NCBI RefSeq assembly: GCF_021172045.1 | Contig: NZ_CP087164.1 | Location: 3,844,001 to 3,908,000, forward strand | Direction: 5' to 3' | DNA: 64,000 nt | From: Capillimicrobium parvum | GTDB taxonomy: Bacteria > Actinomycetota > Thermoleophilia > Solirubrobacterales > Solirubrobacteraceae | In this document: positions 1 through 64,000 of the stretch, one piece after another | Position numbering within the stretch: position 1 is the first letter of the stretch | Layout of the letters: each line of letters opens with the position of its first letter | The notes under the pieces: generated by a model | What the model saw: the letters and a program-made list of their open reading frames with translations, nothing else | What the model was told of the DNA's origin: nothing | The model's database searches: none | Made by a program: the position numbers and the translations under genes

Positions 1-502
1 CGCGGCCGTTCAGGAGGACGTCCAGCTGCTCGCGAGCGGTGAGCCGGAAGAGATCGGGCTGGGGCACGCCGGGCAGCCGCAGGCCCGCCGGCGCGACGAG
101 CGTGAGGCTGCTGAACCGCTCCGGGTAGGTGATCGCGAGCTCCATGGCGATCCATCCCCCGAGCGCGTGGCCGACGACATGCGGGCGATCGACGTCGAGC
201 GCGCGCAGGAACGCGTCGTAGTGGAGCACCACGTCGGCGAATCCGGTGAGGGTCGGCGGCAGCGGCGTGTCGCCGAAGCCCGGGTGCTCGGGCACGACGA
301 GGTCGACCGACTCAGAGAGGTGCTCGTGGAACGGCAGCCAGCCGCGCGTGAGGTACGGCGCGGCGCCGTGGAGGTAGAGCACCGGCTCGCCGGATCCGCT
401 CCGGCGGTACGCGGTGTGGAGCCCGTCCACCTCCACGTGATGTGGCTCCGCGCGCCGGGTTCGCTGGCCGCCCGGTCCGGTCCCTTGGTCGCGTGTCGTC
501 AC
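1..502 (-). CDS. alpha/beta hydrolase, 3' end outside window, nucleophile Ser replaced by Ala
   Basis: Partial gene read leftward off the window edge; 167 codons are visible. The GTG start at 500-502 is preceded by AGGAG. The fold is clear: an LYLHGAAP oxyanion segment near residue 40, VVPEHPGFGDT near 70, and a nucleophile elbow near residue 113. It resembles the complete hydrolase at 6766-7596 along its whole visible length. The elbow reads GHALGGW where the paralogue has GHSLGGW, so the catalytic serine codon (164-166) is GCG, Ala. That is directly visible; loss of classical hydrolysis is inference. It is divergent from the IclR gene at 677, which is the likely regulator. Substrate unknown; the neighbourhood suggests ring-cleavage or ester intermediates. 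Confidence 0.85.
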   Translation of the reverse strand, partial: MTTRDQGTGPGGQRTRRAEPHHVEVDGLHTAYRRSGSGEPVLYLHGAAPYLTRGWLPFHEHLSESVDLVVPEHPGFGDTPLPPTLTGFADVVLHYDAFLRALDVDRPHVVGHALGGWIAMELAITYPERFSSLTLVAPAGLRLPGVPQPDLFRLTAREQLDVLLNGR

Positions 503-676
503 GTTGGTCTCCTGTCTGGGTTATGTGCGCTATGCGTGCAGATGTCTCATACTCCGGGCTGTGAGCTACGACATACCACGCACGCGATGGGCCCGGAGCG
601 CGGGCGCCGGTGACGGACCTAGGCTTTGCCGGATGCGCCCCGAGACCGGTCCGAGGGCGGCGACGCCACCGTGCCC

Positions 677-1384
677 ATGACCCCGTCCGATACCGCCCGC
701 CCCGCCCTGAGCGCGGGCGCTCAGACGCTGGACCGCGGGCTGCACATCCTGGAGCTCCTGGCCGACGCCCCGCACGGGCTCACGGTCACGGAGCTCGCGA
801 CGGCGCTGGGCGTCCATCGCGCGGTCGTCTACCGCCTCGTGACCACGCTCACCAGCCGCGGGCTGGTCGCCCGCTCCGACGGCGGTCGCGTCCGGCTGTG
901 GACCGGCGTCGTCCGGCTCGCCCGGGGAGCATTCTCGGAGCTGCGCACCGCCGCGATGCCCGAGCTCGAGACGCTCGCGCGAGACGTCGAGGCGACCGCC
1001 ACGTTGAGCGTCGCCGATGGCGGCGAGGCGATCTGCATCGCCGTCGTCGAGCCGCAGAACACGGTCATGCACGTCGCCTACCGGACCGGGACGCGCCATC
1101 CCCTGACGATGGGCGCGTCCGGCAAGGCGATCCTCGCTGGCCATGCACCGCAGCCGAACGAGCCGCCCGACGTGGCCGCCGCCCGCCGCCGCGGGTACGT
1201 GCAGACGGAGGGCGAGCTGCAGAGCGGCGCCGTCGGTCTGGCGGCGCCGATCCGCGTCGGCGCCGCCCCGCCCGAGGCCAGCGTCGCGGTGGTGAGCCTG
1301 GCGCCGCTGGGCCCGGAGTGCGCGCCGCGCGTCGTGGATGCCGCCGATCGGATCTCGCGCGCGCTCACCGACGCGATGCTGTAG
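677..1384 (+). CDS. IclR-family transcriptional regulator
   Basis: About 235 residues. An N-terminal winged helix (roughly residues 15-75, with TVTELATALGVHRAVVYRL as the recognition region) is followed by a C-terminal IclR effector-binding domain (GTRHPLTMGASGKAILAG is the typical signature stretch). IclR proteins usually control adjacent catabolic operons and bind small aromatic or carboxylic acids. The ATG at 677 is preferred, but TTG 626 and GTG 671 are possible because none has a strong ribosome site. It is divergent from the hydrolase at 1-502 and convergent with the binding protein ending at 1495. Effector unknown. Confidence 0.88.
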   Translation: MTPSDTARPALSAGAQTLDRGLHILELLADAPHGLTVTELATALGVHRAVVYRLVTTLTSRGLVARSDGGRVRLWTGVVRLARGAFSELRTAAMPELETLARDVEATATLSVADGGEAICIAVVEPQNTVMHVAYRTGTRHPLTMGASGKAILAGHAPQPNEPPDVAAARRRGYVQTEGELQSGAVGLAAPIRVGAAPPEASVAVVSLAPLGPECAPRVVDAADRISRALTDAML

Positions 1385-1494
1385 CCGGTCTCCCGGGGAC
1401 GTCGTGCCGTTCGGGTGCAACGGTTGCGGGAGGCCCACCAACCGCACGGCGTCGGCCTGCGCCGGCGAGCGCGCTCGATCCGGTCGTCCTGCCG

Positions 1495-2592
1495 CTACTC
1501 CGCGCCCCACTCGGGCGTGAACTCGGCGACGTTCGCCTTGGTGATGATCCTCGGCTCGTCGATCGCCAGGGCGTCGACGCCGGTCGGGTCCACCGTCTCG
1601 CCGTTGACCGCCTGCGTTGCCGCCTTCGCCGCGGCCACGGCCTCCTGGAACGGCCAGTTGCCCGCGGTCGCGAACAGCGTGCCATCCTCGACGCCCTTGA
1701 TGCCGAGGCGGCTTCCGCCGTTGCCCAGCAGCTTGACCTCGTCCTGCTTGCCCGCCTGCTTGACGGCGGGCACGACGGCCAGCGCCTGCGTGTCGGCAGC
1801 CGAGAGGAACACGGTGGCATCCGGATGCGCGCTCAGCGCGTCAGGGAACGCTTTCGCGATGACGCTCGGGTCGTACTGGCCGACGACCTTCTGCTCGATC
1901 TGCACGTTCGGTCCCGCCTCCTTGGCCACGGTGTCCACGCCGAGGTTCGTGAAGTGGTCGCTCGGCGTCGCGACCTCCGCGATCACCTTGCACGGGTCGA
2001 CGCCCTTGCACGCCTCCTTGGTGATGTCGACGAGGTTCTTCGCGTTCGCGGTCGGCGTCTGGACGATGCTGGCGACGACGCCGTCGGTCTGCGGCTCGAT
2101 CTTCTCCGGGTCCTTGCCCACCGCGATGTCGAGCGCCACGACCGGGATGTCGGCCTGCTTGGCCGCCGCGACGCACGGGACGCCCGTGGGGCCCTCGACG
2201 GCCTCGAGGATGATGGCGTCGAAGCGCCCGCTGGAGACCGCGTCCTGGCACTGCTTGAGCTGCTTCTGGGGGTCGAAGTTCGCGCTGAACACCTGCACCC
2301 GGCCCCCGTCCTTGGAGACGACGCTCTCGATGCCGTCCTTCTGGGCCTGGTGGAAGTCCGCGTAGGTGTAGACGAGGAACGCGACGTTCACCGGCTTGCC
2401 GCCGGCGGTCGTCGCCGTCGCCGTCGCCGCGGTCGACACGCCGGTGCCGGCGGGCGCCGCGGTCGACGAGGCGCCGCCGTCGTCGCTGGAACCGCATGCC
2501 CCGATCAGTAGGGCCACGGCAGTCACCGCCATGGCCGCGCACGCGCTCCGCCGGCGCGCCCGCCGTCCCGTCCCGACTCCATCGTTGCCCAT
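1495..2592 (-). CDS. sugar-type ABC substrate-binding lipoprotein (RbsB-like)
   Basis: 365 residues. The signal peptide is basic then hydrophobic and ends in the lipobox LIGAC (Cys33), followed by a Ser/Thr/Ala/Gly linker. The body is a periplasmic-binding-protein type 1 fold of the ribose-binding class: VNVAFLVYTYADFHQAQKDG near the N-terminus, then SSGRFDAIILEA, DIPVVALDI and a late NGETVDPTGVDA hinge segment. The ATG at 2592 has a good GGAGGCGAGGAG site. A longer upstream frame is rejected because it would bury the signal peptide. No permease or ATPase gene lies nearby, so it is an orphan in this window. Its last residues (EFTPEWG) recur as a remnant at 13685-13720. A 19-bp palindrome sits upstream. 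Confidence 0.9.
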   Translation of the reverse strand: MGNDGVGTGRRARRRSACAAMAVTAVALLIGACGSSDDGGASSTAAPAGTGVSTAATATATTAGGKPVNVAFLVYTYADFHQAQKDGIESVVSKDGGRVQVFSANFDPQKQLKQCQDAVSSGRFDAIILEAVEGPTGVPCVAAAKQADIPVVALDIAVGKDPEKIEPQTDGVVASIVQTPTANAKNLVDITKEACKGVDPCKVIAEVATPSDHFTNLGVDTVAKEAGPNVQIEQKVVGQYDPSVIAKAFPDALSAHPDATVFLSAADTQALAVVPAVKQAGKQDEVKLLGNGGSRLGIKGVEDGTLFATAGNWPFQEAVAAAKAATQAVNGETVDPTGVDALAIDEPRIITKANVAEFTPEWGAE

Positions 2593-2647
2593 ATCGCTCC
2601 TCGCCTCCTCCCCGGACGCTCCGCCCACCGGAGCCATCCGTTCGTTA

Positions 2648-2666
2648 TTCGCACGTTGCGTGCGAA
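2648..2666. promoter_or_regulatory. perfect palindrome, probable operator of the binding-protein gene
   Basis: TTCGCACG-TTG-CGTGCGAA: two perfect 8-bp arms around a 3-bp spacer, about 55 bp upstream of the binding-protein start at 2592. Position and symmetry fit a dimeric repressor or activator site. The 280-bp stretch 2593-2872 holds no gene that I can support. Confidence 0.6.
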
Positions 2667-2872
2667 GAGTAGCCACGCCGTGCGCACCGCGCAAGCGCGT
2701 GGGCACTCCGCGGCGTCAACCGCGGCGTCACCGCGGGGACAGCCCGTGGTGCCGCGATCCGCGACGGGCCGGCTCGGTCAGGAGCGCAGCAGCCGCTTGA
2801 GTCGGCAGCCGCCGCCAGGCCGGTCTCGTCGTGACGTCACCGGGCGCCGCAGCGTGCACCCGGAGCGCCCGG

Positions 2873-4309
2873 TCACCCGCCTCGGGCCGAGCTGATCGGC
2901 GAGCCGCACCGCGCCGGTGCGCGGTCGCGCACGACCGCCAGGACGACCAGCACGCCCACGGCGCCGATGCCTGCGCCGAGCAGCGCGGCGTCGCGGAAGC
3001 CCGCGGCCACCCCGGCCGCCCCCGGCTCGTCCGATGCGTGCGCCATCACCGTGGCGAGGATCCCGAGACCGATCGCGCCGCCGACCTGCGTGCTCGTGCT
3101 CCACAGCCCGGACGACAGGCCGGCCTCAGCACCGTGGCCAAGGTCGTCGCTCGTGGTGATGACGCTCGAGACCTCCGAGAAGCAGATCCCGATGCCGAAC
3201 GCCGCGGCGGCCGGCAGGTAGACGAGCCACAGCGACCCGTCGGCGCCCACCGCGGACAGCCCCGCAGACCCGGCGGCGGTGAGCCCGAGGGCCCCCGCGA
3301 GCATCCTGCGAAAGCCGAAGCGTCCGACGAGGCGCGACGCCGCGACCGACAGGGTCAACGAGCCAAGGCCGGTGGGCAGCATCCACAGCCCGCACTCGAT
3401 CGGCGATAGCCCGCGCGCCTCCTGCAGGAACACGGACAGCAGCGCGAGGATGCCGAGCAGCAGCGCCCCGAAGACGAGCGTCGCCAGGTTGCCCCCGACG
3501 ACGTTGCGCAGGCGCAGGATGTGCGGCGGCAGGATGGGCGCGCGCACGCGCCGCTCCCAAGCGGCGAACGCGGCGGCGAGGACGAGGGCGCCGGCGAGCG
3601 GGCCCAGGACGGCGGCCGAGCCCCACCCGGCGCTGCCCGACTCGGCCACGCTCACGACGATCAGCGCGACGGCCAGCGACGCCGCGACCGCCCCGACGAC
3701 GTCGAGCGGCCCGTCGCCGCGCGTGCCCGGATGCGCCGGGACGACGCGCAGCGTGGCCAGCGCGGCGGCGGCGCTCACCGGGACCATGATCAGGAAGACC
3801 CAGCGCCACCCCATGAGCTCCGTCACCACTCCACCGACGAGCAGCCCCAGCGTCGCCGCGACGCCGGAGACCAGTCCGAGGAGGCCCAGCGCCCGGTCGC
3901 GCCCGGCCCCGCGGGTGAACGTCACGGTGATGATCGACAGCGCGGCGGCCGCGGCGAGCGCGGAGCCGAAGCCCTGGGCCGCGCGGCCGGCGACCAGCGT
4001 CACCGCCGTCGGCGCGAGGCCGCAGCCCACGGAGGCGGCGGTGAAGACCGCCAGTCCGGCGACGAGCACCCGCCGCCGGCCGAACAGGTCGGCGGCCCGG
4101 CCCGCGAGCAGGAGGAAGCCGCCGAAGCCGATCATGTACGCAGTCTGCACCCACTGGAGGTCGGCGCCGGAGAACCCGAGGTCGCGCTGGATGGCCGGGA
4201 GCGCGAGCGTCGCGTCGACGTCGAGCAGGACCACCAGGAACTGCGTCAGCAGCAGCAGCGCGAGCAGCAGGTTCGGATGTGCGGAGCGCGGCGGGGCGGG
4301 CTGGACCAC
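2873..4309 (-). CDS. MFS transporter, DHA2-type drug/metabolite exporter
   Basis: 478 residues with many hydrophobic helices, the count expected for 14-helix DHA2 proteins. Visible family marks are LLDVDATLALPAIQRDLG in helix 1 (the D in LDVD is typical), the GRAADLFGRRRVL loop after helix 2 (motif A) and a motif-C-like GLLVGGVVTELMGWRW. These proton antiporters export drugs, dyes or toxic metabolites across the inner membrane. The start is GTG at 4309. It is divergent from the small protein at 4387. The intergenic region contains CGCACGTTTATCGCACAT, which resembles half of the recurring palindrome seen at 4704 and 14493. Substrate cannot be read from sequence. Confidence 0.88.
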   Translation of the reverse strand: MVQPAPPRSAHPNLLLALLLLTQFLVVLLDVDATLALPAIQRDLGFSGADLQWVQTAYMIGFGGFLLLAGRAADLFGRRRVLVAGLAVFTAASVGCGLAPTAVTLVAGRAAQGFGSALAAAAALSIITVTFTRGAGRDRALGLLGLVSGVAATLGLLVGGVVTELMGWRWVFLIMVPVSAAAALATLRVVPAHPGTRGDGPLDVVGAVAASLAVALIVVSVAESGSAGWGSAAVLGPLAGALVLAAAFAAWERRVRAPILPPHILRLRNVVGGNLATLVFGALLLGILALLSVFLQEARGLSPIECGLWMLPTGLGSLTLSVAASRLVGRFGFRRMLAGALGLTAAGSAGLSAVGADGSLWLVYLPAAAAFGIGICFSEVSSVITTSDDLGHGAEAGLSSGLWSTSTQVGGAIGLGILATVMAHASDEPGAAGVAAGFRDAALLGAGIGAVGVLVVLAVVRDRAPARCGSPISSARGG

Positions 4310-4386
4310 CGGCTGATCGTCGCACGTTTATCGCACATAGGCGTCCGGCTATGGGTACGATGGCGCTCCCTAGACCGAGGAGAGCC

Positions 4387-4692
4387 ATGGCCGACGACCT
4401 GTACGCCGAGATCGTTCGCGTTCGCCCGAAGGACGCCGCCGCCGAGGCGCGGCTGCTCGAGATCCGCGACGACCTCGTGCAGTCCTACCGCGACAACTTC
4501 CCCGCGTTCGTCAGCTGCCGGCTGCTGAGGCCCGAGGAGGGAGGGACCTGGGTGGACCTGTGGCTCTGGACCTCGAAGGCCGCCGCCGAGGAGGCTTTGG
4601 CCGACACGAGCAGGACGCCGCTCTTCGAGGAGTGGGGGTCGCTCGTCGAGTTGGTGCAGTTCGAGTGGGCCGCCGTCCTCGCCGACCACTGA
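4387..4692 (+). CDS. small antibiotic-biosynthesis-monooxygenase-like (ferredoxin-fold) protein
   Basis: 101 residues from ATG 4387, preceded by GAGGAGA at a good distance. An upstream extension to 4279 would run through the divergent promoter and is rejected. The pattern (a strand, a helix rich in Ala/Glu, FVSCRLLRPEEGGTWVDLWLW as two strands, a second helix, then VQFEW) is that of dimeric alpha/beta-barrel ABM-type domains. Such domains act as cofactor-free oxygenases, isomerases or stress proteins. No catalytic assignment is possible. It sits upstream of the monooxygenase at 4790 and may be co-regulated. Confidence 0.6.
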   Translation: MADDLYAEIVRVRPKDAAAEARLLEIRDDLVQSYRDNFPAFVSCRLLRPEEGGTWVDLWLWTSKAAAEEALADTSRTPLFEEWGSLVELVQFEWAAVLADH

Positions 4693-4703
4693 CCGTATGG
4701 CTT

Positions 4704-4714
4704 CCGATAATCGG
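4704..4714. promoter_or_regulatory. CCGATAATCGG palindrome upstream of the monooxygenase operon
   Basis: Perfect 11-bp palindrome CCGAT-A-ATCGG, 75 bp upstream of the ATG at 4790, followed by a partial copy (ACCGATAGTT). Near-identical motifs occur at 11421-11430, 11471-11480 and 14493-14505, which suggests one regulator for this catabolic region. Confidence 0.5.
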
Positions 4715-4789
4715 TATTGTCAAGACCGATAGTTGAGCCTATGGTAGGGTCGCACGAGTTCATCCCGCAGCGCAGGAGCTGACGTCCGC

Positions 4790-6109
4790 ATGCCCGATCT
4801 CGAGTTCTATCTGTTCAACTTCGGGTCCTACCCGGACGTTCCACACGTCGACGACACGCCACGCCGGTCGCTCTACATCGACGCGCCGAACGAGCTCTAC
4901 GACCCCCGCAAGGGCCAGTGGGTTGTGGACTCCTACCTCGACACCCTCGAGTTCGGCGAGAAGCTCGGCTTCGACGGCCTGTGCACGACGACACAGATGG
5001 GCGGGCCGATCGGCGTCACGCCGAGCTCGATGCTGCCGGCCGCCTGGCTCGCGGCGCGGACGCAGCGGATCAAGATCGTGGCGCTCGGCCCGATCCTCAA
5101 CACGTACCTCTCCCCCATGCGGGCGGCCGAGGACATCGCGCTGCTCGACACGATGAGCGGCGGGCGCCTCATCGTCGGGCTGCCGATGGGCCACGGCCAG
5201 AACTGGCACGCAGCCGGCGGCATGAACCCCGCGTACGCGCGCGACCGTCACTGGGAGGCCCACGACCTCATGGTCAAGGCCTTCACGGAACCGGGGCCGT
5301 TCGAGTGGCAGGGCGAGTTCTTCCACGTGCCCTACGCCAACCTGTGGCCGCGTCCGGTCCAGCAGCCGTACCCGGAGATCTGGGTCCCGGCCGCCGGCTC
5401 GCGCGTCACGTTCGAGCGCTGCGCCCGGCACCACTACACGTACCAGACGCTGTTCTCGCCGAAGAAGGCGCTGCTGCGCAACGTGACCGCCTTCCGCAAG
5501 GTGGCCGAGGAGGAGTTCGGCTACACGCCCGACCCCAACCAGATCGTCTCGGTGCTGTTCGTCCACGTCGCCGAGACCGACCAGCAGGCGCGGCTGGAGG
5601 CCGAGCCCCACCTGCGCTGGGTCTTTCAGAACATGATCCGCGCGAACGCCTACGACGCGTTCCCGCCCGGGCACTTCAGCCCGCAGTCGCTGCGCGGCTT
5701 CCTGACGGGAGGCGGCTACCGCAACCGCGACATCGGCGACATGACCTACGAGGAGATCGTCGACGAGGGCTGGGGCGTCATCGGCTCGCCCGACACGGTC
5801 TGCGAGCAGCTCGACGACATCGTCACGCAGCTGGGTGCGGGACGCGTCATCGTCATCGCCGACAACGGGGCGATGCCCAACTGGATGATCCGCAAGTCCA
5901 TGACGCTGATGGCCGAGCAGGTCATCCCGCGCTTCCGTCCGCCGGGCGGCGCGCCGGTCTGGGCGCGCGAGGACCCGCGACCGGTCCCCACCCACGCGCA
6001 GCTCGGCGCCGACCTCATGGGCCGCACGCTGCCCGCCCATCCCGAGGCGGTCATGCCCGACGGCGACCGCATCGACGTCCGCACCGGCCACGTCGCGGAC
6101 GCCCGATGA
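4790..6109 (+). CDS. LLM-class flavin-dependent monooxygenase
   Basis: 439 residues of the bacterial luciferase-like family, which adopts a TIM barrel using reduced FMN or F420. Visible marks are LEFGEKLGFDGLCTTTQ, the ILNTYLSPMRAAEDIALLD strand/helix with LSGGR-type sequence (MSGGRLIVGLPMGHG), and the late segment WGVIGSPDTVCEQLDDIV. Members hydroxylate, or insert oxygen into, alkanes, cyclic ketones and heterocycles. It starts at ATG 4790 with CAGGAGCTGACG upstream, and its stop overlaps the start of the next gene (ATGA, 6106-6109), so the two are translationally coupled. The C-terminal 60 residues form a Pro-rich tail. Substrate unknown. Confidence 0.87.
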   Translation: MPDLEFYLFNFGSYPDVPHVDDTPRRSLYIDAPNELYDPRKGQWVVDSYLDTLEFGEKLGFDGLCTTTQMGGPIGVTPSSMLPAAWLAARTQRIKIVALGPILNTYLSPMRAAEDIALLDTMSGGRLIVGLPMGHGQNWHAAGGMNPAYARDRHWEAHDLMVKAFTEPGPFEWQGEFFHVPYANLWPRPVQQPYPEIWVPAAGSRVTFERCARHHYTYQTLFSPKKALLRNVTAFRKVAEEEFGYTPDPNQIVSVLFVHVAETDQQARLEAEPHLRWVFQNMIRANAYDAFPPGHFSPQSLRGFLTGGGYRNRDIGDMTYEEIVDEGWGVIGSPDTVCEQLDDIVTQLGAGRVIVIADNGAMPNWMIRKSMTLMAEQVIPRFRPPGGAPVWAREDPRPVPTHAQLGADLMGRTLPAHPEAVMPDGDRIDVRTGHVADAR

Positions 6110-6765
6110 CCGCGACCCAGCCTCTGCGGATCGCGATCTTCGGCGCAAGCGGATCGATCGGCAGCGCGATCGCGGCCGAGGCGCTCGCGCGCGGTCACGC
6201 GGTCGTCGCGGTCGCGCGCGAGCCGTCGCGCGTGAAGGGCCGCCACGAGCGTCTCACCATCGTGACCGGCGACGTCACGGACGCGGCGTGCGTGGCGCAG
6301 GTCGCCGCCGACTGCGACGCGGTCGTCAGCGCGGTCGGCGGGGCCGCCGAGGGCCGCCCGGAGGTCGTCGTCGACGCGGCGCGCGCCCTCGTCGACGGGG
6401 TCAGCGCCGGCGGCCGCGCCCGCCTGTTGGTCGTAGGCGGCGCGGGCAGCCTGGAGCACCCGGCCGGCGGCACGGTGTCGTCCCAGCCGGGCTTCCCCGA
6501 CGCGTGGAAGCCGAGCTCCCACGCGCAGGGCCGCGCCCTCGAGGTCTTTCGCGAGGCCGGCGACGCGGTCGACTGGACCTACCTCAGCCCCGCCCACGTC
6601 ATCGAGCCGGGCGAGCGCTCGGGCACGTATCGCACGGGCGGCGACGCGCTGGTCGTCGACGACGCCGGCGAGAGCCGCATCACGATCCCCGACTACGCGG
6701 TCGCGGCGGTCGACGAGCTCGAGCGGCCGCGCCACCGCGGCCGGCGCTTCACCATCGGCTACTGA
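6106..6765 (+). CDS. NAD(P)-binding Rossmann protein (atypical SDR / NmrA-like)
   Basis: 219 residues. An N-terminal dinucleotide fold, IAIFGASGSIGSAIAAEAL (residues 9-27, GxxGxxG type), is followed by AREPSRVKGRHERLTIVTGDVTD and a central AVVSAVGG. The family includes NAD(P)H reductases of the NmrA/YwnB type and epimerase-like redox sensors. It has no obvious YxxxK catalytic pair. The start codon overlaps the stop of the monooxygenase by 4 bp, so a supporting role is likely: flavin reduction, or reduction of the oxygenated product. It ends immediately beside the stop of the convergent hydrolase, with no bases between (6765/6766). Confidence 0.82.
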   Translation: MTATQPLRIAIFGASGSIGSAIAAEALARGHAVVAVAREPSRVKGRHERLTIVTGDVTDAACVAQVAADCDAVVSAVGGAAEGRPEVVVDAARALVDGVSAGGRARLLVVGGAGSLEHPAGGTVSSQPGFPDAWKPSSHAQGRALEVFREAGDAVDWTYLSPAHVIEPGERSGTYRTGGDALVVDDAGESRITIPDYAVAAVDELERPRHRGRRFTIGY

Positions 6766-7596
6766 TCAGACGGCGCCGGCGTGCCCGGCGATCGCCTCGG
6801 CGAGCTGCGCGGGCCGCTGGACGATCAGCAGGTGGCCGGTCGGCTCGCCCGGCTCGCCCGCGACCACGGTGCGCTGTGCGCCCGGGATGAGCTCGGCCCA
6901 GCGCTCGGCGTGGCGGGCGGGGATCAGGCGGTCGTCGTCGGCGCCCACCACCAGCGTCGGGATCCCGATGCGCCCCAGGCGGTGGTCGAGCTTGACGTCG
7001 TAGCGCGGGTTCCACATGAGCCGCGCGAACGCGATCGACTCGCTGTAGACCTGGATCGTGTTCTCGATCTCGTCGCCCTGCTGGAAGTACTCGAGGTACT
7101 TCTCGGGCGGCGCGCCGCTGAGCAGGATCTCCATCGCCATCTCGGGACCCATCCGGAACGGGTCGGTCATCGGCGCCTCGGGGACGCGCAGGCCGGCCGG
7201 TGTGACGAGCGAGAGGGAACGGAAGCGCTCCGGGTAGAAGATCGCGAGGTACGCCGCGATCCAGCCGCCGAGCGAGTGGCCGGCGAGGTGAGCGTCCTCG
7301 ATGCCGAGCGCGCGCAGGAAGCCGTCGTAGTGCAGCACGAGGTCGTCCATGCCGCGCAGCCAGCCGGGCATCGCGGTGTCGCCGAAGCCTGGATGCTCGG
7401 GCACGATGACGTCGAAGCGCGTGCTGAGCTCCTCGTAGAGCGGCAGCCACGAGCGGGTGAGACCGGCGCCGTGGAGGTAGAGCAGCGGCTCGCCCCGGCC
7501 CTTGCGCCGGTACGCGGTCCGCAATCCGTCGACCTCGACCCACTGCGGCTCCGTCCAGTGCGCCCAGTCACGGGTCGCCTCGGCGGTCTGGGTCAT
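6766..7596 (-). CDS. alpha/beta hydrolase
   Basis: 276 residues. Start ATG 7596 follows GGAGGGAG. Catalytic triad candidates: Ser108 in GHSLGGW, an Asp in GADDDRLIP (about 220-222) and His255 in PTGHLL. The oxyanion stretch is LYLHGAGL near 40. It resembles meta-cleavage-product (C-C bond) hydrolases and haloalkane/ester hydrolases; the sequence does not choose between these. It is a close paralogue of the gene at 1-502, which lacks the nucleophile. The gene is divergent from an IclR regulator (7725), an arrangement repeated from the left end of the window. Confidence 0.9.
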   Translation of the reverse strand: MTQTAEATRDWAHWTEPQWVEVDGLRTAYRRKGRGEPLLYLHGAGLTRSWLPLYEELSTRFDVIVPEHPGFGDTAMPGWLRGMDDLVLHYDGFLRALGIEDAHLAGHSLGGWIAAYLAIFYPERFRSLSLVTPAGLRVPEAPMTDPFRMGPEMAMEILLSGAPPEKYLEYFQQGDEIENTIQVYSESIAFARLMWNPRYDVKLDHRLGRIGIPTLVVGADDDRLIPARHAERWAELIPGAQRTVVAGEPGEPTGHLLIVQRPAQLAEAIAGHAGAV

Positions 7597-7724
7597 GTCT
7601 CCCTCCAAAGCTGCGTTCGATTTGCGAGCATCGTTGTTCGTCTAACGGTATATCTCTCGCCGGCATCCGTCAAACGGCCGCATCCGGTCGGGAGCCGTCG
7701 CAGGCTGCCGGTATCGTCCGCGCC

Positions 7725-8450
7725 GTGGCCGAGATCTCCAAGACCGCCGATCAGGCGCTGACGGTCCTGCTGGAGGTCGGCGAGAGCGGCCCGGTCACCC
7801 CGGCCGTCCTGGCCCGGTCGCTGGGCATGAACCGCACGGTCGTGCACCGCCTGCTCTCGACGCTGCACCAGCGCGGGTTCATCACGCGCCAGGAGAACGG
7901 CTACGTGCCCGGCGCCATCCTCGTGCGCATCGCCGACCACGTGCAGCCCGAGCTGCGCTCGCAGGGCCGGCGGGTGATGCGCGAGCTCAGCGACCTGGTC
8001 GGCGAGACCGTCGTCATGCACATCCCCGACGGCGAGGACGCCGTCGTGCTCGACCAGGTCGTGTCCGACCGCAACATCGTGCGCGTCGAGCACGAGATCG
8101 GCTCGCGCCACACGCTCGTCCAGGGGGCCAGCGGCCGGGCCATCCTCGCGTTCCTCAGCCCCCAGGTCGTCGACCGCATCACCCGCAAGCTCGACAACGC
8201 CGACGGCATCCGCCGCCAGCTCGAGGGCGTGCGCCAGCTCGGCTACTCGCTCTCGCACGACGAGCTCCAGCAAGGCGTCCACGGCCTCGCCGTCCCCGTG
8301 CTCGACGACACCGGCGTCGCCGTGGCCAGCCTGGCGATCCTCGTGCCGGTCACGCGCGCGAACAACCTGACCGAGCACACCGACGCGCTCCTGGAGTCGT
8401 CGGCCGGGCTGTCGCGGGCGCTGTCGGGCGCGCACGTCGCCGCGCGCTGA
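7725..8450 (+). CDS. IclR-family transcriptional regulator
   Basis: 241 residues, GTG start at 7725. The winged helix lies at residues 5-65 (TPAVLARSLGMNRTVVHRLLSTL) and the IclR sensor domain at about 75-235 (GSRHTLVQGASGRAILAFLS; GYSLSHDELQQGVHGLAVPV, which is the conserved ligand-pocket segment). It is divergent from the hydrolase at 7596 across about 128 bp, which includes CCGT-CAA-ACGG and an AT-rich stretch. It is convergent with the CMD gene ending at 8453. It probably controls the hydrolase and perhaps the dehydrogenase operon to the right; the effector is unknown. Confidence 0.9.
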   Translation: MAEISKTADQALTVLLEVGESGPVTPAVLARSLGMNRTVVHRLLSTLHQRGFITRQENGYVPGAILVRIADHVQPELRSQGRRVMRELSDLVGETVVMHIPDGEDAVVLDQVVSDRNIVRVEHEIGSRHTLVQGASGRAILAFLSPQVVDRITRKLDNADGIRRQLEGVRQLGYSLSHDELQQGVHGLAVPVLDDTGVAVASLAILVPVTRANNLTEHTDALLESSAGLSRALSGAHVAAR

Positions 8451-8452
8451 TC

Positions 8453-8848
8453 TCAGGCCGCGCCGCCCTCCTCGGCCTCGACGGCGTCGAAGACCTCACG
8501 CGCCAGCCGGAACGCCTCCACCCCGGCCGGGATCCCGGCGTAGATCGCCAGCTGGATCAGCGTGTCCTGGATCTCGTCCTTCGTGCACCCGTTGCGCAGC
8601 GCGCCGCGCAGGTGCAGCTTGAACTCGTGCGAGCGGTTCAGCGCGCCGAGCATCACGAGGTTCAGCAGGCTGCGGTCGCGGCGGGTCAGCGCGTCGCGCC
8701 CCCACGCCGCGCCCCAGCAGTACTCGGTGACGAGGTGCTGGAAGTCCCGCGAGAAGTCGTCGGCCTGCGCCAGCGACCGGTCGACGTACTCGGCTCCCAC
8801 CACCTCGCGGCGGATCTCCAGCCCCTTCTCGAACATCTCCTGGCTCAC
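8453..8848 (-). CDS. carboxymuconolactone decarboxylase family protein (PcaC-like)
   Basis: 131 residues, full length for gamma-carboxymuconolactone decarboxylases. Family marks are VTEYCWGAAWGRDALTRRDRS, the SHEFKLHLRGALRNGCTKDE block with the conserved His, and AIYAGIPAGVEAF near the end. PcaC decarboxylates the lactone in the protocatechuate branch of the beta-ketoadipate pathway. AhpD-type CMD proteins instead carry a CxxC pair, which is absent here, so a decarboxylase-like role is more likely than a peroxidase role. It is the third gene of the operon with FAH (52 bp upstream) and the aldehyde dehydrogenase. No other protocatechuate genes are in the window, so the true substrate may be a related lactone. 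Confidence 0.87.
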   Translation of the reverse strand: MSQEMFEKGLEIRREVVGAEYVDRSLAQADDFSRDFQHLVTEYCWGAAWGRDALTRRDRSLLNLVMLGALNRSHEFKLHLRGALRNGCTKDEIQDTLIQLAIYAGIPAGVEAFRLAREVFDAVEAEEGGAA

Positions 8849-8900
8849 GGATAGGCCTCCTTCAGGGTCGACACCGTCGTGTGTGAGGACCCGCGGGGTC

Positions 8901-9851
8901 TCATCTCTGGGACTCCTCGTCCACGACCGGGTTGGTCAGCGTGCCGAGCCCCTCGACGGTGACGCTCACGGTGTCGCCCGGCTTGAGGAACTCCGGCGGG
9001 TTGCGCTTGAAGCCGACCCCGGACGGCGTCCCCGTGGGGATGACGTCGCCCGGCTCGAGCTCGATCCACTCGGACACGTGCTCGATGATCGTCGGCAGGT
9101 CGTAGATCATGTCGGAGGTGTTGCCGGTCTGCTTGACGACCCCATTGACCTCGGTGCGCAGGTCGAGCTTGTGCGGGTCCGCCACCTCGTCGGGCAGCAC
9201 GAGGAACGGGCCGAACGGCCCCGACGCGCTGAAGTTCTTGCCCGACGTGTACTGCGTCACGCGGAACTGGTAGTCGCGCACGGTCACGTCGTTGAAGACC
9301 GAGTAGCCGGCGATGTGCTCCATCGCGTTCTCGCGCGAGATCCGGTGGCCGCCCTTGCCGATGACGATCGCCAGCTCGCCCTCCCAGTCGAACTCGTCGG
9401 AGACCGACGGGCGCACGACCGGATCGCCCTGGGCGACGAGCGTCTTGGCGAAGCGGGCGAAGACGATCGGGATCGGCGAGATCTCCAGCCCCGCCTCCTT
9501 GGCGTGCTCGGCGTAGTTGCGCGCCACGCAGATGATCTTCGGCGGCCGCGGGACGGGCGGCAGAAGCTTGACGGCCGACAGGTCGGTGACGAGCAGGCCG
9601 GCGCGGGCTTCGGCGCGGTCGAGCGCCTTGACGTGCGCGACCGCCTCGGCCGCCGCCGCGACGGCGGGGGCGTCCAGCTCGAGGAACTGCAGGACGTCGG
9701 CGCCGACCGCGGCGTCGGCGGCGGCCTCGGCGGCGGCGTGCCCGGCGCAGCGCGCCAGGGCGGCCGAAGCGCGGTTGAGGTCGATGACCGTGTCGCCGGC
9801 GACGGCGCCGAAGCGCTCCTGCCCGGCCTGGAGGTAGGTGGCGAGTCTCAT
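8901..9851 (-). CDS. fumarylacetoacetate hydrolase family protein
   Basis: 316 residues. ATG 9851 follows AAGGA. The C-terminal FAH fold spans about 105-310, with VARNYAEHAKE and the metal triad expected at Glu157/Glu159 (DWEGELAIVIG) and Asp188 (FNDVT). The closing GDVIPTGTPSGVGF loop is also present. FAH-fold enzymes are Mg2+-dependent hydrolases, hydratases, isomerases or decarboxylases acting on 2-oxo-acids such as 2-hydroxymuconate-derived diacids. It is the middle gene of the operon 11382-8453, 43 bp after the aldehyde dehydrogenase. Together with a CMD protein this fits processing of a ring-cleavage product; the exact reaction is inference. Confidence 0.9.
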   Translation of the reverse strand: MRLATYLQAGQERFGAVAGDTVIDLNRASAALARCAGHAAAEAAADAAVGADVLQFLELDAPAVAAAAEAVAHVKALDRAEARAGLLVTDLSAVKLLPPVPRPPKIICVARNYAEHAKEAGLEISPIPIVFARFAKTLVAQGDPVVRPSVSDEFDWEGELAIVIGKGGHRISRENAMEHIAGYSVFNDVTVRDYQFRVTQYTSGKNFSASGPFGPFLVLPDEVADPHKLDLRTEVNGVVKQTGNTSDMIYDLPTIIEHVSEWIELEPGDVIPTGTPSGVGFKRNPPEFLKPGDTVSVTVEGLGTLTNPVVDEESQR

Positions 9852-9894
9852 GGGTCCTTCGCGTTGCGGTTGAACGTTTCCGAGGGCGTCGCGG

Positions 9895-11382
9895 TCAGAG
9901 AATGACCGAGACGACCTTCTCCTCGGTGGAGCCGTGGATGCCGGCGAGGCCGAGCTCGCGGCCGATGCCGCTGATCTTCGTGCCGCCCCACGGCAGCCGC
10001 GGGTCCGGCGCGCCCCAGCCGTTGATCCACACCGCGCCGACGCGAAGCGCCCGCGCGGCCTGGTGGGCGAGCGAGAGGTCCTTCGTCCAGACGACGGCGG
10101 CCAGGCCGTAGCGGCTGTCGTTGGCGAGCGCAACGGCCTCGTCGACCTCGCCGAACGGGATGACCGTGCCCACCGGGCCGAAGATCTCCTCGCGCGCGAT
10201 CGTCAGGTCGTTGGTGCCGACGAACACGGTCGGCTCGACGAAGTAGCCGGGGCGGTCGAGGCGGCCGCCGCCCGCGACGAGCTCGGCGCCCTCGTCGCGG
10301 CCCGCGTCGATGTAGCCGAGCACGCGGTCCATCTGGCGGCGGTTGATGAGCGCGCCCATCGTCGTCCCCTCGGCGAACGGGTCTCCGACCTGCACGGCGC
10401 GGGCCTGCTCGGCCAGCCCGGCGACGACGTCGTCGCGGACGCTCTCGTGCACGAGCACGCGGGTGCCGGCCGCGCAGATCTCGCCCTGGTTGGCGAACAG
10501 CGACGCGGCGGCGATCGGCATCAGCGCGTCGAGGTCGGCGTCGGCCAGGATGATCTGCGGCGACTTGCCGCCCAGCTCGAGCGTGACGCGCTTGAACGCC
10601 GGGCCCGTCTCACGGGAGATCTCGGCGCCCACCTCGGGGCTGCCGGTGAACGAGATCTTGTCCACGCCGGGGTGACGGACGAGCGCGGCTCCCGCCCCCG
10701 CACCGGTGCCGCAGACGACGTTGACGACGCCGGCCGGCACGCCGGCCTCGGCCATCAGCTCGGCCAGGCGCAGCGTGGACAGCGACGCGTCCTCCGGCGG
10801 CTTGACGACGACCGTGCAGCCGACCGCGAGCGCCGGGGCGATCTTCCAGGAGGCGATCATCGTCGGGGCGTTCCACGGCGTGATCGCGCCGACCACGCCG
10901 ACCGGCTCGCGCAGCGTGTAGGAGAAGCGGGGACGGTCGAAGTAGTCGGGCACCGGCACCGTGCTGCCGTGGACCTTGTCGGCCCAGCCGGCGAAGTGGC
11001 GGAACGTGTCGGCGGCCAGCGGGATGTCGATGGCGGCGGGGTCGGCGACCGGCTTGCCGACGTCGATCGCCTCGAGCGCAGCGAGACGCTCGGTGTCGGC
11101 CTCGATGAGGTCGGCGATCCGGTTGAGCAGGCGCCCGCGCTCGGAGCCGGACATCCGCGACCACTCGCCGCCGTCGAACTGGCGGCGGGCGGCCTGCACG
11201 GCCGCGTCGACGTCGGCGGCCGACGCGCTGGCCACCGTCGTGACGACCTGCTCCGTCGCCGGGTTGAGCACCTCGAACGTCGCGCCGTCCCCGGCGTCGC
11301 GCCACGTGCCGTCGATGTACAGCCCGCGCTCGGGCAGGCGGGGAACCTGGGGATGGCCGGCCGGCGGCGAGTCGACGGACAA
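9895..11382 (-). CDS. NAD(P)+-dependent aldehyde dehydrogenase
   Basis: 495 residues with all catalytic marks: Asn171 in TPWNAP, Lys194 in VVVKPPEDAS, the FTGSPEVG cofactor turn near 246, Glu269 in VTLELGGKSP and the nucleophile Cys303 in NQGEICAAGTR. The start is TTG 11382 because AGGAGGAG ends 2-5 bases upstream. The frame continues 58 codons further up, but into the divergent promoter of the flavoprotein gene. It oxidises an aldehyde to an acid, resembling betaine-aldehyde and hydroxymuconic-semialdehyde dehydrogenases. It is the first gene of a three-gene operon, with a CCGATAATCT operator-like motif upstream at 11421. Confidence 0.92.
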   Translation of the reverse strand: MSVDSPPAGHPQVPRLPERGLYIDGTWRDAGDGATFEVLNPATEQVVTTVASASAADVDAAVQAARRQFDGGEWSRMSGSERGRLLNRIADLIEADTERLAALEAIDVGKPVADPAAIDIPLAADTFRHFAGWADKVHGSTVPVPDYFDRPRFSYTLREPVGVVGAITPWNAPTMIASWKIAPALAVGCTVVVKPPEDASLSTLRLAELMAEAGVPAGVVNVVCGTGAGAGAALVRHPGVDKISFTGSPEVGAEISRETGPAFKRVTLELGGKSPQIILADADLDALMPIAAASLFANQGEICAAGTRVLVHESVRDDVVAGLAEQARAVQVGDPFAEGTTMGALINRRQMDRVLGYIDAGRDEGAELVAGGGRLDRPGYFVEPTVFVGTNDLTIAREEIFGPVGTVIPFGEVDEAVALANDSRYGLAAVVWTKDLSLAHQAARALRVGAVWINGWGAPDPRLPWGGTKISGIGRELGLAGIHGSTEEKVVSVIL

Positions 11383-11420
11383 TGCTCCTCCTCGGACGTT
11401 CGATATTTGAACAGCTTGCG

Positions 11421-11480
11421 CCGATAATCTACCATCGCGCCCACCAACCGGGATCGAACGCCCGGTGGCACCGATTATCG
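11421..11480. promoter_or_regulatory. divergent control region with two CGAT(A/T)ATC motifs
   Basis: Between the aldehyde dehydrogenase start (11382, minus) and the flavoprotein start (11515, plus). CCGATAATCT at 11421-11430 and CCGATTATCG at 11471-11480 lie 50 bp apart, one toward each gene. They match the perfect palindromes at 4704 and 14493. A further near-palindrome TTCGATATTTGAA lies around 11398. This looks like a shared operator pair for the two divergent transcripts. Confidence 0.5.
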
Positions 11481-11514
11481 TGACATCGTGGACCGCTTGG
11501 ACGGAGGAGCCGCC

Positions 11515-13635
11515 GTGACCGAACCGCACCGCTGGAACATGGGCCCGTTCACGCACGACGAGCTCCGCGCGCAGGTGGAAGATCGCTACGCGCCCCTATT
11601 CACGCCGCTGCGGATCGGCCCGAAGACCGCGCCCAACCGCTTCTACAGCGTCCCCTACGCCGGCGGATGGAGCATGCACGAGCTCAACCTCGAACTGGAG
11701 CACCGCCGGACGCGCGCGGAGGGCGGCTGGGGCGTCGTCTGCACCGGCGAGGCGATGATCGCGCGGGAGGGCGTCGCCGACATGATCGACGGTCTCGAGA
11801 TCTTCGACGATGCCGACGCCCGCGCGATCGCGCCGATCGCGGACGCGATCCACGAGTTCGGCGCCCTGGCCGGCATCGAGCTCGTCCACTACGGGGGGAT
11901 CGCGAGCCCGCGCACGTGGCGCATGCCGCCGCTGGCCGTGTCGCAGATGCAGAGCGACGCGATGTTCTTCAGCACGGCGGTCGGTCAGACCATGACCCGC
12001 GGCGACATCCGCCGCGTGCAGGACGAGTGGGTCGCCGCCGCCCGCCGCGCGCGCGCCGCCGGCTACGACGTCGTGTACGTCCACTGCGCGCACAGCGGTC
12101 AGCCGATGCAGTTCCTCGCCCCGTACTACAACCAGCGCACCGACGAGTACGGCGGCCCGCTCGAGAACCGTGCGCGGTTCCTGCTCGAGCTGCTCGAGCG
12201 CATCCGCGCGGAGATCGGCGACGACACGGCGATCGCCGTGCGCTTCGCGATCGAGGCGCTCGGCCCCGGCGGCCTCGAGATCGAGGAGGCCCTGGCCACC
12301 ATGCGGATGGCCGACCACCTCGTCGACCTGTGGGACATCGCCATCGGCGGCCTGGCCAACTCCGACCGCGACCTCACCCCGTCGCGCCTGTACGAGGAGG
12401 GCGCGTCGCTGCAGTGGAGCCGGCGTGCGAAGGAGGCCACGGACAAGCCGGTCGTCGGCTCGGGCCGCTTCACCGACGTCGACCTCATGCTGCGGACCAT
12501 CACCTCGGGCGACCTGGACTTCATCGGCGCCGCACGGCCGGGCATCGCCGACCCGTTCCTGCCGCGCAAGATCGCCGCGGGCGAGTTCGGCCGGGTGCGC
12601 GAGTGCATCGGCTCCAACCACTGCGCCTACAGCGAGGTGCAGTACACGTTCGGCTGCAGTCAGAACGCGACGGCCGGCGAGGAGTACCGCCGCGGCTGGC
12701 ACCCCGAGCAGTTCACGCGCGCCGCGAACGCCGACCGCCCCGTGCTCGTCGTCGGCGGCGGGCCTGCCGGACTGGAGTGCGCGACGGTGCTGGCCCGGCG
12801 CGGCTTCGAGCAGGTCCACCTCGTCGAGGCCGAGCGGCAGGTCGGCGGCCACATGCGCTGGTTCGCCAAGCTCCCCGGCTTCAACCCGTGGGGCCGGGTC
12901 ATCGAGCACCGGGAGTGGCTGGCCGAGCACCTGCGCGAGGTGCAGATCGCGCCGAACACGCGCCTGGACGCCGAGGGCGTGCTCGACTACGGCGGCGCGA
13001 TCGTCATCGTCGCGACCGGCGCGCCGTGGGCGACGGTCGCCACGGACCCGTTCACGAACACGCCCGTGCCCGGCGCCGACGCGTCCCTCGACCACGTCCT
13101 CACCCCCGAGCAGGTGATCCTCCAGGGCAAGCCGGTGCCCGGCCGGCGGGTCCTCGTCTACGACTGCCAGGCCGACCAGATGGCACTCGGGACGACGCAG
13201 TACCTGCAGGAGCGCGGGCACGAGGTCGAGCTCGTCAGCCCGTTCGCCGACATCGCCAACCGCGCGCACCAGGACGGCGTCTCGTTCGCCCTGCGCGGCG
13301 AGATCCTCGCCGCCGGCGGCCGGCTGCGACCCTCGCTCATCCTCGCGGCGGTGTCCGGCTCGGGGGCGGTGTTCCTCGACGAGACGTTCAGCGAGACCGA
13401 GATCGCGTGCGACGCCATCGTGCTCATGACGCGGCGGGCGTCCGACGACGCGCTCTACCTCGAGCTCGACGCGATGCCCGAACGGCGGGCGCAGGAGGGC
13501 ATCCAGGCGCTGTACCGCATCGGCGACTGCGCGGCGCCGCAGGATCTGGCCGAGGCCATCTTCAGCGGCCACCGCCTCGCGCGCGAGATCGACTCGCCGG
13601 ACCCGTCGGTGGCGCTGCCGGCGCTGCGCGCCTGA
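11515..13635 (+). CDS. trimethylamine-dehydrogenase-like iron-sulfur flavoprotein (OYE barrel + FAD/NAD domain)
   Basis: 706 residues. GTG 11515 follows GGAGGAG. The N-terminal half is an Old-Yellow-Enzyme TIM barrel (FTPLRIGPKTAPNRFYSVPY; YYNQRTDEYGGPLENRARF), then an Fe-S region, then a Rossmann domain (VLVVGGGPAGLECATVLARR). The segment SQNATAGEEYRRGWHPEQF is almost that of trimethylamine dehydrogenase. Compared from memory with that enzyme, the cysteine that binds FMN covalently is Ala49. One of four cluster ligands is Ser367 (CIGSNHC, with Cys364, Cys370, Cys381). The active-site Tyr is His190, and the substrate Trp is Ser283, while His193 and Asp286 are kept. So it is a family member with a different substrate and possibly an altered cluster. 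A terminator-like hairpin follows. Confidence 0.85.
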   Translation: MTEPHRWNMGPFTHDELRAQVEDRYAPLFTPLRIGPKTAPNRFYSVPYAGGWSMHELNLELEHRRTRAEGGWGVVCTGEAMIAREGVADMIDGLEIFDDADARAIAPIADAIHEFGALAGIELVHYGGIASPRTWRMPPLAVSQMQSDAMFFSTAVGQTMTRGDIRRVQDEWVAAARRARAAGYDVVYVHCAHSGQPMQFLAPYYNQRTDEYGGPLENRARFLLELLERIRAEIGDDTAIAVRFAIEALGPGGLEIEEALATMRMADHLVDLWDIAIGGLANSDRDLTPSRLYEEGASLQWSRRAKEATDKPVVGSGRFTDVDLMLRTITSGDLDFIGAARPGIADPFLPRKIAAGEFGRVRECIGSNHCAYSEVQYTFGCSQNATAGEEYRRGWHPEQFTRAANADRPVLVVGGGPAGLECATVLARRGFEQVHLVEAERQVGGHMRWFAKLPGFNPWGRVIEHREWLAEHLREVQIAPNTRLDAEGVLDYGGAIVIVATGAPWATVATDPFTNTPVPGADASLDHVLTPEQVILQGKPVPGRRVLVYDCQADQMALGTTQYLQERGHEVELVSPFADIANRAHQDGVSFALRGEILAAGGRLRPSLILAAVSGSGAVFLDETFSETEIACDAIVLMTRRASDDALYLELDAMPERRAQEGIQALYRIGDCAAPQDLAEAIFSGHRLAREIDSPDPSVALPALRA
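13581..13618 (+). repeat. 38-bp direct repeat, copy 1 (inside 3' end of flavoprotein gene)
   Basis: The 38 bases starting GCGCGAGATCGACTCG and ending GTGGCGCTGC recur without mismatch at 16632-16669. This copy is in its coding context (residues near the C-terminus of the flavoprotein), so it is the source and the other is the derived copy. Confidence 0.9.
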
Positions 13636-13639
13636 AGGC

Positions 13640-13671
13640 GGCGCGGACCCAGAGAGATCCCGGGCCGCGCC
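13640..13671 (+). terminator. terminator-like hairpin after the flavoprotein gene
   Basis: GGCGCGG (13640-13646) pairs with CCGCGCC (13665-13671), with further pairing inside the loop, starting 5 bp after the TGA at 13635. No T-run follows, as is common in very GC-rich genomes. Confidence 0.5.
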
Positions 13672-13684
13672 GGTCACTCCAGCG

Positions 13685-13720
13685 CTCGGCCCCCACTCGG
13701 GAGTGAACTGCGCGACCGTC
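13685..13720 (-). pseudogene. remnant of the C-terminus of a second substrate-binding protein
   Basis: On the minus strand these bases encode TVAQFTPEWGP, nearly the last residues of the intact binding protein at 1495-2592 (NVAEFTPEWGAE). The DNA also matches (CCCCACTCGGGAGTGAACT against CCCCACTCGGGCGTGAACT). Upstream sequence no longer aligns convincingly and no start or signal peptide is present. It reads as the tail of a deleted paralogue left in a rearranged patch. Confidence 0.55.
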
Positions 13721-13795
13721 GATGGGACGGGTCGCTGATCGTCATCGAGGATCCCAACCGCGCGCACAGCCTGTCGCTCGGGGTCCCCTGAGCTG

Positions 13796-14490
13796 TCATC
13801 CGGCGCTCGCCGCGGTGAGGGTGTTGGCCGGCCGCTCGAGCCCGTAGTGCTCACGCAGCATGACGCCGTCGTATTCGACGCGGAACAGGCCGCGGGCCTG
13901 GAGGATCGGCACGACACCGTCGATGAACTGCCGCATCGACGACGGCAGCACCGGAGGCATCAGGTTGAAACCGTCGGCCGCCCCGCTCGCGAACCAGTCC
14001 TCCAACACATCGGCGATCTGCTCATAGCTGCCGACGACCGTCCAGTGGCCGGTGCCCGACGCCAGGCGGCCGAGGATCTGACGGACCGTGAGCTGCTCGC
14101 GGCGACCCATGTTCACGATGAGGCTCGCCCGTCTGCTTGCCCTCGATCGTCTCAGGATCGGGCACCGCGTCCGGCAATGGCTGGTCAAGCACAAGGAGGT
14201 CCCGTCGGATCTCGAGGACCTCCGCGAGCATCGTGAGCCCGTAGTCCGGGATGATCAGCTGATCGAGTTCGTCGGCGGCCGCTCGGGCCTCGCGTACCGT
14301 CTCGCCGAGGATCGGGACGACCCCGGGAGGATCTTCAGCGTGCGCGGGTCCCGTCCGGCGTCTGCCGTCCGCTGCTTGAGATCGGCGTAGAACGACTGGG
14401 CGTCCGCGAGAGTCTGCTGCGCCGTGTACACGGCGTCGGCGTATCGCGCCGCGAAGTCCTTCCCCGCGTCGCATCTTCGCCATCGACCCT
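13796..14490 (-). pseudogene. truncated, twice-frameshifted NtaA/SnaA/DszA-type flavin monooxygenase
   Basis: Three consecutive reading frames on the minus strand together give the C-terminal half of a nitrilotriacetate/dibenzothiophene-sulfone type monooxygenase. The first, about 14470-14326, encodes GKDFAARYADAVYTAQQ through RDPRTLKILPG. The second, about 14325-14137, encodes GVVPILGETVREARAA through ETIEGKQT. The third, about 14136-13796, encodes ASLIVNMGRREQLTVRQ, then GHWTVVGSYEQIADVLEDWF and ADGFNLMPPVLPSSM. The frame changes fall near 14325 (CCCGGGG run) and 14136. Roughly the first 220 residues of the family are missing. The gene cannot make a functional enzyme. A TGCGATTATCGCA palindrome just upstream (14493-14505) looks like its old operator. 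Confidence 0.8.
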
Positions 14491-14492
14491 CA

Positions 14493-14505
14493 TGCGATTA
14501 TCGCA
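14493..14505. promoter_or_regulatory. TGCGATTATCGCA palindrome
   Basis: Perfect 13-bp palindrome (TGCGAT-T-ATCGCA) directly in front of the monooxygenase remnant and overlapping the stop codon of the amine oxidase. It is the same family of motif as 4704-4714 and 11421-11480. Confidence 0.5.
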
Positions 14506-15868
14506 CGCTAAGACTCCTATGCGCACAGTTCCGCGCACCGACGCGAGACCGCGCCCGATCCGCGCGCAAGAGCTGCTTGACGTCGTGCGCGGCGGCCAGC
14601 CCGGTCTCGATCGCCCCGTCCACGAAGCTCGTCCATCCGTTGGCGAGCAGCGAGCCCGCGAACGCGACGCGTCCCTCACGGGCGCGCAGGGCCTCGAGTC
14701 CCTCCGCAACCTGGCCGACCTTGAACATCGGCCATGTCTCACGCGCGAACCGGTCCGTGGTCCAGTCGTGGCAGGCGATGTCGAGGATCTCGATGCCTGG
14801 GTACAGCGGCTCCATCGCCGCCTGCACGTCGGACAGCGACGTCAGGTCGAGCGCGCGCGCGTTGGAGCCGAACGCGCGCACGAGCACCTCGCCCTCGCCG
14901 AGATCCGTCTCGCGCCGCGCGAACGTGACCGGGTGCGGCACCGTGCCCATCGCGATCCACGGACCGGGATCGTCCACCCGGGCGCGCATCCACAGCTTGA
15001 ACCCGCGCGAGACCTGGCCCTGCGCGATCACCGCCTGCTTGCCCGCCGACAGCGACGGCGAGAACGCAATGGCGCCCATCGTGCTGATCGGCACCGTCAC
15101 GATCGCGGCGCTCGCGGCCAGGACGTCGCCACCGTCGAGCACGACACGGACGCCCGCGTCGTCCTGCTCTACCGCGTTGACGACCGCGGACAGCCGCACC
15201 TCGGCGCCGGCATCATCGGCGATGGCGTCGATCAGCGCGCCCATGCCGTTACCGAGCTTGTAGTCGTCGAGTGCGCTGAAGAGAAACTCGCCGTCGACGT
15301 GGGCGAGCGCGCCCCAGCGGACCGCCTGAGCGAGGCTGCCCTCCTCGAACGGCCCGCAGAAGTTCAGCGACCACATCGCGTGGTGCAGCGCCCTCTCGTC
15401 CGCGTCGTAGCCGAGTCCGTCGAGGCGTGAGACCGCCGACTGCCGGTCGAGCCGGGCGACGGCGTCGCGGTTGAGCAGCGGTTCGAACGGCTGCGGGAAG
15501 ACGTCGAGGGCGTCAGCGAAGTAGCGCTCGAATCCGCGCGCGAGCCGCGCCACGAGCTCTCCCCCGTCGCCGGCGTGGAAGCGGCCGTCGATCAGCCAGT
15601 TGGTGCGCTCGGGGTCCTCGTTGCGGTGGATCGGCTGCGCGTAGCGGTGGATCTCCGCCCAGAGGAACGGCTGGCTCCAGTGGATGTGCGCGCCGCCCAT
15701 CTCCAGCTTCAGCCCACCGAGCCGTTCGTCGGTCCATGTCCGGCCACCGATGCGATCGCGTGCTTCGGCCACGGTGACGCTCAGCCCGGCATGGCGCAAC
15801 TCGCGGGCGGCGACCATGCCGGAGAACCCGGCGCCGATGACGACCACGTCTGTCCTGTGCTCAGCCAT
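14498..15868 (-). CDS. flavin-containing amine oxidase (monoamine oxidase family)
   Basis: 456 residues. The FAD-binding motif opens the protein (DVVVIGAGFSGMVAARELR, residues 7-25), followed by ARDRIGGRTWT and, near the C-terminus, VAFAGSLLANGWTSFVDGA, the second FAD-contact block of the MAO/phytoene-desaturase class. These enzymes oxidise primary or secondary amines to imines with O2. ATG 15868 is chosen because the FAD motif must be near the N-terminus; the frame stays open to 16081 but without homology. Base composition here looks less GC-rich than the flanks. It lies inside the patch bounded by the 38-bp repeat, next to a dead monooxygenase. Confidence 0.88.
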   Translation of the reverse strand: MAEHRTDVVVIGAGFSGMVAARELRHAGLSVTVAEARDRIGGRTWTDERLGGLKLEMGGAHIHWSQPFLWAEIHRYAQPIHRNEDPERTNWLIDGRFHAGDGGELVARLARGFERYFADALDVFPQPFEPLLNRDAVARLDRQSAVSRLDGLGYDADERALHHAMWSLNFCGPFEEGSLAQAVRWGALAHVDGEFLFSALDDYKLGNGMGALIDAIADDAGAEVRLSAVVNAVEQDDAGVRVVLDGGDVLAASAAIVTVPISTMGAIAFSPSLSAGKQAVIAQGQVSRGFKLWMRARVDDPGPWIAMGTVPHPVTFARRETDLGEGEVLVRAFGSNARALDLTSLSDVQAAMEPLYPGIEILDIACHDWTTDRFARETWPMFKVGQVAEGLEALRAREGRVAFAGSLLANGWTSFVDGAIETGLAAAHDVKQLLRADRARSRVGARNCAHRSLSVR

Positions 15869-16074
15869 GCAGAACCCCCAATGTCTCTGGCGGCACGCTC
15901 GCCGGCGGTGACCGCCCTTCCATGTCGTCGATCTACCGCGGGCTGGTTTGCTATTCATGTAGATCTCATATAACGATATGTCTGTGCGATAACTGGCGCC
16001 ACGCTCGTCCAGGGTGCCGTACTCAGCAGCGCGCTCAGGCCAGTTGCAGACGCGCCTTCGGAAGGGAGTCACCA

Positions 16075-16359
16075 GTGGCATTGCTCATCACGGTCCACAT
16101 CGCCGCCGACATCGGCACCGTAGAACGCGTCGAGGCGGAGCATCCTGAGGTCATGAAGGTGATCGGCGCAGCCGCCGCCCGGTACATGACCGCGCACCGG
16201 CGCACGCATCGCGACGGCGAAGTCCTCGACCTCGACGAGTTCGCGAGTCCCGAGACCTTGGCCGCATTCCGCGAGGAGGCCGAGGAAGCGATCGCGCGAT
16301 ACGGTGAGCTGATCGGAGCCCGACCCGAGGAGACCGTCTATGAGGTTCAGGGCGAATAG
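16075..16359 (+). CDS. small conserved ferredoxin-fold protein
   Basis: 94 residues. GTG 16075 follows AAGGGAG. It begins with a beta strand (ALLITVHIAADIGTVERV), then a helix, HRRTHRDGEVLDLDEFASPETLAAF and an Ala/Glu-rich helix. The layout resembles ABM-type dimeric alpha/beta barrels, but no catalytic residue can be named. It is divergent from the amine oxidase (15868). The 206 bp between are AT-rich for this genome and contain CATATAACGATATG and the half-site TGCGATAA (15985-15992). It may act with, or be co-regulated with, the oxidase. Confidence 0.5.
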   Translation: MALLITVHIAADIGTVERVEAEHPEVMKVIGAAAARYMTAHRRTHRDGEVLDLDEFASPETLAAFREEAEEAIARYGELIGARPEETVYEVQGE

Positions 16360-16631
16360 GGGCGCGTCTACCTCGGCGGTGCTGTCGCCGTCCTCGAAGA
16401 CGTGCTGCCGGATGCCGTCGGCGAGCAGGGGATGTGACCTGCTCGGCCCCGCGGCGCGGTCTCGACGACAGGTCGAAACGCCATGATCACCGGCTGGCAA
16501 CGGTCCGTCCGAGGATCATGCGGCCGACCCTAAGGACGCCCTTCGAGCGTGTCAATGATCGTCGTCGGTGATCTGAATCGGTGACTCAGGTCACAGGTCG
16601 GTCGGGTGCCTTCAGTCACCGATCGCGATCA

Positions 16632-16669
16632 GCGCGAGATCGACTCGCCGGACCCGTCGGTGGCGCTGC
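16632..16669 (+). repeat. 38-bp direct repeat, copy 2
   Basis: Exact copy of 13581-13618, here outside any coding context and ending precisely where the VOC-gene remnant begins. It marks a recombination junction 3,051 bp from the source copy. Confidence 0.9.
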
Positions 16670-16711
16670 GTGGGGCCGGTCGCGGATGCTGAGGATCACG
16701 TGGTCGAGCAT
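16670..16711 (-). pseudogene. 5' remnant of a VOC (glyoxalase/dioxygenase superfamily) gene
   Basis: On the minus strand, ATG at 16711 is preceded by GGAGGACG and encodes MLDHVILSIRD, the characteristic first strand of VOC-family proteins. After about 13 codons the frame runs into the 38-bp repeat and then to an early stop. It lies downstream of the malyl-CoA lyase on the same strand, so it was probably the next gene of that operon before the rearrangement. Confidence 0.55.
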
Positions 16712-16765
16712 CGAACGTCCTCCATCGGGCGGGTCGGGCGTCGGCGTGCGCGAGGAGGAACGCGG

Positions 16766-17818
16766 TCAGGCCTGCGCGGCGAGCGCGGTGACCCCGGCGC
16801 GGGCGTCGATCTGCTCGAGCTTGGCCAGGAGGTTCTCCGCCATGCGGATCGAGGCCGCGTCGATGAGCCGGCCGTCCAGCGACACCGCCCCGCGGCCCGA
16901 CGCCGTGGCATCGCGCATCGCCTCGACGATCCGGTGGGTCTTCTCGACCAGCGCCGGGTCGGGCGTGAACACCTCGTTGGCCAGCGCGATCTGGGAGGGG
17001 TGGATCGCCCACTTGCCCTCGTAGCCGAGGACGGCCGCGCGGCGCGCGGCGGCGAGGTAGCCATCGCGGTCGGTGAAGTCGCCGAACGGCCCGTCGACCG
17101 GCCGCAGCCCGTACGCGCGGCAGACGACGGCGATGCGCGACAGCGCGTAGTGCCATTGGTCGCCCCAGTGGCGGTCGCGCTGATCGCCGTCGGTGAGCAC
17201 CGAGTAATGCGGGTTCGCCCCGCCGATCGAGGTCGTGTGGCTCTGCAGCGACGCGGCGTAGTCGGCCACGCCGAAGACCATCGCCTCCATCCGCTCGGGA
17301 CAGGCTCTCGCGATCTCCTCGCAGTTCACCATTCCGAGCGCGGTCTCGATGAGGACGGAGATGCCGATCCGCCGCCGCAGCCCGACCGCCGCCTCGATCT
17401 GGGCGAGCAGCGTCGCGACGAGATGGACGTCCGCCCCGCACGACGCCTTCGGCAGCAGGATCGTGTCGATGTGCTCGCCCGCGTCCTCGACGACGTCGAC
17501 GAGGTCCCGGTACGCGAACGGCGTGTCGAGGCCGTTGATGCGCAGCGAGACCGAGCACCCGCTCCAGTCGAGCTCGCGCAGCGCGTCGATGACGTTGCGG
17601 CGCGCCTGGTCCTTGTCGTCGGGCGCGACCGCGTCCTCGAGGTCGAGCATGACGATGTCGGCGCCGAGGTGCGGCGCCTTCTCGAGCATGCGGACGTTGC
17701 TGCCGGGGACGGCGAGCTCGCTGCGGTGCAGTCGGGATGGCGTGGGCTCGTGGCTCATGGGGCGGGCAGTCAACGGGCGCGCCGCCGCCGGCGCAAGGAT
17801 CCGTAGAGGAATTGACAT
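16766..17818 (-). CDS. mcl: HpcH/HpaI-CitE family lyase, L-malyl-CoA / beta-methylmalyl-CoA lyase type
   Basis: 350 residues. Hallmarks are RSELAVPGSNVRMLEKA, the Mg-binding region GADIVMLDLEDAVAPDDK, VSLRINGLDTPFAYRDLVD, ISVLIETALGMVNCEEIA and VDGPFGDFTDRDGYLAAARR followed by GKWAIHPSQIALANEVFTP. The last blocks match Rhodobacter-type Mcl1 closely, as I recall it. That enzyme cleaves malyl-CoA to acetyl-CoA plus glyoxylate, and methylmalyl-CoA to propionyl-CoA plus glyoxylate. ATG 17818 is listed; ATG 17758 (MSHEP) is equally possible. It is divergent from a glyoxylate-type aminotransferase, with a perfect palindrome between. No thioesterase or CoA-transferase partner is visible. Confidence 0.85.
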   Translation of the reverse strand: MSIPLRILAPAAARPLTARPMSHEPTPSRLHRSELAVPGSNVRMLEKAPHLGADIVMLDLEDAVAPDDKDQARRNVIDALRELDWSGCSVSLRINGLDTPFAYRDLVDVVEDAGEHIDTILLPKASCGADVHLVATLLAQIEAAVGLRRRIGISVLIETALGMVNCEEIARACPERMEAMVFGVADYAASLQSHTTSIGGANPHYSVLTDGDQRDRHWGDQWHYALSRIAVVCRAYGLRPVDGPFGDFTDRDGYLAAARRAAVLGYEGKWAIHPSQIALANEVFTPDPALVEKTHRIVEAMRDATASGRGAVSLDGRLIDAASIRMAENLLAKLEQIDARAGVTALAAQA

Positions 17819-17833
17819 GGGTGCGATGACACG

Positions 17834-17847
17834 CTCGATGCATCGAG
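17834..17847. promoter_or_regulatory. 14-bp perfect palindrome between lyase and aminotransferase
   Basis: CTCGATGCATCGAG, perfectly symmetric, lies 15 bp upstream of the lyase start and 67 bp before the aminotransferase start, flanked by TGAC and GTCA half-words. Probable shared operator of the divergent pair. Confidence 0.6.
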
Positions 17848-17914
17848 TCAGCTCTATGGCTCAACGTGAAAGATTCAATTGTGCTCGCTAGGTTCCGCGC
17901 CGTAGCCTCCGCCG

Positions 17915-19075
17915 ATGCCCACCGTCCTCGCCGCCCTCCCCGTCCGCCTGGACCCCCCGCCGCGGCTTCTCTGCGGCCCTGGGCCGAGCAACGTCGCGCC
18001 GCCGGTGCTGGCCGCGATGCAGCGGCCGATGCTCGGCCATCTCGACCCCGGCTACCACGGGATCCTCGACGACGTCACCGCCATGTTGCGCGCGGCCTTC
18101 GGCGCCCGCGACGGCTTGGCGATCGCGCTCCAGGCCACCGGCTCCAGCGGCATGGAGGCCGCGTTGTCCAACCTCCTCGAGCCGGGCGACACGACGATCG
18201 TCGCCGTCAACGGCTTCTTCGGCCGGCGCATGGCGGCGATGGCCCGCCGCCATGGCGCGCAGGTCGTCGAGGTCGAGGCCGGCTGGGGCGAGGCGGTGTC
18301 CAACGACGCGCTGCTCGCCGCCCACGACCGCCATCCGCGGGCCCGGCTGATCGGCGTCGTGCACGGCGAGACCTCGACGGGCGTCGAGCACCCCCTCGCC
18401 GAGCTCGGCGCCGCGCTGCGCGATCGCGACACGGACACGCTGCTGCTCGCGGACTGCGTCACGACGCTCGGCGGGGTGGCGCTCGACGTGGCCGAGTGGA
18501 ACGTCGACGTCGCCTACTCCTGCACGCAGAAGTGTCTCGGAGCGCCGCCCGGCCTGTCGCCGCTCGTCGTGTCCGAGCGGGCCATGGCACGCGTGCGGGC
18601 GCGCACGGTACCGGTGCCGTTCTCGCTCGACCTGCAGCTGCTGGAGGCCTACTGGGTCACCCGGCCGACCACCTACCACCACACCGCTCCCGTCCTGATG
18701 GTCTATGCGTTGCACGAGGCGCTGCGCCTCGTCCTGCAGGAGGGCCTGGCCGAGCGTTGGCGGCGCCATGAGGACGCCGGGGCGCACCTGCGCCGGGCGC
18801 TCGCCCACCGTGGGCTGTCGCTGATCGCCGACCCCGATCACCAGCTCGCCCCGCTCGCCGCGGTGCACGTGCCCGACGGGGTCGACGGCCGCCGCGTGCA
18901 GGAGCGGATGCTGCGCGAGCACGGCATCGAGATCGGCGGCGGGCTCGGGCCCCAGGCACCGCCCATGTGGCGCATCGGGCTCATGGGCGAGAACGCGACG
19001 ACCGAGATCGCCGACCGGGTGACGGCCGCGCTCGACGCCGTCCTGGAACGCGAGATCGCGCCTGCGGCGGCCTGA
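17915..19075 (+). CDS. class V aminotransferase, alanine/serine-glyoxylate aminotransferase type
   Basis: 386 residues. Typical order: LLCGPGPSNVAPPVLAAM at the N-terminus, QATGSSGMEAALSNLLEPGD, VHGETSTGVEHPL, LLLADCVTTLGG (the Asp that binds the pyridine nitrogen) and Lys206 in SCTQKCLGAPPG as the PLP Schiff base. The C-terminus has WRIGLMGENAT. Members transfer amino groups from alanine, serine or phosphonates to glyoxylate or pyruvate. Its divergent partner is malyl-CoA lyase, which releases glyoxylate; a role in turning glyoxylate into glycine is therefore a reasonable inference. Its stop lies in a 55-bp tandem duplication. Confidence 0.9.
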   Translation: MPTVLAALPVRLDPPPRLLCGPGPSNVAPPVLAAMQRPMLGHLDPGYHGILDDVTAMLRAAFGARDGLAIALQATGSSGMEAALSNLLEPGDTTIVAVNGFFGRRMAAMARRHGAQVVEVEAGWGEAVSNDALLAAHDRHPRARLIGVVHGETSTGVEHPLAELGAALRDRDTDTLLLADCVTTLGGVALDVAEWNVDVAYSCTQKCLGAPPGLSPLVVSERAMARVRARTVPVPFSLDLQLLEAYWVTRPTTYHHTAPVLMVYALHEALRLVLQEGLAERWRRHEDAGAHLRRALAHRGLSLIADPDHQLAPLAAVHVPDGVDGRRVQERMLREHGIEIGGGLGPQAPPMWRIGLMGENATTEIADRVTAALDAVLEREIAPAAA

Positions 19076-19167
19076 CTCAACCCGCCGGCGCCGGGCGCGC
19101 CTGCGCGAGCGCGCGCCTGCGGCGGCCTGACTCAACCCGCCGGCGCGGGGCGCGCCTGCGCGAGCGC
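19058..19167. repeat. 55-bp tandem duplication across two convergent gene ends
   Basis: Two copies, 19058-19112 and 19113-19167, starting GCGCCTGCGGCGGCCTGACT, with one mismatch (C to G in the middle). Copy 1 carries the last codons and stop of the aminotransferase. Copy 2 carries the last codons and stop of the LysR gene on the other strand. Both genes keep a complete end. Confidence 0.92.
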
Positions 19168-20055
19168 GCGGCGAGCGGCGTTCGAGCCGGCGAACGCCAT
19201 GAAGTCGACGACCTCGGGCCGGACCGGGCCCACGGCTGAGCGCACGACGAACCACGCGCGGCGCGGCACGCCGCCTCGCGGGCGCAGCGACGCCAGCAGG
19301 CCAAGCTCGAGCTCGAGCGCGACCGCGAAGCGCGACTGCAGCGCGATCCCGAGCCCGAGGCGGACCGCCTGCTTGATGGCCCCGTTGGAGCCGAACGTCA
19401 GCCGCTGCGGGTCGAGCCCATGCGCCGCCAGGTACTCCTCCGACAACGTGCGCGTGCCCGAGCCCACCTCGCGGATGAGCCAAGGCCGCCCACGGAGCTC
19501 CTCCACCGCCACCCACCGTCGCCGGGCCAGCGGGTCCTCGGGCGCGGTGATCAGCACGAAGTCGTTGTCGGCGAACGGCACGCCCTCCAGGCGCGCGTCC
19601 TCGGGCACGCGCCCGGTGAGCGCGACGTCGACCTCGTGGTCGGCCAGCCGCTGGAAGACGTCGCCGCGGTTGCCCACGTCGAGGCTGATCTCGACGCCGG
19701 GGCGGTGCTCGCGAAACGCGCGCACGAGCGGGGCCACGAGGTACTCGCCCGCGGTCGTGACCGCGCTCAGGCGCAGGGTCCGCGTGACGTCCTCCGCCTC
19801 GCGGGCCGCCCGCGCACCCTGGTCGAGCAGGCCGACCACGTCGGCGGCGTACGCGGCGTAGGCCCGGCCCGCGGCCGTGGGCCGCACCGAACGCCCGACG
19901 CGCTCGGTCAGCTCGACGCCCACCTCCCGCTCCAGCGCCGCCACCGCAGCCGACACCGACGGCTGCGTGACCACCAGCTCGGCGGCCGCGGCAGTGACCG
20001 AGCCGCGCCGGACGACGGCGAGGAACGCATGCAGCTGTGTGAGGGTCACGGCCAT
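19132..20055 (-). CDS. LysR-family transcriptional regulator (CbbR-like by context)
   Basis: 307 residues, full length. The N-terminal winged helix LTQLHAFLAVVRRGSVTAAA, with QPSVSAAVAALEREVG as the recognition helix region, is followed by a two-lobed co-inducer domain (LRLSAVTTAGEYLVAPLV; GLGIALQSRFAV). It begins 45 bp after the phosphoribulokinase gene on the same strand, so it lies in that transcript rather than divergent to it. CbbR regulators of carbon fixation belong to this family; the pairing with phosphoribulokinase is suggestive, not proof. It may equally serve the glyoxylate genes with which it converges. Confidence 0.9.
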   Translation of the reverse strand: MAVTLTQLHAFLAVVRRGSVTAAAAELVVTQPSVSAAVAALEREVGVELTERVGRSVRPTAAGRAYAAYAADVVGLLDQGARAAREAEDVTRTLRLSAVTTAGEYLVAPLVRAFREHRPGVEISLDVGNRGDVFQRLADHEVDVALTGRVPEDARLEGVPFADNDFVLITAPEDPLARRRWVAVEELRGRPWLIREVGSGTRTLSEEYLAAHGLDPQRLTFGSNGAIKQAVRLGLGIALQSRFAVALELELGLLASLRPRGGVPRRAWFVVRSAVGPVRPEVVDFMAFAGSNAARRALAQARPAPAG

Positions 20056-20100
20056 GGGAGACCGCCAACCTATAACGCGGGCACTATCCGTGCGCCAGGA

Positions 20101-21048
20101 CTACGTGGGCTCGGGCGCCACCCCGGCGGACCACTCCGAGCGCACCGGGTCGCCACCGAGCGCGACCGTCGCGCGGGCGGTCACCAGGTGGTAGAGCACG
20201 ATGAGCTGCACGATCGCCAGCGAGTTCGAGCGGCGCAGGCTCGTCCCGACCGTGAACTCGCCCAGACGGCGCGCCCGCAGGTGGCTGGCGAAGCTCATGC
20301 GGTCCCAGACGGACTCCTCCAGGCCGGTCACCTGCGCCGCGGTCAGGTCGCCCGGGATCCGCAGCAGCAGGTCGCGCCCGCGCCGGACGAGCGCGACGCC
20401 GCCGTGGTCGACCTCGAGCAGCGGCGTCAGGTCGGGGTGCTCGAGCGAGTCGCGCAGGAGCACGTCGGCGTCCAGGTGCGACGGGTCGTCGGTCCGGCTG
20501 GCGGTGAAGGTCACGATGAGGTCGGCGTACGCCCGCTGCGGCGCGATGTAGGCGATGGCGTCGGCCTCACGGCGGTCGAGCTCGCGCAGGACCTCGTCGG
20601 TCGTGTACTGGCGCCGGGTGCAGTCGCGAGTCACCTTCCACCCGCGCCGCAGGTCCTCCGGCGGCGCGAGGAAGACCCGCACGTCGTGGGCGCTGCGCAG
20701 CGTCTCGGTGTGGAAGCTCAGCAGCCCCTCGACGCAGAGGAAGCGGGCCGGGCGCAGGTACGCCGGCGCCCGCAGCGTCCCGTCGCGGTGGTCGTAGACC
20801 GGCTTGAGGACGGGCTCGCCGCGGCGCAGGTGCAACAGGTGCTGGGTGAGGATGTCGAGGTGGTTGCACTCCGGATGCAGCGGCGTGATGCCCATCTCGC
20901 GGCGCATCCGGCGGTCATAGCGGTGGTAGTCGTCGGCGTTCAGCCGCGCCACGTGCTCATCGCCGAGGACGCGGATGAGGCCGCGCGTGAGCGTGGTCTT
21001 GCCGGCGCCCGAGTCGCCGACGACGCCGAGGACGATCGGCCGGGGCAT
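20101..21048 (-). CDS. prk: phosphoribulokinase / uridine-kinase-like P-loop kinase
   Basis: 315 residues. The P-loop GVVGDSGAGKTTLTRGL (residues 8-24) is followed by LNADDYHRYDRRMRREMG, PECNHLDILTQHLLHLRRG, KPVYDHRDGTL, FLCVEGLLSFHTE (the Glu/His region) and WKVTRDCTRRQYT. These are the ordered motifs of phosphoribulokinase, closer to the cyanobacterial/plant type with a GDSG(C/A)GK loop than to the proteobacterial short type, judging by memory. The enzyme phosphorylates ribulose 5-phosphate to the RuBisCO substrate. No RuBisCO or other Calvin-cycle gene is in the window. Operon: 21295 small protein, this gene, then the LysR gene. Confidence 0.82.
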   Translation of the reverse strand: MPRPIVLGVVGDSGAGKTTLTRGLIRVLGDEHVARLNADDYHRYDRRMRREMGITPLHPECNHLDILTQHLLHLRRGEPVLKPVYDHRDGTLRAPAYLRPARFLCVEGLLSFHTETLRSAHDVRVFLAPPEDLRRGWKVTRDCTRRQYTTDEVLRELDRREADAIAYIAPQRAYADLIVTFTASRTDDPSHLDADVLLRDSLEHPDLTPLLEVDHGGVALVRRGRDLLLRIPGDLTAAQVTGLEESVWDRMSFASHLRARRLGEFTVGTSLRRSNSLAIVQLIVLYHLVTARATVALGGDPVRSEWSAGVAPEPT

Positions 21049-21058
21049 CAGATGACGG

Positions 21059-21295
21059 CTAGTCCGCGAGGACGTAGAGCCGCGGCCCGACGAAGTCGAG
21101 CTCGCTGTGCGGGCGCACGCCCGCGAACACCAGCGCGCCCGAGTCCTGGGCGCGCCGCCACCAGTCCCACGCCGCGCCGGGCGGGACGTCGATGCCCTCG
21201 GTCCGGCGTACGAGATCGTCGAACGCGAACGGGCCGGGCAACTCGCCGGCGAGCGACGCCAGCGTCTGGTCGTACTGCGTGGACGGTCTCTCCAT
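21059..21295 (-). CDS. small hypothetical protein upstream of phosphoribulokinase
   Basis: 78 residues, soluble, with two adjacent tryptophans (AWDWWRRAQDSG) and a GPFAFDDLVRR segment. I recognise no family. It ends 10 bp before the phosphoribulokinase start on the same strand, so co-transcription is likely. Codon use is the same as its neighbours (G/C at almost all third positions), which supports real coding. Confidence 0.5.
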   Translation of the reverse strand: MERPSTQYDQTLASLAGELPGPFAFDDLVRRTEGIDVPPGAAWDWWRRAQDSGALVFAGVRPHSELDFVGPRLYVLAD

Positions 21296-21390
21296 GACGG
21301 GATGATCCCGGGCCGTCCGGGGGCACGCGCCTGCTCAACGGGGAGGGTTTGCTGCCCGTCCGCAGGGGGCCGAGCGCTCCCGCACGACGC

Positions 21391-21675
21391 TCACACGGCG
21401 ACGGTCCAGGGCTCGACGCGCCAGGAGACGATCAGCCCCGCGTCGGTGTACGGGTCCCCGGCCGCCAGCTCCTCCGCCACCGCCGGGTCGTTGCCGCGCA
21501 GGACCAGCAGCCCGCCGTGCACCGGGTCGCCGACCGCGCCCGCCATCAGGAGCCGGCCGTCGTCGCGCCACCGGCGCAGGTACGCGAGATGCGCCTCGCG
21601 GTGCGGGACGCGGCGCTCGGCCATGTCGTCGACGTAGTCGTAGTGCAGCAGCAGATGCGGTCCGAGCTCGGTCAT
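21391..21675 (-). CDS. YCII-related protein
   Basis: 94 residues. It contains LLLHYDYVDDMAERRVPHR (HYxYV(x)n R-H motif), HLAYLRRWRDDGRLLMAGA and VSWRVEPWTV, the layout of YCII ferredoxin-fold proteins with a conserved His/Asp pair. ATG 21675 follows AGGAGACGCC. The same frame is open upstream to a GTG at 21807 whose GTGA overlaps the stop of the hydantoinase B gene, so a 138-residue form fused to an upstream peptide is possible. Function in this family is mostly unknown; some members are dehalogenase- or lactonase-like. Confidence 0.75.
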   Translation of the reverse strand: MTELGPHLLLHYDYVDDMAERRVPHREAHLAYLRRWRDDGRLLMAGAVGDPVHGGLLVLRGNDPAVAEELAAGDPYTDAGLIVSWRVEPWTVAV

Positions 21676-21756
21676 GCGGCGTCTCCTGGTGGGGTCGGTT
21701 GGCGTCCTCGGCGCCGAGCAGCGCGATGGTAGACAGCAGAGGCGCGCGGGCAGCAA

Positions 21757-21784
21757 CTCGACGACCCTGTCGTCGAGCAGGGTC
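21757..21784. other. two mutually exclusive hairpins between hyuB and the YCII gene
   Basis: CTCGACGA (21757-21764) pairs with TCGTCGAG (21770-21777), while GACCCTG (21763-21769) pairs with CAGGGTC (21778-21784). The stems share bases, so only one can form at a time. They lie in the 128-bp gap that also carries the open peptide frame before the YCII gene. Confidence 0.45.
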
Positions 21785-21803
21785 TTCGTCAGCCGGCCGG
21801 CGC

Positions 21804-23588
21804 TCACCCCAGGACAGCCCCGGCGGCCGCCCGCTCGCGCGCCGTGGCGGCGGCGTCGAGCTCGAGTGTCGCCGGATCGAGCACGACGCCGTAGTCGCGG
21901 CGCGCGTCGGCGGCCGTCAGCAGCTCGTCGCGCACGTCGCGGGCCACGAGCTGGGGGTCGCGCTCGAGCGCCGGCCCGTAGCCGCCGCCGCACGCCGTGC
22001 GGAACTCGATGCGGTCGCCCGGCTCGAGCTTGAACGTCGTGAACTTCGACGGCAGGGACACCTCGCTGCCGTCGGCCCGGGTGACCGTCGTGCTCGCGGT
22101 CCGCCCGTCGTGGCCGCCGAAGATGCCCTTCGGCCTGTCGAGCTGGCGCTCGGCCTCCGACGTCACCCAACCCTCGCCGAGAAAGCGCGTCGCGCGGACG
22201 ACGCCGAGCCCGCCGCGCCAGCGCCCCGGCGCGGGTCCCTCGTCGCGCAGCTCGTAGCGCTCCACCCGCACCGGGAAGGACATCTCCTCCTCTTCGATGG
22301 GGTTGTTGCGGATGTTCTCCATGAGGCAGCCGATGGAGTCCATGCCGTCCTTGCCGAACCGCCCGCCCCAGCTGGACTCGTTGACCTGGACGTAGACCCA
22401 GTAGCGCCGGCTCGCCTCGTCGATGCCGCTGAAGGCGATGACGTGGACCTCGGCCCCGGTGCCGGCGCAGACCTGCTCGGGCAGCGCGTCGGCCAGGGCG
22501 AGCAGCACGCTGTCGGCGGCGATCTGGCACGCGCAGAAGCGCGCGTACGTCGCGCGCGGGAAGCGCGGATTGAACAGCGAGCCCTCGGGCGCCTCGACGT
22601 GGACGGGGCGGAACATCCCCTCGTTGTTCGGGATGAACGCGTCGTGCGTCGCCTGGTCGAGGAAGATCGTGCGGATGATGAAGTAGGCCGCGATCTTCGT
22701 GGAGCCCTCGAGCGGCGAGTTGACCGCGGTCTCGACCTCGGGGTGGCTGCCGGTCAGGTCGACGGTGATGTCGCTGCCGCGCTTGCGCACGGTGACGTTG
22801 ACGTTCAGCGGGTGGTCGCGGTGCTTGGCGTCGTCGTCCATCCACTGCACGGGCGCCGCGTAGTCGCCGTCGGGCACCTTGGCGATCTCGGCGCGCAGCA
22901 GCCGCTCGCAGTGGTCCATCCAGGCGTGCGCCGCGCCGAGGACGACGTCGGCGCCGTACTTCTCCAGCAGCCCCCGGAAGCGCCGCGCGCCCAGCTGCGA
23001 GGCGGTGTAGAGCGCCTCGATGTCGCCGCGGTTGAGCTCGGGCGTGCGCACGTTGCCGAACACGTGGCGCATGAGCTCCTCGTTGGGTACGCCGCGCGCC
23101 TCGATCTTCAGCGCCTGGTAGTTGCGCCCCTCGGCGTACGTGTCGAACGCGTCGGTGCACAGCCCGGCGGACGCCGAGCCGAGGTCGGCGAGGTGCGCGG
23201 TGTCCGCCGCCCACGCGACGAGCCGTCCGTCCCAGAAAATCGGGATCGCGATGCAGACGTCGGCCATGTGCGACGCGCCGTGGAACGGGTCGTTGTGCAG
23301 GAAGACGTCGCCGTCATGGATGTCGTCGCCGTGGATCTCGATGATCCCGCGCAGGTAGGAGCCGATCGAGCCGCAGTGCATCGCGGTGGTCTCGGACTCG
23401 GCGATCTCCTGCCCGTCGGCGGTGAAGAGCCCGGCGCCGAGGTCCTCGGCCTCGCGGATGATCTGGAAGAACGCGGTGCGGAAGATGACCTGCGCCATCT
23501 CCTTGGCGATCGAGCCGAACGCGCCGCCGAGGACGCGCAGCGTCATGGGATCGATCTCCGCGCGCGGGCGCGAGGCGGTCTCGCTCAT
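21804..23588 (-). CDS. hyuB: hydantoinase/oxoprolinase B subunit (HyuB)
   Basis: 594 residues, normal length. Family stretches: LGGAFGSIAKEMAQVIFRTAF near the N-terminus (the family start MTLRVL is at residue 15), NDPFHGASHMADVCIAIPIF, DTAHLADLGSASAG, PLEGSTKIAAYFIIR and late ACGGGYGPALERDP. With HyuA it forms the ATP-dependent N-methylhydantoinase, 5-oxoprolinase or acetone/acetophenone carboxylase class. No gamma-type small subunit follows, which disfavours acetone carboxylase. The start overlaps the HyuA stop by 4 bp, so they are co-translated and probably form a complex. Confidence 0.9.
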   Translation of the reverse strand: MSETASRPRAEIDPMTLRVLGGAFGSIAKEMAQVIFRTAFFQIIREAEDLGAGLFTADGQEIAESETTAMHCGSIGSYLRGIIEIHGDDIHDGDVFLHNDPFHGASHMADVCIAIPIFWDGRLVAWAADTAHLADLGSASAGLCTDAFDTYAEGRNYQALKIEARGVPNEELMRHVFGNVRTPELNRGDIEALYTASQLGARRFRGLLEKYGADVVLGAAHAWMDHCERLLRAEIAKVPDGDYAAPVQWMDDDAKHRDHPLNVNVTVRKRGSDITVDLTGSHPEVETAVNSPLEGSTKIAAYFIIRTIFLDQATHDAFIPNNEGMFRPVHVEAPEGSLFNPRFPRATYARFCACQIAADSVLLALADALPEQVCAGTGAEVHVIAFSGIDEASRRYWVYVQVNESSWGGRFGKDGMDSIGCLMENIRNNPIEEEEMSFPVRVERYELRDEGPAPGRWRGGLGVVRATRFLGEGWVTSEAERQLDRPKGIFGGHDGRTASTTVTRADGSEVSLPSKFTTFKLEPGDRIEFRTACGGGYGPALERDPQLVARDVRDELLTAADARRDYGVVLDPATLELDAAATARERAAAGAVLG

Positions 23589-25666
23589 GCGGGGCTCGTC
23601 TCCAGGATGAGGTTGCCGTGGCGATCGACGCGGCACGCCACGCCGGGGTTGACGACCGTGGTGGCGTCGAACTGCTCGACGATCGCCGGCCCGGAGAGGC
23701 GGTCGCCCGCGCGCAGGCGCCCGCGGTCGTAGAACGGCGTGCGGGTCGGCTGCGGACGGCCCTCGACGCCGAACAGGACGTCCTGCTCGTGGCGGATGGC
23801 CCGGGACGGGTCGCCGTCGCCCGGCTGGAGCTCGGGCCACGCCAGCTCCGGCCGGCGGCCGACGCCCATCGTCCGCACGTTGACGAGCGCCACGTCGCCG
23901 GTGAACCGGCGCGAGTACACGCGTTCGTGCTCCGCGTGGAAGGCCTCCTCCACGGTCGCGGCCCACGCCTGCGGGTCGCCCTCGAGTGCGGGGACGCGCA
24001 CCATCAGCTCATAGCCCTGGTTGGCGTAGCGGCAGTCGGCGAACCGGCGCAGCTCGATCGCGTCGTCGGCGATGCCGTCGCGGTGCAGCTGCTCGAGCGC
24101 GGCGTCGTCGAGCGCCGCGTAGTCGGCCACCAGGCGCTCCCAGTCGAGCCCGGCCAGCGGCTGCATCTCGGTGGTCGAGAACTCGTAGAGCGTGTCGGTC
24201 GCCAGCAGTCCCAGCGCGGACGTGATGCCGGGGTGCGGCGGGATGACGACACGCGGCAGGCCCATCTCCTGGCCGATGTCACAGGCGAACAGCGCGCCCG
24301 CACCGCCGAGCGCGACGAACGTGAAGTCGCGCGGGTCGTAGCCCTTCTGGACCGAGTTGAGCTCGATCGCCTGGATCATCGAATGCGTCACGACGCCGAC
24401 CGTGCTCGCCGCCGCCTCCGCGACGCTGATGTCGAGCGGCCCGGCGACGTGCTCGCGCAGCGCCTGCTCGGCCAGCGCCGGATCGACCGGCATGGCGCCG
24501 TCCAGGAACGACTCCGGGCGCAGCTTGCCGAGGACGACCATCGCGTCGGTCACGGTCGGGCGCGTGCCGCCGCGCATGTAGCAGGCGGGACCCGGCTCGG
24601 CGCCCGCGGACTGTGGCCCGACGTGGAACATGCCGGTCCCGTCCACGTAGGCGAGCGACCCGCCGCCGGCGCCGATCGTGTCGAGCTCGGCCATCGGCAG
24701 CATCGCGTGGTAGCCGGCGACGCTGGTGTCGAGCAGGTGCTTGATGCGCAGCTCGCCGTCCGGGGCGACGCCGATGTCGGCCGACGTGCCGCCGACGTCG
24801 AGCGTGATCACGCTGTCGAACCCGGCCAGCCGCGCCGCCCAGATTCCGCCCATGAGCCCCGCGACGGGACCCGACATGAGCAGGTTCGCGGGCTGGCGGG
24901 TGGCGCCGTCGACTGTCGCCACGCCCCCGGCCGAAGTCATCATGTGCAGCTCGGAGCGCAGGCCGGACTCGCGCAGGCTCGCGGAGAGCCGCTCGAGATA
25001 GCGGTTCGTCTTCGGCCCGACGTAGGCGCACAGCGCGGTCGTGGAGAACGCCTCGTACTCGCGGTAGCGCGGCGCGACCTCGCTGCGCAGGAAGACGTAG
25101 ACGCCGGGCAGCTCCTCCTCGAGGATCTCGCGCGCGCGCCGCTCGTGCGCGCCGTTGAGGAACGAGAACAGGAAGCACACGGCGACCGCCTCGACCCCCT
25201 CCTCCGCGAGCCGGCGGGCGGCGGCGCGCACGGCGTCCTCGTCGAGGGGCGTCTCGACGTCGCCGTCGGGCGGCGTGACGCGCTCGGGCACCGGCATCCG
25301 CAGCTCGCGGCGGATCAGCGGATGGTCCTGCCAGGGGACCTCCTGGTAGATCGAGAAGGTCAGCGGCCGGCGGTGGCGCGCGGTGTGCAGGATGTCGCGG
25401 AAGCCGTCCGTGGTGACCATCCCGGCGCGTGCGCCGTTGCGCTCGAGCACGATGTTCGTGGCGATCGTCGTCCCGTGCAGGAAGTGGTCGAGCTCGCCCG
25501 GGTCCATCCCGGCGGCACCGATGAGCCGCAGCGCGCCCCGCATGACGCCCTCGGCCGGATCGGCGGTGGTCGTCGGGACCTTCTCGACCCACACGCGGCC
25601 GCCCTCCTCGTCGATCACGAGCAGGTCGGTGAACGTGCCGCCGACGTCGACCCCCAGGCGCCTCAT
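23585..25666 (-). CDS. hyuA: hydantoinase/oxoprolinase A subunit (HyuA), ATP-binding
   Basis: 693 residues. It carries the actin-like phosphate-binding loop RLGVDVGGTFTDLLVIDE at the very N-terminus, LHGTTIATNIVLERNGA, LDVGGTSADIGV in the middle, LDTIGAGGGSLAY, and GGAGALFACDIGQEMGL. This subunit activates the substrate with ATP, and HyuB completes the ring opening or carboxylation. The substrate is likely a hydantoin, oxoproline or related cyclic amide; the sequence cannot decide. It is the first gene of the A-B pair. The DNA upstream is the end of the E2 gene (25704), 37 bp away on the same strand. Confidence 0.92.
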   Translation of the reverse strand: MRRLGVDVGGTFTDLLVIDEEGGRVWVEKVPTTTADPAEGVMRGALRLIGAAGMDPGELDHFLHGTTIATNIVLERNGARAGMVTTDGFRDILHTARHRRPLTFSIYQEVPWQDHPLIRRELRMPVPERVTPPDGDVETPLDEDAVRAAARRLAEEGVEAVAVCFLFSFLNGAHERRAREILEEELPGVYVFLRSEVAPRYREYEAFSTTALCAYVGPKTNRYLERLSASLRESGLRSELHMMTSAGGVATVDGATRQPANLLMSGPVAGLMGGIWAARLAGFDSVITLDVGGTSADIGVAPDGELRIKHLLDTSVAGYHAMLPMAELDTIGAGGGSLAYVDGTGMFHVGPQSAGAEPGPACYMRGGTRPTVTDAMVVLGKLRPESFLDGAMPVDPALAEQALREHVAGPLDISVAEAAASTVGVVTHSMIQAIELNSVQKGYDPRDFTFVALGGAGALFACDIGQEMGLPRVVIPPHPGITSALGLLATDTLYEFSTTEMQPLAGLDWERLVADYAALDDAALEQLHRDGIADDAIELRRFADCRYANQGYELMVRVPALEGDPQAWAATVEEAFHAEHERVYSRRFTGDVALVNVRTMGVGRRPELAWPELQPGDGDPSRAIRHEQDVLFGVEGRPQPTRTPFYDRGRLRAGDRLSGPAIVEQFDATTVVNPGVACRVDRHGNLILETSPA

Positions 25667-25703
25667 GACCGGACCGTATCCCGGATCCAGGACGCCGGCC
25701 TGG

Positions 25704-26993
25704 TCACAGCGCCAGGCGCAGCGGCGTCTCGAGCAGATCGCGGATGTCGGCCAGCAGCCGCGCGGCGTCCGCCCCGTAGAGGATGCGGTGGTCGCACGAC
25801 AGGGTGAGCGTCATGAGCGTCCGGTCGGCGATCTCGCCGTCGACGCGGGCGAGCACCTCGCGCAGCGCCCCCACGCCGAGGATCCCGGCCTGCGGCACGT
25901 TGATGACCGGCGTGATCGCGGTCATGCCGAACATGCCGAGGTTCGAGACCGTGAACGTCCCGCCGCCGAGCTCGTCGGGGCGGATCGCCCCCGAGCGCAC
26001 GCGGCCGGCGAGCTCGCGGACGTCGCGCGCGATCTGGCCCAGCGACTTGCGGTCCGCGTCGAAGACGGTGGGCACGATGAGCGCGTCGTCGGCGGCCACC
26101 GCCACGCCGACGTTCACGCGCGCGTGCAGCTCGAACGCGCCGTCGCGGTAGCTGCCGTTGGCCCGCGGATGGTCGCGCAGGGCCAGCGCGCACGCCTTGA
26201 CGACGAAATCGTTCAACGAGGGCACGACGCCGTCGCCGGCCGCCTGCGTCTTCAGCTGCGCACGCAGGGCGACCGCGGCGTCCATGACGACCTCCGTCTG
26301 CACCTGGAAGTGCGGAACGGTGCTCGCCGACTCGACCATCCGGCGGGCGATGAGCTGCTGCACGCGCGTCGGCTCGTGCACCTCGACGTCGCCGCGAGCC
26401 GGGTCGCGCGGCGGCGCGGCGACGGCCTGGCGCACGGGCGGCGCCTCGAGACCGGCGGCGGCCGCCGGAGCCGCCGCGGCCTGGCGCAGGGGCGTCACCT
26501 CGACACCGGCGGCCGTGAGCACGTCGGCCCGGGTGATGCGCCCGCCCGGGCCGCTGCCGCGCAGCGCATCGAGCGCGATCTCGTGCACGGCGGCCGCCCG
26601 GCGGGCGAGCGGGGTCGCGCGCACGGCCGTCGCCGTGCCGTTGCCGGAGACGGGCGACACCGGGGCTGCGGGCTGCGGGGCAGCGACCGCGCGCGCCGCC
26701 GCCTCGCGCCGCGGCGGCGACGTGGGCGGCGCGTCCTCGCCCCCGTCGCCGACCCGGCTCACCGGCGCCCCGACGCGCGCGATGACCTCCCCGACGGCGA
26801 GCTCGCTGCCCTCCGGCGCCACGATCTCGAGCACGCCCTCGTCCTCGGCCTGGTGGGTCATCGTGGCCTTGTCGGTCTCGATCTCGACGAGGTCCTCGCC
26901 CGCCGCGACGGGCCGGCCGTCCTCGATCAGCCACTTGAGGATCGTGCCGGTCTCCATCGAGTCCGACAGGCGCGGCATGGTGATGTCGTGCAT
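25704..26993 (-). CDS. 2-oxo-acid dehydrogenase E2 (dihydrolipoamide acyltransferase)
   Basis: 429 residues. One lipoyl domain (lipoyl-Lys42 in EIETDKATM), an Ala/Pro-rich linker, an E3/E1-binding domain around 125-165 (RATPLARRAAAVHEIAL; GSGPGGRITRADVL), another linker, then the acyltransferase domain from about 210 with the DHRILYG active-site motif near the C-terminus. ATG 26993 lies 8 bp after the E1 stop. In a pyruvate dehydrogenase complex it transfers the acetyl group to CoA. No E3 gene is visible here. The domain order and completeness make the assignment firm, but pyruvate specificity rests on the E1. Confidence 0.92.
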   Translation of the reverse strand: MHDITMPRLSDSMETGTILKWLIEDGRPVAAGEDLVEIETDKATMTHQAEDEGVLEIVAPEGSELAVGEVIARVGAPVSRVGDGGEDAPPTSPPRREAAARAVAAPQPAAPVSPVSGNGTATAVRATPLARRAAAVHEIALDALRGSGPGGRITRADVLTAAGVEVTPLRQAAAAPAAAAGLEAPPVRQAVAAPPRDPARGDVEVHEPTRVQQLIARRMVESASTVPHFQVQTEVVMDAAVALRAQLKTQAAGDGVVPSLNDFVVKACALALRDHPRANGSYRDGAFELHARVNVGVAVAADDALIVPTVFDADRKSLGQIARDVRELAGRVRSGAIRPDELGGGTFTVSNLGMFGMTAITPVINVPQAGILGVGALREVLARVDGEIADRTLMTLTLSCDHRILYGADAARLLADIRDLLETPLRLAL

Positions 26994-27001
26994 GGCTCGC
27001 T

Positions 27002-29344
27002 TCAGCTGGTGAGGTCGATGGCGGCGCCGACGATCGTGTCGGTGTCGATGCCGAACGCGCGGTAGAGGTCCTCGACGTCGCCGGACTGGCCGAAGTCGCT
27101 GACGCCCAGCGACGCGATCGGCGCTCCGGCGATCGCCGACAGGAACGACAGGGTGTGCGGGTGGCCGTCCAGGACGGTCACGATCGGGGCGGTCCGCTCG
27201 GCGGGGAACAGCGCGTCGAGCACGGCATCGGAGCCGGCGCCCAGGCCCTGGCGCGCCTGCACCGCGCGGAAGACCAGGTCGGCCGACGTGAGGCACACGA
27301 CGTCGGCGGCGATGCCGGCGCCCAGGAGCTCGTCGGCGGCGGCCAGGACCTCGGGCATCATCACGCCCATCCCGACCAGCGTCACCTGCGGCGTCCCCGG
27401 CGCGCGGCGCAGCGCGTAGCCGCCCGCCAGCACCGCCCGCCGGCGCCGGTCGCGCGCCTCCGGGTCCTCGGGCACCGCCGCGAGGCCCTGATCGACCGGG
27501 CGCGTGCTCAGCCGGAAGTACGCCGACGTCCCGTCGGGCCGGCCCAGCCGCGAGAGCGCGTGCAGCAGCGTCCACTCGAGGTCCTGGCCGAACGCGGGCT
27601 CCCACGCGACGCAGCGCGGCTGCTCGAGCCCGACCGACGGCGTGGTGATGGACTGGTGCGCGCCGCCCTCCGGAGCGAGCGTGACGCCGGACGGCGTGCC
27701 GACCAGGATCGACTGCCCGCCCGCGTACATCCCGAACGACCACGGCTCGAGCGCGCGGTTGACGAACGGGTCGTACATCGTCCCGATCGGCATCAGCGGC
27801 TGGCCGTCGCGCGACCAGGTGGCGCCGAGCTCGCCGAGCAGCCCGACGAGGTTGCCCTCCGCGATGCCGAGCTCGATGTGCTGGCCGTGCGTCGACTCGC
27901 GCCAGCGCACCAGCGTGTCGGTGTCGTCGGCGAACCAGTCGATGCGGTCGCCGGGGTTCCACACCCCGACCCGGTTGATCCAGCCGCCGAGGTTCGTCGA
28001 CGAGGCGACGTCGGGGCTGACCGTGACGACGTGGCGCGCGACCTCCGGCGCGGTGTGCGCGAGGTCGACGAAGAACCGCCCGAACGCCTGCTGGGTCGAG
28101 GCCCTGCCCGCGTGCGCGCGGCCCACGTCGGCGGGGACCTCCGGGGCGGGGCGCGGCTCGATGCCGGGGCGGGCGAGCCGCTGCGCCGTCGCCCGGCAGA
28201 CGGCGGCCTCCTCGCTGCCGTCCGCGAACGGCGCCCACGGATCGCCGGTGTCGGCGCCGATCGCCTGCGCGAGGTCCTCCCACTGCTCGGCGGTCAGCAG
28301 CGCCGAGTGGTTGGCCGGGTGACCTTCGGTGGGCAGGCTCCACGCCTTGATCGTGTAGGCGAAGATCACCGACGGGCGGTCGGTCACCTCGTCGGCGCTC
28401 CTGAACGCGTCGAGCAGGTCGGCGAGGTCGTGGCCGGCGAGATCGCGCACCGCCGCGCGCAGGTGGGCGTCGTCGAGGTCGGCGATGACCCGCCCGACGT
28501 CCTTGCGCCCCCGGCCCTCGCCCGGCAGGCGCTCGCGCAGATCCTCGTCGGTCGCGCGCAGGAGGCGCTGGTACTCCTCGTTGGTCATCTCGTCGATGCG
28601 CGTGCGCAGCGCCTCGCCGCCCGGCCGCGCGAACAGCTCGCGCAGCACCCGGCCGTACTTCACCGTGATCGTCTGCCAGCCCGCCGCGTCGAACATCGCG
28701 CCGATCCGCCCGGCCGCGATGTCGGGCACGACGCGGTCCAGCGACTGCCGGTTGAGGTCGACGATCCACATCGTCTCGCCCAGCTTGGGGACCATGGGGT
28801 CGATCAGCGCCTCCCAGATCGCGCCCTCGTCGAGCTCGGCGTCGCCGACGAGCGCGACCTGCCGGCCGCCCTGCGGCACGTCGAAGTGCCCGGCGACGTA
28901 GCGGTGCGCCAGCCCGCTCCACAGGGTCGCGGTGGCGCCGATGCCGACCGACCCCGTCGAGAAGTCGACCGGATCCGGGTCCTTGACGCGCGACGGATAG
29001 CTCTGCAGGCCGCCGAACTCGCGCAGCCGCGTGAGGTAGGACCGGTCGAGGCGCCCGAGCAGGTAGTTGATCGCGTGCAGGACCGGCGCGGCATGCGGCT
29101 TGACCGACACCCGGTCGGGCCCGCGCAGGAAGTCGAAGTACAGCGCGGTCATGATGCTCACGATCGACGCCGACGACGCCTGGTGGCCGCCGACCTTCAC
29201 GCCCGACGGGGTCTCACGGACCTTGTTGGCGTGGTGGATGATGCTCGTCGCCAGCCACAGCACCCGTCGCTGGACTGCCTCGAGCGTCTCGATCGACGGC
29301 TCGCGCGACGTTGTCTGCTCAGGGTGAAGCGAGCCGGAGGCCAT
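27002..29344 (-). CDS. aceE: pyruvate dehydrogenase E1, homodimeric AceE type
   Basis: 780 residues from ATG 29344 (a 13-codon upstream extension is possible). Transketolase-like throughout: the N-terminal TPP domain has HQASSASIVSIMTALYFDF and the TPP/Mg motif GDAELDEG through VDLNRQSLD. The middle has VFAYTIKAW-like and HPANHSALL segments, the pyrimidine domain HIELGIAEGNLVG, and the C-terminal domain follows. It decarboxylates pyruvate and passes the acetyl unit to E2-lipoate. Shorter than E. coli AceE, which is near 890 residues. Operon with E2 (8 bp gap). It is divergent from an Lrp-type regulator, with an inverted repeat between. Confidence 0.87.
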   Translation of the reverse strand: MASGSLHPEQTTSREPSIETLEAVQRRVLWLATSIIHHANKVRETPSGVKVGGHQASSASIVSIMTALYFDFLRGPDRVSVKPHAAPVLHAINYLLGRLDRSYLTRLREFGGLQSYPSRVKDPDPVDFSTGSVGIGATATLWSGLAHRYVAGHFDVPQGGRQVALVGDAELDEGAIWEALIDPMVPKLGETMWIVDLNRQSLDRVVPDIAAGRIGAMFDAAGWQTITVKYGRVLRELFARPGGEALRTRIDEMTNEEYQRLLRATDEDLRERLPGEGRGRKDVGRVIADLDDAHLRAAVRDLAGHDLADLLDAFRSADEVTDRPSVIFAYTIKAWSLPTEGHPANHSALLTAEQWEDLAQAIGADTGDPWAPFADGSEEAAVCRATAQRLARPGIEPRPAPEVPADVGRAHAGRASTQQAFGRFFVDLAHTAPEVARHVVTVSPDVASSTNLGGWINRVGVWNPGDRIDWFADDTDTLVRWRESTHGQHIELGIAEGNLVGLLGELGATWSRDGQPLMPIGTMYDPFVNRALEPWSFGMYAGGQSILVGTPSGVTLAPEGGAHQSITTPSVGLEQPRCVAWEPAFGQDLEWTLLHALSRLGRPDGTSAYFRLSTRPVDQGLAAVPEDPEARDRRRRAVLAGGYALRRAPGTPQVTLVGMGVMMPEVLAAADELLGAGIAADVVCLTSADLVFRAVQARQGLGAGSDAVLDALFPAERTAPIVTVLDGHPHTLSFLSAIAGAPIASLGVSDFGQSGDVEDLYRAFGIDTDTIVGAAIDLTS

Positions 29345-29407
29345 GCCCGCACGAAACCACCTCGCACGCGTGAGCGCCAGCAAATCAGGCCGAACGGCCT
29401 ACGTTGC

Positions 29408-29451
29408 GCAAAGAATCCGCGTTGGAGGCGTCGATCGGTAGCGTTCTTTGC
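29408..29451. promoter_or_regulatory. inverted repeat GCAAAGAA ... TTCTTTGC, probable Lrp-type operator
   Basis: Perfect 8-bp arms at 29408-29415 and 29444-29451, centres 36 bp apart. The right arm touches the ATG of the Lrp gene and the left arm faces the E1 promoter. Lrp/AsnC proteins bind such spaced symmetric sites, so autoregulation plus control of the dehydrogenase operon is likely. Confidence 0.6.
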
Positions 29452-29913
29452 ATGGACTCGCTCGACGCCATCGACGGCCGCCTCCTCGACCTGCTCCGGG
29501 CCAACGCCCGCGCCAAGCTCGCCGAGCTCGCCGGCGAGGTCAAGCTCTCCGTGTCGGCGGTCAAGCGCCGCATCGACCGGCTGGAGACGCTCGGCGTCAT
29601 CACGGGCTACACGATCCGCGTCGACGAGGCGCGCCTCGGCCGCACGCTCGAGGCGTTCGCCGAGCTCACGTTCGCAGGTGACACGAAGGTCGCGGACATC
29701 AAGGGCGTCGCCGCCGGCCTGCCCGAGGTCCAGGCCGTCTTCACCACCGCGGGCGACCCCGACGCGCTCGTGTGGATCCGCGTCAAGGACATCCACGACC
29801 TCACGCGGGTGATCGATCTCCTGCGGCGCAGCGGCAACGTCACCGGCACGAAGACGCTCATGGTCCTCGACACGTGGACGGCGGGGGGCCTGCCCGACGG
29901 CGGACGCGCATGA
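29452..29913 (+). CDS. Lrp/AsnC-family transcriptional regulator
   Basis: 153 residues. HTH (DSLDAIDGRLLDLLRANAR, then VKLSVSAVKRRIDRLETLGV) is followed by the AsnC/RAM ligand domain. ATG 29452 is chosen over an earlier frame start at 29404 because the HTH begins immediately after it, and because the upstream codons run through the inverted-repeat operator. It is divergent from the E1/E2 operon. The ligand is probably an amino acid or 2-oxo acid, as usual for the family; inference. Confidence 0.88.
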   Translation: MDSLDAIDGRLLDLLRANARAKLAELAGEVKLSVSAVKRRIDRLETLGVITGYTIRVDEARLGRTLEAFAELTFAGDTKVADIKGVAAGLPEVQAVFTTAGDPDALVWIRVKDIHDLTRVIDLLRRSGNVTGTKTLMVLDTWTAGGLPDGGRA

Positions 29914-29930
29914 CGGACCCCGGGCCACGA

Positions 29931-29952
29931 GGCGGGCGCGGGTGCGCCCGCC
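29931..29952. terminator. bidirectional terminator hairpin
   Basis: GGCGGGCGC-GGGT-GCGCCCGCC, a perfect 9-bp stem with a 4-base loop, centred between the convergent ends of the Lrp gene (29913) and the peroxiredoxin gene (29968). Confidence 0.75.
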
Positions 29953-29967
29953 TGCGCGGCGGAGGCG

Positions 29968-30624
<657 letters not shown>

Positions 30625-30699
30625 GAGTGTCTCCTTCGGGGCGCGGTGGATGAATCTCGGTCGGAATTAAGGATATTAGCTGGTCAAGCGCCCGCTCCC

Positions 30700-31839
30700 T
30701 CAGCCCCAGACGCGATCGGCGACCCGGCGCACGAGCTCCAGCTTCGCCCATTGCTCGTCCTCGGTCAACGCGTTGCCGGCGATCTCCGAGGCGAAGCCGC
30801 ACTGCGGGCACAGCGCGAGCTGGTCGAGGTCGACCAGCTGCGCCGCCTCCTCGATGTGGCGCACCAGATCGCCCTCGTCCTCGAGCGCCCCGGTCTTCGT
30901 CGAGACGAGCCCCATCGCCACCGTCGGACCGCCGGCGGGCACGCCCCGCAGCGCGGCGTAGTCGCCCATCCGGCTCGTGTCGTCCCACTCGACGAGGAAC
31001 ACGTCGTAGGGCAGCGAGAAGAACCGGTCGGCGATCGGGTCGAGCTTCGCGTCGACCATCCACATGCCGCGGAAGTTGCCGCGGCACAGGTGCAGGCCGG
31101 TCGTCACGTGATCGGGCACGCCCTGCACGATCATCGCGTCGGCGGCGAAGCTCGCCTCCAGCACGGCGTCGGCGCCCGGTCCGAGCAACGCCCGGAAGCG
31201 ATCGTCGAGCAGCAGTGGATAGGCCGGGTAGTCGAGCTGCACGTAGGTCGCGCCCGCCTCGATCGCCGCGTCGATCTGGCCGCGGAGGATCTGGCCGAGG
31301 TGCATGGCCATCTCCTCGAAGCTCGCGTAGTGGCGGTCGGTGACGCCGGGCTTGAACATCTGCGGCGTCGCGAGCGAGGACGCCGCCGGGAAGGTCACCT
31401 TCACCGGGCGATCGGTGAGCGAAGCGACGAGGCGGGCCTCGTCGGCGCCCGGTGTCGCGATCACCTCGAGGCGCTCGGCGACGACCGGCCGCGCCTCGAT
31501 CTCCACCGCCCCCTCGTCGTTGTGGAAGGTGATCGTGTCGTCGCTCTTGGCCCAGCCGCTCACGGCCTGGTCGAACGAGCCCATGAAGAACGCGCGCCGG
31601 AACTCGCCGTCCGTCACGGCGTCGAGGCCGATCGCCTCCTGGCGGGCGACCGCCTCGCGGATGAAGTCCCCGGTGACCTGGGCGATCGCCGCCTGGTCCG
31701 CCGCCGCGAAGTCGATGCTGAAGTCCGTCGCGTGCGATTCGGACACGTCGATACCGGTCTCCCGCGACAGCGCGTCGATCAGCCGCTGCGGGCGCAGCAG
31801 GCTGCCGACGTGGTCCGCGCGGATCTGGGCCTTGCTCAT
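30700..31839 (-). CDS. MetE-like (cobalamin-independent methionine synthase C-terminal domain) protein
   Basis: 379 residues corresponding to the catalytic barrel of MetE without its N-terminal domain, like core-MetE proteins. The N-terminus has DHVGSLLRP. The zinc site is complete: His and Cys in LHLCRGNF, Glu in FLVEWDD, Cys in LCPQCGFAS. Members transfer methyl groups from methylfolate or methyl-corrinoid proteins to homocysteine or other thiols. It is the last gene of a three-gene operon; its start overlaps the stop of the middle gene by 4 bp (31836-31839). Substrate not known; three relatives in one operon suggest a dedicated methyl-transfer route rather than plain methionine synthesis. 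Confidence 0.82.
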   Translation of the reverse strand: MSKAQIRADHVGSLLRPQRLIDALSRETGIDVSESHATDFSIDFAAADQAAIAQVTGDFIREAVARQEAIGLDAVTDGEFRRAFFMGSFDQAVSGWAKSDDTITFHNDEGAVEIEARPVVAERLEVIATPGADEARLVASLTDRPVKVTFPAASSLATPQMFKPGVTDRHYASFEEMAMHLGQILRGQIDAAIEAGATYVQLDYPAYPLLLDDRFRALLGPGADAVLEASFAADAMIVQGVPDHVTTGLHLCRGNFRGMWMVDAKLDPIADRFFSLPYDVFLVEWDDTSRMGDYAALRGVPAGGPTVAMGLVSTKTGALEDEGDLVRHIEEAAQLVDLDQLALCPQCGFASEIAGNALTEDEQWAKLELVRRVADRVWG

Positions 31840-32909
31840 GTACCGCTCCTCTCGTTCAACACGGCCCGCACCACGTCGCGGTGCTCGCGCATCGTCTCCT
31901 GGCCGTCACGCCCGGGCTGGCGCCCGAACCCGCAGTACATCGCCACGCCGAAGTCGTCGAGGTAGCGCGACGCCGTCGCGTGGCGCCGGCGCAGCCCGGG
32001 GACCCCGTCGATCGGCAGCACGATCCCGAGGAACACGCGCGTGGCGCCGACGTCGAGATCCGCGAGCGGCCGGAAGAACCGCCTGTCCTCGCTGCGCAGG
32101 TACCGCGGGCCGGCCAGGTGCAGCCAGTCGACCGGCCGGCCCGACTCGGCGACGGCGAAGTTCGCCATCCGCACGAGCACGCTCATGTCCTGCGCCTCGT
32201 ACATGGGCCACTCGGGAAACGTGCCGTAGCACAGGTGGTAGCCAACGAGGACGTCCTCCGGAATCAGGCGCGTGAGCCGCGTCACCGGGCCGGCGAAGCG
32301 CTCCCAGCCGCCCTCGGGCGTCCACGCCAGCACCCCCTCGATGTCCTGCGTCTCGTAGGCCAGATCCCACTGGATCGCCAGGTCGGACGGCGGGATCGCC
32401 TCGGCGAGCCGCACCAGCTCCCGCGCGACGAGGTCCTCGAACCCGCGCGCGGCGATCGGGTAGTCGCGCGCGTAGTCCGCCTTGAACGCGTTCATCGCGC
32501 TCGACGGGAACGGCAGCCCGATCTGGAAGCGCAGCCCATCCGCGATCACGCCCTGCTCGCGCAGGTCGCAGAACGTCGCGTACGAGGCGATCGCGTCGTC
32601 GATGCGCGGCCAGCTGTCCCAGTGCAGCGCCTCGACGCCCCCGCGCACCGCGAAGACCGGCGTCTCGTACGCGTGGCGCGGCAGCCCCGTCGGCGACGCC
32701 GTCTCCTCCACGACCTCGACTCCGGGATTGGGGCGCGCAAGACGCTCGCGCTCGTAGCTGACCCAACCGCCGCGCGGGCCGGTCTCGCCGTCGGGCAGCG
32801 CGAACACCAGGTTGCCGAACAGCTCGGAGCCGGCGCGGAACGCCGCCTCGGTCGAATCCACCGGCAGGCTGCCCACCAGCAGCAGGTCACTCGTCACCCG
32901 TGCGGTCAT
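31836..32909 (-). CDS. divergent MetE/UROD-fold protein
   Basis: 357 residues. It begins LLLVGSLPVDSTEAAFR (the GSLP of the MetE fold) and keeps a His-x-Cys (YHLCYGTF) and a late Cys (MYCGFGRQ), but lacks the Glu that completes the zinc site in its neighbours; the corresponding stretch reads VDWLHLAGPRY. The N-terminus also differs. It is thus a paralogue with an altered metal site, perhaps a partner subunit or a substrate-binding homologue. It sits between the two complete relatives: 8 bp after the first, and overlapping the third by 4 bp. ATG 32909. Confidence 0.72.
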   Translation of the reverse strand: MTARVTSDLLLVGSLPVDSTEAAFRAGSELFGNLVFALPDGETGPRGGWVSYERERLARPNPGVEVVEETASPTGLPRHAYETPVFAVRGGVEALHWDSWPRIDDAIASYATFCDLREQGVIADGLRFQIGLPFPSSAMNAFKADYARDYPIAARGFEDLVARELVRLAEAIPPSDLAIQWDLAYETQDIEGVLAWTPEGGWERFAGPVTRLTRLIPEDVLVGYHLCYGTFPEWPMYEAQDMSVLVRMANFAVAESGRPVDWLHLAGPRYLRSEDRRFFRPLADLDVGATRVFLGIVLPIDGVPGLRRRHATASRYLDDFGVAMYCGFGRQPGRDGQETMREHRDVVRAVLNERSGT

Positions 32910-32917
32910 GACCGCAT

Positions 32918-34051
32918 TCAACCCCACACCTCGCGCGCGACCTCGCTGACGAGTCGCAGCTTCGCCTCCTGCGTCTCCGGCGTGAGCCGGCGCTGCTCGG
33001 CCGTCTCGCTCGCCGACGCGAACCCGCACTGCGGCGCGAGCGCGAGCCGCTCGACCGGGTGATACCGCGCCGCGTCCTCGATCCGCGCGACCAGCACGGC
33101 CGGGTCCTCCATCTGCGTCCACTTCGTCGACACCAGCCCGAGGGCCGCGACCTTGTCGTCGGGCAGGTTGGCCAGCGGCTCGAACCCGCCGGAGCGGTCG
33201 TCGTCGTACTCGAGGTGGAACACGTCGTAGCCGGTGGCGCGCCGGAAGACGTGCTCGGAGAAGTCCTCGTAGCCGCCCTCGGCGATCCACGCCTCCGTGC
33301 CGTTGCCACGACACAGGTGCATCGCCTTCTTCACCCCGGGCAGCTCGAGTGCGCCGAACTCGACGGCGAGGTCGGTCCCCAGCGCGATCAGCTCGCGCGA
33401 CGGGATCCCGCGCTCGTCGTACTCGGCGCGCACGCTCGCGTCGCAGTAGACGTCGATGAGGTCGGGCATGTCGAGCTGGATGAACGTGCAGCCCGCCTCG
33501 GCCAGCTCGCCCATCCACCGCTTGATCGCCGCCCCCGCGTCCGCGACCAGCTCCAGCGGGTCCGGGTAGGCGTCCCGGGACACGTCGCCCCAGAGGCCGA
33601 GCATCATGATCGGGCCGGGCAGCGTGACCTTCAGAGGCTTCGACGTCCGCTCGCGCGCGTAGCGGAACTCCTCCACGGCGGGGCACGGCAGCGCGCTGAT
33701 CCTCTCGGCGACCGAGAAGGGGATCTGCACGCTCATCCTGTCCTCGCCCGTGTGGTCGTGGAAGCGCACGGTGTAGGCCGGCTGCATGACGATCCCCGTC
33801 ACGCCCTTGATCAGGAAGTCGAAGAAGATGTCGCGGCGCATCTCCCCGTCGGTGACGACGTCGACGCCGCAATCCTCCTGCAGCCGCAGCGCCGCATCCA
33901 CCGCGCGATCCTCGATCGCCCGGTAGTCCGCCGGGTCGAGCCGGCCGGCGCGCATCTCCGCGCGCGCGGCGACGAGCTCGTCCGGCCGCAACAACGAGCC
34001 GACCACCTCGGCGTGATGAACGGCGGTGAGCGCTTCGGTCTGTCGCTCCAA
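32918..34051 (-). CDS. MetE-like (cobalamin-independent methionine synthase C-terminal domain) protein
   Basis: 377 residues. TTG 34051 is chosen because GGAGGAG lies 6 bases upstream; the frame also opens at 34066, but then the ribosome site would be inside the gene. AEVVGSLLRPDELVAAR opens the fold. The zinc ligands are present (MHLCRGNG, FHLEYDD, LAPQCGFAS). It is about one third identical by eye to the gene at 30700-31839. First gene of the operon and divergent from a TetR repressor, with a palindromic operator between. Methyl-acceptor unknown. Confidence 0.82.
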   Translation of the reverse strand: MERQTEALTAVHHAEVVGSLLRPDELVAARAEMRAGRLDPADYRAIEDRAVDAALRLQEDCGVDVVTDGEMRRDIFFDFLIKGVTGIVMQPAYTVRFHDHTGEDRMSVQIPFSVAERISALPCPAVEEFRYARERTSKPLKVTLPGPIMMLGLWGDVSRDAYPDPLELVADAGAAIKRWMGELAEAGCTFIQLDMPDLIDVYCDASVRAEYDERGIPSRELIALGTDLAVEFGALELPGVKKAMHLCRGNGTEAWIAEGGYEDFSEHVFRRATGYDVFHLEYDDDRSGGFEPLANLPDDKVAALGLVSTKWTQMEDPAVLVARIEDAARYHPVERLALAPQCGFASASETAEQRRLTPETQEAKLRLVSEVAREVWG

Positions 34052-34069
34052 CCCTGTCTCCTCCAAACC

Positions 34070-34087
34070 AGAGTGAACTCTCTAGAG
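34070..34087. promoter_or_regulatory. overlapping palindromes, probable TetR operator
   Basis: AGAGT-GA-ACTCT (34070-34081) overlaps CTCTAGAG (34080-34087), both perfect, and a further ATCTCTAAT follows. It lies between the MetE-like operon (34051) and the TetR gene (34140), where a TetR-type repressor would block both promoters. Confidence 0.65.
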
Positions 34088-34139
34088 CACCATCTCTAAT
34101 CTTTTCCACGGCGTCAAGGCCGAGTCGTACGATCCGCCG

Positions 34140-34769
34140 GTGGCCGGCGTGCGCACCCCCCGACAGAAGCGCGGACAGGACACGTGGGACCGGTTGCTGG
34201 ACGCCGCCGAGGAGCTCCTGGCCGACGAGGGCTTCGAGGGCTTCACGCTCACCGCGGTCAGCCGGCGCGCCGGGGTGTCCAACGGCGCGATCTACTGGCG
34301 GGTCGACAGCATGGAGTCGCTCTACGTCGCGGTGCACCAGCGCACCGTCGAGCGCCTGCGCCACGAGAACGCGGTCTTCGACGAGGACCCGCCGTGGGCC
34401 GGGCTGGGAGCGGCCGAGGTGGTCACGAAGGCGGTGCACGAGCTGTCGGAGAGCTTCCGGCGCCACACCCGCATCCTGCGCACGCTGATCCTGCGCAGCG
34501 GCTCGGACCCCGCGTCCTCGCAACGCGGCGCGACGGCCGTCCGAGACGCGGCCGGGCGGTTCACCGACCGCGTCGCCGGCGCGCTCGGCGCGGAGGGCTG
34601 CCCGGAGCCCGACGTCGTCGCCGCCACGATCTTCCGCGTCGCGTTCGGCGCCCTGGTCGCACGCATCACCTGGCCCGAGCAGGAGGCGGGGCCGGAGATC
34701 TCGTGGGAGCGGTTCGTCGCGGATCTCAGCGAGATGGCGTCGGTCTACGCCGAGCGCCACGTCGCCTGA
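34140..34769 (+). CDS. TetR-family transcriptional regulator
   Basis: 209 residues, GTG start 34140. The N-terminal HTH spans residues 15-60 (LLDAAEELLADEGFEGFTL; VSRRAGVSNGAIYWRVDS) and a helical ligand domain follows. Divergent from the MetE-like operon and therefore its likely repressor; the ligand probably relates to the methyl donor or acceptor, which is inference. The sequence downstream to 34935 holds no gene; GGCCCG-GCAT-CGGGCC at 34897-34912 is a short hairpin. Confidence 0.9.
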   Translation: MAGVRTPRQKRGQDTWDRLLDAAEELLADEGFEGFTLTAVSRRAGVSNGAIYWRVDSMESLYVAVHQRTVERLRHENAVFDEDPPWAGLGAAEVVTKAVHELSESFRRHTRILRTLILRSGSDPASSQRGATAVRDAAGRFTDRVAGALGAEGCPEPDVVAATIFRVAFGALVARITWPEQEAGPEISWERFVADLSEMASVYAERHVA

Positions 34770-34935
34770 CGCGGCGCTCAGCGCCCGGCGAGCGCGAGGT
34801 CGAGCTCGCGCGTGCTCGGTGGCGGCGGGAATCGACGCGTAGTCGCGGCGGGTGAGCTTGCCACCCGCCCGCCCGCGGTGAGAGGATCGGCCGGAAGGCC
34901 CGGCATCGGGCCGGGCCACGGTCGGAGGGGTGGTC

Positions 34936-35298
34936 ATGGCTGATCGAGCGTTGGTCCTCACCTGGGGCGCTGTCGTCCGGGGGCGCGAGGAGCGCGCGAT
35001 GGAGAACTTCAACGAGGTCGTCGGCCTCTACGGGCGCATGCAGCAGGACGGTCGCATCGAGCAGTTCGACGTGACCTTGCTGATGCCCAATGCCCACATG
35101 GAGGGGTTCATCCAGCTGCAGGGCTCGGCGGAGCAGCTGGCCGCCGTGAAGGAGGACCCGGAGTTCCAGCGGCTGATGACGGAGTCCACCCTGATCGTCG
35201 ACGAGCTGACGATCACGGACGGCTACGTCAATGAGGGCATCGCAGCGCAGATGGAGATGTACCGGGACGCGATCTCCAAGGTCCCGCAGGCGACCTGA
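34936..35298 (+). CDS. small conserved hypothetical protein (possible dimeric alpha/beta fold)
   Basis: 120 residues. ATG 34936 follows GGAGG at 7 bases; GTG 34930 is too close to that site. Strand/helix alternation: ALVLTWGAVVRG, a helix rich in Glu/Asn, IEQFDVTLLMPNAHMEGFIQL, then VDELTITDGYV. No cysteine, no signal peptide. It resembles stand-alone ferredoxin-fold proteins found widely in actinobacteria, but I cannot name the family. A hairpin after it (35340-35357) could terminate transcription. Confidence 0.6.
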   Translation: MADRALVLTWGAVVRGREERAMENFNEVVGLYGRMQQDGRIEQFDVTLLMPNAHMEGFIQLQGSAEQLAAVKEDPEFQRLMTESTLIVDELTITDGYVNEGIAAQMEMYRDAISKVPQAT

Positions 35299-35339
35299 TC
35301 GCCGCCGCTCGCGGCCGGCCTCTCCCGGTGGGGCCGCCG

Positions 35340-35357
35340 CGGCGGATTGAGCCGCCG
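35340..35357 (+). terminator. weak terminator-like hairpin
   Basis: CGGCGG-ATTGAG-CCGCCG, a 6-bp stem, 41 bp after the end of the gene at 35298. There is no T-run. Confidence 0.35.
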
Positions 35358-35380
35358 ACCCGCGTGGTAGGTCTGTCGGC

Positions 35381-35623
35381 GTGGAAGACGACCGCGCCGA
35401 CCCCGACCTGCGCCGCCTCATCGACGCCATCACCGGCCGATCCGACGGCGAGCTGTCCCGGCTCGCGCACCGCCTGACCCACCGTGGATGGCCCGGAGGG
35501 GCCGACCACACGGTGCCGGGCGCGCGCGAATGGGTCAGGCGGTGGGGCCCGGTACGACTGCCGGCCGAGCGCCTCCTCCCGGCCTGCGTGTGCTCGGCCG
35601 GGCGCTGCGGCGTCTGCAACTAG
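35381..35623 (+). CDS. 80-residue protein with a C-terminal Cys cluster
   Basis: GTG start at 35381. The N-terminal half is charged (EDDRADPDLRRLIDAITG). It ends in CVCSAGRCGVCN, four cysteines in a C-x-C-x4-C-x2-C pattern that could bind zinc or iron. The stop codon TAG (35621-35623) belongs to the CTAG that opens the 168-bp hairpin element. Because the same CTAG closes the element, an insertion there would leave the stop intact. No family recognised; coding is supported by G/C-rich third positions only. Confidence 0.45.
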   Translation: MEDDRADPDLRRLIDAITGRSDGELSRLAHRLTHRGWPGGADHTVPGAREWVRRWGPVRLPAERLLPACVCSAGRCGVCN

Positions 35624-35787
35624 TGGTCCGTCTCGTAACCATCGGTCTGAAAGGTGGGTCGTCGGCGCCGCCGGGCAAGGACGCAGACCCGAAGGAATCC
35701 CCCTGGGATTTCGAGTGGTCGAGGACGCCGCATGGCGGTGATCGACGGCCCGCATTTCGGGTCGATGGTTGCGAGATGGGCCACTAG
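35620..35787 (+). other. 168-bp long-stem hairpin bounded by CTAG (structured RNA or MITE-like element)
   Basis: The first 33 bases (CTAGTGGTCCGTCTCG... to 35652) pair with the last 33 (35755-35787) at every position as RNA: 27 Watson-Crick and 6 G-U pairs. Pairing continues inward: 35654-35657 with 35750-35753, 35658-35664 with 35743-35749, and 35667-35672 with 35734-35739. An apical stem GGAATCCC/GGGATTTC (35694-35701, 35705-35712) has a 3-base loop. Every non-Watson-Crick pair is G-U in plus-strand RNA and would be A-C in the other strand. CTAG at both ends could instead be a target-site duplication of a small non-autonomous transposon. Confidence 0.75.
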
Positions 35788-35812
35788 AAGAGAGCGGTGC
35801 CCGTGGGGGGCG

Positions 35813-36883
35813 TCATGCTCCGCTACCGACGGCCGGCGGGCAGATGTCGGCGCGCTGCGAACGGATCAGCGCCCGTCGCAGCGACCACAGGGCCACCGCC
35901 CCGCCCAGCAGCGGCAGCCAGAACAGGATGACGCGGTAGGCGAGCACGGCGGCGACGGCCGCCGAGGCCGGCGCGCCGTAGACGACGAGCATGCCGACGA
36001 GCCCGAGGTCGATGCCGCCGACCCCGCCGGGGATCGGCAGCGCGCCGCCGAGCTGCCCGATGAGGTAGCCCATGAGGATGACCGTGACCGGGGGGCTCGC
36101 GCCGACCGCGTGGAACGTGGCCCACAGGACGGCGTTGTCGAACAACCAGTAGCCGAGGCTGCCGAGCAGCACGCCGAGGTCGCGTTCCCGCACGAGGCGC
36201 GACGCCTCGGTGAGGCCGCCCGCGAGCACGCGGCCGGTCACCACCCAGGCGCGGCGCACCCGCCCAGCGCCCGGTGCCGGGGCGGGCTCGTCGAGGCGGG
36301 CGAGGACGACGACCGCCGCGATGACCCCGATCGCCAGCACCGCGGGCAGCGCGGTGAGCCACAGCGGCTGCGCCGGCCCGACGATGCCGACCGCGAGCAG
36401 GGCGCCGATCACGGCGACCGCGACGAAGTTCACGCCGCTCTTGAGCAGGAAGAACGCCACCGAGCGCCGCGCGATCTGGTCGCCCGGCATCCCGCCGCGG
36501 TGCAGGATCCAGGCGCCCAGGGCCAGGCCGCCGGCGCCGCTGGCCGGGACGATCGATCCCATGCCGAGCTCGACCCAGGAGATCTCCCAGCTCGTCCGCC
36601 AGGACATCGCCGCGCAGAACACGGGCCGGAACATGACCACGTAGGAGCAGCAGGACAGCGCCTCCAGCACGACGCCGACGACGAGCCACGCCGGGTCGGC
36701 ATGGTCCAGGCGCTCGCGCACCTCGCCGAGCCCGGGGGCGAAGACGACGACGGCCACCAGCGCCGCCAGCAGCAGGACCGTCAGCAACGCCCGGCGCAGC
36801 AGCCGCCGGGGCTGGGCCTCGGGCGGCAGATCCTGCCGGACCCGGGACGAAGTGGGGTCGCCGCCGATCGTGCGCGTCACCAT
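35813..36883 (-). CDS. flippase-like integral membrane protein (UPF0104 / lysylphosphatidylglycerol synthase TM region)
   Basis: 356 residues with about eight hydrophobic helices after a charged N-terminal tail. Typical of the family are the MGSIVPASGAGGLALGAWIL stretch and the GGALPIPGGVGGIDLGLVG loop (PxxGGxG). The soluble lysyl-transferase domain of MprF is absent, so only the membrane translocase part is present. These proteins are thought to flip lipids or glycolipids. The gene lies 31 bp downstream of the SDR gene on the same strand. Confidence 0.85.
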   Translation of the reverse strand: MVTRTIGGDPTSSRVRQDLPPEAQPRRLLRRALLTVLLLAALVAVVVFAPGLGEVRERLDHADPAWLVVGVVLEALSCCSYVVMFRPVFCAAMSWRTSWEISWVELGMGSIVPASGAGGLALGAWILHRGGMPGDQIARRSVAFFLLKSGVNFVAVAVIGALLAVGIVGPAQPLWLTALPAVLAIGVIAAVVVLARLDEPAPAPGAGRVRRAWVVTGRVLAGGLTEASRLVRERDLGVLLGSLGYWLFDNAVLWATFHAVGASPPVTVILMGYLIGQLGGALPIPGGVGGIDLGLVGMLVVYGAPASAAVAAVLAYRVILFWLPLLGGAVALWSLRRALIRSQRADICPPAVGSGA

Positions 36884-36914
36884 ACCTGCGCCGGGGCCGC
36901 GGACCGTGCTGCGC

Positions 36915-37757
36915 CTACGGCGACGCGGTCCTCTCGGCGAGCTTGTCGGCGACGCGGTCGGGGATGAGCGGGCGCAGCGCGCCGAGGAGCTTGGCCTCGG
37001 CGCCGACGACGTAGCGCGCGTCGGGCTTGTCCGCCGTCAGGGCCTTCTCCACCACCTCGGCCACGTCCTGCGGCGAGCGGCCCTTCTCGTCGGCGCTGCG
37101 CAGGTTCTCGCGGAACGCCGCGATGCGATCGCGATAGCGGGCGTAGCGGTCGGCGGGGGCACGCATCGCCAGGCCGTCGAGGTAGGCGATCGCCTTCTCC
37201 CAGATCGGCGTGGAGATGATGCTCGGCTCGACGAGGACCACCGGGACGTCCTCTTCGTCGAGCTCCTGGCGCAGCGCGTCGCCGATCGCCTCGAGCGCGT
37301 GCTTGGACGCGTAGTACGCGCCGGCGAACTGCGAGGCGACGCGGCCGCCGATCGAGCTCATGAGCACGACCCGGCCGTGCCCCCGGCGGATGAGCGGCAG
37401 GGTCGCCTGCGTGACCGCGACCTGGCCGACGACGTTGACGTCGAGCTGGCGGCGCAGGTCGTCGACGGGGAGCAGCTCGACCGGCCCGGACACCGCGATG
37501 CCCGCGTTGTTGACGACCGCGTCGAGCCGCGCGCCCCCCAGCTCGCCCTCCACCTCGCCGAGGGCGGCGGCGATGGACCCGGCGGACGTGACGTCGAGGA
37601 CGATGCGGCGCAGGCGGCCGGAGGCGCCCGCCAGCGCCGCCTGGCCGTCGTCGGGAGCCTCGACCCCGGCGAAGACCCGATGCCCCTGGGCATCGAGGTG
37701 CAGTGCCGTGGCCGCGCCGATCCCGCTGGACGCGCCGGTGATGAGAACGGTCAGCAT
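36915..37757 (-). CDS. short-chain dehydrogenase/reductase
   Basis: 280 residues, classical SDR. It has the cofactor motif TVLITGASSGIGAATAL (TGxxxGxG, residues 3-19), DAVVNNAGIAVSG (NNAG), catalytic Ser in VVLMSSIGGR and the YYASKHALE Tyr-x3-Lys pair. The C-terminal region (VLVEPSIISTPIWEKA) resembles actinobacterial retinol/hydroxysteroid-like SDRs. NAD(P)-dependent oxidation or reduction of a carbonyl/alcohol; substrate unknown. It precedes the flippase-like gene and is divergent from the ABC exporter. Confidence 0.92.
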   Translation of the reverse strand: MLTVLITGASSGIGAATALHLDAQGHRVFAGVEAPDDGQAALAGASGRLRRIVLDVTSAGSIAAALGEVEGELGGARLDAVVNNAGIAVSGPVELLPVDDLRRQLDVNVVGQVAVTQATLPLIRRGHGRVVLMSSIGGRVASQFAGAYYASKHALEAIGDALRQELDEEDVPVVLVEPSIISTPIWEKAIAYLDGLAMRAPADRYARYRDRIAAFRENLRSADEKGRSPQDVAEVVEKALTADKPDARYVVGAEAKLLGALRPLIPDRVADKLAERTASP

Positions 37758-37858
37758 CCCGTCCCGCTACCCCGCCGCGGTGACTGCTGCGCGCCAACCT
37801 CGCTGCACCGCCCTCGCCGTGCGGCGCAGGCTCGCGACCGCGGGCCTAGTGTGACGCG

Positions 37859-38521
37859 ATGGACCCTGTCGTGCGTGCACGCGGGCTCGTCAAGGACTAC
37901 GGCCGCGGCCGCGCCGCCCGCCGCATCCTGGACGGCGTCGACCTCGACGTCGCCGCGGGCGAGCTCGTCGCCGTCGTCGGCCGGTCGGGCTGCGGCAAGT
38001 CGACGCTCCTGCACCTCCTCGGCGGGCTGGACACGAGCGACGCCGGGACGGTCGAGATCGCCGGAGAGCGGCTGGACGGGCGCCGCGCCGACGCGGTGCG
38101 GCGCCGGCGGGTGGGCTTCGTCTTCCAGGCCTTCCACCTCGTGCCCGAGCTGACCGGGGCCGAGAACGTGCTGCTCGCGGCGCGGCTGCCGGGAGCGCGG
38201 CCGGGCGCCCGCGAGCGGGCCCGCGCGCTCGTGACGCGCCTTGGGCTCGACGAGGTCGCCGGCGGCCTCCCCCACGAGCTGTCGGGCGGCGAGCAGCAGC
38301 GCCTGGCCGTCGCCCGGGCGGTCGTCAACGATCCGGCGGTCCTGCTCGCCGACGAGCCGACCGGGAACCTCGACGAGGCCTCGGGCGCCGTCGTGCTCGA
38401 CCTGCTGCGCGAGCTCGCCGGCGACGGCCGGGCGGTGGTCGTCGTCACCCACGAGCGGACCGTCACGGCTCGCGCCGACCGCGTGGTGACGCTGCGCGAG
38501 GGCCGCCTCGCGGCCGCATGA
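37859..38521 (+). CDS. ABC transporter ATP-binding protein (MacB/LolD type)
   Basis: 220 residues. Walker A GRSGCGKST near 41-49, Q-loop FVFQAFHLVPELT, signature LSGGEQQRLAVARA, Walker B VLLADEPTGNLD (the TGNLD of this subfamily) and switch His in VVTHE. The stop overlaps the permease start (ATGA, 38518-38521). With the FtsX-like permease it forms a mechanotransmission-type or lipoprotein/peptide-exporting ABC system. Confidence 0.95.
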   Translation: MDPVVRARGLVKDYGRGRAARRILDGVDLDVAAGELVAVVGRSGCGKSTLLHLLGGLDTSDAGTVEIAGERLDGRRADAVRRRRVGFVFQAFHLVPELTGAENVLLAARLPGARPGARERARALVTRLGLDEVAGGLPHELSGGEQQRLAVARAVVNDPAVLLADEPTGNLDEASGAVVLDLLRELAGDGRAVVVVTHERTVTARADRVVTLREGRLAAA

Positions 38522-40812
38522 CCTCTCAGCGCCGCCGCAGGGCCTTCGCCGCGGCCGGCGTCTTTGCCGCGGCGCTGGTCGTCGGCGTCTGCGCGACCGT
38601 CGCGTACGCGCTGCAGACCGGGTTCGACCGGTCCGCCCGCGCCGCCGACCTGCCCGACGTGATCGTCCGCTTCGACGCGGCGCGCCGCGCCGCCGTCGAC
38701 GCCCGGATCGCCACGCTGCCGAACCTCGAGGCCCGCGCGTACCGCCTCGACGTGGACGGCGTCGACCTGCGCGCCGGCGACCACGCGACCCACCGCGGAG
38801 CGGTGCAGGTCGTCAGCGGTGCCCGGCGGGGCTACGCGATCGTCGGCGGCCGCGACCTGGAGCCCGAGGGCGCACGGGCCGAGGCGGTCGTCGAGCAGGG
38901 CGTCGCCCGTGCGTGGGATCTCGAGCCCGGCTCGACCATCGACGTCGGGCGCCTCGGCCCGCTGCGCGTGGCCGGGATCGCGCGCGCGCCCGACAACGTC
39001 GCCTTCCCGCTGGCCAGCGCCGCGCGCGTCTACGTCGGCGCGGCACTGGTGCGCCGACGGGTCGCGGGCGGCGACGGCGAGCTCGCGGTCAACCGCGCGC
39101 TGCTGTGGCTGCACGATCGCGGCCGCACCGACGTCACGCTGGCCCAGGCGCGCACCCAGGCCTACGGGGTGCGCGGCGTGTCGTTCCTCACGCGCGACGG
39201 CGTCGGGCTGCTGATCGGCCAGGCGGCGGGCGTCGTCATCGCGCTGCTGGTCGCGTTCGCCGTGATCGCGCTCGTCGCCGCCGGCGTCATGCTCGGCACC
39301 GCCGCGCACGCCGACGTGCGGCGCCGGATGCCGGCGATCGCGGTGCACCGCGCGCTCGGGTTCTCGCGCGGCGCCGTCGCCCGGTCCGCGGCGGCGCGTT
39401 CGGCCGCGGTCGCGCTGCCCGCCGCGGCGGCCGGCCTGGCGGCGGGGTGGGCGCTGGCCGTCGTGCCGACCGGCGACCTGCTGGCGATCCTCAACGAGGC
39501 TCCGCCCGGCTGGGCGGCGCTGCCGTTGCTCGGCGCCGCCCTGGCCGCCGTCGTCGCGCTCGTCGTCGCGATCTCCGCCTGGCCGGCCTGGCGCGCGACC
39601 GCTCCGCCGCCGGCCGTGCTGCTGCGCGGCGGCGAGCTCGCGCGTTCGCCGCGGCGACGGCTGCACCGCAACCGCGCAGCCACGACCGCGGTCCGTCCGT
39701 TCACCGGTCCTCTCGCTCTCGGCCCCCGGCTCGTCCTCGCCCGGCGCGGCCGCTACGCCGGCACCGTGCTCGTCCTCGGCATGTCGGCCGCCGTCGTGCT
39801 GCTCATGCTCGCGCTCGCCACCACCCTCGAGCGCCTGCGCGACGACCCCGCGACCCTGGGCAAGCGCTTCTCCCTCACCGTCAGCGCCGACCGGTCCGCG
39901 CTGCCGCGCATCCGCGCCACCCCCGGCGTGGCGGCCGCCGCGCCGCGCTGGGTGCTCGAGGCCGCCGACTCCTTCCAGCTGGGCGAGACGCTGAAGGTGG
40001 TCGCGTTCCCGGGCGATCACACCGAGTTCGAGGCGCCGCCGCTTGCCGCGGGGCGCCGGCTGCGCGCCGGCGACGAGGCAGAGGTCGGCGCGGGGCTCGC
40101 GGACGCGCTCGGGCTGGCGCCCGGGGCGACCCTTGGGCTCGCGCTGCCGGGCGGCGCCGGCGAGGCCCGCTTCCGGGTGGTCGGCGTGGTGCGCGCACTG
40201 GACAACGAGGGCCGCGTCGCCTACGTGCGCCCCGCGCGGCTGGGCGCCGCGCTCACCGACCGGCCGCAGATCGCGGTGCGGGTGGCTCCGGGGGCGTCGC
40301 GCGACGCGGTCCGCCGGCGCCTGACGCAGCGGATGACCCGCGGCCCGCGGGCCGCCGTCGTATCGGTGGTGTCCGGAGCGGCGGGCGACAGCGTGTCGCT
40401 GCTCGGCCTGCTCAGCGCGGTCCTGCGCGTCGTGGGCGGCGTCGTCGCGCTGGTGATCCTCTACGCGCTTGCGCAGGCGCTCGCGCTGACCGCCGCCGAG
40501 CGCACGTCGTCGCTGGCGCTGCTGCGCATCCTCGGCGGCTCGGCGTCGACGACCGGCGCCGTGCTCGCGGGCGCCGGCGCCGCGCTGGTCCTCCCCGCGG
40601 CGGCGCTCGCCATCGCGCTGCAGGAGCTCGTGCTCGGGCCCGTGGTCTCGGCGATGGCCGCCGGCTACGCGAACCTCCCGGTGCGGGCGAGCGCCGCGCA
40701 GGCGGCGGCCGTCACCGCCGGCCTCGTCGTCGTCGCGGGCATCGCGGCGGTCCGGGTCGCGCGGCGGCTGCGGCGCGTGCCGCCGGCCGCCGCGCTGCGG
40801 GAGCGGCCGTGA
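38518..40812 (+). CDS. FtsX-like ABC permease
   Basis: 764 residues. An N-terminal transmembrane helix is followed by a large extracytoplasmic domain (about 35-210), a first block of three helices (about 225-360), a second large extracytoplasmic domain (about 440-630) and a second block of helices. This duplicated architecture is usual for the large FtsX-family permeases. It is coupled to the ATPase by a 4-bp overlap, and its own stop overlaps the start of the phosphoesterase gene (GTGA). The exported substrate is unknown; in actinobacteria such systems often act on the cell envelope. Confidence 0.9.
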   Translation: MTSQRRRRAFAAAGVFAAALVVGVCATVAYALQTGFDRSARAADLPDVIVRFDAARRAAVDARIATLPNLEARAYRLDVDGVDLRAGDHATHRGAVQVVSGARRGYAIVGGRDLEPEGARAEAVVEQGVARAWDLEPGSTIDVGRLGPLRVAGIARAPDNVAFPLASAARVYVGAALVRRRVAGGDGELAVNRALLWLHDRGRTDVTLAQARTQAYGVRGVSFLTRDGVGLLIGQAAGVVIALLVAFAVIALVAAGVMLGTAAHADVRRRMPAIAVHRALGFSRGAVARSAAARSAAVALPAAAAGLAAGWALAVVPTGDLLAILNEAPPGWAALPLLGAALAAVVALVVAISAWPAWRATAPPPAVLLRGGELARSPRRRLHRNRAATTAVRPFTGPLALGPRLVLARRGRYAGTVLVLGMSAAVVLLMLALATTLERLRDDPATLGKRFSLTVSADRSALPRIRATPGVAAAAPRWVLEAADSFQLGETLKVVAFPGDHTEFEAPPLAAGRRLRAGDEAEVGAGLADALGLAPGATLGLALPGGAGEARFRVVGVVRALDNEGRVAYVRPARLGAALTDRPQIAVRVAPGASRDAVRRRLTQRMTRGPRAAVVSVVSGAAGDSVSLLGLLSAVLRVVGGVVALVILYALAQALALTAAERTSSLALLRILGGSASTTGAVLAGAGAALVLPAAALAIALQELVLGPVVSAMAAGYANLPVRASAAQAAAVTAGLVVVAGIAAVRVARRLRRVPPAAALRERP

Positions 40813-42233
40813 GGCGCGCCGTCCTCGTCGCGCTCGCCGTGCTGATGGCGGCGCTGCCCGGCTGCGGCGCCGGCGATCCGGGGCCGGACGCCGGCGGCTC
40901 GACGCTGCACGCCACGCTGCGCGACCCCGACGGCGACGGCGTGCTCGACCGCAGCCCCGGCGAGCCGCTGCGTGACCGCGGCGGCCGCAGCCGGCCGGTG
41001 CGCACCCTCGCGACGTTCGCGCAGATCGCCGACGCCCACGTGCGCGACGAGGAGTCGCCCGCGCGCATCCCGTTCCTCGACCGCCTCGGCGCGCCGTTCA
41101 CCTCGACGTTCCGCCCGCAGGAGGCGCTCACGCTGCAGGTGCTCGACGCGGCGGTCGACGCCGTCGACGCGCTGCACCCCGATGCCGTCGTGCAGACCGG
41201 CGACCTCGCCGACAACGCGCAACGCAACGAGCTGACCGCGGCCATGACCGTCCTGCGCGGCGGCGTGGTGGACCCCGACAGCGGCGCGCGCGGACCCTCC
41301 GGGCCGCAGCTGAGCACGAACCCCGACCCGTTCTTCTACCGCCCGGGCGTCGACGCCCCGCGCCATCCCGGCCTGCTGCGTGCGGCGCAGCGCCGTTTCC
41401 GCGCGCACGGGCTGGACGCGCCGCTGTACTCGGTGCTCGGCAACCACGACGTCCTGGTCGCCGGCGAGCTGCGCCCCGACGCCCGCACGCAGGCGCTGGC
41501 CACCGGGAACCGGGCGATCGTGGCGCTCGACCCGCAGCGCCTGCGCGACATCCCGATCCCGCGCGGCGACCGCGGCGGCGAGGGCGGCGTCGGCGCGATC
41601 GGCACCGGCACGATCGCCCGCGTGCTGGAGACCGCGCGCACGGAGCGGGTCCCCGCCGACCCGGCCCGCCGCGAGGTCACGATCGGCGAGGCGATGACGA
41701 TCACCGGGGCGCGGACCGTCCAGGCCTTCGACATCGGGCCGGTGCGCGGGCTGGCCCTGGATCTCGTGCGGCCCGAGGGCGGCTCCGGCGGCCGCGTGTC
41801 GGCCGCCCAGCTCGCGTGGCTGCGCGGCCAGCTCGACCGTGCCGGCCGCCGGCCCGTCGTCGTCTTCACCCACCAGCCGCTGCGCCGCAGCGAGGGCGGT
41901 GCGGCGGCGCTCGCGCTGCTCGGCGCGCACCGCAACGTGCTCGCGGCGGTCGCCGGGCACAGCCACCGCAACGCGATCCGCCGCGGGCCGGGCGGCGTCT
42001 GGCTGATCGAGACGGCGTCGCTGGCCGACTTCCCCCAGCAGACCCGCTTCTTCCGCGTCGTGCGCACCGCGGACGGCGCGACCGCGCTCGAGACGTTCAT
42101 GGTCGACCTCGACCCCGGCCCGGGCGGCCTCGCCGCGACGTCGCTCGAGCTCGCCTTCCTCGACGCGCAGGGCGGGCGCCCGAACGGCTTCGCCGGCCGT
42201 CGCGAGGACCGTAACGCGCGCCTGTACCGCTGA
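40809..42233 (+). CDS. calcineurin-like metallophosphoesterase, predicted lipoprotein
   Basis: 474 residues from GTG 40809. A signal peptide ends in the lipobox LPGC (Cys19). Metallophosphoesterase motifs appear in order: FAQIADAHV, VQTGDLADNAQ, VLGNHDVL, VFTHQP and VAGHSHRN, giving the two-metal site. It is thus a membrane-anchored phosphoesterase on the outer face of the membrane. Substrate may be phosphate mono- or diesters, nucleotides or phospholipid headgroups. Translational coupling with the ABC permease suggests the transporter and enzyme act on the same envelope compound. Confidence 0.9.
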   Translation: MRRAVLVALAVLMAALPGCGAGDPGPDAGGSTLHATLRDPDGDGVLDRSPGEPLRDRGGRSRPVRTLATFAQIADAHVRDEESPARIPFLDRLGAPFTSTFRPQEALTLQVLDAAVDAVDALHPDAVVQTGDLADNAQRNELTAAMTVLRGGVVDPDSGARGPSGPQLSTNPDPFFYRPGVDAPRHPGLLRAAQRRFRAHGLDAPLYSVLGNHDVLVAGELRPDARTQALATGNRAIVALDPQRLRDIPIPRGDRGGEGGVGAIGTGTIARVLETARTERVPADPARREVTIGEAMTITGARTVQAFDIGPVRGLALDLVRPEGGSGGRVSAAQLAWLRGQLDRAGRRPVVVFTHQPLRRSEGGAAALALLGAHRNVLAAVAGHSHRNAIRRGPGGVWLIETASLADFPQQTRFFRVVRTADGATALETFMVDLDPGPGGLAATSLELAFLDAQGGRPNGFAGRREDRNARLYR

Positions 42234-42281
42234 CCGTCACCGCACCGGATCCGGGGTCTCGAGAAAATTTCTTCGCCGGCG

Positions 42282-42308
42282 TGTCGATTTCGCCCGCCCT
42301 CGTTCGAC
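42282..42308 (+). promoter_or_regulatory. ECF42-type promoter
   Basis: TGTCGA at 42282-42287, then 17 bases, then CGAC at 42305-42308. This is the -35/-10 pair reported for ECF42 sigma factors, as I recall it (TGTCGA and CGA[T/A]C-like). It lies 42 bp upstream of the DGPF gene that leads the ECF42 operon, so the operon is probably autoregulated. Confidence 0.75.
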
Positions 42309-42350
42309 GCGCGAGTGAAAGCCCACCCCAACCCCAATCAGGAGGTCCCC

Positions 42351-42770
42351 ATGCGGTTCATGGTCTTCGTCCCCGGAAACGCCGAGTCCGAGGCCGGCGT
42401 CATGCCGAGCACCGATCTGCTCGAGGAGATGACGAAGTACAACGAGGAGCTCGTCAAGGCGGGCGTCATGCTGGCCGGCGACGGCCTGCACCCCACCTCG
42501 AAGGGCGCCAAGGTGCGCTTCGAGGGCAAGGAGCGCACCGTCATCGACGGCCCCTTCACCGAGGCCAAGGAGATCGTCGCGGGCTACTGGATCTGGGAGT
42601 GCGCGTCGCGCGACGAGGCGGTCGAGTGGCTCAAGCGCGCGCCGTTCGACGGCGGCGTCGAGATCGAGCTGCGCCAGGTCTTCGAGATGGAGGACTTCAG
42701 CGACGAGATGACCCCTGAGCTCCGCGCCGCCAACGAGCGCCTCGGCGAGCAGATCGAGGGCCGGCAGTAG
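42351..42770 (+). CDS. DGPF/YCII-domain protein linked to ECF42
   Basis: 139 residues. ATG 42351 follows GGAGG. The name-giving motif is present (TVIDGPFTEAKEIVAGYWIW). YCII-like ferredoxin fold. DGPF proteins are the standard genomic partners of ECF42 sigma factors, usually as target genes under the ECF42 promoter. Here the gene lies 3 bp before the sigma gene. Biochemical role unknown; a role in stress responses or secondary metabolism has been suggested for other species. Confidence 0.88.
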   Translation: MRFMVFVPGNAESEAGVMPSTDLLEEMTKYNEELVKAGVMLAGDGLHPTSKGAKVRFEGKERTVIDGPFTEAKEIVAGYWIWECASRDEAVEWLKRAPFDGGVEIELRQVFEMEDFSDEMTPELRAANERLGEQIEGRQ

Positions 42771-42773
42771 GCG

Positions 42774-44033
42774 ATGGCGGCCACCGCCACCCATCGGGCG
42801 ATCGACGCGGTCTGGCGGATCGAGTCGGCCCGGCTGATCGCCGGGCTGACCCGCATCGTCCGCGACGTGGCGGTGGCCGAGGACCTGGCGCAGGACGCGC
42901 TGGTCGCGGCGCTGGAGCAATGGCCCGGGTCGGGCATCCCGGACAACCCGGGGGCCTGGCTCATGGCCATCGCCAAGCGGCGCGGCATCGACGAGCTGCG
43001 CCGCCGCGTGACGCTCGAGCGCAAGCAGGAGCTGCTCGGCCGCGACCTGCAGACCCTCCAGCAGCTCGACCAGCCCGACGTCCTCGCCCAGGTCGACGAG
43101 GTGCAGGACGACGTCCTGCGGCTCGTGTTCATGACGTGCCACCCGGTCCTGGCGCGCGAGGCCCGCGTCGCGCTGACGCTGCGGCTGCTCGGCGGGCTGT
43201 CCACGCCGGAGATCGCGCGGGCGTTCCTCGTCTCCGAGGGCACGGTCGCGCAGCGCATCGTCCGCGCCAAGCGCACGCTCGCCCAGGCCCGCGTGCCGTT
43301 CGAGGTCCCGGGCCGCGACGAGCTGGCCGAGCGCCTGTCGGCCGTGCTCGAGGTCGTCTACCTCATCTTCAACGAGGGCTATGCCGCGACCGCCGGCGAG
43401 CACTGGACCCGACCGGCGCTATGTGCCGACGCGCTGCGCCTCGGCCGCATCCTCGCCGCGCTCATGCCGCGCGAGCCCGAGGTCCACGGACTGCTCGCCC
43501 TCATGGAGCTGCAGGCGTCGCGGCTGCGGGCGCGCGTCGGTCCGCACGGCGAGCCGTTGCGCCTCGCCGATCAGGACCGCGCCCGCTGGGACCAGCTGCT
43601 CGTGCAGCGCGGCCTCGCCGGCCTGCGGCGTGCGGAAGAGCTCAGCCACGGGCTGGGCCCGTACACGCTGCAGGCCGCGATCGCCGCCTGCCACGCGCGG
43701 GCGCCCAGCGTCGACGGAGCCGACTGGCCGCGGATCGTCGCGCTCTACGACGGCCTGGCCGCGCTCACCGGCTCCCCGGTGGTCGAGCTCAACCGCGCGG
43801 TCGCGGTGACGATGGCGTTCGGGCCGGAAGCCGGGCTCGAGGTGGTCGACGCGCTTGCGGACGAGCCCGCGCTGCGCGGCTACCACCTCCTGCCGAGCGT
43901 GCGCGGTGACATCCTCGCCCGCCTCGGGCGCCCGGCCGAGGCGCGCGAGGCGTTCGTCCTCGCCGCCGACCTCTGCGCCAACGACCGGGAGCGCGAGCTG
44001 CTGCTCGCACGCGCCGTCGCGTGCGAGCCGTAG
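42774..44033 (+). CDS. ECF42-group RNA polymerase sigma factor with C-terminal extension
   Basis: 419 residues. Region 2 lies at about 10-75 (RDVAVAEDLAQDALVAALEQW) and region 4 at about 115-170 (LRLLGGLSTPEIARAFLVSEGTVAQRIVRAKRTL). A roughly 230-residue all-helical extension follows (VYLIFNEGYAATAGEHW; LNRAVAVTMAFGPEAGL; GDILARLGRPAEAREAF), the TPR-like domain that defines ECF42. No anti-sigma gene is adjacent, as expected for the group, where the extension takes over regulation. Co-transcribed with the DGPF gene from the promoter at 42282. Confidence 0.93.
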   Translation: MAATATHRAIDAVWRIESARLIAGLTRIVRDVAVAEDLAQDALVAALEQWPGSGIPDNPGAWLMAIAKRRGIDELRRRVTLERKQELLGRDLQTLQQLDQPDVLAQVDEVQDDVLRLVFMTCHPVLAREARVALTLRLLGGLSTPEIARAFLVSEGTVAQRIVRAKRTLAQARVPFEVPGRDELAERLSAVLEVVYLIFNEGYAATAGEHWTRPALCADALRLGRILAALMPREPEVHGLLALMELQASRLRARVGPHGEPLRLADQDRARWDQLLVQRGLAGLRRAEELSHGLGPYTLQAAIAACHARAPSVDGADWPRIVALYDGLAALTGSPVVELNRAVAVTMAFGPEAGLEVVDALADEPALRGYHLLPSVRGDILARLGRPAEAREAFVLAADLCANDRERELLLARAVACEP

Positions 44034-44068
44034 GGTCTCCCGAACACCTCCCAAGCAAGGAGACGGGC

Positions 44069-44497
44069 ATGACGGAGACCATCCGCCTCGGCGGCATCTG
44101 GGTGCGATTCCTCGTCGAGAGCGAAGAGGCCAACGGGAGCGCCGCGATGTTCGAGTTCGGCGTGGCCTCCGGCAGCAGGGTCCCCGCGCCCCACAGCCAC
44201 GACGCCTACGAGGAGACGCTGTACGGCCTCGACGGGACGCTGACCATGACGGTCGAGGGCGTCGAGCACCAGGTCGGCCCGGGCGACACGCTCTGCATCA
44301 GGCGCGGTGAGGTCCACGGCTTCGACAACCACGGCGGCACCGACACGCGCACCCTCACGGTCATCACGCCCGGCGTGCTCGGGCCGGACTACTTCCGCGA
44401 GATGGCCGAGGTCCTGCGCGCGGCGGCAGGCGGCCCGCCCGACCTCGCCGCCATCGGCGCCGTCATGCGCCGGCACGGGCTCACGCCGGCCGGCTGA
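44069..44497 (+). CDS. cupin-domain protein
   Basis: 142 residues. ATG 44069 follows AAGGAGA. Cupin motif 1 (PHSHDAYEETLYGLDG, with two His and a Glu as metal ligands) and motif 2 (VGPGDTLCIRRGEVHGFDN) are both complete. Small cupins act as metal-dependent dioxygenases, isomerases or sensors. It lies 35 bp after the ECF42 gene on the same strand and may be part of the same stress-responsive transcript. Substrate unknown. Confidence 0.88.
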   Translation: MTETIRLGGIWVRFLVESEEANGSAAMFEFGVASGSRVPAPHSHDAYEETLYGLDGTLTMTVEGVEHQVGPGDTLCIRRGEVHGFDNHGGTDTRTLTVITPGVLGPDYFREMAEVLRAAAGGPPDLAAIGAVMRRHGLTPAG

Positions 44498-44513
44498 GGT
44501 CAGCCTCCGGCGC

Positions 44514-45458
44514 TCACGCGAGCAGGCCGGGCTGGATGACGGCCTCCGACAGTCGCTGCATCTGCTCGAGACGCTGCGGGAAGCGGCCGACGAGGAACTG
44601 CAGGCCGAGGTGCTGCACCCCGATGTCGCGGAAGCGCTCGAGCGCCTCGCCGACCTGCTCGGGCGTTCCGCGCAGGAGATCCGGCTCCTGCTCGACCTCC
44701 TCGTCGGTGATCTCCACCGACAGGCAGCAGTTCAGCGCGACGTCGTCGGGGTTGCGGCCCGACTCCTCGGCCGTCTGGCGGACGAGGTCGTAGCGCGAGC
44801 GCATGTCCTCCGGCGTGATGCGCGGGAAGTACGGAAACCACGAATCGCCGACGCGCCCGGCGCGCCGCTGGGCGACCTTCGCCTCACCGCCGATCCACAG
44901 CTCGAGCGGATTGTCGGGGTCATAGGACTTCGGCTGGAACGCGATGTCCTCGAAGTCGTAGAACTCGCCGTGAAACGAGCAGTGCTCCTCGGTCAGGAGG
45001 GTGCGCAGGATCGTGATCTGCTCGTCGGCGACCCGGCCGCGCGCCTTGAAGAGGTCGCCGCGGCCGAGCGCGTCGAACTCCTCCTTCATCCAGCCCACGC
45101 CGAGCCCGAGCACGAGCCGGCCCTGCGAGAGCTGGTCGACGGTCGTGGCGATCTTCGCCCAGTAGAGCGGGTCGCGGTAGGGCGTCACGAGCACGCTGAT
45201 GCCGAGCTTGACCTTCTCCGTCGCCCCGGCGAGGAACGCCAGCACGGTGAGCGCCTCGAGGAAGCTCGCCTCCGGCGGGACGAAGAACGACCCGCTCCAG
45301 TTGTACTTGTACGGCGTCTCGATCTTCCAGGGGATGACGATCCGGTCCGCAGCCCAGACCGTCGTGAAGCCGAGCTCCTCGGCCTTCTGCGCCGCATGGA
45401 TGAGCCCGTCGCGGCTCGAGGCCCGGCCTGAGACCGGGAGAAACACGCCAAAGTCCAT
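44514..45458 (-). CDS. LLM-class (probably F420-dependent) oxidoreductase
   Basis: 314 residues. It opens DFGVFLPVSGRASSRDGLI, with AEELGFTTVWAADRIVIP, LSQGRLVLGLGVGWMKEEF, and ELWIGGEAKVAQRRAGRVGD. These are features of the F420-binding branch of the luciferase-like family, common in actinobacteria. It lacks a known substrate. Convergent with the cupin gene (16 bp between). A further F420-type protein follows at 45525, which suggests that this organism uses deazaflavin. Confidence 0.87.
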   Translation of the reverse strand: MDFGVFLPVSGRASSRDGLIHAAQKAEELGFTTVWAADRIVIPWKIETPYKYNWSGSFFVPPEASFLEALTVLAFLAGATEKVKLGISVLVTPYRDPLYWAKIATTVDQLSQGRLVLGLGVGWMKEEFDALGRGDLFKARGRVADEQITILRTLLTEEHCSFHGEFYDFEDIAFQPKSYDPDNPLELWIGGEAKVAQRRAGRVGDSWFPYFPRITPEDMRSRYDLVRQTAEESGRNPDDVALNCCLSVEITDEEVEQEPDLLRGTPEQVGEALERFRDIGVQHLGLQFLVGRFPQRLEQMQRLSEAVIQPGLLA

Positions 45459-45524
45459 GCCGGCATCCTAGACAGGCGTCAAGTCTCGCGGCGGGACGGC
45501 TCGGCCTGCGCGCGGGCGCGGCGG

Positions 45525-45935
45525 CTACTCGCGCTCGAGCACCACCATCGGGATGACCCGCGAGGTGGCCTTCTCGTAGTCGCGGAAGTTCGGCATCGTC
45601 GCGACGTGCGCCTCCCAGAGCCGGTCTCGCTCCTCGGGGCCGGCGATGCGTGCGTGAGCCCCGAACGTCTCGGTCCCGACCTCGACGCGCACGGCCGGGT
45701 CGGCCTGGATGTTCAGAAACCAGGCCGGATGCGTGTCGGCGCCCGCCTTCGACGCGGCGATCACGTAGCCGTCGCCGTCGGCGGCGCCGCTGTGGACGAG
45801 CGGGCTGACCCGCGGCTCGCCGCTCTTGCGGCCCGTCGTGGTCAGCAGCAGCAGCGGCGCGCCCTCGAACATGCCGCCGACGCGGCCCTCGTTGGCGCGG
45901 AACTCCTCGATGATCTGGTCGTTGAACGACGCCAC
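45525..45935 (-). CDS. nitroreductase/deazaflavin-dependent oxidoreductase (Ddn family)
   Basis: 136 residues. It contains LLLTTTGRKSGEPRVSPL (the TTxGRKSG motif binding F420), GYVIAASKAGADTHPAWFLN and VVLERE at the end. Split beta-barrel fold. Members reduce quinones, fatty acids or nitro-compounds with reduced F420. It is on the same strand as, and upstream of, the LLM oxidoreductase, 66 bp from its start. Confidence 0.9.
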   Translation of the reverse strand: MASFNDQIIEEFRANEGRVGGMFEGAPLLLLTTTGRKSGEPRVSPLVHSGAADGDGYVIAASKAGADTHPAWFLNIQADPAVRVEVGTETFGAHARIAGPEERDRLWEAHVATMPNFRDYEKATSRVIPMVVLERE

Positions 45936-45962
45936 GCCTGCCCTCCTCGGTGCATGTTCAGC

Positions 45963-47246
45963 TCAGCGCAAGGCTACTCCGGGCGTGCTCGCCCGCGCGC
46001 GCTCCCAGTCCGGGCGCAGCGGCATCCGCGCGGCGCCGCGCGGACCGGTGCGGACGGCGAGCATCTGGTGGACCTCGATGCGGTCGAGGTCGAAGCCCAC
46101 CCGCGACATCGCCATGTAGAGCCGCCACATCCGCGCGCGCCGCTCGCCCACCTCGGCGACCGCCTCGGCCCAGTGTCGCTCCAGGTTGGCGCCCCACTCC
46201 CGCAGCGTCATCGCGTAGTGCTCACGCAGGCTCTCCGTGTGGCGGACCTCCAGCCCGTGGTCGTGCAGCGCGGAGACCACCGTGCCCGGACCTTGCAGCT
46301 CACCGTCGGGGAACACGTAGCGGTCGATGACCGGGCCCATGCGGCCGCCATGGTGGCCCGAGGACCGCGTGATCGTGTGGTTGAGCATCCGCCCCTCCGG
46401 CCGCAGGCGCGCGGCGAGCCCGCTGAAGTGGGCGTCGAGCTGGGCGGTGCCGACGTGCTCCATCGCGCCGACCGAGGCGATCGCGTCGAAGCCCGTCTCG
46501 CCGATGTCGCGGTAGTCGAGCAGGCGCAGCTCCGCCCGCCCGTCGAGCCCGGCCGCCGCGATCGCCGCGGTCGCCCACTCGGCCTGCCGGCGCGACAGCG
46601 TCACGCCGAGCGCACGCACGCCGTAGTGCTCGGCGGCGTGGCGCACGAGCGACCCCCACCCCGCCCCGACGTCGAGCAGCCGCTGTCCTGGCCGCAGGTC
46701 GAGCTTGCGGCAGACGAGGTCCACCTTCTCGGCCTGGGCTTCGTCGAGCGACGCGTCCGCGGTCGGGAAGACGCCGCAGGAGTACACCATCGACGGCCCC
46801 AGCACCAGCTCGTAGAAGCGGTTGGAGAGGTCGTAGTGGTGCGCGATCGCGTCGGCGTCCCGGCGCCGGGTGTGGCGGACGAGGCCGCGGCGCCAGGGGG
46901 TCGGCGCCTCCTCGGGCGGCAGCGGCGGGCGGCGCAGGACCCACGGCCCGAGCGCGCGCAGCGCGGCGGCGAGGTCGCGCGCGCGCAGGCCGCCGCGCGC
47001 GTGCGCGAGCAGCGCGTGCAGGGTCGCGTGCAGGTCGCCGCGGACCTCGAGCGTGCTCGTGACGTACGCGCGGGCGAGGCCGAGCTGGCCGGGCGCGGTG
47101 GCGAGGTAGCGCAGCGCCAGCGGGCTGCGCAGCTCGATGACGCTCTCGGCATCGCGCGGGCCGGCCGCACTGCCGTCGTACGCGCGCAGAGCGACGGGGC
47201 AGTCGCTCGGCACGAAGCGCTCGTAGAGCTCAGCCAGCGTCGTCAT
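45963..47246 (-). CDS. cyclopropane-fatty-acyl-phospholipid synthase family methyltransferase
   Basis: 427 residues from ATG 47246. The N-terminal lipid-binding part (about 1-120) is followed by the SAM domain: HHYDLSNRFYELVLG, VYSCGVFPTADASLDEAQ, LLDVGAGWGSLVRHAAEHYG (motif I), VGAMEHVG and HYAMTLREWGANLE. These are the ordered CFA/mycolic-acid cyclopropane synthase features. It modifies unsaturated acyl chains of membrane phospholipids by methylene or methyl transfer. A small membrane-protein frame overlaps its start. Confidence 0.9.
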   Translation of the reverse strand: MTTLAELYERFVPSDCPVALRAYDGSAAGPRDAESVIELRSPLALRYLATAPGQLGLARAYVTSTLEVRGDLHATLHALLAHARGGLRARDLAAALRALGPWVLRRPPLPPEEAPTPWRRGLVRHTRRRDADAIAHHYDLSNRFYELVLGPSMVYSCGVFPTADASLDEAQAEKVDLVCRKLDLRPGQRLLDVGAGWGSLVRHAAEHYGVRALGVTLSRRQAEWATAAIAAAGLDGRAELRLLDYRDIGETGFDAIASVGAMEHVGTAQLDAHFSGLAARLRPEGRMLNHTITRSSGHHGGRMGPVIDRYVFPDGELQGPGTVVSALHDHGLEVRHTESLREHYAMTLREWGANLERHWAEAVAEVGERRARMWRLYMAMSRVGFDLDRIEVHQMLAVRTGPRGAARMPLRPDWERARASTPGVALR

Positions 47247-47463
47247 GGCCTCGGCCGCGCATCCTCGCACGCGCGGGCACGGCAGGCGAGCCGTTCAGCC
47301 GGCCCGGTCGCCCCTCGAACAGGTCGCGCACGGTGGCGGTGAGCACCGCCGGCAGCAGCGGCTGAGCGATGGCCCGCTCGACGAGGAGGAAGGCGCCGAG
47401 CAGCGCGGCGGCCGCGCCGAGCCGCGCGAGCGGGCGGGTCGTGCACGACGGGCTCCTGATCAC
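47230..47463 (-). CDS. possible small membrane protein upstream of the CFA synthase
   Basis: 77 residues from a GTG at 47463. A single strongly hydrophobic stretch (LGAAAALLGAFLLVERAIA) follows a basic N-terminus and is followed by LLPAVLTATVRDLFEG and a basic tail. It overlaps the CFA synthase start by 17 bp on the same strand. No family recognised; an alternative frame from 47470 has no membrane segment. It could be a genuine coupled small protein or a chance open frame. Confidence 0.35.
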   Translation of the reverse strand: MIRSPSCTTRPLARLGAAAALLGAFLLVERAIAQPLLPAVLTATVRDLFEGRPGRLNGSPAVPARARMRGRGHDDAG

Positions 47464-47594
47464 GGTTCACAGATGCGTCAAGGCAACCTCGCGAGCCTTC
47501 ACAGCACTGTCAAACGTCAGAGCGCGCGGCAGGAATCGGGCCCCGTACGGCGTATTCCACGGGCGCCTGATCCACGAACGGAGGACGGACGGAC

Positions 47595-48161
47595 ATGACG
47601 ACGACCACGCCCGCGGGCGCCCTGCACGAGATCACCCGGCTGTGGTGGCTGGTGCTCCTCTTCGGGATCGCCGTTCTCGCAGTCGGTGTCTTCTTCGTCG
47701 CCTCGCCCCACGAGACCCTCAGCACGTTCACGGTGATCGCCGGCATCTTCCTGCTGGTCGACGGCGTCCTCGCCCTCATCGCATCGGTCGTCGGATCGGG
47801 CGAGGGTCGCGGGCTCGTGGCGCTGATCGGCGTGCTCAGCGTGCTCGCCGGCCTCGTCCTCGTCAAGCGGCCGTTCGACACCCTCGTCGTGTTCGCCCTC
47901 ATCGTCGGCGCCTGGTTCGTCGTCGCCGGCATCGCCCGCCTCATCGCCGGCTTCGCCGAGCGCGACGGCCGCGGCGGCAACCTGCTCATCGCCGCGATCG
48001 ACGTCGTGGCCGGCATCGTCATCCTGGCGTGGCCGGACCTCGGCCTCTCGACGTTCGCGGTGATCCTCGGGATCGTCCTGATCATCCGCGGCCTGCTGTT
48101 CGTGTTCGCCGGATGGCAGCTGCGCGGCGTCGATCGCGACCTCGATCGCCGCACCGCCTGA
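47595..48161 (+). CDS. HdeD-family (DUF308) membrane protein
   Basis: 188 residues with six predicted helices arranged as three DUF308 repeats (for example WWLVLLFGIAVLAVGVFFV and VIAGIFLLVDGVLALIASVV). HdeD-type proteins are linked to acid resistance in enterics; the actinobacterial members are uncharacterised. ATG 47595 follows an ACGGAGGACGGACGG run. Convergent with the selenoprotein gene; a hairpin at 48162-48180 separates them. Confidence 0.87.
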   Translation: MTTTTPAGALHEITRLWWLVLLFGIAVLAVGVFFVASPHETLSTFTVIAGIFLLVDGVLALIASVVGSGEGRGLVALIGVLSVLAGLVLVKRPFDTLVVFALIVGAWFVVAGIARLIAGFAERDGRGGNLLIAAIDVVAGIVILAWPDLGLSTFAVILGIVLIIRGLLFVFAGWQLRGVDRDLDRRTA

Positions 48162-48180
48162 CCGCGCCGCCCGGGCGCGG
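48162..48180. terminator. terminator hairpin after the HdeD-like gene
   Basis: CCGCGCC (48162-48168) pairs with GGCGCGG (48174-48180) around a 5-base loop, directly after the TGA ending at 48161. Confidence 0.55.
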
Positions 48181-48188
48181 CGCGCGTC

Positions 48189-48288
48189 GTCAGCCGGCGA
48201 CGAGGGCCGCGACGATCTCGTCGACCGCCGCCCGCGCCGTCAGCGCGCGACGAGGGCCGCGACGATCTCGTCGACCGCCGCCCGCGCC
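48189..48288. repeat. 50-bp tandem duplication at the 3' end of the UGSC gene
   Basis: Two copies (48189-48238 and 48239-48288) of a unit starting GTCAGC and ending CCGCCCGCGCC, with two mismatches near the left end. The right copy encodes the last residues (DEIVAALVAR) and stop of the UGSC protein. The left copy is an untranslated duplicate after the stop. Confidence 0.9.
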
Positions 48289-48758
48289 GCGGCGCGCAGC
48301 TCATCGTCGGTGCGGTCCTGCACCGGGTGGGCGACGAACACGCGCCGGACCTCCGGCTGGCCCAGGCGCCCCGCCTGGACGTCCGCGGCCTGCACGAACG
48401 CCGACGAGGCGACGAGCACCGCCGGGGTCCCTGCCGTCTCGAAGCTGAGCACGTCGCGCAGACCGCACGACACACAGGAGCCTCAGTCGGCGAGCGCCTC
48501 GATGACCGCGTCGCAGCGCTCGGCGATCTCGCGGCGCACGTCGACCGGCGCGGGCTTCGTGAAGGTCGGCTTCGCGGTGCGCTGCACCGCGGCGCCCCGC
48601 GCCCGCAGGAGCGCCTCGAGCTCGTCGAGGAACACGTCGCCGCGCGGCTTGCGGATGTCGAGCAGGGCGATGCGCGCCGGCAGCTGCGGCGGGCGCGGCG
48701 CGAGCGGACGGCCCTCGGGCGCGCGCTCGCTCGTAGGGTCGAGGATCGTCAGCGCCAC
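48240..48758 (-). CDS. UGSC-family selenoprotein with in-frame UGA (Sec92)
   Basis: 172 residues when TGA 48483-48485 is read as selenocysteine. Residues 1-91 run from MALTILDPTSERAPEG through ALLDIRKPRGDVFLDEL to CDAVIEALAD. The motif is then U-G-S-C (Sec92 to Cys95), then VSCGLRDVLSFETAGTPAVL to DEIVAALVAR. Both halves match the UGSC family, and the frame continues exactly across the UGA. The hairpin at 48453-48471 fits a bacterial SECIS. GTG 48758 overlaps the end of the upstream thioredoxin-domain gene by 10 bp, so they are co-translated. Probable thiol/selenol redox function, exact reaction unknown. Without recoding the gene would be called as two fragments. Confidence 0.85.
48453..48471 (-). 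promoter_or_regulatory. putative bacterial SECIS hairpin
   Basis: On the minus strand GUCGUGC-GGUCU-GCGCGAC forms a 7-bp stem (one G-U pair) with the loop GGUCU. The loop begins 18 bases after the UGA. As I recall it, the E. coli fdhF SECIS has the same GGUCU in its apical loop at the same distance. The hairpin lies within the coding sequence, as bacterial SECIS elements do. Confidence 0.75.
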
Positions 48759-50209
48759 GGCGACACCGCCTCGGTCACGGGCACGCTGCCGGCCTCGCCG
48801 CCGACCCAGGAGCCGTAGACCATGGAGAACAGCCCCGCGTCGCCGCCCGCGTGGGCGACCACGATGCGATCCGGAGCCGCGAACTTCGCCACCGCCTGGT
48901 CCGGGTCGTCGACCCACGCGGGGTCGAGGCCCTCCGCGATCCCGCCCGCACCGCGCACGAGCGAGCGGGCCGGGGCCATCGTCCGCGCGAAGAGCTCCTC
49001 CTGCAGGCGCTCGCGCGACCAGCCCGCCCCGGCGAACACGCGGCCGTGCTCCGGGCCGACGACGAGCAGCGCATCCCAGGCCAGCCGCTGCCGGACGTGC
49101 GCGACCGCCTCGAGGCCGCTCGCCAGCGAACGGGCGAGCGCGTCGGGCTCGCGCGCGAGCTGGTCGACGACGATCCGCGGCGCTTCGGTCGCCATGACGG
49201 TCACCCCGGTCTCCTCGGCGTCGAGCCCGCGGGCGACGTGCAGCGGGGAGAACGGCGAGTCCCAGGTGCGCTCGGCGAAGCAGCTCGCGAGCTTGCCGGG
49301 CTGGCCGTGGGCGGCGCGGTCCTCCTCGCGCGGGCGCCCGCCGCCGACGTTGCGCACCACGAGGCCCAGCGCGCGGCCGATCGTGAGGTTCGCCCGGTTG
49401 CCCTGGCCGAGGCAGTTGCCCTCGGCGTTCATCCCGATCTCGGCGGCCAGCGGCCCGCTCACCACGATGGTCGGCCCCGCGGGATGCGTGGTCGCCACCA
49501 CGCCGTGCAGCGCGAACTCGGGCCGGCACGCAGCGTGGACGGCCGCAAGGACGACCGGGAACGCCTCCGGCGGGCAGCCCGCCATCACCGCGTTGATCGC
49601 CACCTTCTCGACCGTCGCCTCGCCGTCGTAGGGCGGCACGACGCCCACGACGTCCTGCGCGTCGCGCGACGTGGCGTCGAGCATCTCGACGACCCGCTCG
49701 GCGGTCGGCGGGATCACCGGCAGGCCGTCGGTGACGCCGCGTTCGAAGAGCGCCTCGAACGGGTCCTCGAGCTCGCCGACCGTGAGCTCGCGCGCCCGCA
49801 GCCGGCCCGCCCGGCGTGCGGCGCGCGCGGCCAGCCGCGCCGCGACCTCGGGCTCGCGCGTGCGCGACGCGCAGCCGGGCCGCATCTCCGGGAGGCCGTC
49901 GAGCGCGATGTGGACGCCGGCCCGCTCGGCGATCTGCGCGTAGCGCGCGCGGTGCAGCCCCTCGACGCGGGCGGTCTCGGCCTCGCCGTCGAGCAGCACG
50001 AGGGCCGGCACCGCCTCGAGGTCCAGCCGCGCGCTCAGCGCGAGCTCGTCGTCGAGCTCCGGCACGGCCCGCAACCCCAGCCGCGCCGCCTGCGCGGCGG
50101 TGTCGTCCGCCTCGGACTGCGACAGCACCCGCACCCCGGCGGCGTCGAGCGCCGGAAGCACCTGGTCGCAGACCGGGCAGTCGTGCTTGACGAGCGCGAC
50201 GAGCTCCAT
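48749..50209 (-). CDS. thioredoxin-domain fusion protein, partner of the UGSC selenoprotein
   Basis: 486 residues. The N-terminal 80 residues form a thioredoxin/glutaredoxin-like domain with the redox pair Cys11/Cys14 (LVKHDCPVCDQVLPAL). Then comes a large domain from about 130: FERGVTDGLPVIPPTAERV, VVPPYDGEATVEKVAINAVM, THPAGPTIVVSGPLA and GNCLGQGNRANLTIGRAL. I do not recognise a named catalytic family for this part, which has several conserved Cys. ATG 50209 is selected because the thioredoxin fold begins there. It overlaps the selenoprotein start by 10 bp; the two probably act together. Confidence 0.72.
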   Translation of the reverse strand: MELVALVKHDCPVCDQVLPALDAAGVRVLSQSEADDTAAQAARLGLRAVPELDDELALSARLDLEAVPALVLLDGEAETARVEGLHRARYAQIAERAGVHIALDGLPEMRPGCASRTREPEVAARLAARAARRAGRLRARELTVGELEDPFEALFERGVTDGLPVIPPTAERVVEMLDATSRDAQDVVGVVPPYDGEATVEKVAINAVMAGCPPEAFPVVLAAVHAACRPEFALHGVVATTHPAGPTIVVSGPLAAEIGMNAEGNCLGQGNRANLTIGRALGLVVRNVGGGRPREEDRAAHGQPGKLASCFAERTWDSPFSPLHVARGLDAEETGVTVMATEAPRIVVDQLAREPDALARSLASGLEAVAHVRQRLAWDALLVVGPEHGRVFAGAGWSRERLQEELFARTMAPARSLVRGAGGIAEGLDPAWVDDPDQAVAKFAAPDRIVVAHAGGDAGLFSMVYGSWVGGEAGSVPVTEAVSPWR

Positions 50210-50249
50210 CGTGAGAGCGACCCTACGCCCCGGCATACTTCGCCGCCAC

Positions 50250-50552
50250 ATGATCGGCCTGCACATCACCTACACCGTCCGCCCGGAGTCGGCCGACGAG
50301 GCCGCCGGCCACCTCGCCGCGATGGCCGCGGCGGTGCGCAAGGACGAGCCCGACTGCCTTGCCTGGATCGCCACCCGCGATGCCGAGCGGCCCGAGGTCT
50401 TCCACCTCACCGAGATCTACCGCGATGAGGCGGCCCGCGAGGCGCACCGGGAAACCGAGCACTTCCGGCGCCACGTCGTCGACGGCTTCCGCGCGCTCGC
50501 GGTCGACCGCGTGGCGGGCACCGGCGCAGTGACCGCAGCGGTCTGGAGATGA
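50250..50552 (+). CDS. antibiotic-biosynthesis-monooxygenase (ABM) domain protein
   Basis: 100 residues. It has GLHITYTVRPESADEAAGHL, AVRKDEPDCLAWIATRD and VFHLTEIYRDEAAREAHRE, then a His-rich helix (HFRRHVVDGF). The HxTE-type strand and ferredoxin fold are typical of ABM proteins such as the YgiN/LsrG group, small cofactor-free oxygenases or quinol-modifying proteins. It is divergent from the thioredoxin-domain gene across about 40 bp, and its stop overlaps the start of the amidotransferase gene (ATGA). Confidence 0.8.
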   Translation: MIGLHITYTVRPESADEAAGHLAAMAAAVRKDEPDCLAWIATRDAERPEVFHLTEIYRDEAAREAHRETEHFRRHVVDGFRALAVDRVAGTGAVTAAVWR

Positions 50553-51325
50553 CCCCGGACGTCCTCGTCCTGCAGCACATCGCCTGCGAGCCGCCGGGCA
50601 TCTTCGAGGACGTCCTGCGCGAGCACGGCGCCGCGATCACGCGCGTCGAGCTCGATGAGGGCGAGCGGATCCCTGCGGGCCGGACGTTCGACGCGATCGT
50701 CGCGATGGGCGGGCCGATGGGCGCCTACGAGGACGATGCGCACGACTGGCTGACCGACGAGAAGCGCCACCTCGCCGAAGCCGCGCGAGCGGGCACACCG
50801 ATCTTCGGCGCGTGCCTCGGCGCGCAGCTCCTGGCCGCGGCGCTCGGCGGGCGCGCGTACCGGGGCGAGGAGCCGGAGGTCGGGGTGCTCGACGTCGAGC
50901 TGACCGATGCGGGCCGCGCCGACCCGGTGACCGGCGCGCTGCCCGGCCGCTTCCCGACGCTCCAGTGGCACAACGACACGTTCGCGCTGCCTCCCGGCGC
51001 CAAGCGGCTGGCGGGCTCGCCGGCGTACCCCAACCAGGCGTTCCGCTGGGGCGACGCCGTCTACGCCGTCCAGTTCCACATCGAGGTCACGGAACCGATG
51101 GCGGCCGAGTGGGCGGCGGTCCCCGCCTACGCGCAGGCGCTCGAGGCGGTGCGCGGCCCGGGTGCGCTCGACGCGCTGCTCGCCGACTTCGCCGTGCGCG
51201 CGCCCGCGATGCAGCGCCACGCCCGCGCGCTGTTCGAGCGCTGGTTCGCGCTCGTCAGCTCTCGGGCGGGCAGTCCGGCAGCGCCAGCAGCGAGTCGGGC
51301 TGCGCCAGGTCCACCTCGCCCTTGA
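50549..51325 (+). CDS. class I glutamine amidotransferase-like protein
   Basis: 258 residues. Nucleophile Cys89 in FGACLGAQLLAAALGG, and the His/Glu of the triad in VQFHIEVTE. It lacks any synthase domain, so it belongs to the stand-alone GATase1 group (GMP-synthase-domain-like) that hydrolyses glutamine or gamma-glutamyl compounds. It starts with an ATGA overlap after the ABM gene. The last roughly 24 codons run antisense into the DUF3892 gene, and this Ala/Pro-rich tail is beyond the usual family end. Confidence 0.87.
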   Translation: MTPDVLVLQHIACEPPGIFEDVLREHGAAITRVELDEGERIPAGRTFDAIVAMGGPMGAYEDDAHDWLTDEKRHLAEAARAGTPIFGACLGAQLLAAALGGRAYRGEEPEVGVLDVELTDAGRADPVTGALPGRFPTLQWHNDTFALPPGAKRLAGSPAYPNQAFRWGDAVYAVQFHIEVTEPMAAEWAAVPAYAQALEAVRGPGALDALLADFAVRAPAMQRHARALFERWFALVSSRAGSPAAPAASRAAPGPPRP

Positions 51326-51554
51326 GGTAGTAGTGGCTGAAGGGCCCGCGCGCGACGACGACCTTCGTCTCGTGGCCCTCGGGGTGCTCGAACCACAGGT
51401 AGTGGCGGCCGTGGCGCACCGCGTCGACCGCCTCCGCGTGGGTGAAGCGGAACGTCTCGCCGGTGCCGTCGCGGCCGCCCACCGCGAGGATCCGCGCGTG
51501 CGGGTCGGTGGAGTCGCTGCGCTGGACGCACGTCACGCGGAGATCCGTCTCCAT
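51255..51554 (-). CDS. DUF3892 protein
   Basis: 99 residues. LRVTCVQRSDSTDPHARILAV at the N-terminus, FTHAEAVDAVRHGRHYLWF, and the conserved end YLKGEVDLAQPDSLLALPDC. These match DUF3892, a small beta-rich domain of unknown role. ATG 51554. The gene overlaps the 3' end of the amidotransferase gene by 71 bp tail to tail. The conserved end motif proves that the overlap is real on this strand. Confidence 0.82.
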   Translation of the reverse strand: METDLRVTCVQRSDSTDPHARILAVGGRDGTGETFRFTHAEAVDAVRHGRHYLWFEHPEGHETKVVVARGPFSHYYLKGEVDLAQPDSLLALPDCPPES

Positions 51555-51569
51555 GTGCGCAACCGTACT

Positions 51570-52232
51570 TCAGCCGACCGTCGCGGTGCCAGGGGCGGCC
51601 GCGTCCGGCTCGATCTCGCGACGCGGCGGCCGGGTCAGCAGCGCCGCGGCGAGGAAGCACAGCGCGCCGGCGAACGTCCCGGCGTTGACCGCCTCGACGT
51701 TCAGCACCTCGCCCGAGGACGGGACCACGAACGCCGCGACCGCAGAGACCGCGAAGGCGATCGACCCGAGCATGTTCAGCCACGTCGCCCACCAGGTGCG
51801 CGCCTCCGGGTCCCACAGCCGCTCGCGATGCGTCGTGGCCAGCACCGCGAGCGCACTCGACACGAGGAAGCAGATCGAGCCGACGGCGTCCGGGCGCCAC
51901 ACGTGGTGGCGCGCCTGCTCCGTCGTCAGATGCGGCCAGAGCGCGGCGCCGGTGCTGACGTTGAAGCACAGCGTCCCGATGAACTGGATCGCCGCCGACC
52001 ACCAGTCGTCCCAATCGGTCGCGGACCGCCAGGCGCCGCCGCGCCAGCGCCCGCTCAAGCGCAGCTGGATGAACGCCGCCGCCGTGAAGAACAGCGAGCC
52101 GGCGAAGTAGGTGGCGTTGTCGGCGACCGGGCCGACGAGATCGAGGTAGCCCGGCAGCGCCCCGACCGCGAAGCACGCGGAGCCGATGGCGAACCCCAGT
52201 GACTCGCGGCGCAGCCGACGCAGGCGGGTCAC
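51570..52232 (-). CDS. YrhK-domain membrane protein
   Basis: 220 residues from GTG 52232. Six helices arranged as repeats: SLGFAIGSACFAVGALPGY; YFAGSLFFTAAAFIQL; WSAAIQFIGTLCFNVSTG; DAVGSICFLVSSALAVL; WLNMLGSIAFAVSAVAAF; and the last near the C-terminus. The GS(x)nF repeats are the YrhK signature. Function unknown, integral to the inner membrane. Divergent from the molybdopterin enzyme. Confidence 0.75.
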   Translation of the reverse strand: MTRLRRLRRESLGFAIGSACFAVGALPGYLDLVGPVADNATYFAGSLFFTAAAFIQLRLSGRWRGGAWRSATDWDDWWSAAIQFIGTLCFNVSTGAALWPHLTTEQARHHVWRPDAVGSICFLVSSALAVLATTHRERLWDPEARTWWATWLNMLGSIAFAVSAVAAFVVPSSGEVLNVEAVNAGTFAGALCFLAAALLTRPPRREIEPDAAAPGTATVG

Positions 52233-52352
52233 GTGGCGGTCCCCGGCATGACGCCAGTGTCGCGCACGCGCTGCTTGACCGTCTGAGCGCATCCCTGGCA
52301 CGGCGCTGCACGGATGCCCCACGGAACGCCGCGGAAGCGATAGGACACGCAC

Positions 52353-54494
52353 ATGGCCATCGCCGACCCCACCGCGCCGACCGAGGTCCGCGGCGCCTGC
52401 CCGCATGACTGCCCCGACACCTGCGCGATGCTCGTCACCGTCGAAGGCGGCGTCGTGACCGGCGTCCGCGCCGATCCGGACCACCCCTTCACGGCGGGCG
52501 CGCTGTGCCCGAAGGTCAACGACTACGAGAACCGGGTCAACAGCCCCGACCGGGTCCTGCACCCGCTTCGGCGCACCGGCCCCAAGGGCGACGGCCGCTT
52601 CGAACGCGTCTCGTGGGACGACGCCCTCGACGAGATCGCCGAGCGCTTCACCGCCATCGCGGACGAGCACGGCCCCGAGGCGATCCTGCCCTACAGCTAC
52701 CTCGGCACGCAGGGCATGCTCAACGGCCTCGCCGTCGGCGACCCGTTCTTCCACCGCCTCGGCGCGACCGTCGGCGAGCGCACGTTCTGCGACTCGGGCT
52801 CGTCGACCGCGTACACGATGACGGTCGGCCCGACCGCCGGGATGGACCCCGAGAGCTTCGCCCACTCCCGCTGCATCCTGCTGTGGGCGTGCAACGTGCA
52901 GAGCACGAACCTGCACATGTGGAAGTTCATCGCCCAGGCCCAGCGCGACGGGGCGACGGTCATCGCGATCGATCCGATGCGCACGCGAACGGCGCGGCGC
53001 GCGGACTGGCACATCCCCATCCGCCCGGGCACCGACGCGGCGCTGGCGCTCGGCATGGCCCACGTCATCGTCCGCGACGGCCTGCTGGACGACGACTACG
53101 TCGAGCGCCACACCGTGGGCTTCGACCCGCTGCGCGAGCGGCTGACCGAGTACCCGCCCGACGTGGTCGAGCGCATCACCGGCGTGTCCGCGGCCGACGT
53201 CGAGCGCCTCGCCCGCGTCTACGCCACCACGCAGCCTGCGGCCATCCGCGTCGGCGTCGCGATCGAACGCCACCACAGCGGCGGCCAGGCCGTGCGCGCG
53301 ATCACCGCGCTGCCCGCGCTCACCGGCGCGTGGCGCCACCCCGGCGGCGGCATCCTGCAGCTGACGCACTACGCGTTCCCGGTCAACGGGCTCGCGATGA
53401 GCCGGCCGGACTGGATCCGCCCGGGCACACGCGTGGTCAACCAGTGGCAGCTCGGTGCCGCGCTCACCGGCGGGCTCGCGCTCGACCCGCCGGTCAAGGC
53501 GCTGTTCGTCTACAACACGAACCCCGCCGTCGTCGTCGCGGACCAGCAGCGCGTGCTCGAGGGCCTGCGCCGCGAGGACCTCTTCTGCGTCGTCGGCGAG
53601 CAGTTCCTCACCGACACCGCCCGCCACGCCGACATCGTGCTGCCGAACACGACGCAGGCCGAGCAGACCGACCTGGTGTTCTCGTGGGGCCAGATGTACC
53701 TCACGCTGAACCTGCCGGCCGTCGAGCCGCTCGGCGAGGCCGTCTCCAACCGCGAGATGTTCGGCCGGCTCGCGCGCCGGATGGGCTTCGACGACGAGAT
53801 CTTCGCGATGAGCGACGAGCAGGTCATCCGCGATGTGGCGCTCGACTGGTCGCACCCGAGCCTGGAGGGCATCAGCCTCGACACGCTGCGCGAGACCGGA
53901 TGGGCGCGGCTCAGCATCCCGCCACCGTCGGAGTACGCGCCGCACGCCGAGGGCGGCTTCCCGACGCCGTCGGGCAAGTGCGAGCTTTATGCGTCGCTGG
54001 CCGAGCAGCTCGGCGACTACGTCGTGCCGTTCTTCCGCCAGTGGTACGGCGAGGAGCAGTCCGGCGCGCCGGTCGACCCGCTGCCCGCGTACGTCGCGCC
54101 GCCCGACGACGACGGCGCGTTCCCGCTGACGCTGCTCACGCCGAAGGCGCACGCGTTCCTGAACTCGTCCTACGGCAACATGGACCGCCAGCTGCGGCTC
54201 ATGGGCGGCAGCCAGCCGGTCATCCTGCACCCGCTCGACGCGGCCGAGCGGGCGATCGCCGACGGCGACCCCGTCACGCTGGCGAGCGCGCGCGGCAGCA
54301 TGCACGGCCGCGCCCAACTCAGCGCGGACGTCGCGCGCGGCGTGGTGGTCTCGCCCGTCGGGTTCTGGATCCACGGCAACGCCGGCGCCACCGTCAACGC
54401 GGTAACCGAGATCGGCTTTGCCGACATGGGCCGCGCGCCGGTGTTCTCCGACACGCGCGTCGAGGTCAGCCCGGGGGCGCCGCCCCACCTGTAG
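52353..54494 (+). CDS. molybdopterin oxidoreductase (DMSO-reductase superfamily)
   Basis: 713 residues. An N-terminal 4Fe-4S motif Cys16-x3-Cys20-x3-Cys24 ... Cys52 (CPHDCPDTC; GALCPK) is followed by the bis-MGD-binding body (CDSGSSTAYTM, VYNTNPAVVVADQQ, HADIVLPNTTQAEQTD) and the C-terminal dinucleotide-binding barrel (HAFLNSSYGN). At the metal-ligand position I see Ser-rich CDSGSS rather than a formate-dehydrogenase-type Cys or Sec with His; no in-frame UGA is present. It has no Tat signal, so it is probably cytoplasmic. The gene stands alone, without iron-sulfur or membrane subunits. Substrate unknown. Confidence 0.87.
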   Translation: MAIADPTAPTEVRGACPHDCPDTCAMLVTVEGGVVTGVRADPDHPFTAGALCPKVNDYENRVNSPDRVLHPLRRTGPKGDGRFERVSWDDALDEIAERFTAIADEHGPEAILPYSYLGTQGMLNGLAVGDPFFHRLGATVGERTFCDSGSSTAYTMTVGPTAGMDPESFAHSRCILLWACNVQSTNLHMWKFIAQAQRDGATVIAIDPMRTRTARRADWHIPIRPGTDAALALGMAHVIVRDGLLDDDYVERHTVGFDPLRERLTEYPPDVVERITGVSAADVERLARVYATTQPAAIRVGVAIERHHSGGQAVRAITALPALTGAWRHPGGGILQLTHYAFPVNGLAMSRPDWIRPGTRVVNQWQLGAALTGGLALDPPVKALFVYNTNPAVVVADQQRVLEGLRREDLFCVVGEQFLTDTARHADIVLPNTTQAEQTDLVFSWGQMYLTLNLPAVEPLGEAVSNREMFGRLARRMGFDDEIFAMSDEQVIRDVALDWSHPSLEGISLDTLRETGWARLSIPPPSEYAPHAEGGFPTPSGKCELYASLAEQLGDYVVPFFRQWYGEEQSGAPVDPLPAYVAPPDDDGAFPLTLLTPKAHAFLNSSYGNMDRQLRLMGGSQPVILHPLDAAERAIADGDPVTLASARGSMHGRAQLSADVARGVVVSPVGFWIHGNAGATVNAVTEIGFADMGRAPVFSDTRVEVSPGAPPHL

Positions 54495-56751
54495 GGCCGC
54501 CGGTCCCGGCATCGCCGCCGCCGGTGCCGCCCCCGGCCGTGCTGTAGCCGTCCGGCGACCCGGTGGCGCCGGTGCCGCTGCCGGTGCCGCTGCCGGTGCC
54601 GCCCGCCCCCGTCGTCGCGGGCGCGGTGGTGGTCGCCCCCGGCGCGGTGGTGGTCGCCCCCGGCGCGGTGGTGGTCGTTCCCGGCGGGGTCGTGGTGCCG
54701 GTGCCCGTGCCGGTGCCGGTGCCGTCCGTGCCGGTTCCGGTGCCGCTCTGCCCGCCGCGATGGCCGCTCTCGAAGCTCCCATGGAAGTCCGAGGCGACGA
54801 ACGGATGCTTCGGCTTCGGGAACTCCCCGCAGTAGCTGCCCTTCGCCGCCGCCATGTACTCGTGCCAGATCGGCGCGGGCAGCGTGCCGCCGAAGACCTC
54901 GCCGTAGCCCGGCACCGCGGTCATCGACGTCGTCTCCTTCGGGTAGCCGACCCACACGGCGGTCGACAGCCGCGGCGTGAAGCCGACGAACCACGCGTCG
55001 GTGAAGCTGCTCGTCGTCCCGGTCTTGCCCGCCGCCGGGCAGCCGATCCCCTGGCCCGCCGCCGTCCCGCTGACCAGCACCCCCTTCAGCGCGCCGATGA
55101 CCTTCGCCGTCTGCCCGTCGGTGAACTCCTTGCGCCGCCTGCCCACGCCGGGGTGGTCGACCGTGCCGTCGGGATGGACGACCTTCGCGATGGCGGTGAC
55201 GCGGTTGCGCCAGCCGCCGTCGGCGATCGTCGCGTAGGCATCGGCCATCTCGAGCGGTGACACCCCGCGCCGCAGGCCGCCGATCGCCTCGGCGGGATAG
55301 GCGTTCAGGTGCGACGTGATGCCCATGTCGTAGGCCGCCTTGCGCACGCGCTCCGGCGTGATGTCCGCGCCGAGCTGCGCGTACACCGTGTTGTCGGAGG
55401 CGATGATCGCGTTCGTCAGGCTGACGCTGCCGCGATAGCTGTGGTCGTCGGTCTGCACGTGCCACGTCGGTTCGACCGGGTCCCAGCCCGGCATGAGCTC
55501 GTGCGAGTCGTAGTACGTCGTGTCCGGATCGATGCCCAGGCGCACGGCGGCCATCAGGTCGATGCCCTTGAACGTCGAGCCGGGCTGGCGGAAGGCCTGG
55601 GTGGCGTAGTTGAAGACGGTCGGGCCATACGTCGCCGACGAGGCCATGGCGAGGATGTGGCCGTTGCGCGGGTCGACCGTCACGAGGGCGGCCGAGGGCT
55701 GGCCGGGCTGGTTGAGGTGGTCGGCGATGGCCTGGCGCGCGAGCTCCTGCAGGTGCAGGTCGACGGTGGTGTAGACGCGCAGGCCGCCGCGGCGCACGGT
55801 CGCCACGCCGTAGCGCTTGATGAGCTCCTGCTTGACGTAGTCGAAGAAGAACTGCTCGCGGCGCTGCTGGTAGTAGGTGTTGTGGTGGACGCCCAGCTTC
55901 CTCGCCTTGGCCCGCGCCGCCTGCGCCGGCGTGATGTAGCGCGACTTGACCATCGCGTCGAGCACCTCGCCGCGGCGCTTCTTCGCCGCCCGCTGGTCCT
56001 GGAACGGGTTGTACTCCGACGGCGCCTGCGGCAGGCCCGCCAGCAGCGCGGCCTGCGGCAGCGTCAGCCGCGAGGCCGGCGTGTCGAAGAAGATGCGCGC
56101 CGCCGCTTCGATGCCGACCGCGGTCTGCCCGCCGACGGTCCCGTACGGCACGTTGTTGAGGTACGAGTCGAGGATCCAGCCCTTCGTGTGCTCCTGCTCG
56201 AGCTCGTCGGCCAGCTTCGCCTCGCGGATCTTGCGGGTGAGCGTCTTCTGGTTGCGGGTGCTCGGCGTGTAGAGGTTGCGCACGAGCTGCATCGTCAGCG
56301 TCGAGCCGCCCTGCAGCGACCTGCCCTTGGAGATGTTCTTCAGCGCGGCGCGGCCGATGCCGACGTAGTCGACGCCGCCGTGCTCGTAGAAGCGGCGGTC
56401 CTCGATCGCCACCGTCGCCTTGCGGACCACGTCGGGAATGCGCCCGGCGCCTACGCGCGAACGCAGCGTGTCGGAGGAGATGAAGCCCAGCCGCGTGCCG
56501 TCGGCGGCGTACACGGTGGAGATCGCGCCCTGCGGCTTGGGCTTGAGATGCGCGATGTCCGGGGTGTCGTCGATGACGCCGATCACCCACGACGCGGCGA
56601 CCGCCGCGGCGGCACCGACCGCGGTGACGATCGTCACGACGACCGCCAGCACCGTCCAGCGTGCTGGGTGCCCACGGCCACGGCGGCGCCGCAGGGCCCG
56701 CTGTCGGCGCGTCATGGCTGTCGGCTCGCGCAGCCGGTCATCGCTCTCCAT
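54466..56751 (-). CDS. class A penicillin-binding protein (transglycosylase/transpeptidase)
   Basis: 761 residues. A basic cytoplasmic tail and one transmembrane helix (about 32-58) precede the glycosyltransferase domain with catalytic Glu in KATVAIEDRRFYEHGG and GGSTLTMQLVRN. The transpeptidase domain has PGSTFK (SxxK), SDN and GKTGTT. The C-terminal 130 residues are a Gly/Thr/Pro low-complexity tail (GTGTGTDGTG; TTAPGATTTAPG repeated), seen in DNA as repeated GGTGCCG units at 54570-54740. It builds peptidoglycan outside the membrane. The 3' end overlaps the molybdopterin gene by 29 bp. ATG 56715 is an alternative start. Confidence 0.92.
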   Translation of the reverse strand: MESDDRLREPTAMTRRQRALRRRRGRGHPARWTVLAVVVTIVTAVGAAAAVAASWVIGVIDDTPDIAHLKPKPQGAISTVYAADGTRLGFISSDTLRSRVGAGRIPDVVRKATVAIEDRRFYEHGGVDYVGIGRAALKNISKGRSLQGGSTLTMQLVRNLYTPSTRNQKTLTRKIREAKLADELEQEHTKGWILDSYLNNVPYGTVGGQTAVGIEAAARIFFDTPASRLTLPQAALLAGLPQAPSEYNPFQDQRAAKKRRGEVLDAMVKSRYITPAQAARAKARKLGVHHNTYYQQRREQFFFDYVKQELIKRYGVATVRRGGLRVYTTVDLHLQELARQAIADHLNQPGQPSAALVTVDPRNGHILAMASSATYGPTVFNYATQAFRQPGSTFKGIDLMAAVRLGIDPDTTYYDSHELMPGWDPVEPTWHVQTDDHSYRGSVSLTNAIIASDNTVYAQLGADITPERVRKAAYDMGITSHLNAYPAEAIGGLRRGVSPLEMADAYATIADGGWRNRVTAIAKVVHPDGTVDHPGVGRRRKEFTDGQTAKVIGALKGVLVSGTAAGQGIGCPAAGKTGTTSSFTDAWFVGFTPRLSTAVWVGYPKETTSMTAVPGYGEVFGGTLPAPIWHEYMAAAKGSYCGEFPKPKHPFVASDFHGSFESGHRGGQSGTGTGTDGTGTGTGTGTTTPPGTTTTAPGATTTAPGATTTAPATTGAGGTGSGTGSGTGATGSPDGYSTAGGGTGGGDAGTGGPTGGAAPPG

Positions 56752-56889
56752 TCTGCCAGCGGCCCGCCGATCCTCCGCCGGACGGCGAGCGTGCAGGGGT
56801 TGACCGCCTGAGCGTGGAAGCTTGCACGTCGCTGCACAGTTGCCCGCTACCCGCCACGCAGCCGCGCGAGACCCGGTAACAACCTGAGC

Positions 56890-58134
56890 ATGGAGGCTTC
56901 AGCGACCGTCCCCGACTCGATCCCGGTCCCCGAGCCGGATCTCACGCCCGCCGACATGATCGCCCGGGCCCGCGCGCTCGTCCCGATGCTGCGCGAGCAG
57001 CAGGACGAGGCCGAGGAGCGCGGGCACTACTCCGAGACCGTGCACGAGGCGTTCCTGAAGGCGGGCTTCTCGCGCACCACGCAGCCGCGGCGCTTCGGCG
57101 GCTACGAGTTCGGCTTGCGCACCTTCCTGGAGACGATGGTCATCATCTCCACGGGGGACCCCGGGACCGGCTGGTGCCTGACGCTGGGCTCCAGCCACGC
57201 CTGGCTCGTGGCCAGCCACTTCCCCGAGCAGGCGCAGGCCGAGATGTTCGGGCCGGACGGCGACTTCCGCTGCCCGCACCCCGCCGCACCGACCGGTGAG
57301 GGCCGGCGCGTCGACGGCGGCTATCAGGTCAGCGGGCGGTGGCCCTATGCGTCGGGCGTGCCGTACGCGACGTGGGTGTTCGCCACCGGCTTCATCGCCG
57401 GCGACGACCCGCCCATGCCGTACGTGTTCGCGATGCCGCGCAGCCAGGTGACGGTGCTCGACGACTGGGGCGCGCGAGCGGGCACGGTGCTCGGGATGCA
57501 CTCGAGCGGCTCGAACACGTTCGTCGGCGAGGACGTGTTCGTCCCCGAGCGCTTCGTGGTGCCGTTCGACTGGTTCGAGCCGAAGTTCCCCACCCCGGGC
57601 CTGGAGCTGTACGGCAACCCCCTGTACCTCGGCCGCGCGGGCGGGCCGTACCACACGTCGCTCGTCGTGCCGGTGATCGGGGCGGCGCGCGCCGCGCTCG
57701 ACGCCTTCGCCGACCACATCCGCGAGAAGCCGACGACCTTCCAGCCGCAGATCCCGCGCTACCGGTTCCACGAGGACCAGCGCGCGTACGGCCAGGCGAT
57801 GGCGATGACCGACGCCGCGGAGACCATCCTGTACGGCTTCGCCGACCAGTACCAGGAGGCGCTCGAGCAGTCGGTCGCGCGCGGCGAGCCGGTCGACGTC
57901 CGCCAGGACGCCCGCTGGTGGGCGCTCATCCAGCAGGCGGGCGGCCTGGCCGCCGGCGCCGTCGAGACGCTCGTGCACCGCGCGACGTCGAGCACGTCCG
58001 GCCGCGGCGAGCGCCTCGGCCGCTACTTCCGCGACGTGACGATGTACCGCCAGCACATCTCGGCGCAGCAGGGCGACTTCGCCGTCCGCAACGCGGCGAT
58101 GTACCTCGGGGCCTCGGACCGCTGGTTGTTCTGA
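56890..58134 (+). CDS. acyl-CoA-dehydrogenase-fold flavin monooxygenase (HsaA/HpaH-like oxygenase)
   Basis: 414 residues. N-terminal helices with LREQQDEAEERGHYSETVHEA, then GFSRTTQPRRFGGYEFGLR, GDPGTGWCLTLGSSHAWL, the beta-domain GYQVSGRWPYASGV, and a C-terminal helical part (TSLVVPVIGAARAALDAF; SASRGERLGRYFRDV-like end with MYRQHISAQQ). This matches two-component flavin hydroxylases of the acyl-CoA dehydrogenase fold (HsaA, 4-HPA or dibenzothiophene type) rather than true acyl-CoA dehydrogenases. It needs a separate flavin reductase, not seen nearby. Aromatic or heterocyclic substrate by inference. Confidence 0.8.
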   Translation: MEASATVPDSIPVPEPDLTPADMIARARALVPMLREQQDEAEERGHYSETVHEAFLKAGFSRTTQPRRFGGYEFGLRTFLETMVIISTGDPGTGWCLTLGSSHAWLVASHFPEQAQAEMFGPDGDFRCPHPAAPTGEGRRVDGGYQVSGRWPYASGVPYATWVFATGFIAGDDPPMPYVFAMPRSQVTVLDDWGARAGTVLGMHSSGSNTFVGEDVFVPERFVVPFDWFEPKFPTPGLELYGNPLYLGRAGGPYHTSLVVPVIGAARAALDAFADHIREKPTTFQPQIPRYRFHEDQRAYGQAMAMTDAAETILYGFADQYQEALEQSVARGEPVDVRQDARWWALIQQAGGLAAGAVETLVHRATSSTSGRGERLGRYFRDVTMYRQHISAQQGDFAVRNAAMYLGASDRWLF

Positions 58135-58147
58135 TCCTCCGCCGCGC

Positions 58148-59566
58148 TCAGCGCTCCGGCCACTTGTCGGCCCACGGCCGCGCTCGCTCGAAGGACGCCG
58201 CCGCCTGCAGCACCTCGCGGTCGGCGTGCAGGCCGCCGGCGAGCTGGAGGCCGACCGGCCGGCCGTCGCCGGTGAAGCCCGCGGGGACCGTGATCGCCGG
58301 GGTCCCGGTCATGTTGTACGGGTAGGTCAGCAGCCAGCCGAGCAGGCGCCGCCGCAGCGGCTCGTCCTGCAGATGCGGCGGGCAGAACTCGTCGGCCCCG
58401 AACGCCGGCGAGGCGAGCGTCGGGCTGGCGAGCAGGTCGTGGTCGGCCATGAACGCCGCGAAGCGGTCGTAGTGGGCCCCGCGGGCGTCGCCGGCCACCG
58501 ACGCCCGCACCGTCGGCAGCTGCGCCCCCTCGTGCAGGAGGTCGATGAGGTCGTCGTCGACCTGCCCGCGCCATGCCTCCCAGTCGTCGACCATCTCCCA
58601 CTCCGAGGCGAAGCCGGGCAGCCAGACGCCCTCCCACATCGCCTGTTCGGGGTCGTCCCAGCCGGGGTCGGCCTCGACGATCGTGCAGCCGAGCTCCTCG
58701 AACGCGCGCACCGCGCGGGCGCAGATCTCGACCACCTCGGGGTCGACCTGCGCGAAGCCGAGATCCGGCGACCAGGCGATGCGCAGGCCCGAGACGTCGC
58801 GCTCGGTGGCGGCGAGGAAGCCGCCGCTCGCGTCGGGCAGCGTCAGCGGGTCCTCGGGGTCGGGGCCCGCGACGACGTCCATCATGAGCCCCGCGTCGGC
58901 GACCGTGCGCGTGATCGGGCCGTGGAACGCCCACGTGTGGTGGCGGCCCGCGAGCACGGTCTGCGGAATGCGGCCGATCGACGGCTTGAGGCCCACCACG
59001 CCGTTCAGCGAGGCGGGGATCCGCACGGACCCGGCGCCGTCGCTGCCCTCGGCCAGCGGCCCGAGACCCGCGGCGACCGCGGCCGCCGCACCGCCGCTGG
59101 AGCCGCCCGGCGTCAGGCCCTGGCGCCACGCGTTGTGGGTTGCGCCGAAGATGTGGTTGTCGGTGCCGCCGTAGTAGCCGCTCTCCGGCGAGTTCGTCTT
59201 GCCGAGAAACAGCCCGCCCGCGTCGCGCATCCGCCGGTACACCGCCGCGTCCCGCGTGCCGACGTTGTCCTTCAGCGGCATGAGCCCGAACGTCAGCGGC
59301 AGGCCGGCGATCGACGTCAGCTCCTTGATGGAGTACGGCACGCCGTGCAGCGGGCCGAGCTCACCGCCGTCGGCCATGGCGTCGGTGAGGGCGCGCGCGT
59401 CGGCGCGCACCTGGTCGGGGTCGTGGACGACGAACGCGTTCATGTCGCCGTCGATGCGGGCGATCCGCTCCAGCACCGCCTCGGCGACGTCGCTCGGCGT
59501 GACGTCGCGCGAGCGGATGCGATCGCGCAGCTCGAGCGCGGTCAGGAAACAGAGATCCTCGGCCAT
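58148..59566 (-). CDS. amidase signature family enzyme
   Basis: 472 residues. The Ser-cisSer-Lys triad is visible: Lys81 in PYSIKEL, Ser156 in TPGGSSGGAAA and nucleophile Ser180 in SDGAGSVRIPA. The C-terminus has GTPAITVPAGFTGDGRPVGL. It hydrolyses amides or esters; relatives include aryl-acylamidases and 6-aminohexanoate-dimer hydrolases. ATG 59566 follows GGAGCTGACG, only 2 bp after the CMD stop (59569), so they form an operon. Substrate unknown. Confidence 0.92.
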   Translation of the reverse strand: MAEDLCFLTALELRDRIRSRDVTPSDVAEAVLERIARIDGDMNAFVVHDPDQVRADARALTDAMADGGELGPLHGVPYSIKELTSIAGLPLTFGLMPLKDNVGTRDAAVYRRMRDAGGLFLGKTNSPESGYYGGTDNHIFGATHNAWRQGLTPGGSSGGAAAAVAAGLGPLAEGSDGAGSVRIPASLNGVVGLKPSIGRIPQTVLAGRHHTWAFHGPITRTVADAGLMMDVVAGPDPEDPLTLPDASGGFLAATERDVSGLRIAWSPDLGFAQVDPEVVEICARAVRAFEELGCTIVEADPGWDDPEQAMWEGVWLPGFASEWEMVDDWEAWRGQVDDDLIDLLHEGAQLPTVRASVAGDARGAHYDRFAAFMADHDLLASPTLASPAFGADEFCPPHLQDEPLRRRLLGWLLTYPYNMTGTPAITVPAGFTGDGRPVGLQLAGGLHADREVLQAAASFERARPWADKWPER

Positions 59567-59568
59567 CG

Positions 59569-60129
59569 TCAGCTCCGGGGCAGCGGGCAGGCGGTGGTCT
59601 CGAGCGACAGCACGGCGAGCATCCGCCCGAAGCCGATGTACTGCCCGGCCATCATCATGAGCTCGAGGATCTGCGCGTCGTCGAAGTGCTCGCGCAGCGC
59701 GGCGATGTCGCGGTCGTCGATGTCGTGGTGCTCGAGCGCGAGGCGCTCCGCGAAGGCAACCGCCGCCTTCTCCGCGGGCGAGTACGCGTCGGACCCCTCG
59801 TAGCCGTCGATGCCGATCGCCTCGGCCTCGTCGACGCTGTCGACGGCCAGCCGCGCGGCCTTGCACGTCCGGCACCCGTTGAGCGTGGCGATCCGCAGCC
59901 GCACGAGCTCCTTCTGCCGGGCGGACAGGCGGGCGAACGGCTCCGCGTCCCCGCTGCTCGTGTGCCAGGGGTAGTAGAAGCGCGTCAGGTACATCTCGAG
60001 CAGCTCGGGCGCCGGCGCGAAGGCGCGGGCGACGTGGCGCGAGGACCAGTCCTCGTCGGGCACCGACTCGTGCAGCTCGCGCAGATATCCGTCCAGCTCG
60101 TCCGGTGCGGTCAGCGGCAGCCGTGACAT
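59569..60129 (-). CDS. carboxymuconolactone decarboxylase family protein, AhpD-like with CxxC
   Basis: 186 residues. The CMD domain has RLRIATLNGCRTCKAARLAV with the redox pair Cys86/Cys89, and EKAAVAFAERLALEHHDIDD. The CxxC places it with AhpD-type alkylhydroperoxidases rather than with the decarboxylase at 8453. It probably acts as a thiol-dependent peroxidase or thioredoxin-like reductant. First gene of the pair with the amidase. Confidence 0.87.
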   Translation of the reverse strand: MSRLPLTAPDELDGYLRELHESVPDEDWSSRHVARAFAPAPELLEMYLTRFYYPWHTSSGDAEPFARLSARQKELVRLRIATLNGCRTCKAARLAVDSVDEAEAIGIDGYEGSDAYSPAEKAAVAFAERLALEHHDIDDRDIAALREHFDDAQILELMMMAGQYIGFGRMLAVLSLETTACPLPRS

Positions 60130-60481
60130 GGGCGCTCTCCCTTTTTCCGAAGTGCGATCACCGTAGGTCAGGACAAGCCCGCTGCTCGACCGCTCGGGAG
60201 CGCACCCTTGCGGTTTTCGACAAGGGCGCGTGAGGATCAGGCCGCGGACATGCGCGGGATCGGCTTCACGGCACCGCCGCCGCAGCCGTGGTCAGCGTCG
60301 GCAAAACGCCCTCCTCCGAGGGGGAAGTGCGCGCAGGCTGGAACGCCCGTTCCGCGCGCACGTGAGGCCGCCTGCACGCAAGTTGGCGCCCGCTGCACGC
60401 CGCGCAGGCACTTTTGGCCCGAAAAACACCTGCACAGAGGCAACTTTTTGGCTGAGCGCCACAGTCTGCTTTGTATTGGAC
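60130..60481. other. 352-bp intergenic region with several hairpins upstream of the methyltransferase
   Basis: No gene. Hairpins on the plus strand: CCCTTG-10 nt-CAAGGG (60205-60226); CCCTC-CTCC-GAGGG (60309-60322); and GTGCGCGC (60327-60334) with GCGCGCAC (60354-60361) enclosing GGAACG-CC-CGTTCC (60340-60353) with a 5-base bulge AGGCT. The final 100 bp before the ATG at 60482 are AT-richer, with two T-runs (CACTTTTGG, CAACTTTTTGG). It could be a structured leader for the methyltransferase or a regulatory region between divergent genes. I do not recognise a known riboswitch. Confidence 0.55.
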
Positions 60482-61273
60482 ATGCAAACGCTCTCCAATA
60501 CACCGGCCTTGGCTGCCTACGAGGCCCTCGCTCCGACGTACGACGTCTTCACCGCCGAGCACGATCACGACCGCTGGCTGAGGCGCCTCGACGGCATCGT
60601 CGAAGAGCATGGGATCGGCGGCTATCGACTGCTCGACGTGGGCTGCGGGACGGGCAAGAGCGCCCGGCCGATGCTCCTGCGCGGCTATGCGGTGACCGCC
60701 TGCGACATCTCTCCGGGGATGGTCGCGATCGCCCGCGAGCGCCTCGGTCCGACGGCCGACGTCTTCGTCGCCGACATGCGCGACCTGCCCGGCGACCTGG
60801 ACACGTTCGACCTCGTCACCTGCCTGGACGATGCGGTCAACTACCTCACGACCCGCGACGACCTGCTGGCCGCGTTCGAGTCCGTGGAGCGGGTCCTCGC
60901 CCCCGACGGGCTGTACCTGTTCGACGTCAACACGATGCTCGCCTACGAGACGTCGTTCGCCAGCGACTTCGTCGCGGAGTCGCCCGACGCGGTGTTCTGC
61001 TGGCGGGCGGGACAGGAGGCGGCCGGCGAGCCGGACAGCGCCTACAGCGCCATGCTCGACACGTTCGTGCTCGAGGCCGACGGGCGCTGGTCACGAACGA
61101 CGAGCCGCCATGAGCAGCGGCACTTCAGCGACGAGACGATCCGCGCGTGCCTCGCCGAGGCCGGGCTGCAGTGCGTGGACATGATCGGCCAGGCTCCGGG
61201 CGTCCAGCTCAGCCGGCCGGTCGACGAGACCGTCCACCACAAGTGCGTCTACCTGGCCCGCCACGAAGCATGA
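60482..61273 (+). CDS. SAM-dependent class I methyltransferase
   Basis: 263 residues. Motif I is LLDVGCGTGKSARPMLLRG (residues 50-70), then VTACDISPGMVAIARERLG, FDLVTCLDDAVNYLTTRDDL, and VLAPDGLYLFDVN. This is the methyltransferase-25 type fold acting on small molecules. ATG 60482 is chosen because the upstream frame runs through the hairpin region without coding-like sequence. No partner genes; substrate unknown. The stop is 17 bp from the convergent end of the ArsR-like gene. Confidence 0.87.
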   Translation: MQTLSNTPALAAYEALAPTYDVFTAEHDHDRWLRRLDGIVEEHGIGGYRLLDVGCGTGKSARPMLLRGYAVTACDISPGMVAIARERLGPTADVFVADMRDLPGDLDTFDLVTCLDDAVNYLTTRDDLLAAFESVERVLAPDGLYLFDVNTMLAYETSFASDFVAESPDAVFCWRAGQEAAGEPDSAYSAMLDTFVLEADGRWSRTTSRHEQRHFSDETIRACLAEAGLQCVDMIGQAPGVQLSRPVDETVHHKCVYLARHEA

Positions 61274-61290
61274 CCGTGGCGGGCGGGGGC

Positions 61291-62079
61291 TCAGTCGACC
61301 GGCACGAGCTCGCGCTCGGGGATGCGCGCCTCCAGGGTGCGCGCCTCCGCCGCGTGCGCGGCCGCTGCCACGACGCGGAGCTGGTCGGCCATGCTGGCGA
61401 CCAGCGCCCAGTCGGTGCGCGGGCTCGTCAACGACTGCAGCATGTCCTCGCACATGCTCCAGGACCGGTCGAGGGCCTCGTCGGCCGAGAACGACGCATC
61501 GTCGTCGTGGCCGTGCGACCGGCCGCCGCCGCTCGGCGCGCGCTCGAACAGCATGAGGATGGCGCCGGCGTTGACCGGCGAGCCGTCGTGCGCGTCCGCG
61601 GGCTGCTGGGCCGCCTCCTCCTGGAGCGCCTCGATGCGCTCGAGCAGGCCGGCGAACTCGCGGGTGAGGGTCGTCCACTGCTCCTCGCTGACGGTCAGCG
61701 ACGAGCGGCTGAGGTGGATGTCCGTGCGGTCGAACCCGCCCGCCTCGAGCGCGGCGAGCGTGGCCGTCTGCGTGTGGGCGAGCGTCGCGGCGACCGCCGC
61801 CTCGCGCGCGGCCGTGGAGATGGAGCCGTACTCGGTGTCGTCGAAGAAGGGCAGGCGGGCGAGCTCGTACGTGATGCCGCGCGACGTGCGCATGCTGCAC
61901 AGCAGGCCAGCGCGCTCGAGCACGCGCGCGTGACGCTGGACGGTGCGGCGATCGGCGCCGACCTCGGCGGAGAGGGCGTCCAGACCGACCGAGCCGCCGT
62001 CGAGGGCGGAGATGATGCGAATGCGCAGTGGATGGGCGATCGACCGCGCCAACTGCGGCGCCCGGTCCGTGGTGGACAT
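61291..62079 (-). CDS. ArsR-like winged-helix regulator with long C-terminal domain
   Basis: 262 residues from ATG 62079, which follows AAAGGA. HTH at about 10-85 (LARSIAHPLRIRIISALDGG; GADRRTVQRHARVLERAGLL), as in ArsR/HTH_20 regulators. The rest is helical, with DIHLSRSSLTVSEEQWTTL (a segment common in actinobacterial regulators of this type) and a GGGRSHGHDDD linker. No metal-binding Cys pair typical of metal sensors. It is divergent from the leader and XRE gene at 62202-62545. Confidence 0.82.
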   Translation of the reverse strand: MSTTDRAPQLARSIAHPLRIRIISALDGGSVGLDALSAEVGADRRTVQRHARVLERAGLLCSMRTSRGITYELARLPFFDDTEYGSISTAAREAAVAATLAHTQTATLAALEAGGFDRTDIHLSRSSLTVSEEQWTTLTREFAGLLERIEALQEEAAQQPADAHDGSPVNAGAILMLFERAPSGGGRSHGHDDDASFSADEALDRSWSMCEDMLQSLTSPRTDWALVASMADQLRVVAAAAHAAEARTLEARIPERELVPVD

Positions 62080-62189
62080 CTCGATCCTTTCTTCGTGCGA
62101 CCGGTCAGAGGCCGGCGATTGCTTGATGCTTCTAGCAGACTTCACGTGCCGTGGCGAGCCGAGGACCGGCGCCCGGTAGGCCGAATGAC

Positions 62190-62281
62190 AAGGAGGTGCC
62201 CATGATCCTGAAGCCGTAATACCCCCATCGGACCGACGGGGGTCGGAAGCCTGGCTTCCGGCCCCCGTCTACCGTAGGTAG
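62190..62281 (+). promoter_or_regulatory. attenuator-like leader with mutually exclusive hairpins
   Basis: After the leader peptide stop, ACCCCC (62221-62226) can pair with GGGGGT (62238-62243), extended by TCG/CGA inside. Alternatively GACGGGGGTCGGAAGC (62235-62250) pairs along 16 positions with GCTTCCGGCCCCCGTC (62254-62269), loop CTG, with only a G-U wobble. The two share the G-run and exclude each other. A third small hairpin, CTACC-GTA-GGTAG (62269-62281), ends 12 bp before the XRE start codon and contains its only purine-rich stretch. No T-run follows, so control of translation or Rho-type termination is more likely than an intrinsic terminator. Confidence 0.65.
62202..62219 (+). CDS. 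five-codon leader peptide MILKP
   Basis: ATG ATC CTG AAG CCG TAA, preceded by AAGGAGG (62190-62196) at a 5-base spacing, the best ribosome site in the window. It lies immediately before the alternative hairpins and about 75 bp before the XRE gene. The size and position fit a regulatory leader peptide; translation is not proven. Confidence 0.55.
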   Translation: MILKP

Positions 62282-62293
62282 CGTCCGGCGCGC

Positions 62294-62545
62294 ATGTCAG
62301 AGGACGCCCCCTCCCTCGAGGCGCTCGGCCGCGCGGTCCGGCTCCTGCGCCAATCGCGCCGGCTTGCGCAGGACGAGCTTGCCGTGCGCACGGGGCTGCA
62401 CCGCACCTACCTGGGGGGAATCGAACGGGGCGAGCGCAACCCGACGTGGAAGACCCTCGCCACCATCGCGGCCGGCCTCGGCGTGTCGCTGTCGCAGCTC
62501 GTCAAGCGCGCCGAGGACGAAGCGCGCAACGGCGACGCCCCCTGA
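62294..62545 (+). CDS. XRE-family helix-turn-helix regulator
   Basis: 83 residues, essentially one HTH_3 domain: LGRAVRLLRQSRRLAQDELA, VRTGLHRTYLGGIERGERNP (recognition helix with the conserved ERG) and LATIAAGLGVSLSQLV. Such minimal XRE proteins act as dimeric repressors. It is preceded by the leader and hairpins at 62190-62281 and has only a weak ribosome site of its own. Targets unknown; the divergent ArsR-like gene is a candidate. Confidence 0.88.
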   Translation: MSEDAPSLEALGRAVRLLRQSRRLAQDELAVRTGLHRTYLGGIERGERNPTWKTLATIAAGLGVSLSQLVKRAEDEARNGDAP

Positions 62546-62676
62546 CGACCCGCGCGCGGCCGGTGGTCGCGCGTGCCGGGGCGGAGGGCGAACTGGACGG
62601 ATGATCGAGGTGTCTGCGACGCAATTTGGCGCGTATCCGCTCGTATCAGGCGACCTGACGTGGGCGAGGGGTTGAA

Positions 62677-62733
62677 ATACTCACCTTCTTCCGACGATAC
62701 TCATAGTCATCAAATGGATACGGATAGTCGTCA
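62677..62733 (+). promoter_or_regulatory. three direct repeats, about 21-bp period, upstream of the GGDEF gene
   Basis: ATACTCACCTTCTTC (62677), ATACTCATAGTCATC (62697) and ATACGGATAGTCGTC (62718) repeat at 20 and 21 bp, i.e. on one face of the helix. They end 30 bp before the start codon at 62763. Likely binding sites for an activator or repressor; the rest of 62546-62762 shows nothing else. Confidence 0.5.
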
Positions 62734-62762
62734 CCGGATGACGCGCCGTCTCCACGAGCCCC

Positions 62763-63863
62763 ATGAGCACACCCCGCCGCTTCACCCTCGTCACGTCAGC
62801 GACCGAGCTGCCGCCCGTCCCCCTGGTGCCCGCCGAGCGCGACGAGCGCGCGACGATGGCGCGCTGGGGCGGGGCGCTCTGGCTGCTCGCCGCCGCGGTC
62901 GCCGGCGCCGGCCAGCTGGTGCCGGGCGTCCCGCACGACCACAGCGGCCTCGTCTGGGCGCTCGTCGCGGGCCTGGGTGCGTACGGCGCCGCCTGCCTGT
63001 GGGGCGTCATCCCCTGGGCGAGGCTGTCGATCAACTGGCACGTCGCGGCGGTCCTCGCCTTCCAGCCGCTCCTCGCCCTTGGCCTGTGGGCCACCGGCGG
63101 GATCAACTCCTACGTCACCCCGATCCTGCCGCTGGCGATGCTCTACATCGCCTACTTCTTCCCGACCCGGATGGCGTGGATCGGGATCAGCGCGCTCGTG
63201 CTCGCCGCTGCGAGCCCGCTCATCTACACGCCGATCGACGAGGACCTGGCGCTGGCGCGGGTCCTCGCGTTCGCGCTCGCATGCGAGGGCTTCACGCTGA
63301 CGCTGCAGGCGCTCAAGGGCCGGCTCATCTCCGCGGAGCGCCGCCAGCGCGAGCTCGCGCACGTCGACCCGCTCACCGGGCTCGCCAACCGCCGCGGCTT
63401 CGACCTCGCGCTGACGAACGCGCTCCGGGCCGCCGGGGCCCCCACCCAGGGCCGGCGCTCGAGCGACACCGCCCCGCGCGTCGCGCTCCTCATCGTCGAC
63501 GTCGACGACTTCAAGCTCGTCAACGACCGCTACGGCCACACCGCCGGCGACGCCGTGCTGCGCCAGCTCGCCCTCCGCGCGGGCATCGCCATCCGGCCGG
63601 GCGACTGCCTGGCGCGCATCGGCGGCGACGAGCTCGCCCTGGTCGCTCCGGGCGCGGGCGAGCGCGGGGCGCTGCGGCTGTCCTCGGCGCTCCTGCGCGC
63701 GGCCTCGGAGGTGCGCCCCGCACCCGACGCGCCGCCCCTCTCGCTCACCGTGGCCTGGGCGCTCTACCCGCGCGACGGGCACGACGAGGACGCGCTGTTC
63801 CAGGTCGCCGACCAGCGCCTGCACGCGAGCAAGGGCCACCGGCCCGCACACCGCTCCCGCTGA
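62763..63863 (+). CDS. membrane-bound GGDEF diguanylate cyclase
   Basis: 366 residues. An N-terminal membrane part with about six helices (residues 34-180) is followed by a short linker helix (LISAERRQRELAHVDPLTGLANRRGFD) and the GGDEF domain. The active site reads GGDEL (287-291), with Asp in LLIVDVDDFKLVNDRYGH. The inhibitory RxxD site (RPGD, 278-281) is five residues upstream of it. It should therefore make cyclic di-GMP with product inhibition. No EAL domain. ATG 62763. Confidence 0.93.
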   Translation: MSTPRRFTLVTSATELPPVPLVPAERDERATMARWGGALWLLAAAVAGAGQLVPGVPHDHSGLVWALVAGLGAYGAACLWGVIPWARLSINWHVAAVLAFQPLLALGLWATGGINSYVTPILPLAMLYIAYFFPTRMAWIGISALVLAAASPLIYTPIDEDLALARVLAFALACEGFTLTLQALKGRLISAERRQRELAHVDPLTGLANRRGFDLALTNALRAAGAPTQGRRSSDTAPRVALLIVDVDDFKLVNDRYGHTAGDAVLRQLALRAGIAIRPGDCLARIGGDELALVAPGAGERGALRLSSALLRAASEVRPAPDAPPLSLTVAWALYPRDGHDEDALFQVADQRLHASKGHRPAHRSR

Positions 63864-63895
63864 GCGCGGGAACGACGTCCCTCGTTCCCGCTCAG
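63860..63895. terminator. bidirectional terminator overlapping both stop codons
   Basis: CTGAGC-(GC)-GGGAACGA (63860-63875) pairs with TCGTTCCC-GCTCAG (63882-63895), loop of six. The TGA of the GGDEF gene (63861-63863) and the stop of the dehydrogenase (63892-63894, minus) both lie inside the stem. Confidence 0.75.
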
Positions 63896-64000
63896 TCGAA
63901 CACGACGGCCTGGCGCACGGCTTCGCCGCGTGCGAGCCGGTCGAAGCCCTCGTTGATCTCGTCGAGCGTGAGCCGGTGGGTCAGGAGCCGGTCCACGGGC
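63892..64000 (-). CDS. zinc-type alcohol dehydrogenase, C-terminal fragment (continues outside window)
   Basis: 36 codons are visible, running in from the right edge: VDRLLTHRLTLDEINEGFDR then LARGEAVRQAVVFD and stop. This is the conserved end of class III / NDMA- or glutathione-dependent zinc alcohol dehydrogenases (THRLxLdEINEGFDxLxxG). The catalytic and zinc sites lie outside the window. Convergent with the GGDEF gene. Confidence 0.8.
   Translation of the reverse strand, partial: PVDRLLTHRLTLDEINEGFDRLARGEAVRQAVVFD

What the first reader, a model, noticed from the sequence alone, without database searches (positions are those of the whole stretch)
35620..35787. 168-bp long-stem hairpin with strand-specific wobble pairs
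The outer 33 positions on each side all pair. In total about 50 pairs form before the apical region, which has its own 8-bp stem. Ten non-Watson-Crick pairs are all G-U in plus-strand RNA and would all be A-C in minus-strand RNA. That bias points to selection on a plus-strand transcript rather than a decaying DNA palindrome. CTAG at both ends also fits a small transposon target duplication.
Basis: seen in the sequence. Interest (0 to 1): 0.8.

Follow-up and report, generated by a model that had tools for sequence, protein, structure and literature searches.

The report
IS630-type mini-transposon with conserved one-strand hairpin
The 168-base hairpin is one of about 19 full copies of a tiny non-coding jumping element that borrows an IS630-type transposase. 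Evolution has kept one of its two DNA strands able to fold, and in this chromosome nearly every full copy points the same way relative to DNA replication.

Summary
In detail: 55 pairs precede the internal loops, 11 of them G·U and none A·C. The element is a MITE: 19 full copies in this closed 5.95-Mb genome, relatives in 74 of 146 genomes of the taxonomic family (matched records are Solirubrobacteraceae), and empty sites in congeners. Insertion is at CTAG, with TA on both sides. Intact IS630 elements in relatives have the same ends (29/36 bases within one genome). The host genome has no such transposase now.

The strand bias is real and family-wide: 671 G·U against 100 A·C cells in 83 copies, with strong covariation. 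Changes private to one copy look neutral (7 G·U, 8 A·C), and copies lie in both directions relative to genes. So the fold is kept in the propagating lineage, not as a host transcript at this locus.

Two unexpected findings follow. Full copies are oriented with the replichore (18/19), while 35-bp stubs point the other way (7/8), which suggests that hairpins on the lagging-strand template are deleted. The core hairpin (AAGGACGCAG…GAGGAC) is also shared by elements with unrelated ends but the same length. RNA versus ssDNA is unresolved. New variant of a known kind (IS630-linked MITE).

The parts
35623..35784 (+). MITE body GTGG...CCAC (162 bp), given on the strand whose single strand folds best (S strand)
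   Evidence: copies in own genome, ends compared over 83 copies, empty sites of other copies in congeners
35621..35622 (.). left TA of the CTAG target (inferred TA duplication)
   Evidence: TA on the left in 50/83, on the right in 53/83, both in 35/83 distinct copies; outer bases C and G dominate
35785..35786 (.). right TA of the CTAG target (inferred TA duplication)
35623..35656 (+). left terminal inverted repeat, about 34 bp
   Evidence: equivalent ends in relatives match IS630-family termini up to 29/36 within one genome and 32/36 between genomes
35751..35784 (-). right terminal inverted repeat, about 34 bp
35657..35676 (+). inner stem, 5' side, including GGCGCCG (35664-35670)
   Evidence: covarying pairs
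35731..35750 (+). inner stem, 3' side, including GGCGGTGATC (35734-35743) with two conserved G-U pairs and a bulged A
   Evidence: G-U in 74/83 and 69/83 copies at these two pairs
35677..35686 (+). conserved core motif AAGGACGCAG (5' side of internal loop)
   Evidence: near-invariant in A1; shared with elements that have unrelated ends
35694..35712 (+). apical 8-bp stem and loop
   Evidence: covaries, with changes on both sides in 5 of 6 consensus pairs
35721..35729 (+). conserved core motif GAGGACGCC (3' side of internal loop)
35381..35623 (+). small upstream ORF (80 aa, coding status not tested) whose TAG stop is completed by the first G of the element
   Evidence: the same boundary arrangement at 43 of 91 element sites

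Best explanation
This is a non-autonomous, fully palindromic MITE of the order Solirubrobacterales, moved in trans by an IS630-family transposase that inserts at the TA of CTAG. Shown: dispersed copies, empty sites, IS630 elements in relatives with the same ends, family-wide covariation, pairing kept on one strand only, and orientation of full copies with the replichore in the one genome where this could be tested. Inferred: the lineage that keeps transposing must preserve the fold of one strand (S) because S works as a single strand at some step of propagation, more likely ssDNA at the replication fork than a transcript. Copies whose S strand lies on the lagging-strand template fold there and are deleted to about 35-bp stubs, so surviving full copies point one way. 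Inserted copies then decay neutrally.
For: 19 full copies in the own genome, 78-100% identical to the window copy where DNA search aligns them over their length; 74 of 146 family genomes and 17 of 25 genera. Empty gap|pgk and two other sites in congeners. IS630 transposase (NF033545, E 1e-54) in 1188-1196-bp elements with TIR TAGTGG...CCACTA and C/G flanks; their ends match MITE ends 29/36 in G006 and 32/36 for G120 IS against G050 MITE. A1: 93% of cells paired, 131 cells changed on both sides against 37 shuffled and 22-36 slid. 83 copies: G-U 671, A-C 100, other 247; 82/83 copies have more G-U than A-C. Private single changes at Watson-Crick pairs in G000 and G053: 7 keep pairing, 8 A-C, 18 other. 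dnaA at position 25; full copies 18/19 in one replichore orientation (binomial p 8e-5), stubs 7/8 opposite, Fisher p 7e-5. In other genomes non-adjacent genes are 176:99 antisense to S, as expected if the same polarity holds.
Against: No PF13358 or subgroup transposase in the host genome, so mobilisation there is inferred from relatives. The TA duplication is statistical; only 35/83 copies keep TA on both sides. Replichore polarity rests on one closed genome with 27 informative copies; G060 is mixed (6 of 9 mostly weak hits) and G042 gives one. Most of the stubs share one breakpoint and might be a transposed mini-form rather than repeated deletions. Covariation could arise partly from arm-to-arm template switching.
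Confidence: 0.72

Rival explanations
1. The plus strand is a functional host RNA (or 3'-UTR element) kept at each locus by selection on its transcript.
For: Very stable fold, covariation and G-U bias. An element sits between the ubiE-like gene and the polyprenyl-synthase-like gene in two genera (L126, L132).
Against: Both orientations to genes, with the stable strand mostly antisense. Private changes in copies are not biased to pairing. Empty sites in congeners. The L126 and L132 elements are strongly diverged from each other, so independent insertion at the same stop codon is possible. No Rfam match.
Confidence: 0.1
2. An ordinary IS630 MITE: a symmetric DNA palindrome whose arms are kept alike by replication template switching; the G-U bias is a frozen ancestral asymmetry between left and right ends.
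For: Long TIRs, IS630 relatives, some private two-sided changes within single copies, wobble at fixed positions such as alignment columns 8, 54 and 57.
Against: Template switching would erase G-U and A-C alike. At pairs whose commonest state is Watson-Crick there are still 404 G-U against 77 A-C (34 pairs against 7). The excess also holds in the inner stem outside the TIRs (285 against 56). Frozen asymmetry does not explain the TIR-independent core.
Confidence: 0.2
3. A REP/REPIN-type element moved by a Y1 (RAYT) single-strand transposase.
For: Hairpin elements with compensatory changes and short singlet remnants resemble REPINs (PMC3116915); the replication-related orientation suggests an ssDNA step.
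Against: Y1_Tnp (PF01797) is absent from G000 and from the copy-rich genomes G006, G008, G052 and G053. Ends match IS630 and lie at TA/CTAG.
Confidence: 0.03
4. Replichore orientation comes from orientation-biased insertion at forks, not from deletion of one orientation.
For: 18/19 full copies share one polarity.
Against: Short forms with the same ends show the opposite polarity (7/8), which biased insertion by the same enzyme would not give.
Confidence: 0.2

Closest known systems
IS630-linked MITEs such as RUP of Streptococcus pneumoniae
   Same: Non-coding, short, TA at the ends, moved by an IS630-type transposase (PMC2229807)
   Different: Here fully palindromic with a covarying core, nearly fixed length of 164-171 bp in most copies across genera, one strand selected, and a core independent of the TIRs
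ERIC and YPAL (RU-1, RU-2) of enterobacteria
   Same: Intergenic, 127 or 168 bp, long RNA-like hairpins with TSD; ERIC has TA termini (PMC2229807, PMC2759123)
   Different: Sequence not compared here; for this element related IS630 elements with the same ends are identified, and the host is an actinobacterial order
REPINs / REP sequences (PMC3116915)
   Same: Mobile hairpin with compensatory changes and short decayed remnants
   Different: No RAYT in copy-rich hosts; ends are IS630-type; the unit is a single 168-bp palindrome at CTAG
Correia/NEMIS elements of Neisseria
   Same: Small repeats with TA termini and transcribed hairpins (PMC2229807)
   Different: Much shorter TIR (24 bp) around a non-palindromic interior as described there; RNase III processing untested here

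Membership tests
MITE (general) | Short, non-coding, many dispersed copies with terminal inverted repeats | tested here: met
   no gene predicted inside
MITE (general) | Empty sites in close relatives | tested here: met
   gap|pgk and two other loci in G001-G003
MITE (general) | Target-site duplication | tested here: inconclusive
   TA on both sides in 35/83, one side often mutated; no same-species empty site
IS630-derived MITE | Ends match an autonomous IS630 element | tested here: met
   29/36 and 32/36; NF033545 transposase; only in relatives, not in the own genome
IS630-derived MITE | Insertion at TA, preferred CTAG | tested here: met
   outer bases C (39/50) and G (40/53); IS630 copies themselves have mostly C...G flanks
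IS630-derived MITE | Transposase acts on the element | not testable with these tools
   needs a transposition assay
REPIN | RAYT (Y1) transposase in the genome | tested here: not met
Rfam RNA families | Match to a covariance model | tested here: not met
ERIC/YPAL | Homologous sequence | not tested
   no reference sequence was compared

The most novel reading that the evidence does not exclude
A structured single-strand module (core AAGGACGCAG...GAGGAC within a hairpin of nearly fixed 168-bp length) is the real heritable unit. It keeps its fold on one strand across an order, exchanges its outer ends to suit different IS630 transposases, and depends on its polarity to the replication fork to survive.
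Probability: 0.3. Interest if true: 0.75.

Novelty: new variant of a known kind. Interest (0 to 1): 0.55.

Why it matters
MITEs are usually treated as pairs of transposase-binding ends. Here comparative evidence shows that the interior and the folding of one strand are also under selection in the mobile lineage, and a closed genome suggests that replication removes copies whose stable hairpin strand lies on the lagging-strand template. That gives a natural genomic test of orientation-dependent palindrome deletion, known to me mainly from engineered palindromes in E. coli, and a tractable case for asking whether bacterial MITEs pass through a single-stranded step.

Tried and rejected
Rfam: nothing. 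Plasmid and phage collections and viral contigs: no match. Y1/RAYT mobilisation: rejected for the copy-rich hosts. Autonomous parent in the own genome: every left-end match in G000 with up to 1 mismatch is a full copy, a short form or a chance match, and no DDE_3 or subgroup transposase was found. The idea that the element seeks stop codons: insertion in stop codons is enriched over TA in general (43/91 against 18%), but not over CTAG, of which 41% of non-genic sites are stop codons (p 0.2), so it follows from CTAG preference. The orientation test in G060 and G042 was too small to decide. Literature searches for the combination of MITE and replication-strand orientation found no bacterial precedent in the held library.

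Full report
Observation. The window copy at 35620-35787 (+) folds to -118.7 kcal/mol as RNA against -80.7 for the other strand, and to -55.5 against -39.2 as DNA. It has 55 pairs before the internal loops, 11 of them G·U and none A·C, and an 8-bp apical stem.

Copies. The window is G000:C1:3844001-3908000 of a single 5.95-Mb contig. DNA search finds 24 places in this genome, 18 of them long (78-100% identity), on both strands. A 168-position covariance model built from 17 diverse copies finds 19 full copies there, and matches in 74 of 146 genomes and 17 of 25 genera of the same taxonomic family. Records with the conserved pattern are mainly Solirubrobacteraceae and Solirubrobacterales MAGs, each with its own amplified subfamily. 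Rfam has no match.

Anatomy. The conserved parts are terminal GTGG...CCAC flanked by TA; a long stem; conserved GGCGCCG opposite GGCGGTGATC with two near-invariant G·U pairs and a bulged A; internal-loop motifs AAGGACGCAG and GAGGACGC; and a variable apical hairpin. Length is 164-171 bp in most copies.

Selection on one strand. On the 17-sequence alignment 93% of cells pair and 131 cells change on both sides, against 37 in shuffles and 22-36 when partners are slid. Over 83 distinct copies the consensus pairs count Watson-Crick 3780, G·U 671, A·C 100, other 247, and 82 of 83 copies have more G·U than A·C. The G·U excess holds in the terminal repeats (348:30), in the inner stem (285:56), and at pairs whose commonest state is Watson-Crick (404:77). 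In contrast, one-sided changes private to single copies give 7 that keep pairing, 8 A·C and 18 other (G000 and G053), which is about what neutral decay gives; the numbers are small. So the fold is kept in the lineage that propagates, not in each inserted copy.

Mobility and parent. Joined flanks of three G000 copies match contiguous DNA in congeners G001-G003, including the gap|pgk junction. The target is CTAG: TA stands on the left in 50/83 and on the right in 53/83 copies, with C and G outside. IS630-family elements of 1188-1196 bp in relatives (G006, G080, G090, G120) have termini TAGTGG...CCACTA with C and G outside. The transposase of the G006 element is NF033545, E 1e-54. Its ends match the G006 MITE at 29 of 36 positions, and the G120 element matches the G050 MITE at 32 of 36. 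G000 itself has no DDE_3 or subgroup transposase, so its copies are orphans now. Y1/RAYT transposases are absent from the copy-rich genomes.

Gene context. 43 of 91 sites complete the stop codon of a neighbouring gene with the element's terminal G, and no predicted gene spans a copy. This follows from CTAG preference, since 41% of non-genic CTAG sites are stop codons.

Replication polarity. dnaA is at position 25 of the G000 contig, and coding-strand bias flips near 2.7-3.0 Mb. Of 19 full copies, 18 have the stable strand on the minus strand in the first half or on the plus strand in the second half (p 8e-5). That places the stable strand on the leading-strand template. Of eight 31-35-bp stubs with the same ends, seven have the opposite orientation (Fisher p 7e-5). 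In other genomes, non-adjacent genes are 176:99 antisense to the stable strand, the same 64% as around G000 full copies. A 246-bp interrupted palindrome in E. coli is known to fold on the lagging-strand template and to be cut by SbcCD (PMC3315005). The simplest reading is that copies inserted the wrong way round are deleted down to stubs; the commonest stub has a 3-base TCG microhomology at its breakpoints (read from the sequences). Biased insertion would not give stubs of opposite polarity. This rests on one closed genome.

A TIR-independent core. In G056, elements L206 and L209 have ends CTAGTAGGGMTTGGCGRAACCC (the first bases CA in L206), unrelated to TAGTGG beyond the first bases, yet the L209 core matches the TAGTGG-type element L201 of the same genome at 54/66, and all three are 168-169 bp. 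G060 has shorter forms with the same core. The core therefore behaves as a module separate from the transposase-binding ends.

Interpretation. The element is a MITE moved by an IS630-family enzyme (about 0.9 likely). That its propagation needs one strand folded is my preferred reading (about 0.6). Replication-fork polarity leans me to ssDNA rather than RNA, but this is inference. Arm-to-arm template switching could make some of the two-sided changes, but it would not favour G·U over A·C.

Verdict. New variant of a known kind.

Noticed in passing
L206, L209 (G056), each at about 1501-1669: Elements with unrelated 21-bp ends (CTAGTAGGGATTGGCGAAACCC in L209) carry the same core hairpin and the same length as the TAGTGG type.
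   Followed up: partly
L126 1501-1667 and L132 1501-1668: In two genera an element lies at the same junction between a ubiE-like methyltransferase gene and a polyprenyl-synthase-like gene (names recalled, not tested), with strongly diverged element sequences: old retention or independent insertion.
   Followed up: partly
L052 1007-1290 and L055 98-2431: Tandem or clustered copies; in L052 a second copy starts at the CTAG that ends the first one (nested insertion).
   Followed up: no
window 30700-34006 (-): Three adjacent predicted genes on one strand encode similar proteins that look like cobalamin-independent methionine synthase paralogues (identity not tested).
   Followed up: no
G136:C1 (L255, L283): About a dozen near-identical copies of another IS630 element with ends TAGTGTYCTGAT, a recent expansion.
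   Followed up: no

Follow-up and report, generated by a model that had tools for sequence, protein, structure and literature searches.

The window analysed here, a stretch of 64 kb that corresponds to positions 3844001-3908000 of a genome of 5.95 Mb on one contig, carries on its minus strand a gene of the UGSC family whose reading frame contains an in-frame UGA, and just upstream of it a second gene, here called the partner, which overlaps the start of the UGSC gene by 10 nt (Table 1). From a GTG at 48758 the UGSC frame runs through 91 codons to a TGA, continues as GSCVSCGLRD... and closes at 48242-48240, so that its translation reads VALTILDPTSE...EALAD-UGA-GSCVSCGLRD...LVAR-stop.

Table 1. 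Features of the UGSC locus (window coordinates) and selenocysteine-related genes elsewhere (genome coordinates, marked as such).
Feature	Position	Strand	Details
UGSC-family gene, putative selenoprotein	48240..48758	minus	GTG start, 172 codons, predicted Sec at codon 92, stop TGA 48240-48242
UGA codon, predicted selenocysteine	48483..48485	minus	residue 92, motif U-G-S-C; aligns with UGA or Cys codons of homologues
Candidate bacterial SECIS hairpin	48453..48471	minus	stem GUCGUGC / GCGCGAC, loop GGUCU at 48460-48464
UGSC partner gene	48749..50209	minus	486 aa from internal ATG; frame open to 50269
Partner N-terminal domain, predicted thioredoxin fold	49916..50209	minus	motif CPVC; AF2 model residues 1-98
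selA	genome 5464080-5465141
selB	genome, directly after selA
selC	genome about 5460437-5460530		tRNA-Sec, anticodon UCA
selD	genome 5454016-5454942
FdhA frame with in-frame UGA	genome about 4906677-4908251 (region 4905500-4909500)		...SIENQARI-U-HSSTV...; putative second selenoprotein gene

Standard gene calling splits the UGSC frame at the UGA into the 91-residue and 77-residue pieces that an earlier note on this DNA had described, the second of them starting at 48473, and the coordinates and the U-G-S-C motif claimed there were likewise recovered. Nevertheless, the joined frame of 172 codons matches PF24696 with 155.8 bits (cut-off 25) and NF041046, "UGSC family (seleno)protein", with 146 bits (cut-off 125), and each half matches PF24696 separately and in the correct order (60.6 bits for the 5' half, 73.5 bits for the 3' half), with family sequence flanking codon 92 on both sides. 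GC content at the three codon positions barely changes across the UGA (0.81/0.53/0.98 on its 5' side, 0.83/0.53/0.95 on its 3' side), and in the motif, here ADUGSCVSC, the first column of [U/C]-G-S-C is invariantly Sec or Cys among 57 aligned sequences. Homologues carry one or the other of these residues at position 92 and are joined across it; the contrary case that the earlier note had allowed for, in which the two halves are never joined in close homologues, did not occur. The gene is almost certainly intact in spite of its internal stop, the UGA being read as selenocysteine. The 3' end of the gene is spanned by a 50-bp tandem duplication (48176-48275, 90% identical), which places a second copy of the gene's end and stop codon after it.

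UGSC is a published selenoprotein family (PMC2398784, PMC13188914, PMC5029168), and the window gene is thus a new sequence of a known family, to which it conforms in its full-length profile match, in its motif and in the position that holds Sec or Cys. In aquatic settings UGSC is one of the more abundant selenoprotein families, with 255 Sec and 21 Cys forms in the GOS data (PMC2398784); no functional study of it was found in the open-access literature searched. The window gene is nonetheless set apart: none of the genomes sampled from its genus (n=3) and family (n=7) contains a UGSC gene, which makes the locus patchy at both levels, and either gain through transfer or repeated loss may explain this pattern.

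The partner is an uncharacterised protein, which scores above the cut-off of neither a Pfam nor an NCBIfam model. Its AF2 model (486 residues, pLDDT 91.8) opens with a domain that superposes on ResA-like thiol oxidoreductases (residues 1-98, Z 10.5, rmsd 2.3, 98 aligned), and a Thioredoxin_2 match with an E-value of 0.0018 falls below Pfam's cut-off. For the core of the protein, a sequence search of solved structures (PDB) returned no relative and a structure search no convincing match, the thioredoxin domain alone being found; matches of the partner to a Toblerone fold and to fumarase were dropped as weak, with TM-scores below 0.25. The association with UGSC is nevertheless close to constant. 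UGSC matches occur in 29 of 396 sampled genomes of the phylum, 27 of which also encode a partner homologue, and the two genes lie within 300 bp of each other for 38 of 43 UGSC genes in that sample; among Cys-type UGSC loci from named genomes the partner is present in 75 of 79, with the gene order running either way. Most members of the window's Sec clade have a CxxC at the thioredoxin site of the partner, a feature rarely seen outside this clade. Fusions of UGSC with a domain termed "Unknown_1" were mentioned in the 2008 GOS paper (PMC2398784).

The AF2 model of UGSC itself (pLDDT 95.0) is a five-strand alpha/beta domain in which residue 92 lies between a strand (84-90) and a helix (93-108). 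Its structure matches belong to flavodoxin-like, receiver, Rossmann and lumazine-synthase-like folds, with no thioredoxin-fold entry among the best 50, which falls short of proving that such a fold is absent; the fold is predicted to be flavodoxin-like. A sequence search of solved structures gave no relative of UGSC. Among viral structure models, nothing beyond generic alpha/beta matches came up.

Profile comparison by hhalign, using the UGA-carrying GrdB and PrdB-like genes of the same phylum, points to a relationship with the Sec domains of selenoprotein B (PF07355). The UGSC profile scores 39.1 against GrdB and 40.0 against PrdB-like domains, with Sec placed on Sec, while none of 32 unrelated neighbour profiles exceeds 25.5 and no permuted profile exceeds 22.5; masking the Sec column affects the scores little, and the link is a moderate one by its E-values (1e-4 and 3e-5) and probabilities (57-72%). 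About 90-100 residues around Sec align, and the likeness extends to the UxxC of PrdB-like forms, to E..GIP and to a conserved HP or P downstream. Common descent of the UGSC and GrdB/PrdB Sec domains is thus likely, though not proven. The resemblance has clear bounds: UGSC lacks the rest of GrdB, its partner is neither GrdE nor GrdC, and at E<=0.001 PF07355 hits nothing in the genome that holds the window. The partner was also considered as a relative of GrdE, GrdC or GrdB and rejected, as it resembles none of the three and scores at background level against GrdE and GrdC; the enzyme analogy is consequently limited to one domain, and UGSC is not classed as a glycine or proline reductase. Neither the partner association nor the link to GrdB/PrdB appears in the open-access literature searched; reports elsewhere are possible.

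These comparisons bear on the proposal, made for the family in 2008, that UGSC is a stand-alone thioredoxin-like oxidoreductase; the paper of that year gives its fold as likely thioredoxin-like (PMC2398784). The UxxC motif agrees with such a function; however, the modelled five-strand domain finds its best matches among flavodoxin-like, receiver and Rossmann folds, the profile resembles GrdB/PrdB Sec domains, and UGSC is nearly always paired with its partner, all of which leaves this proposal unlikely.

Turning to the UGA itself, the sequence that follows it reads GGCUCCUGUGU-GUCGUGC-GGUCU-GCGCGAC, a hairpin whose stem starts 11 nt and whose loop starts 18 nt after the UGA. The earlier note had placed the stem 18 bases after the UGA, a distance that holds for the loop and not for the stem; its comparison with the E. 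coli fdhF element proved accurate, fdhF having GGUCU likewise exactly 18 nt past its UGA. The two elements differ in that the stem in the window has other bases and runs for 7 bp uninterrupted directly below the loop. Within the 64-kb window no other UGA is followed by such a hairpin, and Rfam gave no match anywhere in it at the gathering threshold. When codons were shuffled synonymously, with the protein and local codon usage held fixed, a 7-bp stem appeared at the site in 7.4% of shuffles and a stem together with a GGUCU loop in 0.25%; folded alone, the sequence is mildly stable for its composition and not exceptional (z -1.39). Since a single sequence is so weakly discriminating, in both its fold and the frequency of chance stems, the real test of a SECIS element is conservation. 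All 7 stem pairs are present in 19 of 25 UGA-type UGSC genes and at least 5 in all 25, as against all 7 in none of 84 Cys-type genes (Fisher 2e-16). Stem pairs vary in a compensatory manner among the UGA-type genes (C-G to G-C, G-C to A-U or G-U), two of them with changes on both sides, and in many of these relatives AGUGU, AGUUU or AGUCU takes the place of the GGUCU loop. The SECIS structure suspected earlier is therefore a conserved property of UGA-type genes that Cys-type genes lack.

The earlier note had also named the absence of any Sec-incorporation genes as grounds for giving up its reading; selA, selB, selC and selD are all four present in the genome. A search for further selenoproteins, which covered the molybdopterin-oxidoreductase and AhpC families, revealed an FdhA frame with an in-frame UGA followed by a hairpin (stem GGUCCCC/GGGGACC) whose GGUCU loop, again 18 nt downstream of the UGA, is identical in sequence and spacing to that of the UGSC gene; two genes or more thus appear to depend on the Sec machinery through a single SECIS design. 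A partial copy of selA (233 bp, 97.9% identical) is found on the minus strand at genome positions 721642-721874, with a tRNA-Ser(CGA) gene some 140 bp away.

The distribution of the UGA among relatives adds to this picture. Most full-length UGSC matches in the phylum sample contain exactly one in-frame TGA, distant relatives share this UGA, and the tree places the window gene in an all-Sec clade of 11 rows with support of 98/93. SelB is encoded in 22 of 23 genomes with a UGA-type UGSC gene as against 227 of 396 overall (Fisher 4e-5, relatedness not corrected for), the one genome in which it went undetected being a fragmented assembly, and it is absent from two genomes that have only the Cys form. 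The proportions of Sec and Cys forms in the sample are biased, because the contig scan for relatives used a pattern with a Cys codon and returned mostly Cys forms.

Taken together, the family match, the complete set of sel genes, the UGA-specific hairpin and the second selenoprotein gene bear out the suggestion of a likely selenoprotein: on sequence grounds selenocysteine insertion at UGA 92 is strongly supported and almost certain, and it is highly probable that the gene encodes a working UGSC selenoprotein. That the UGA is instead a true nonsense change or a sequencing error, leaving fragments only, would fit the two pieces given by standard gene calling, but is extremely improbable given the same UGA in distant relatives, the intact codon-position GC beyond it, a hairpin kept with compensatory changes and the Sec machinery encoded in the genome. 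Termination at the UGA followed by a restart at the GTG 9 nt past it (48473) could in principle yield a 77-residue product; this, too, is scarcely credible, as Cys-type homologues are single and uninterrupted and the restart would split a confidently predicted single domain (pLDDT 95) close to where the helix after strand 3 begins.

If the UGA is read as selenocysteine, the hairpin just downstream would recruit SelB with Sec-tRNA, and the resulting protein would be a small domain of flavodoxin-like fold, in which Sec92 sits where a helix begins and forms a UxxC pair with Cys95. In an enzyme made of this domain and the protein of the overlapping partner gene, it would probably act as the redox subunit, and the partner's core may bind or activate a small substrate that Sec92 would attack or reduce, as in the Sec domain of glycine and proline reductase B proteins; in the window's clade, the CPVC thioredoxin domain of the partner would then re-reduce the Sec92-Cys95 selenenylsulfide. 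Such a recycling route would not be general, since a CxxC thioredoxin domain occurs in only part of the family's partners. We propose as a tentative model this complex, in which the partner core would hold a small substrate for Sec92 and Cys95 to act on and the CPVC domain would serve as the clade's reductant. With comparable reserve, the pair may represent a selenoenzyme of two subunits that has so far escaped recognition: its Cys versions would lie in catabolic gene clusters, its selenoprotein subunit would share its descent with the Sec domain of GrdB/PrdB proteins, and in the window's clade the partner thioredoxin would recycle that subunit.

These results do not only concern a gene that standard annotation would split in two but also define, through a near-constant unannotated partner and a profile link to GrdB/PrdB, a concrete two-gene system for expression and assay. 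The recurrent neighbours of Cys-type loci, namely ABC transporters, a zinc alcohol dehydrogenase, IclR, an amidohydrolase and a luciferase-like monooxygenase, suggest a catabolic setting and name no substrate. As to selenoprotein B in the phylum at large, UGA-containing grdB genes were seen in other actinomycete genomes (L193-L207, L234-L242), one of them from the window's own family, and several have grdE/grdC-like neighbours in apparent glycine-reductase operons; the phylum also has many short PrdB-like proteins (L214-L233) whose genes contain a UGA, in most cases as part of a U-P-x-C motif.
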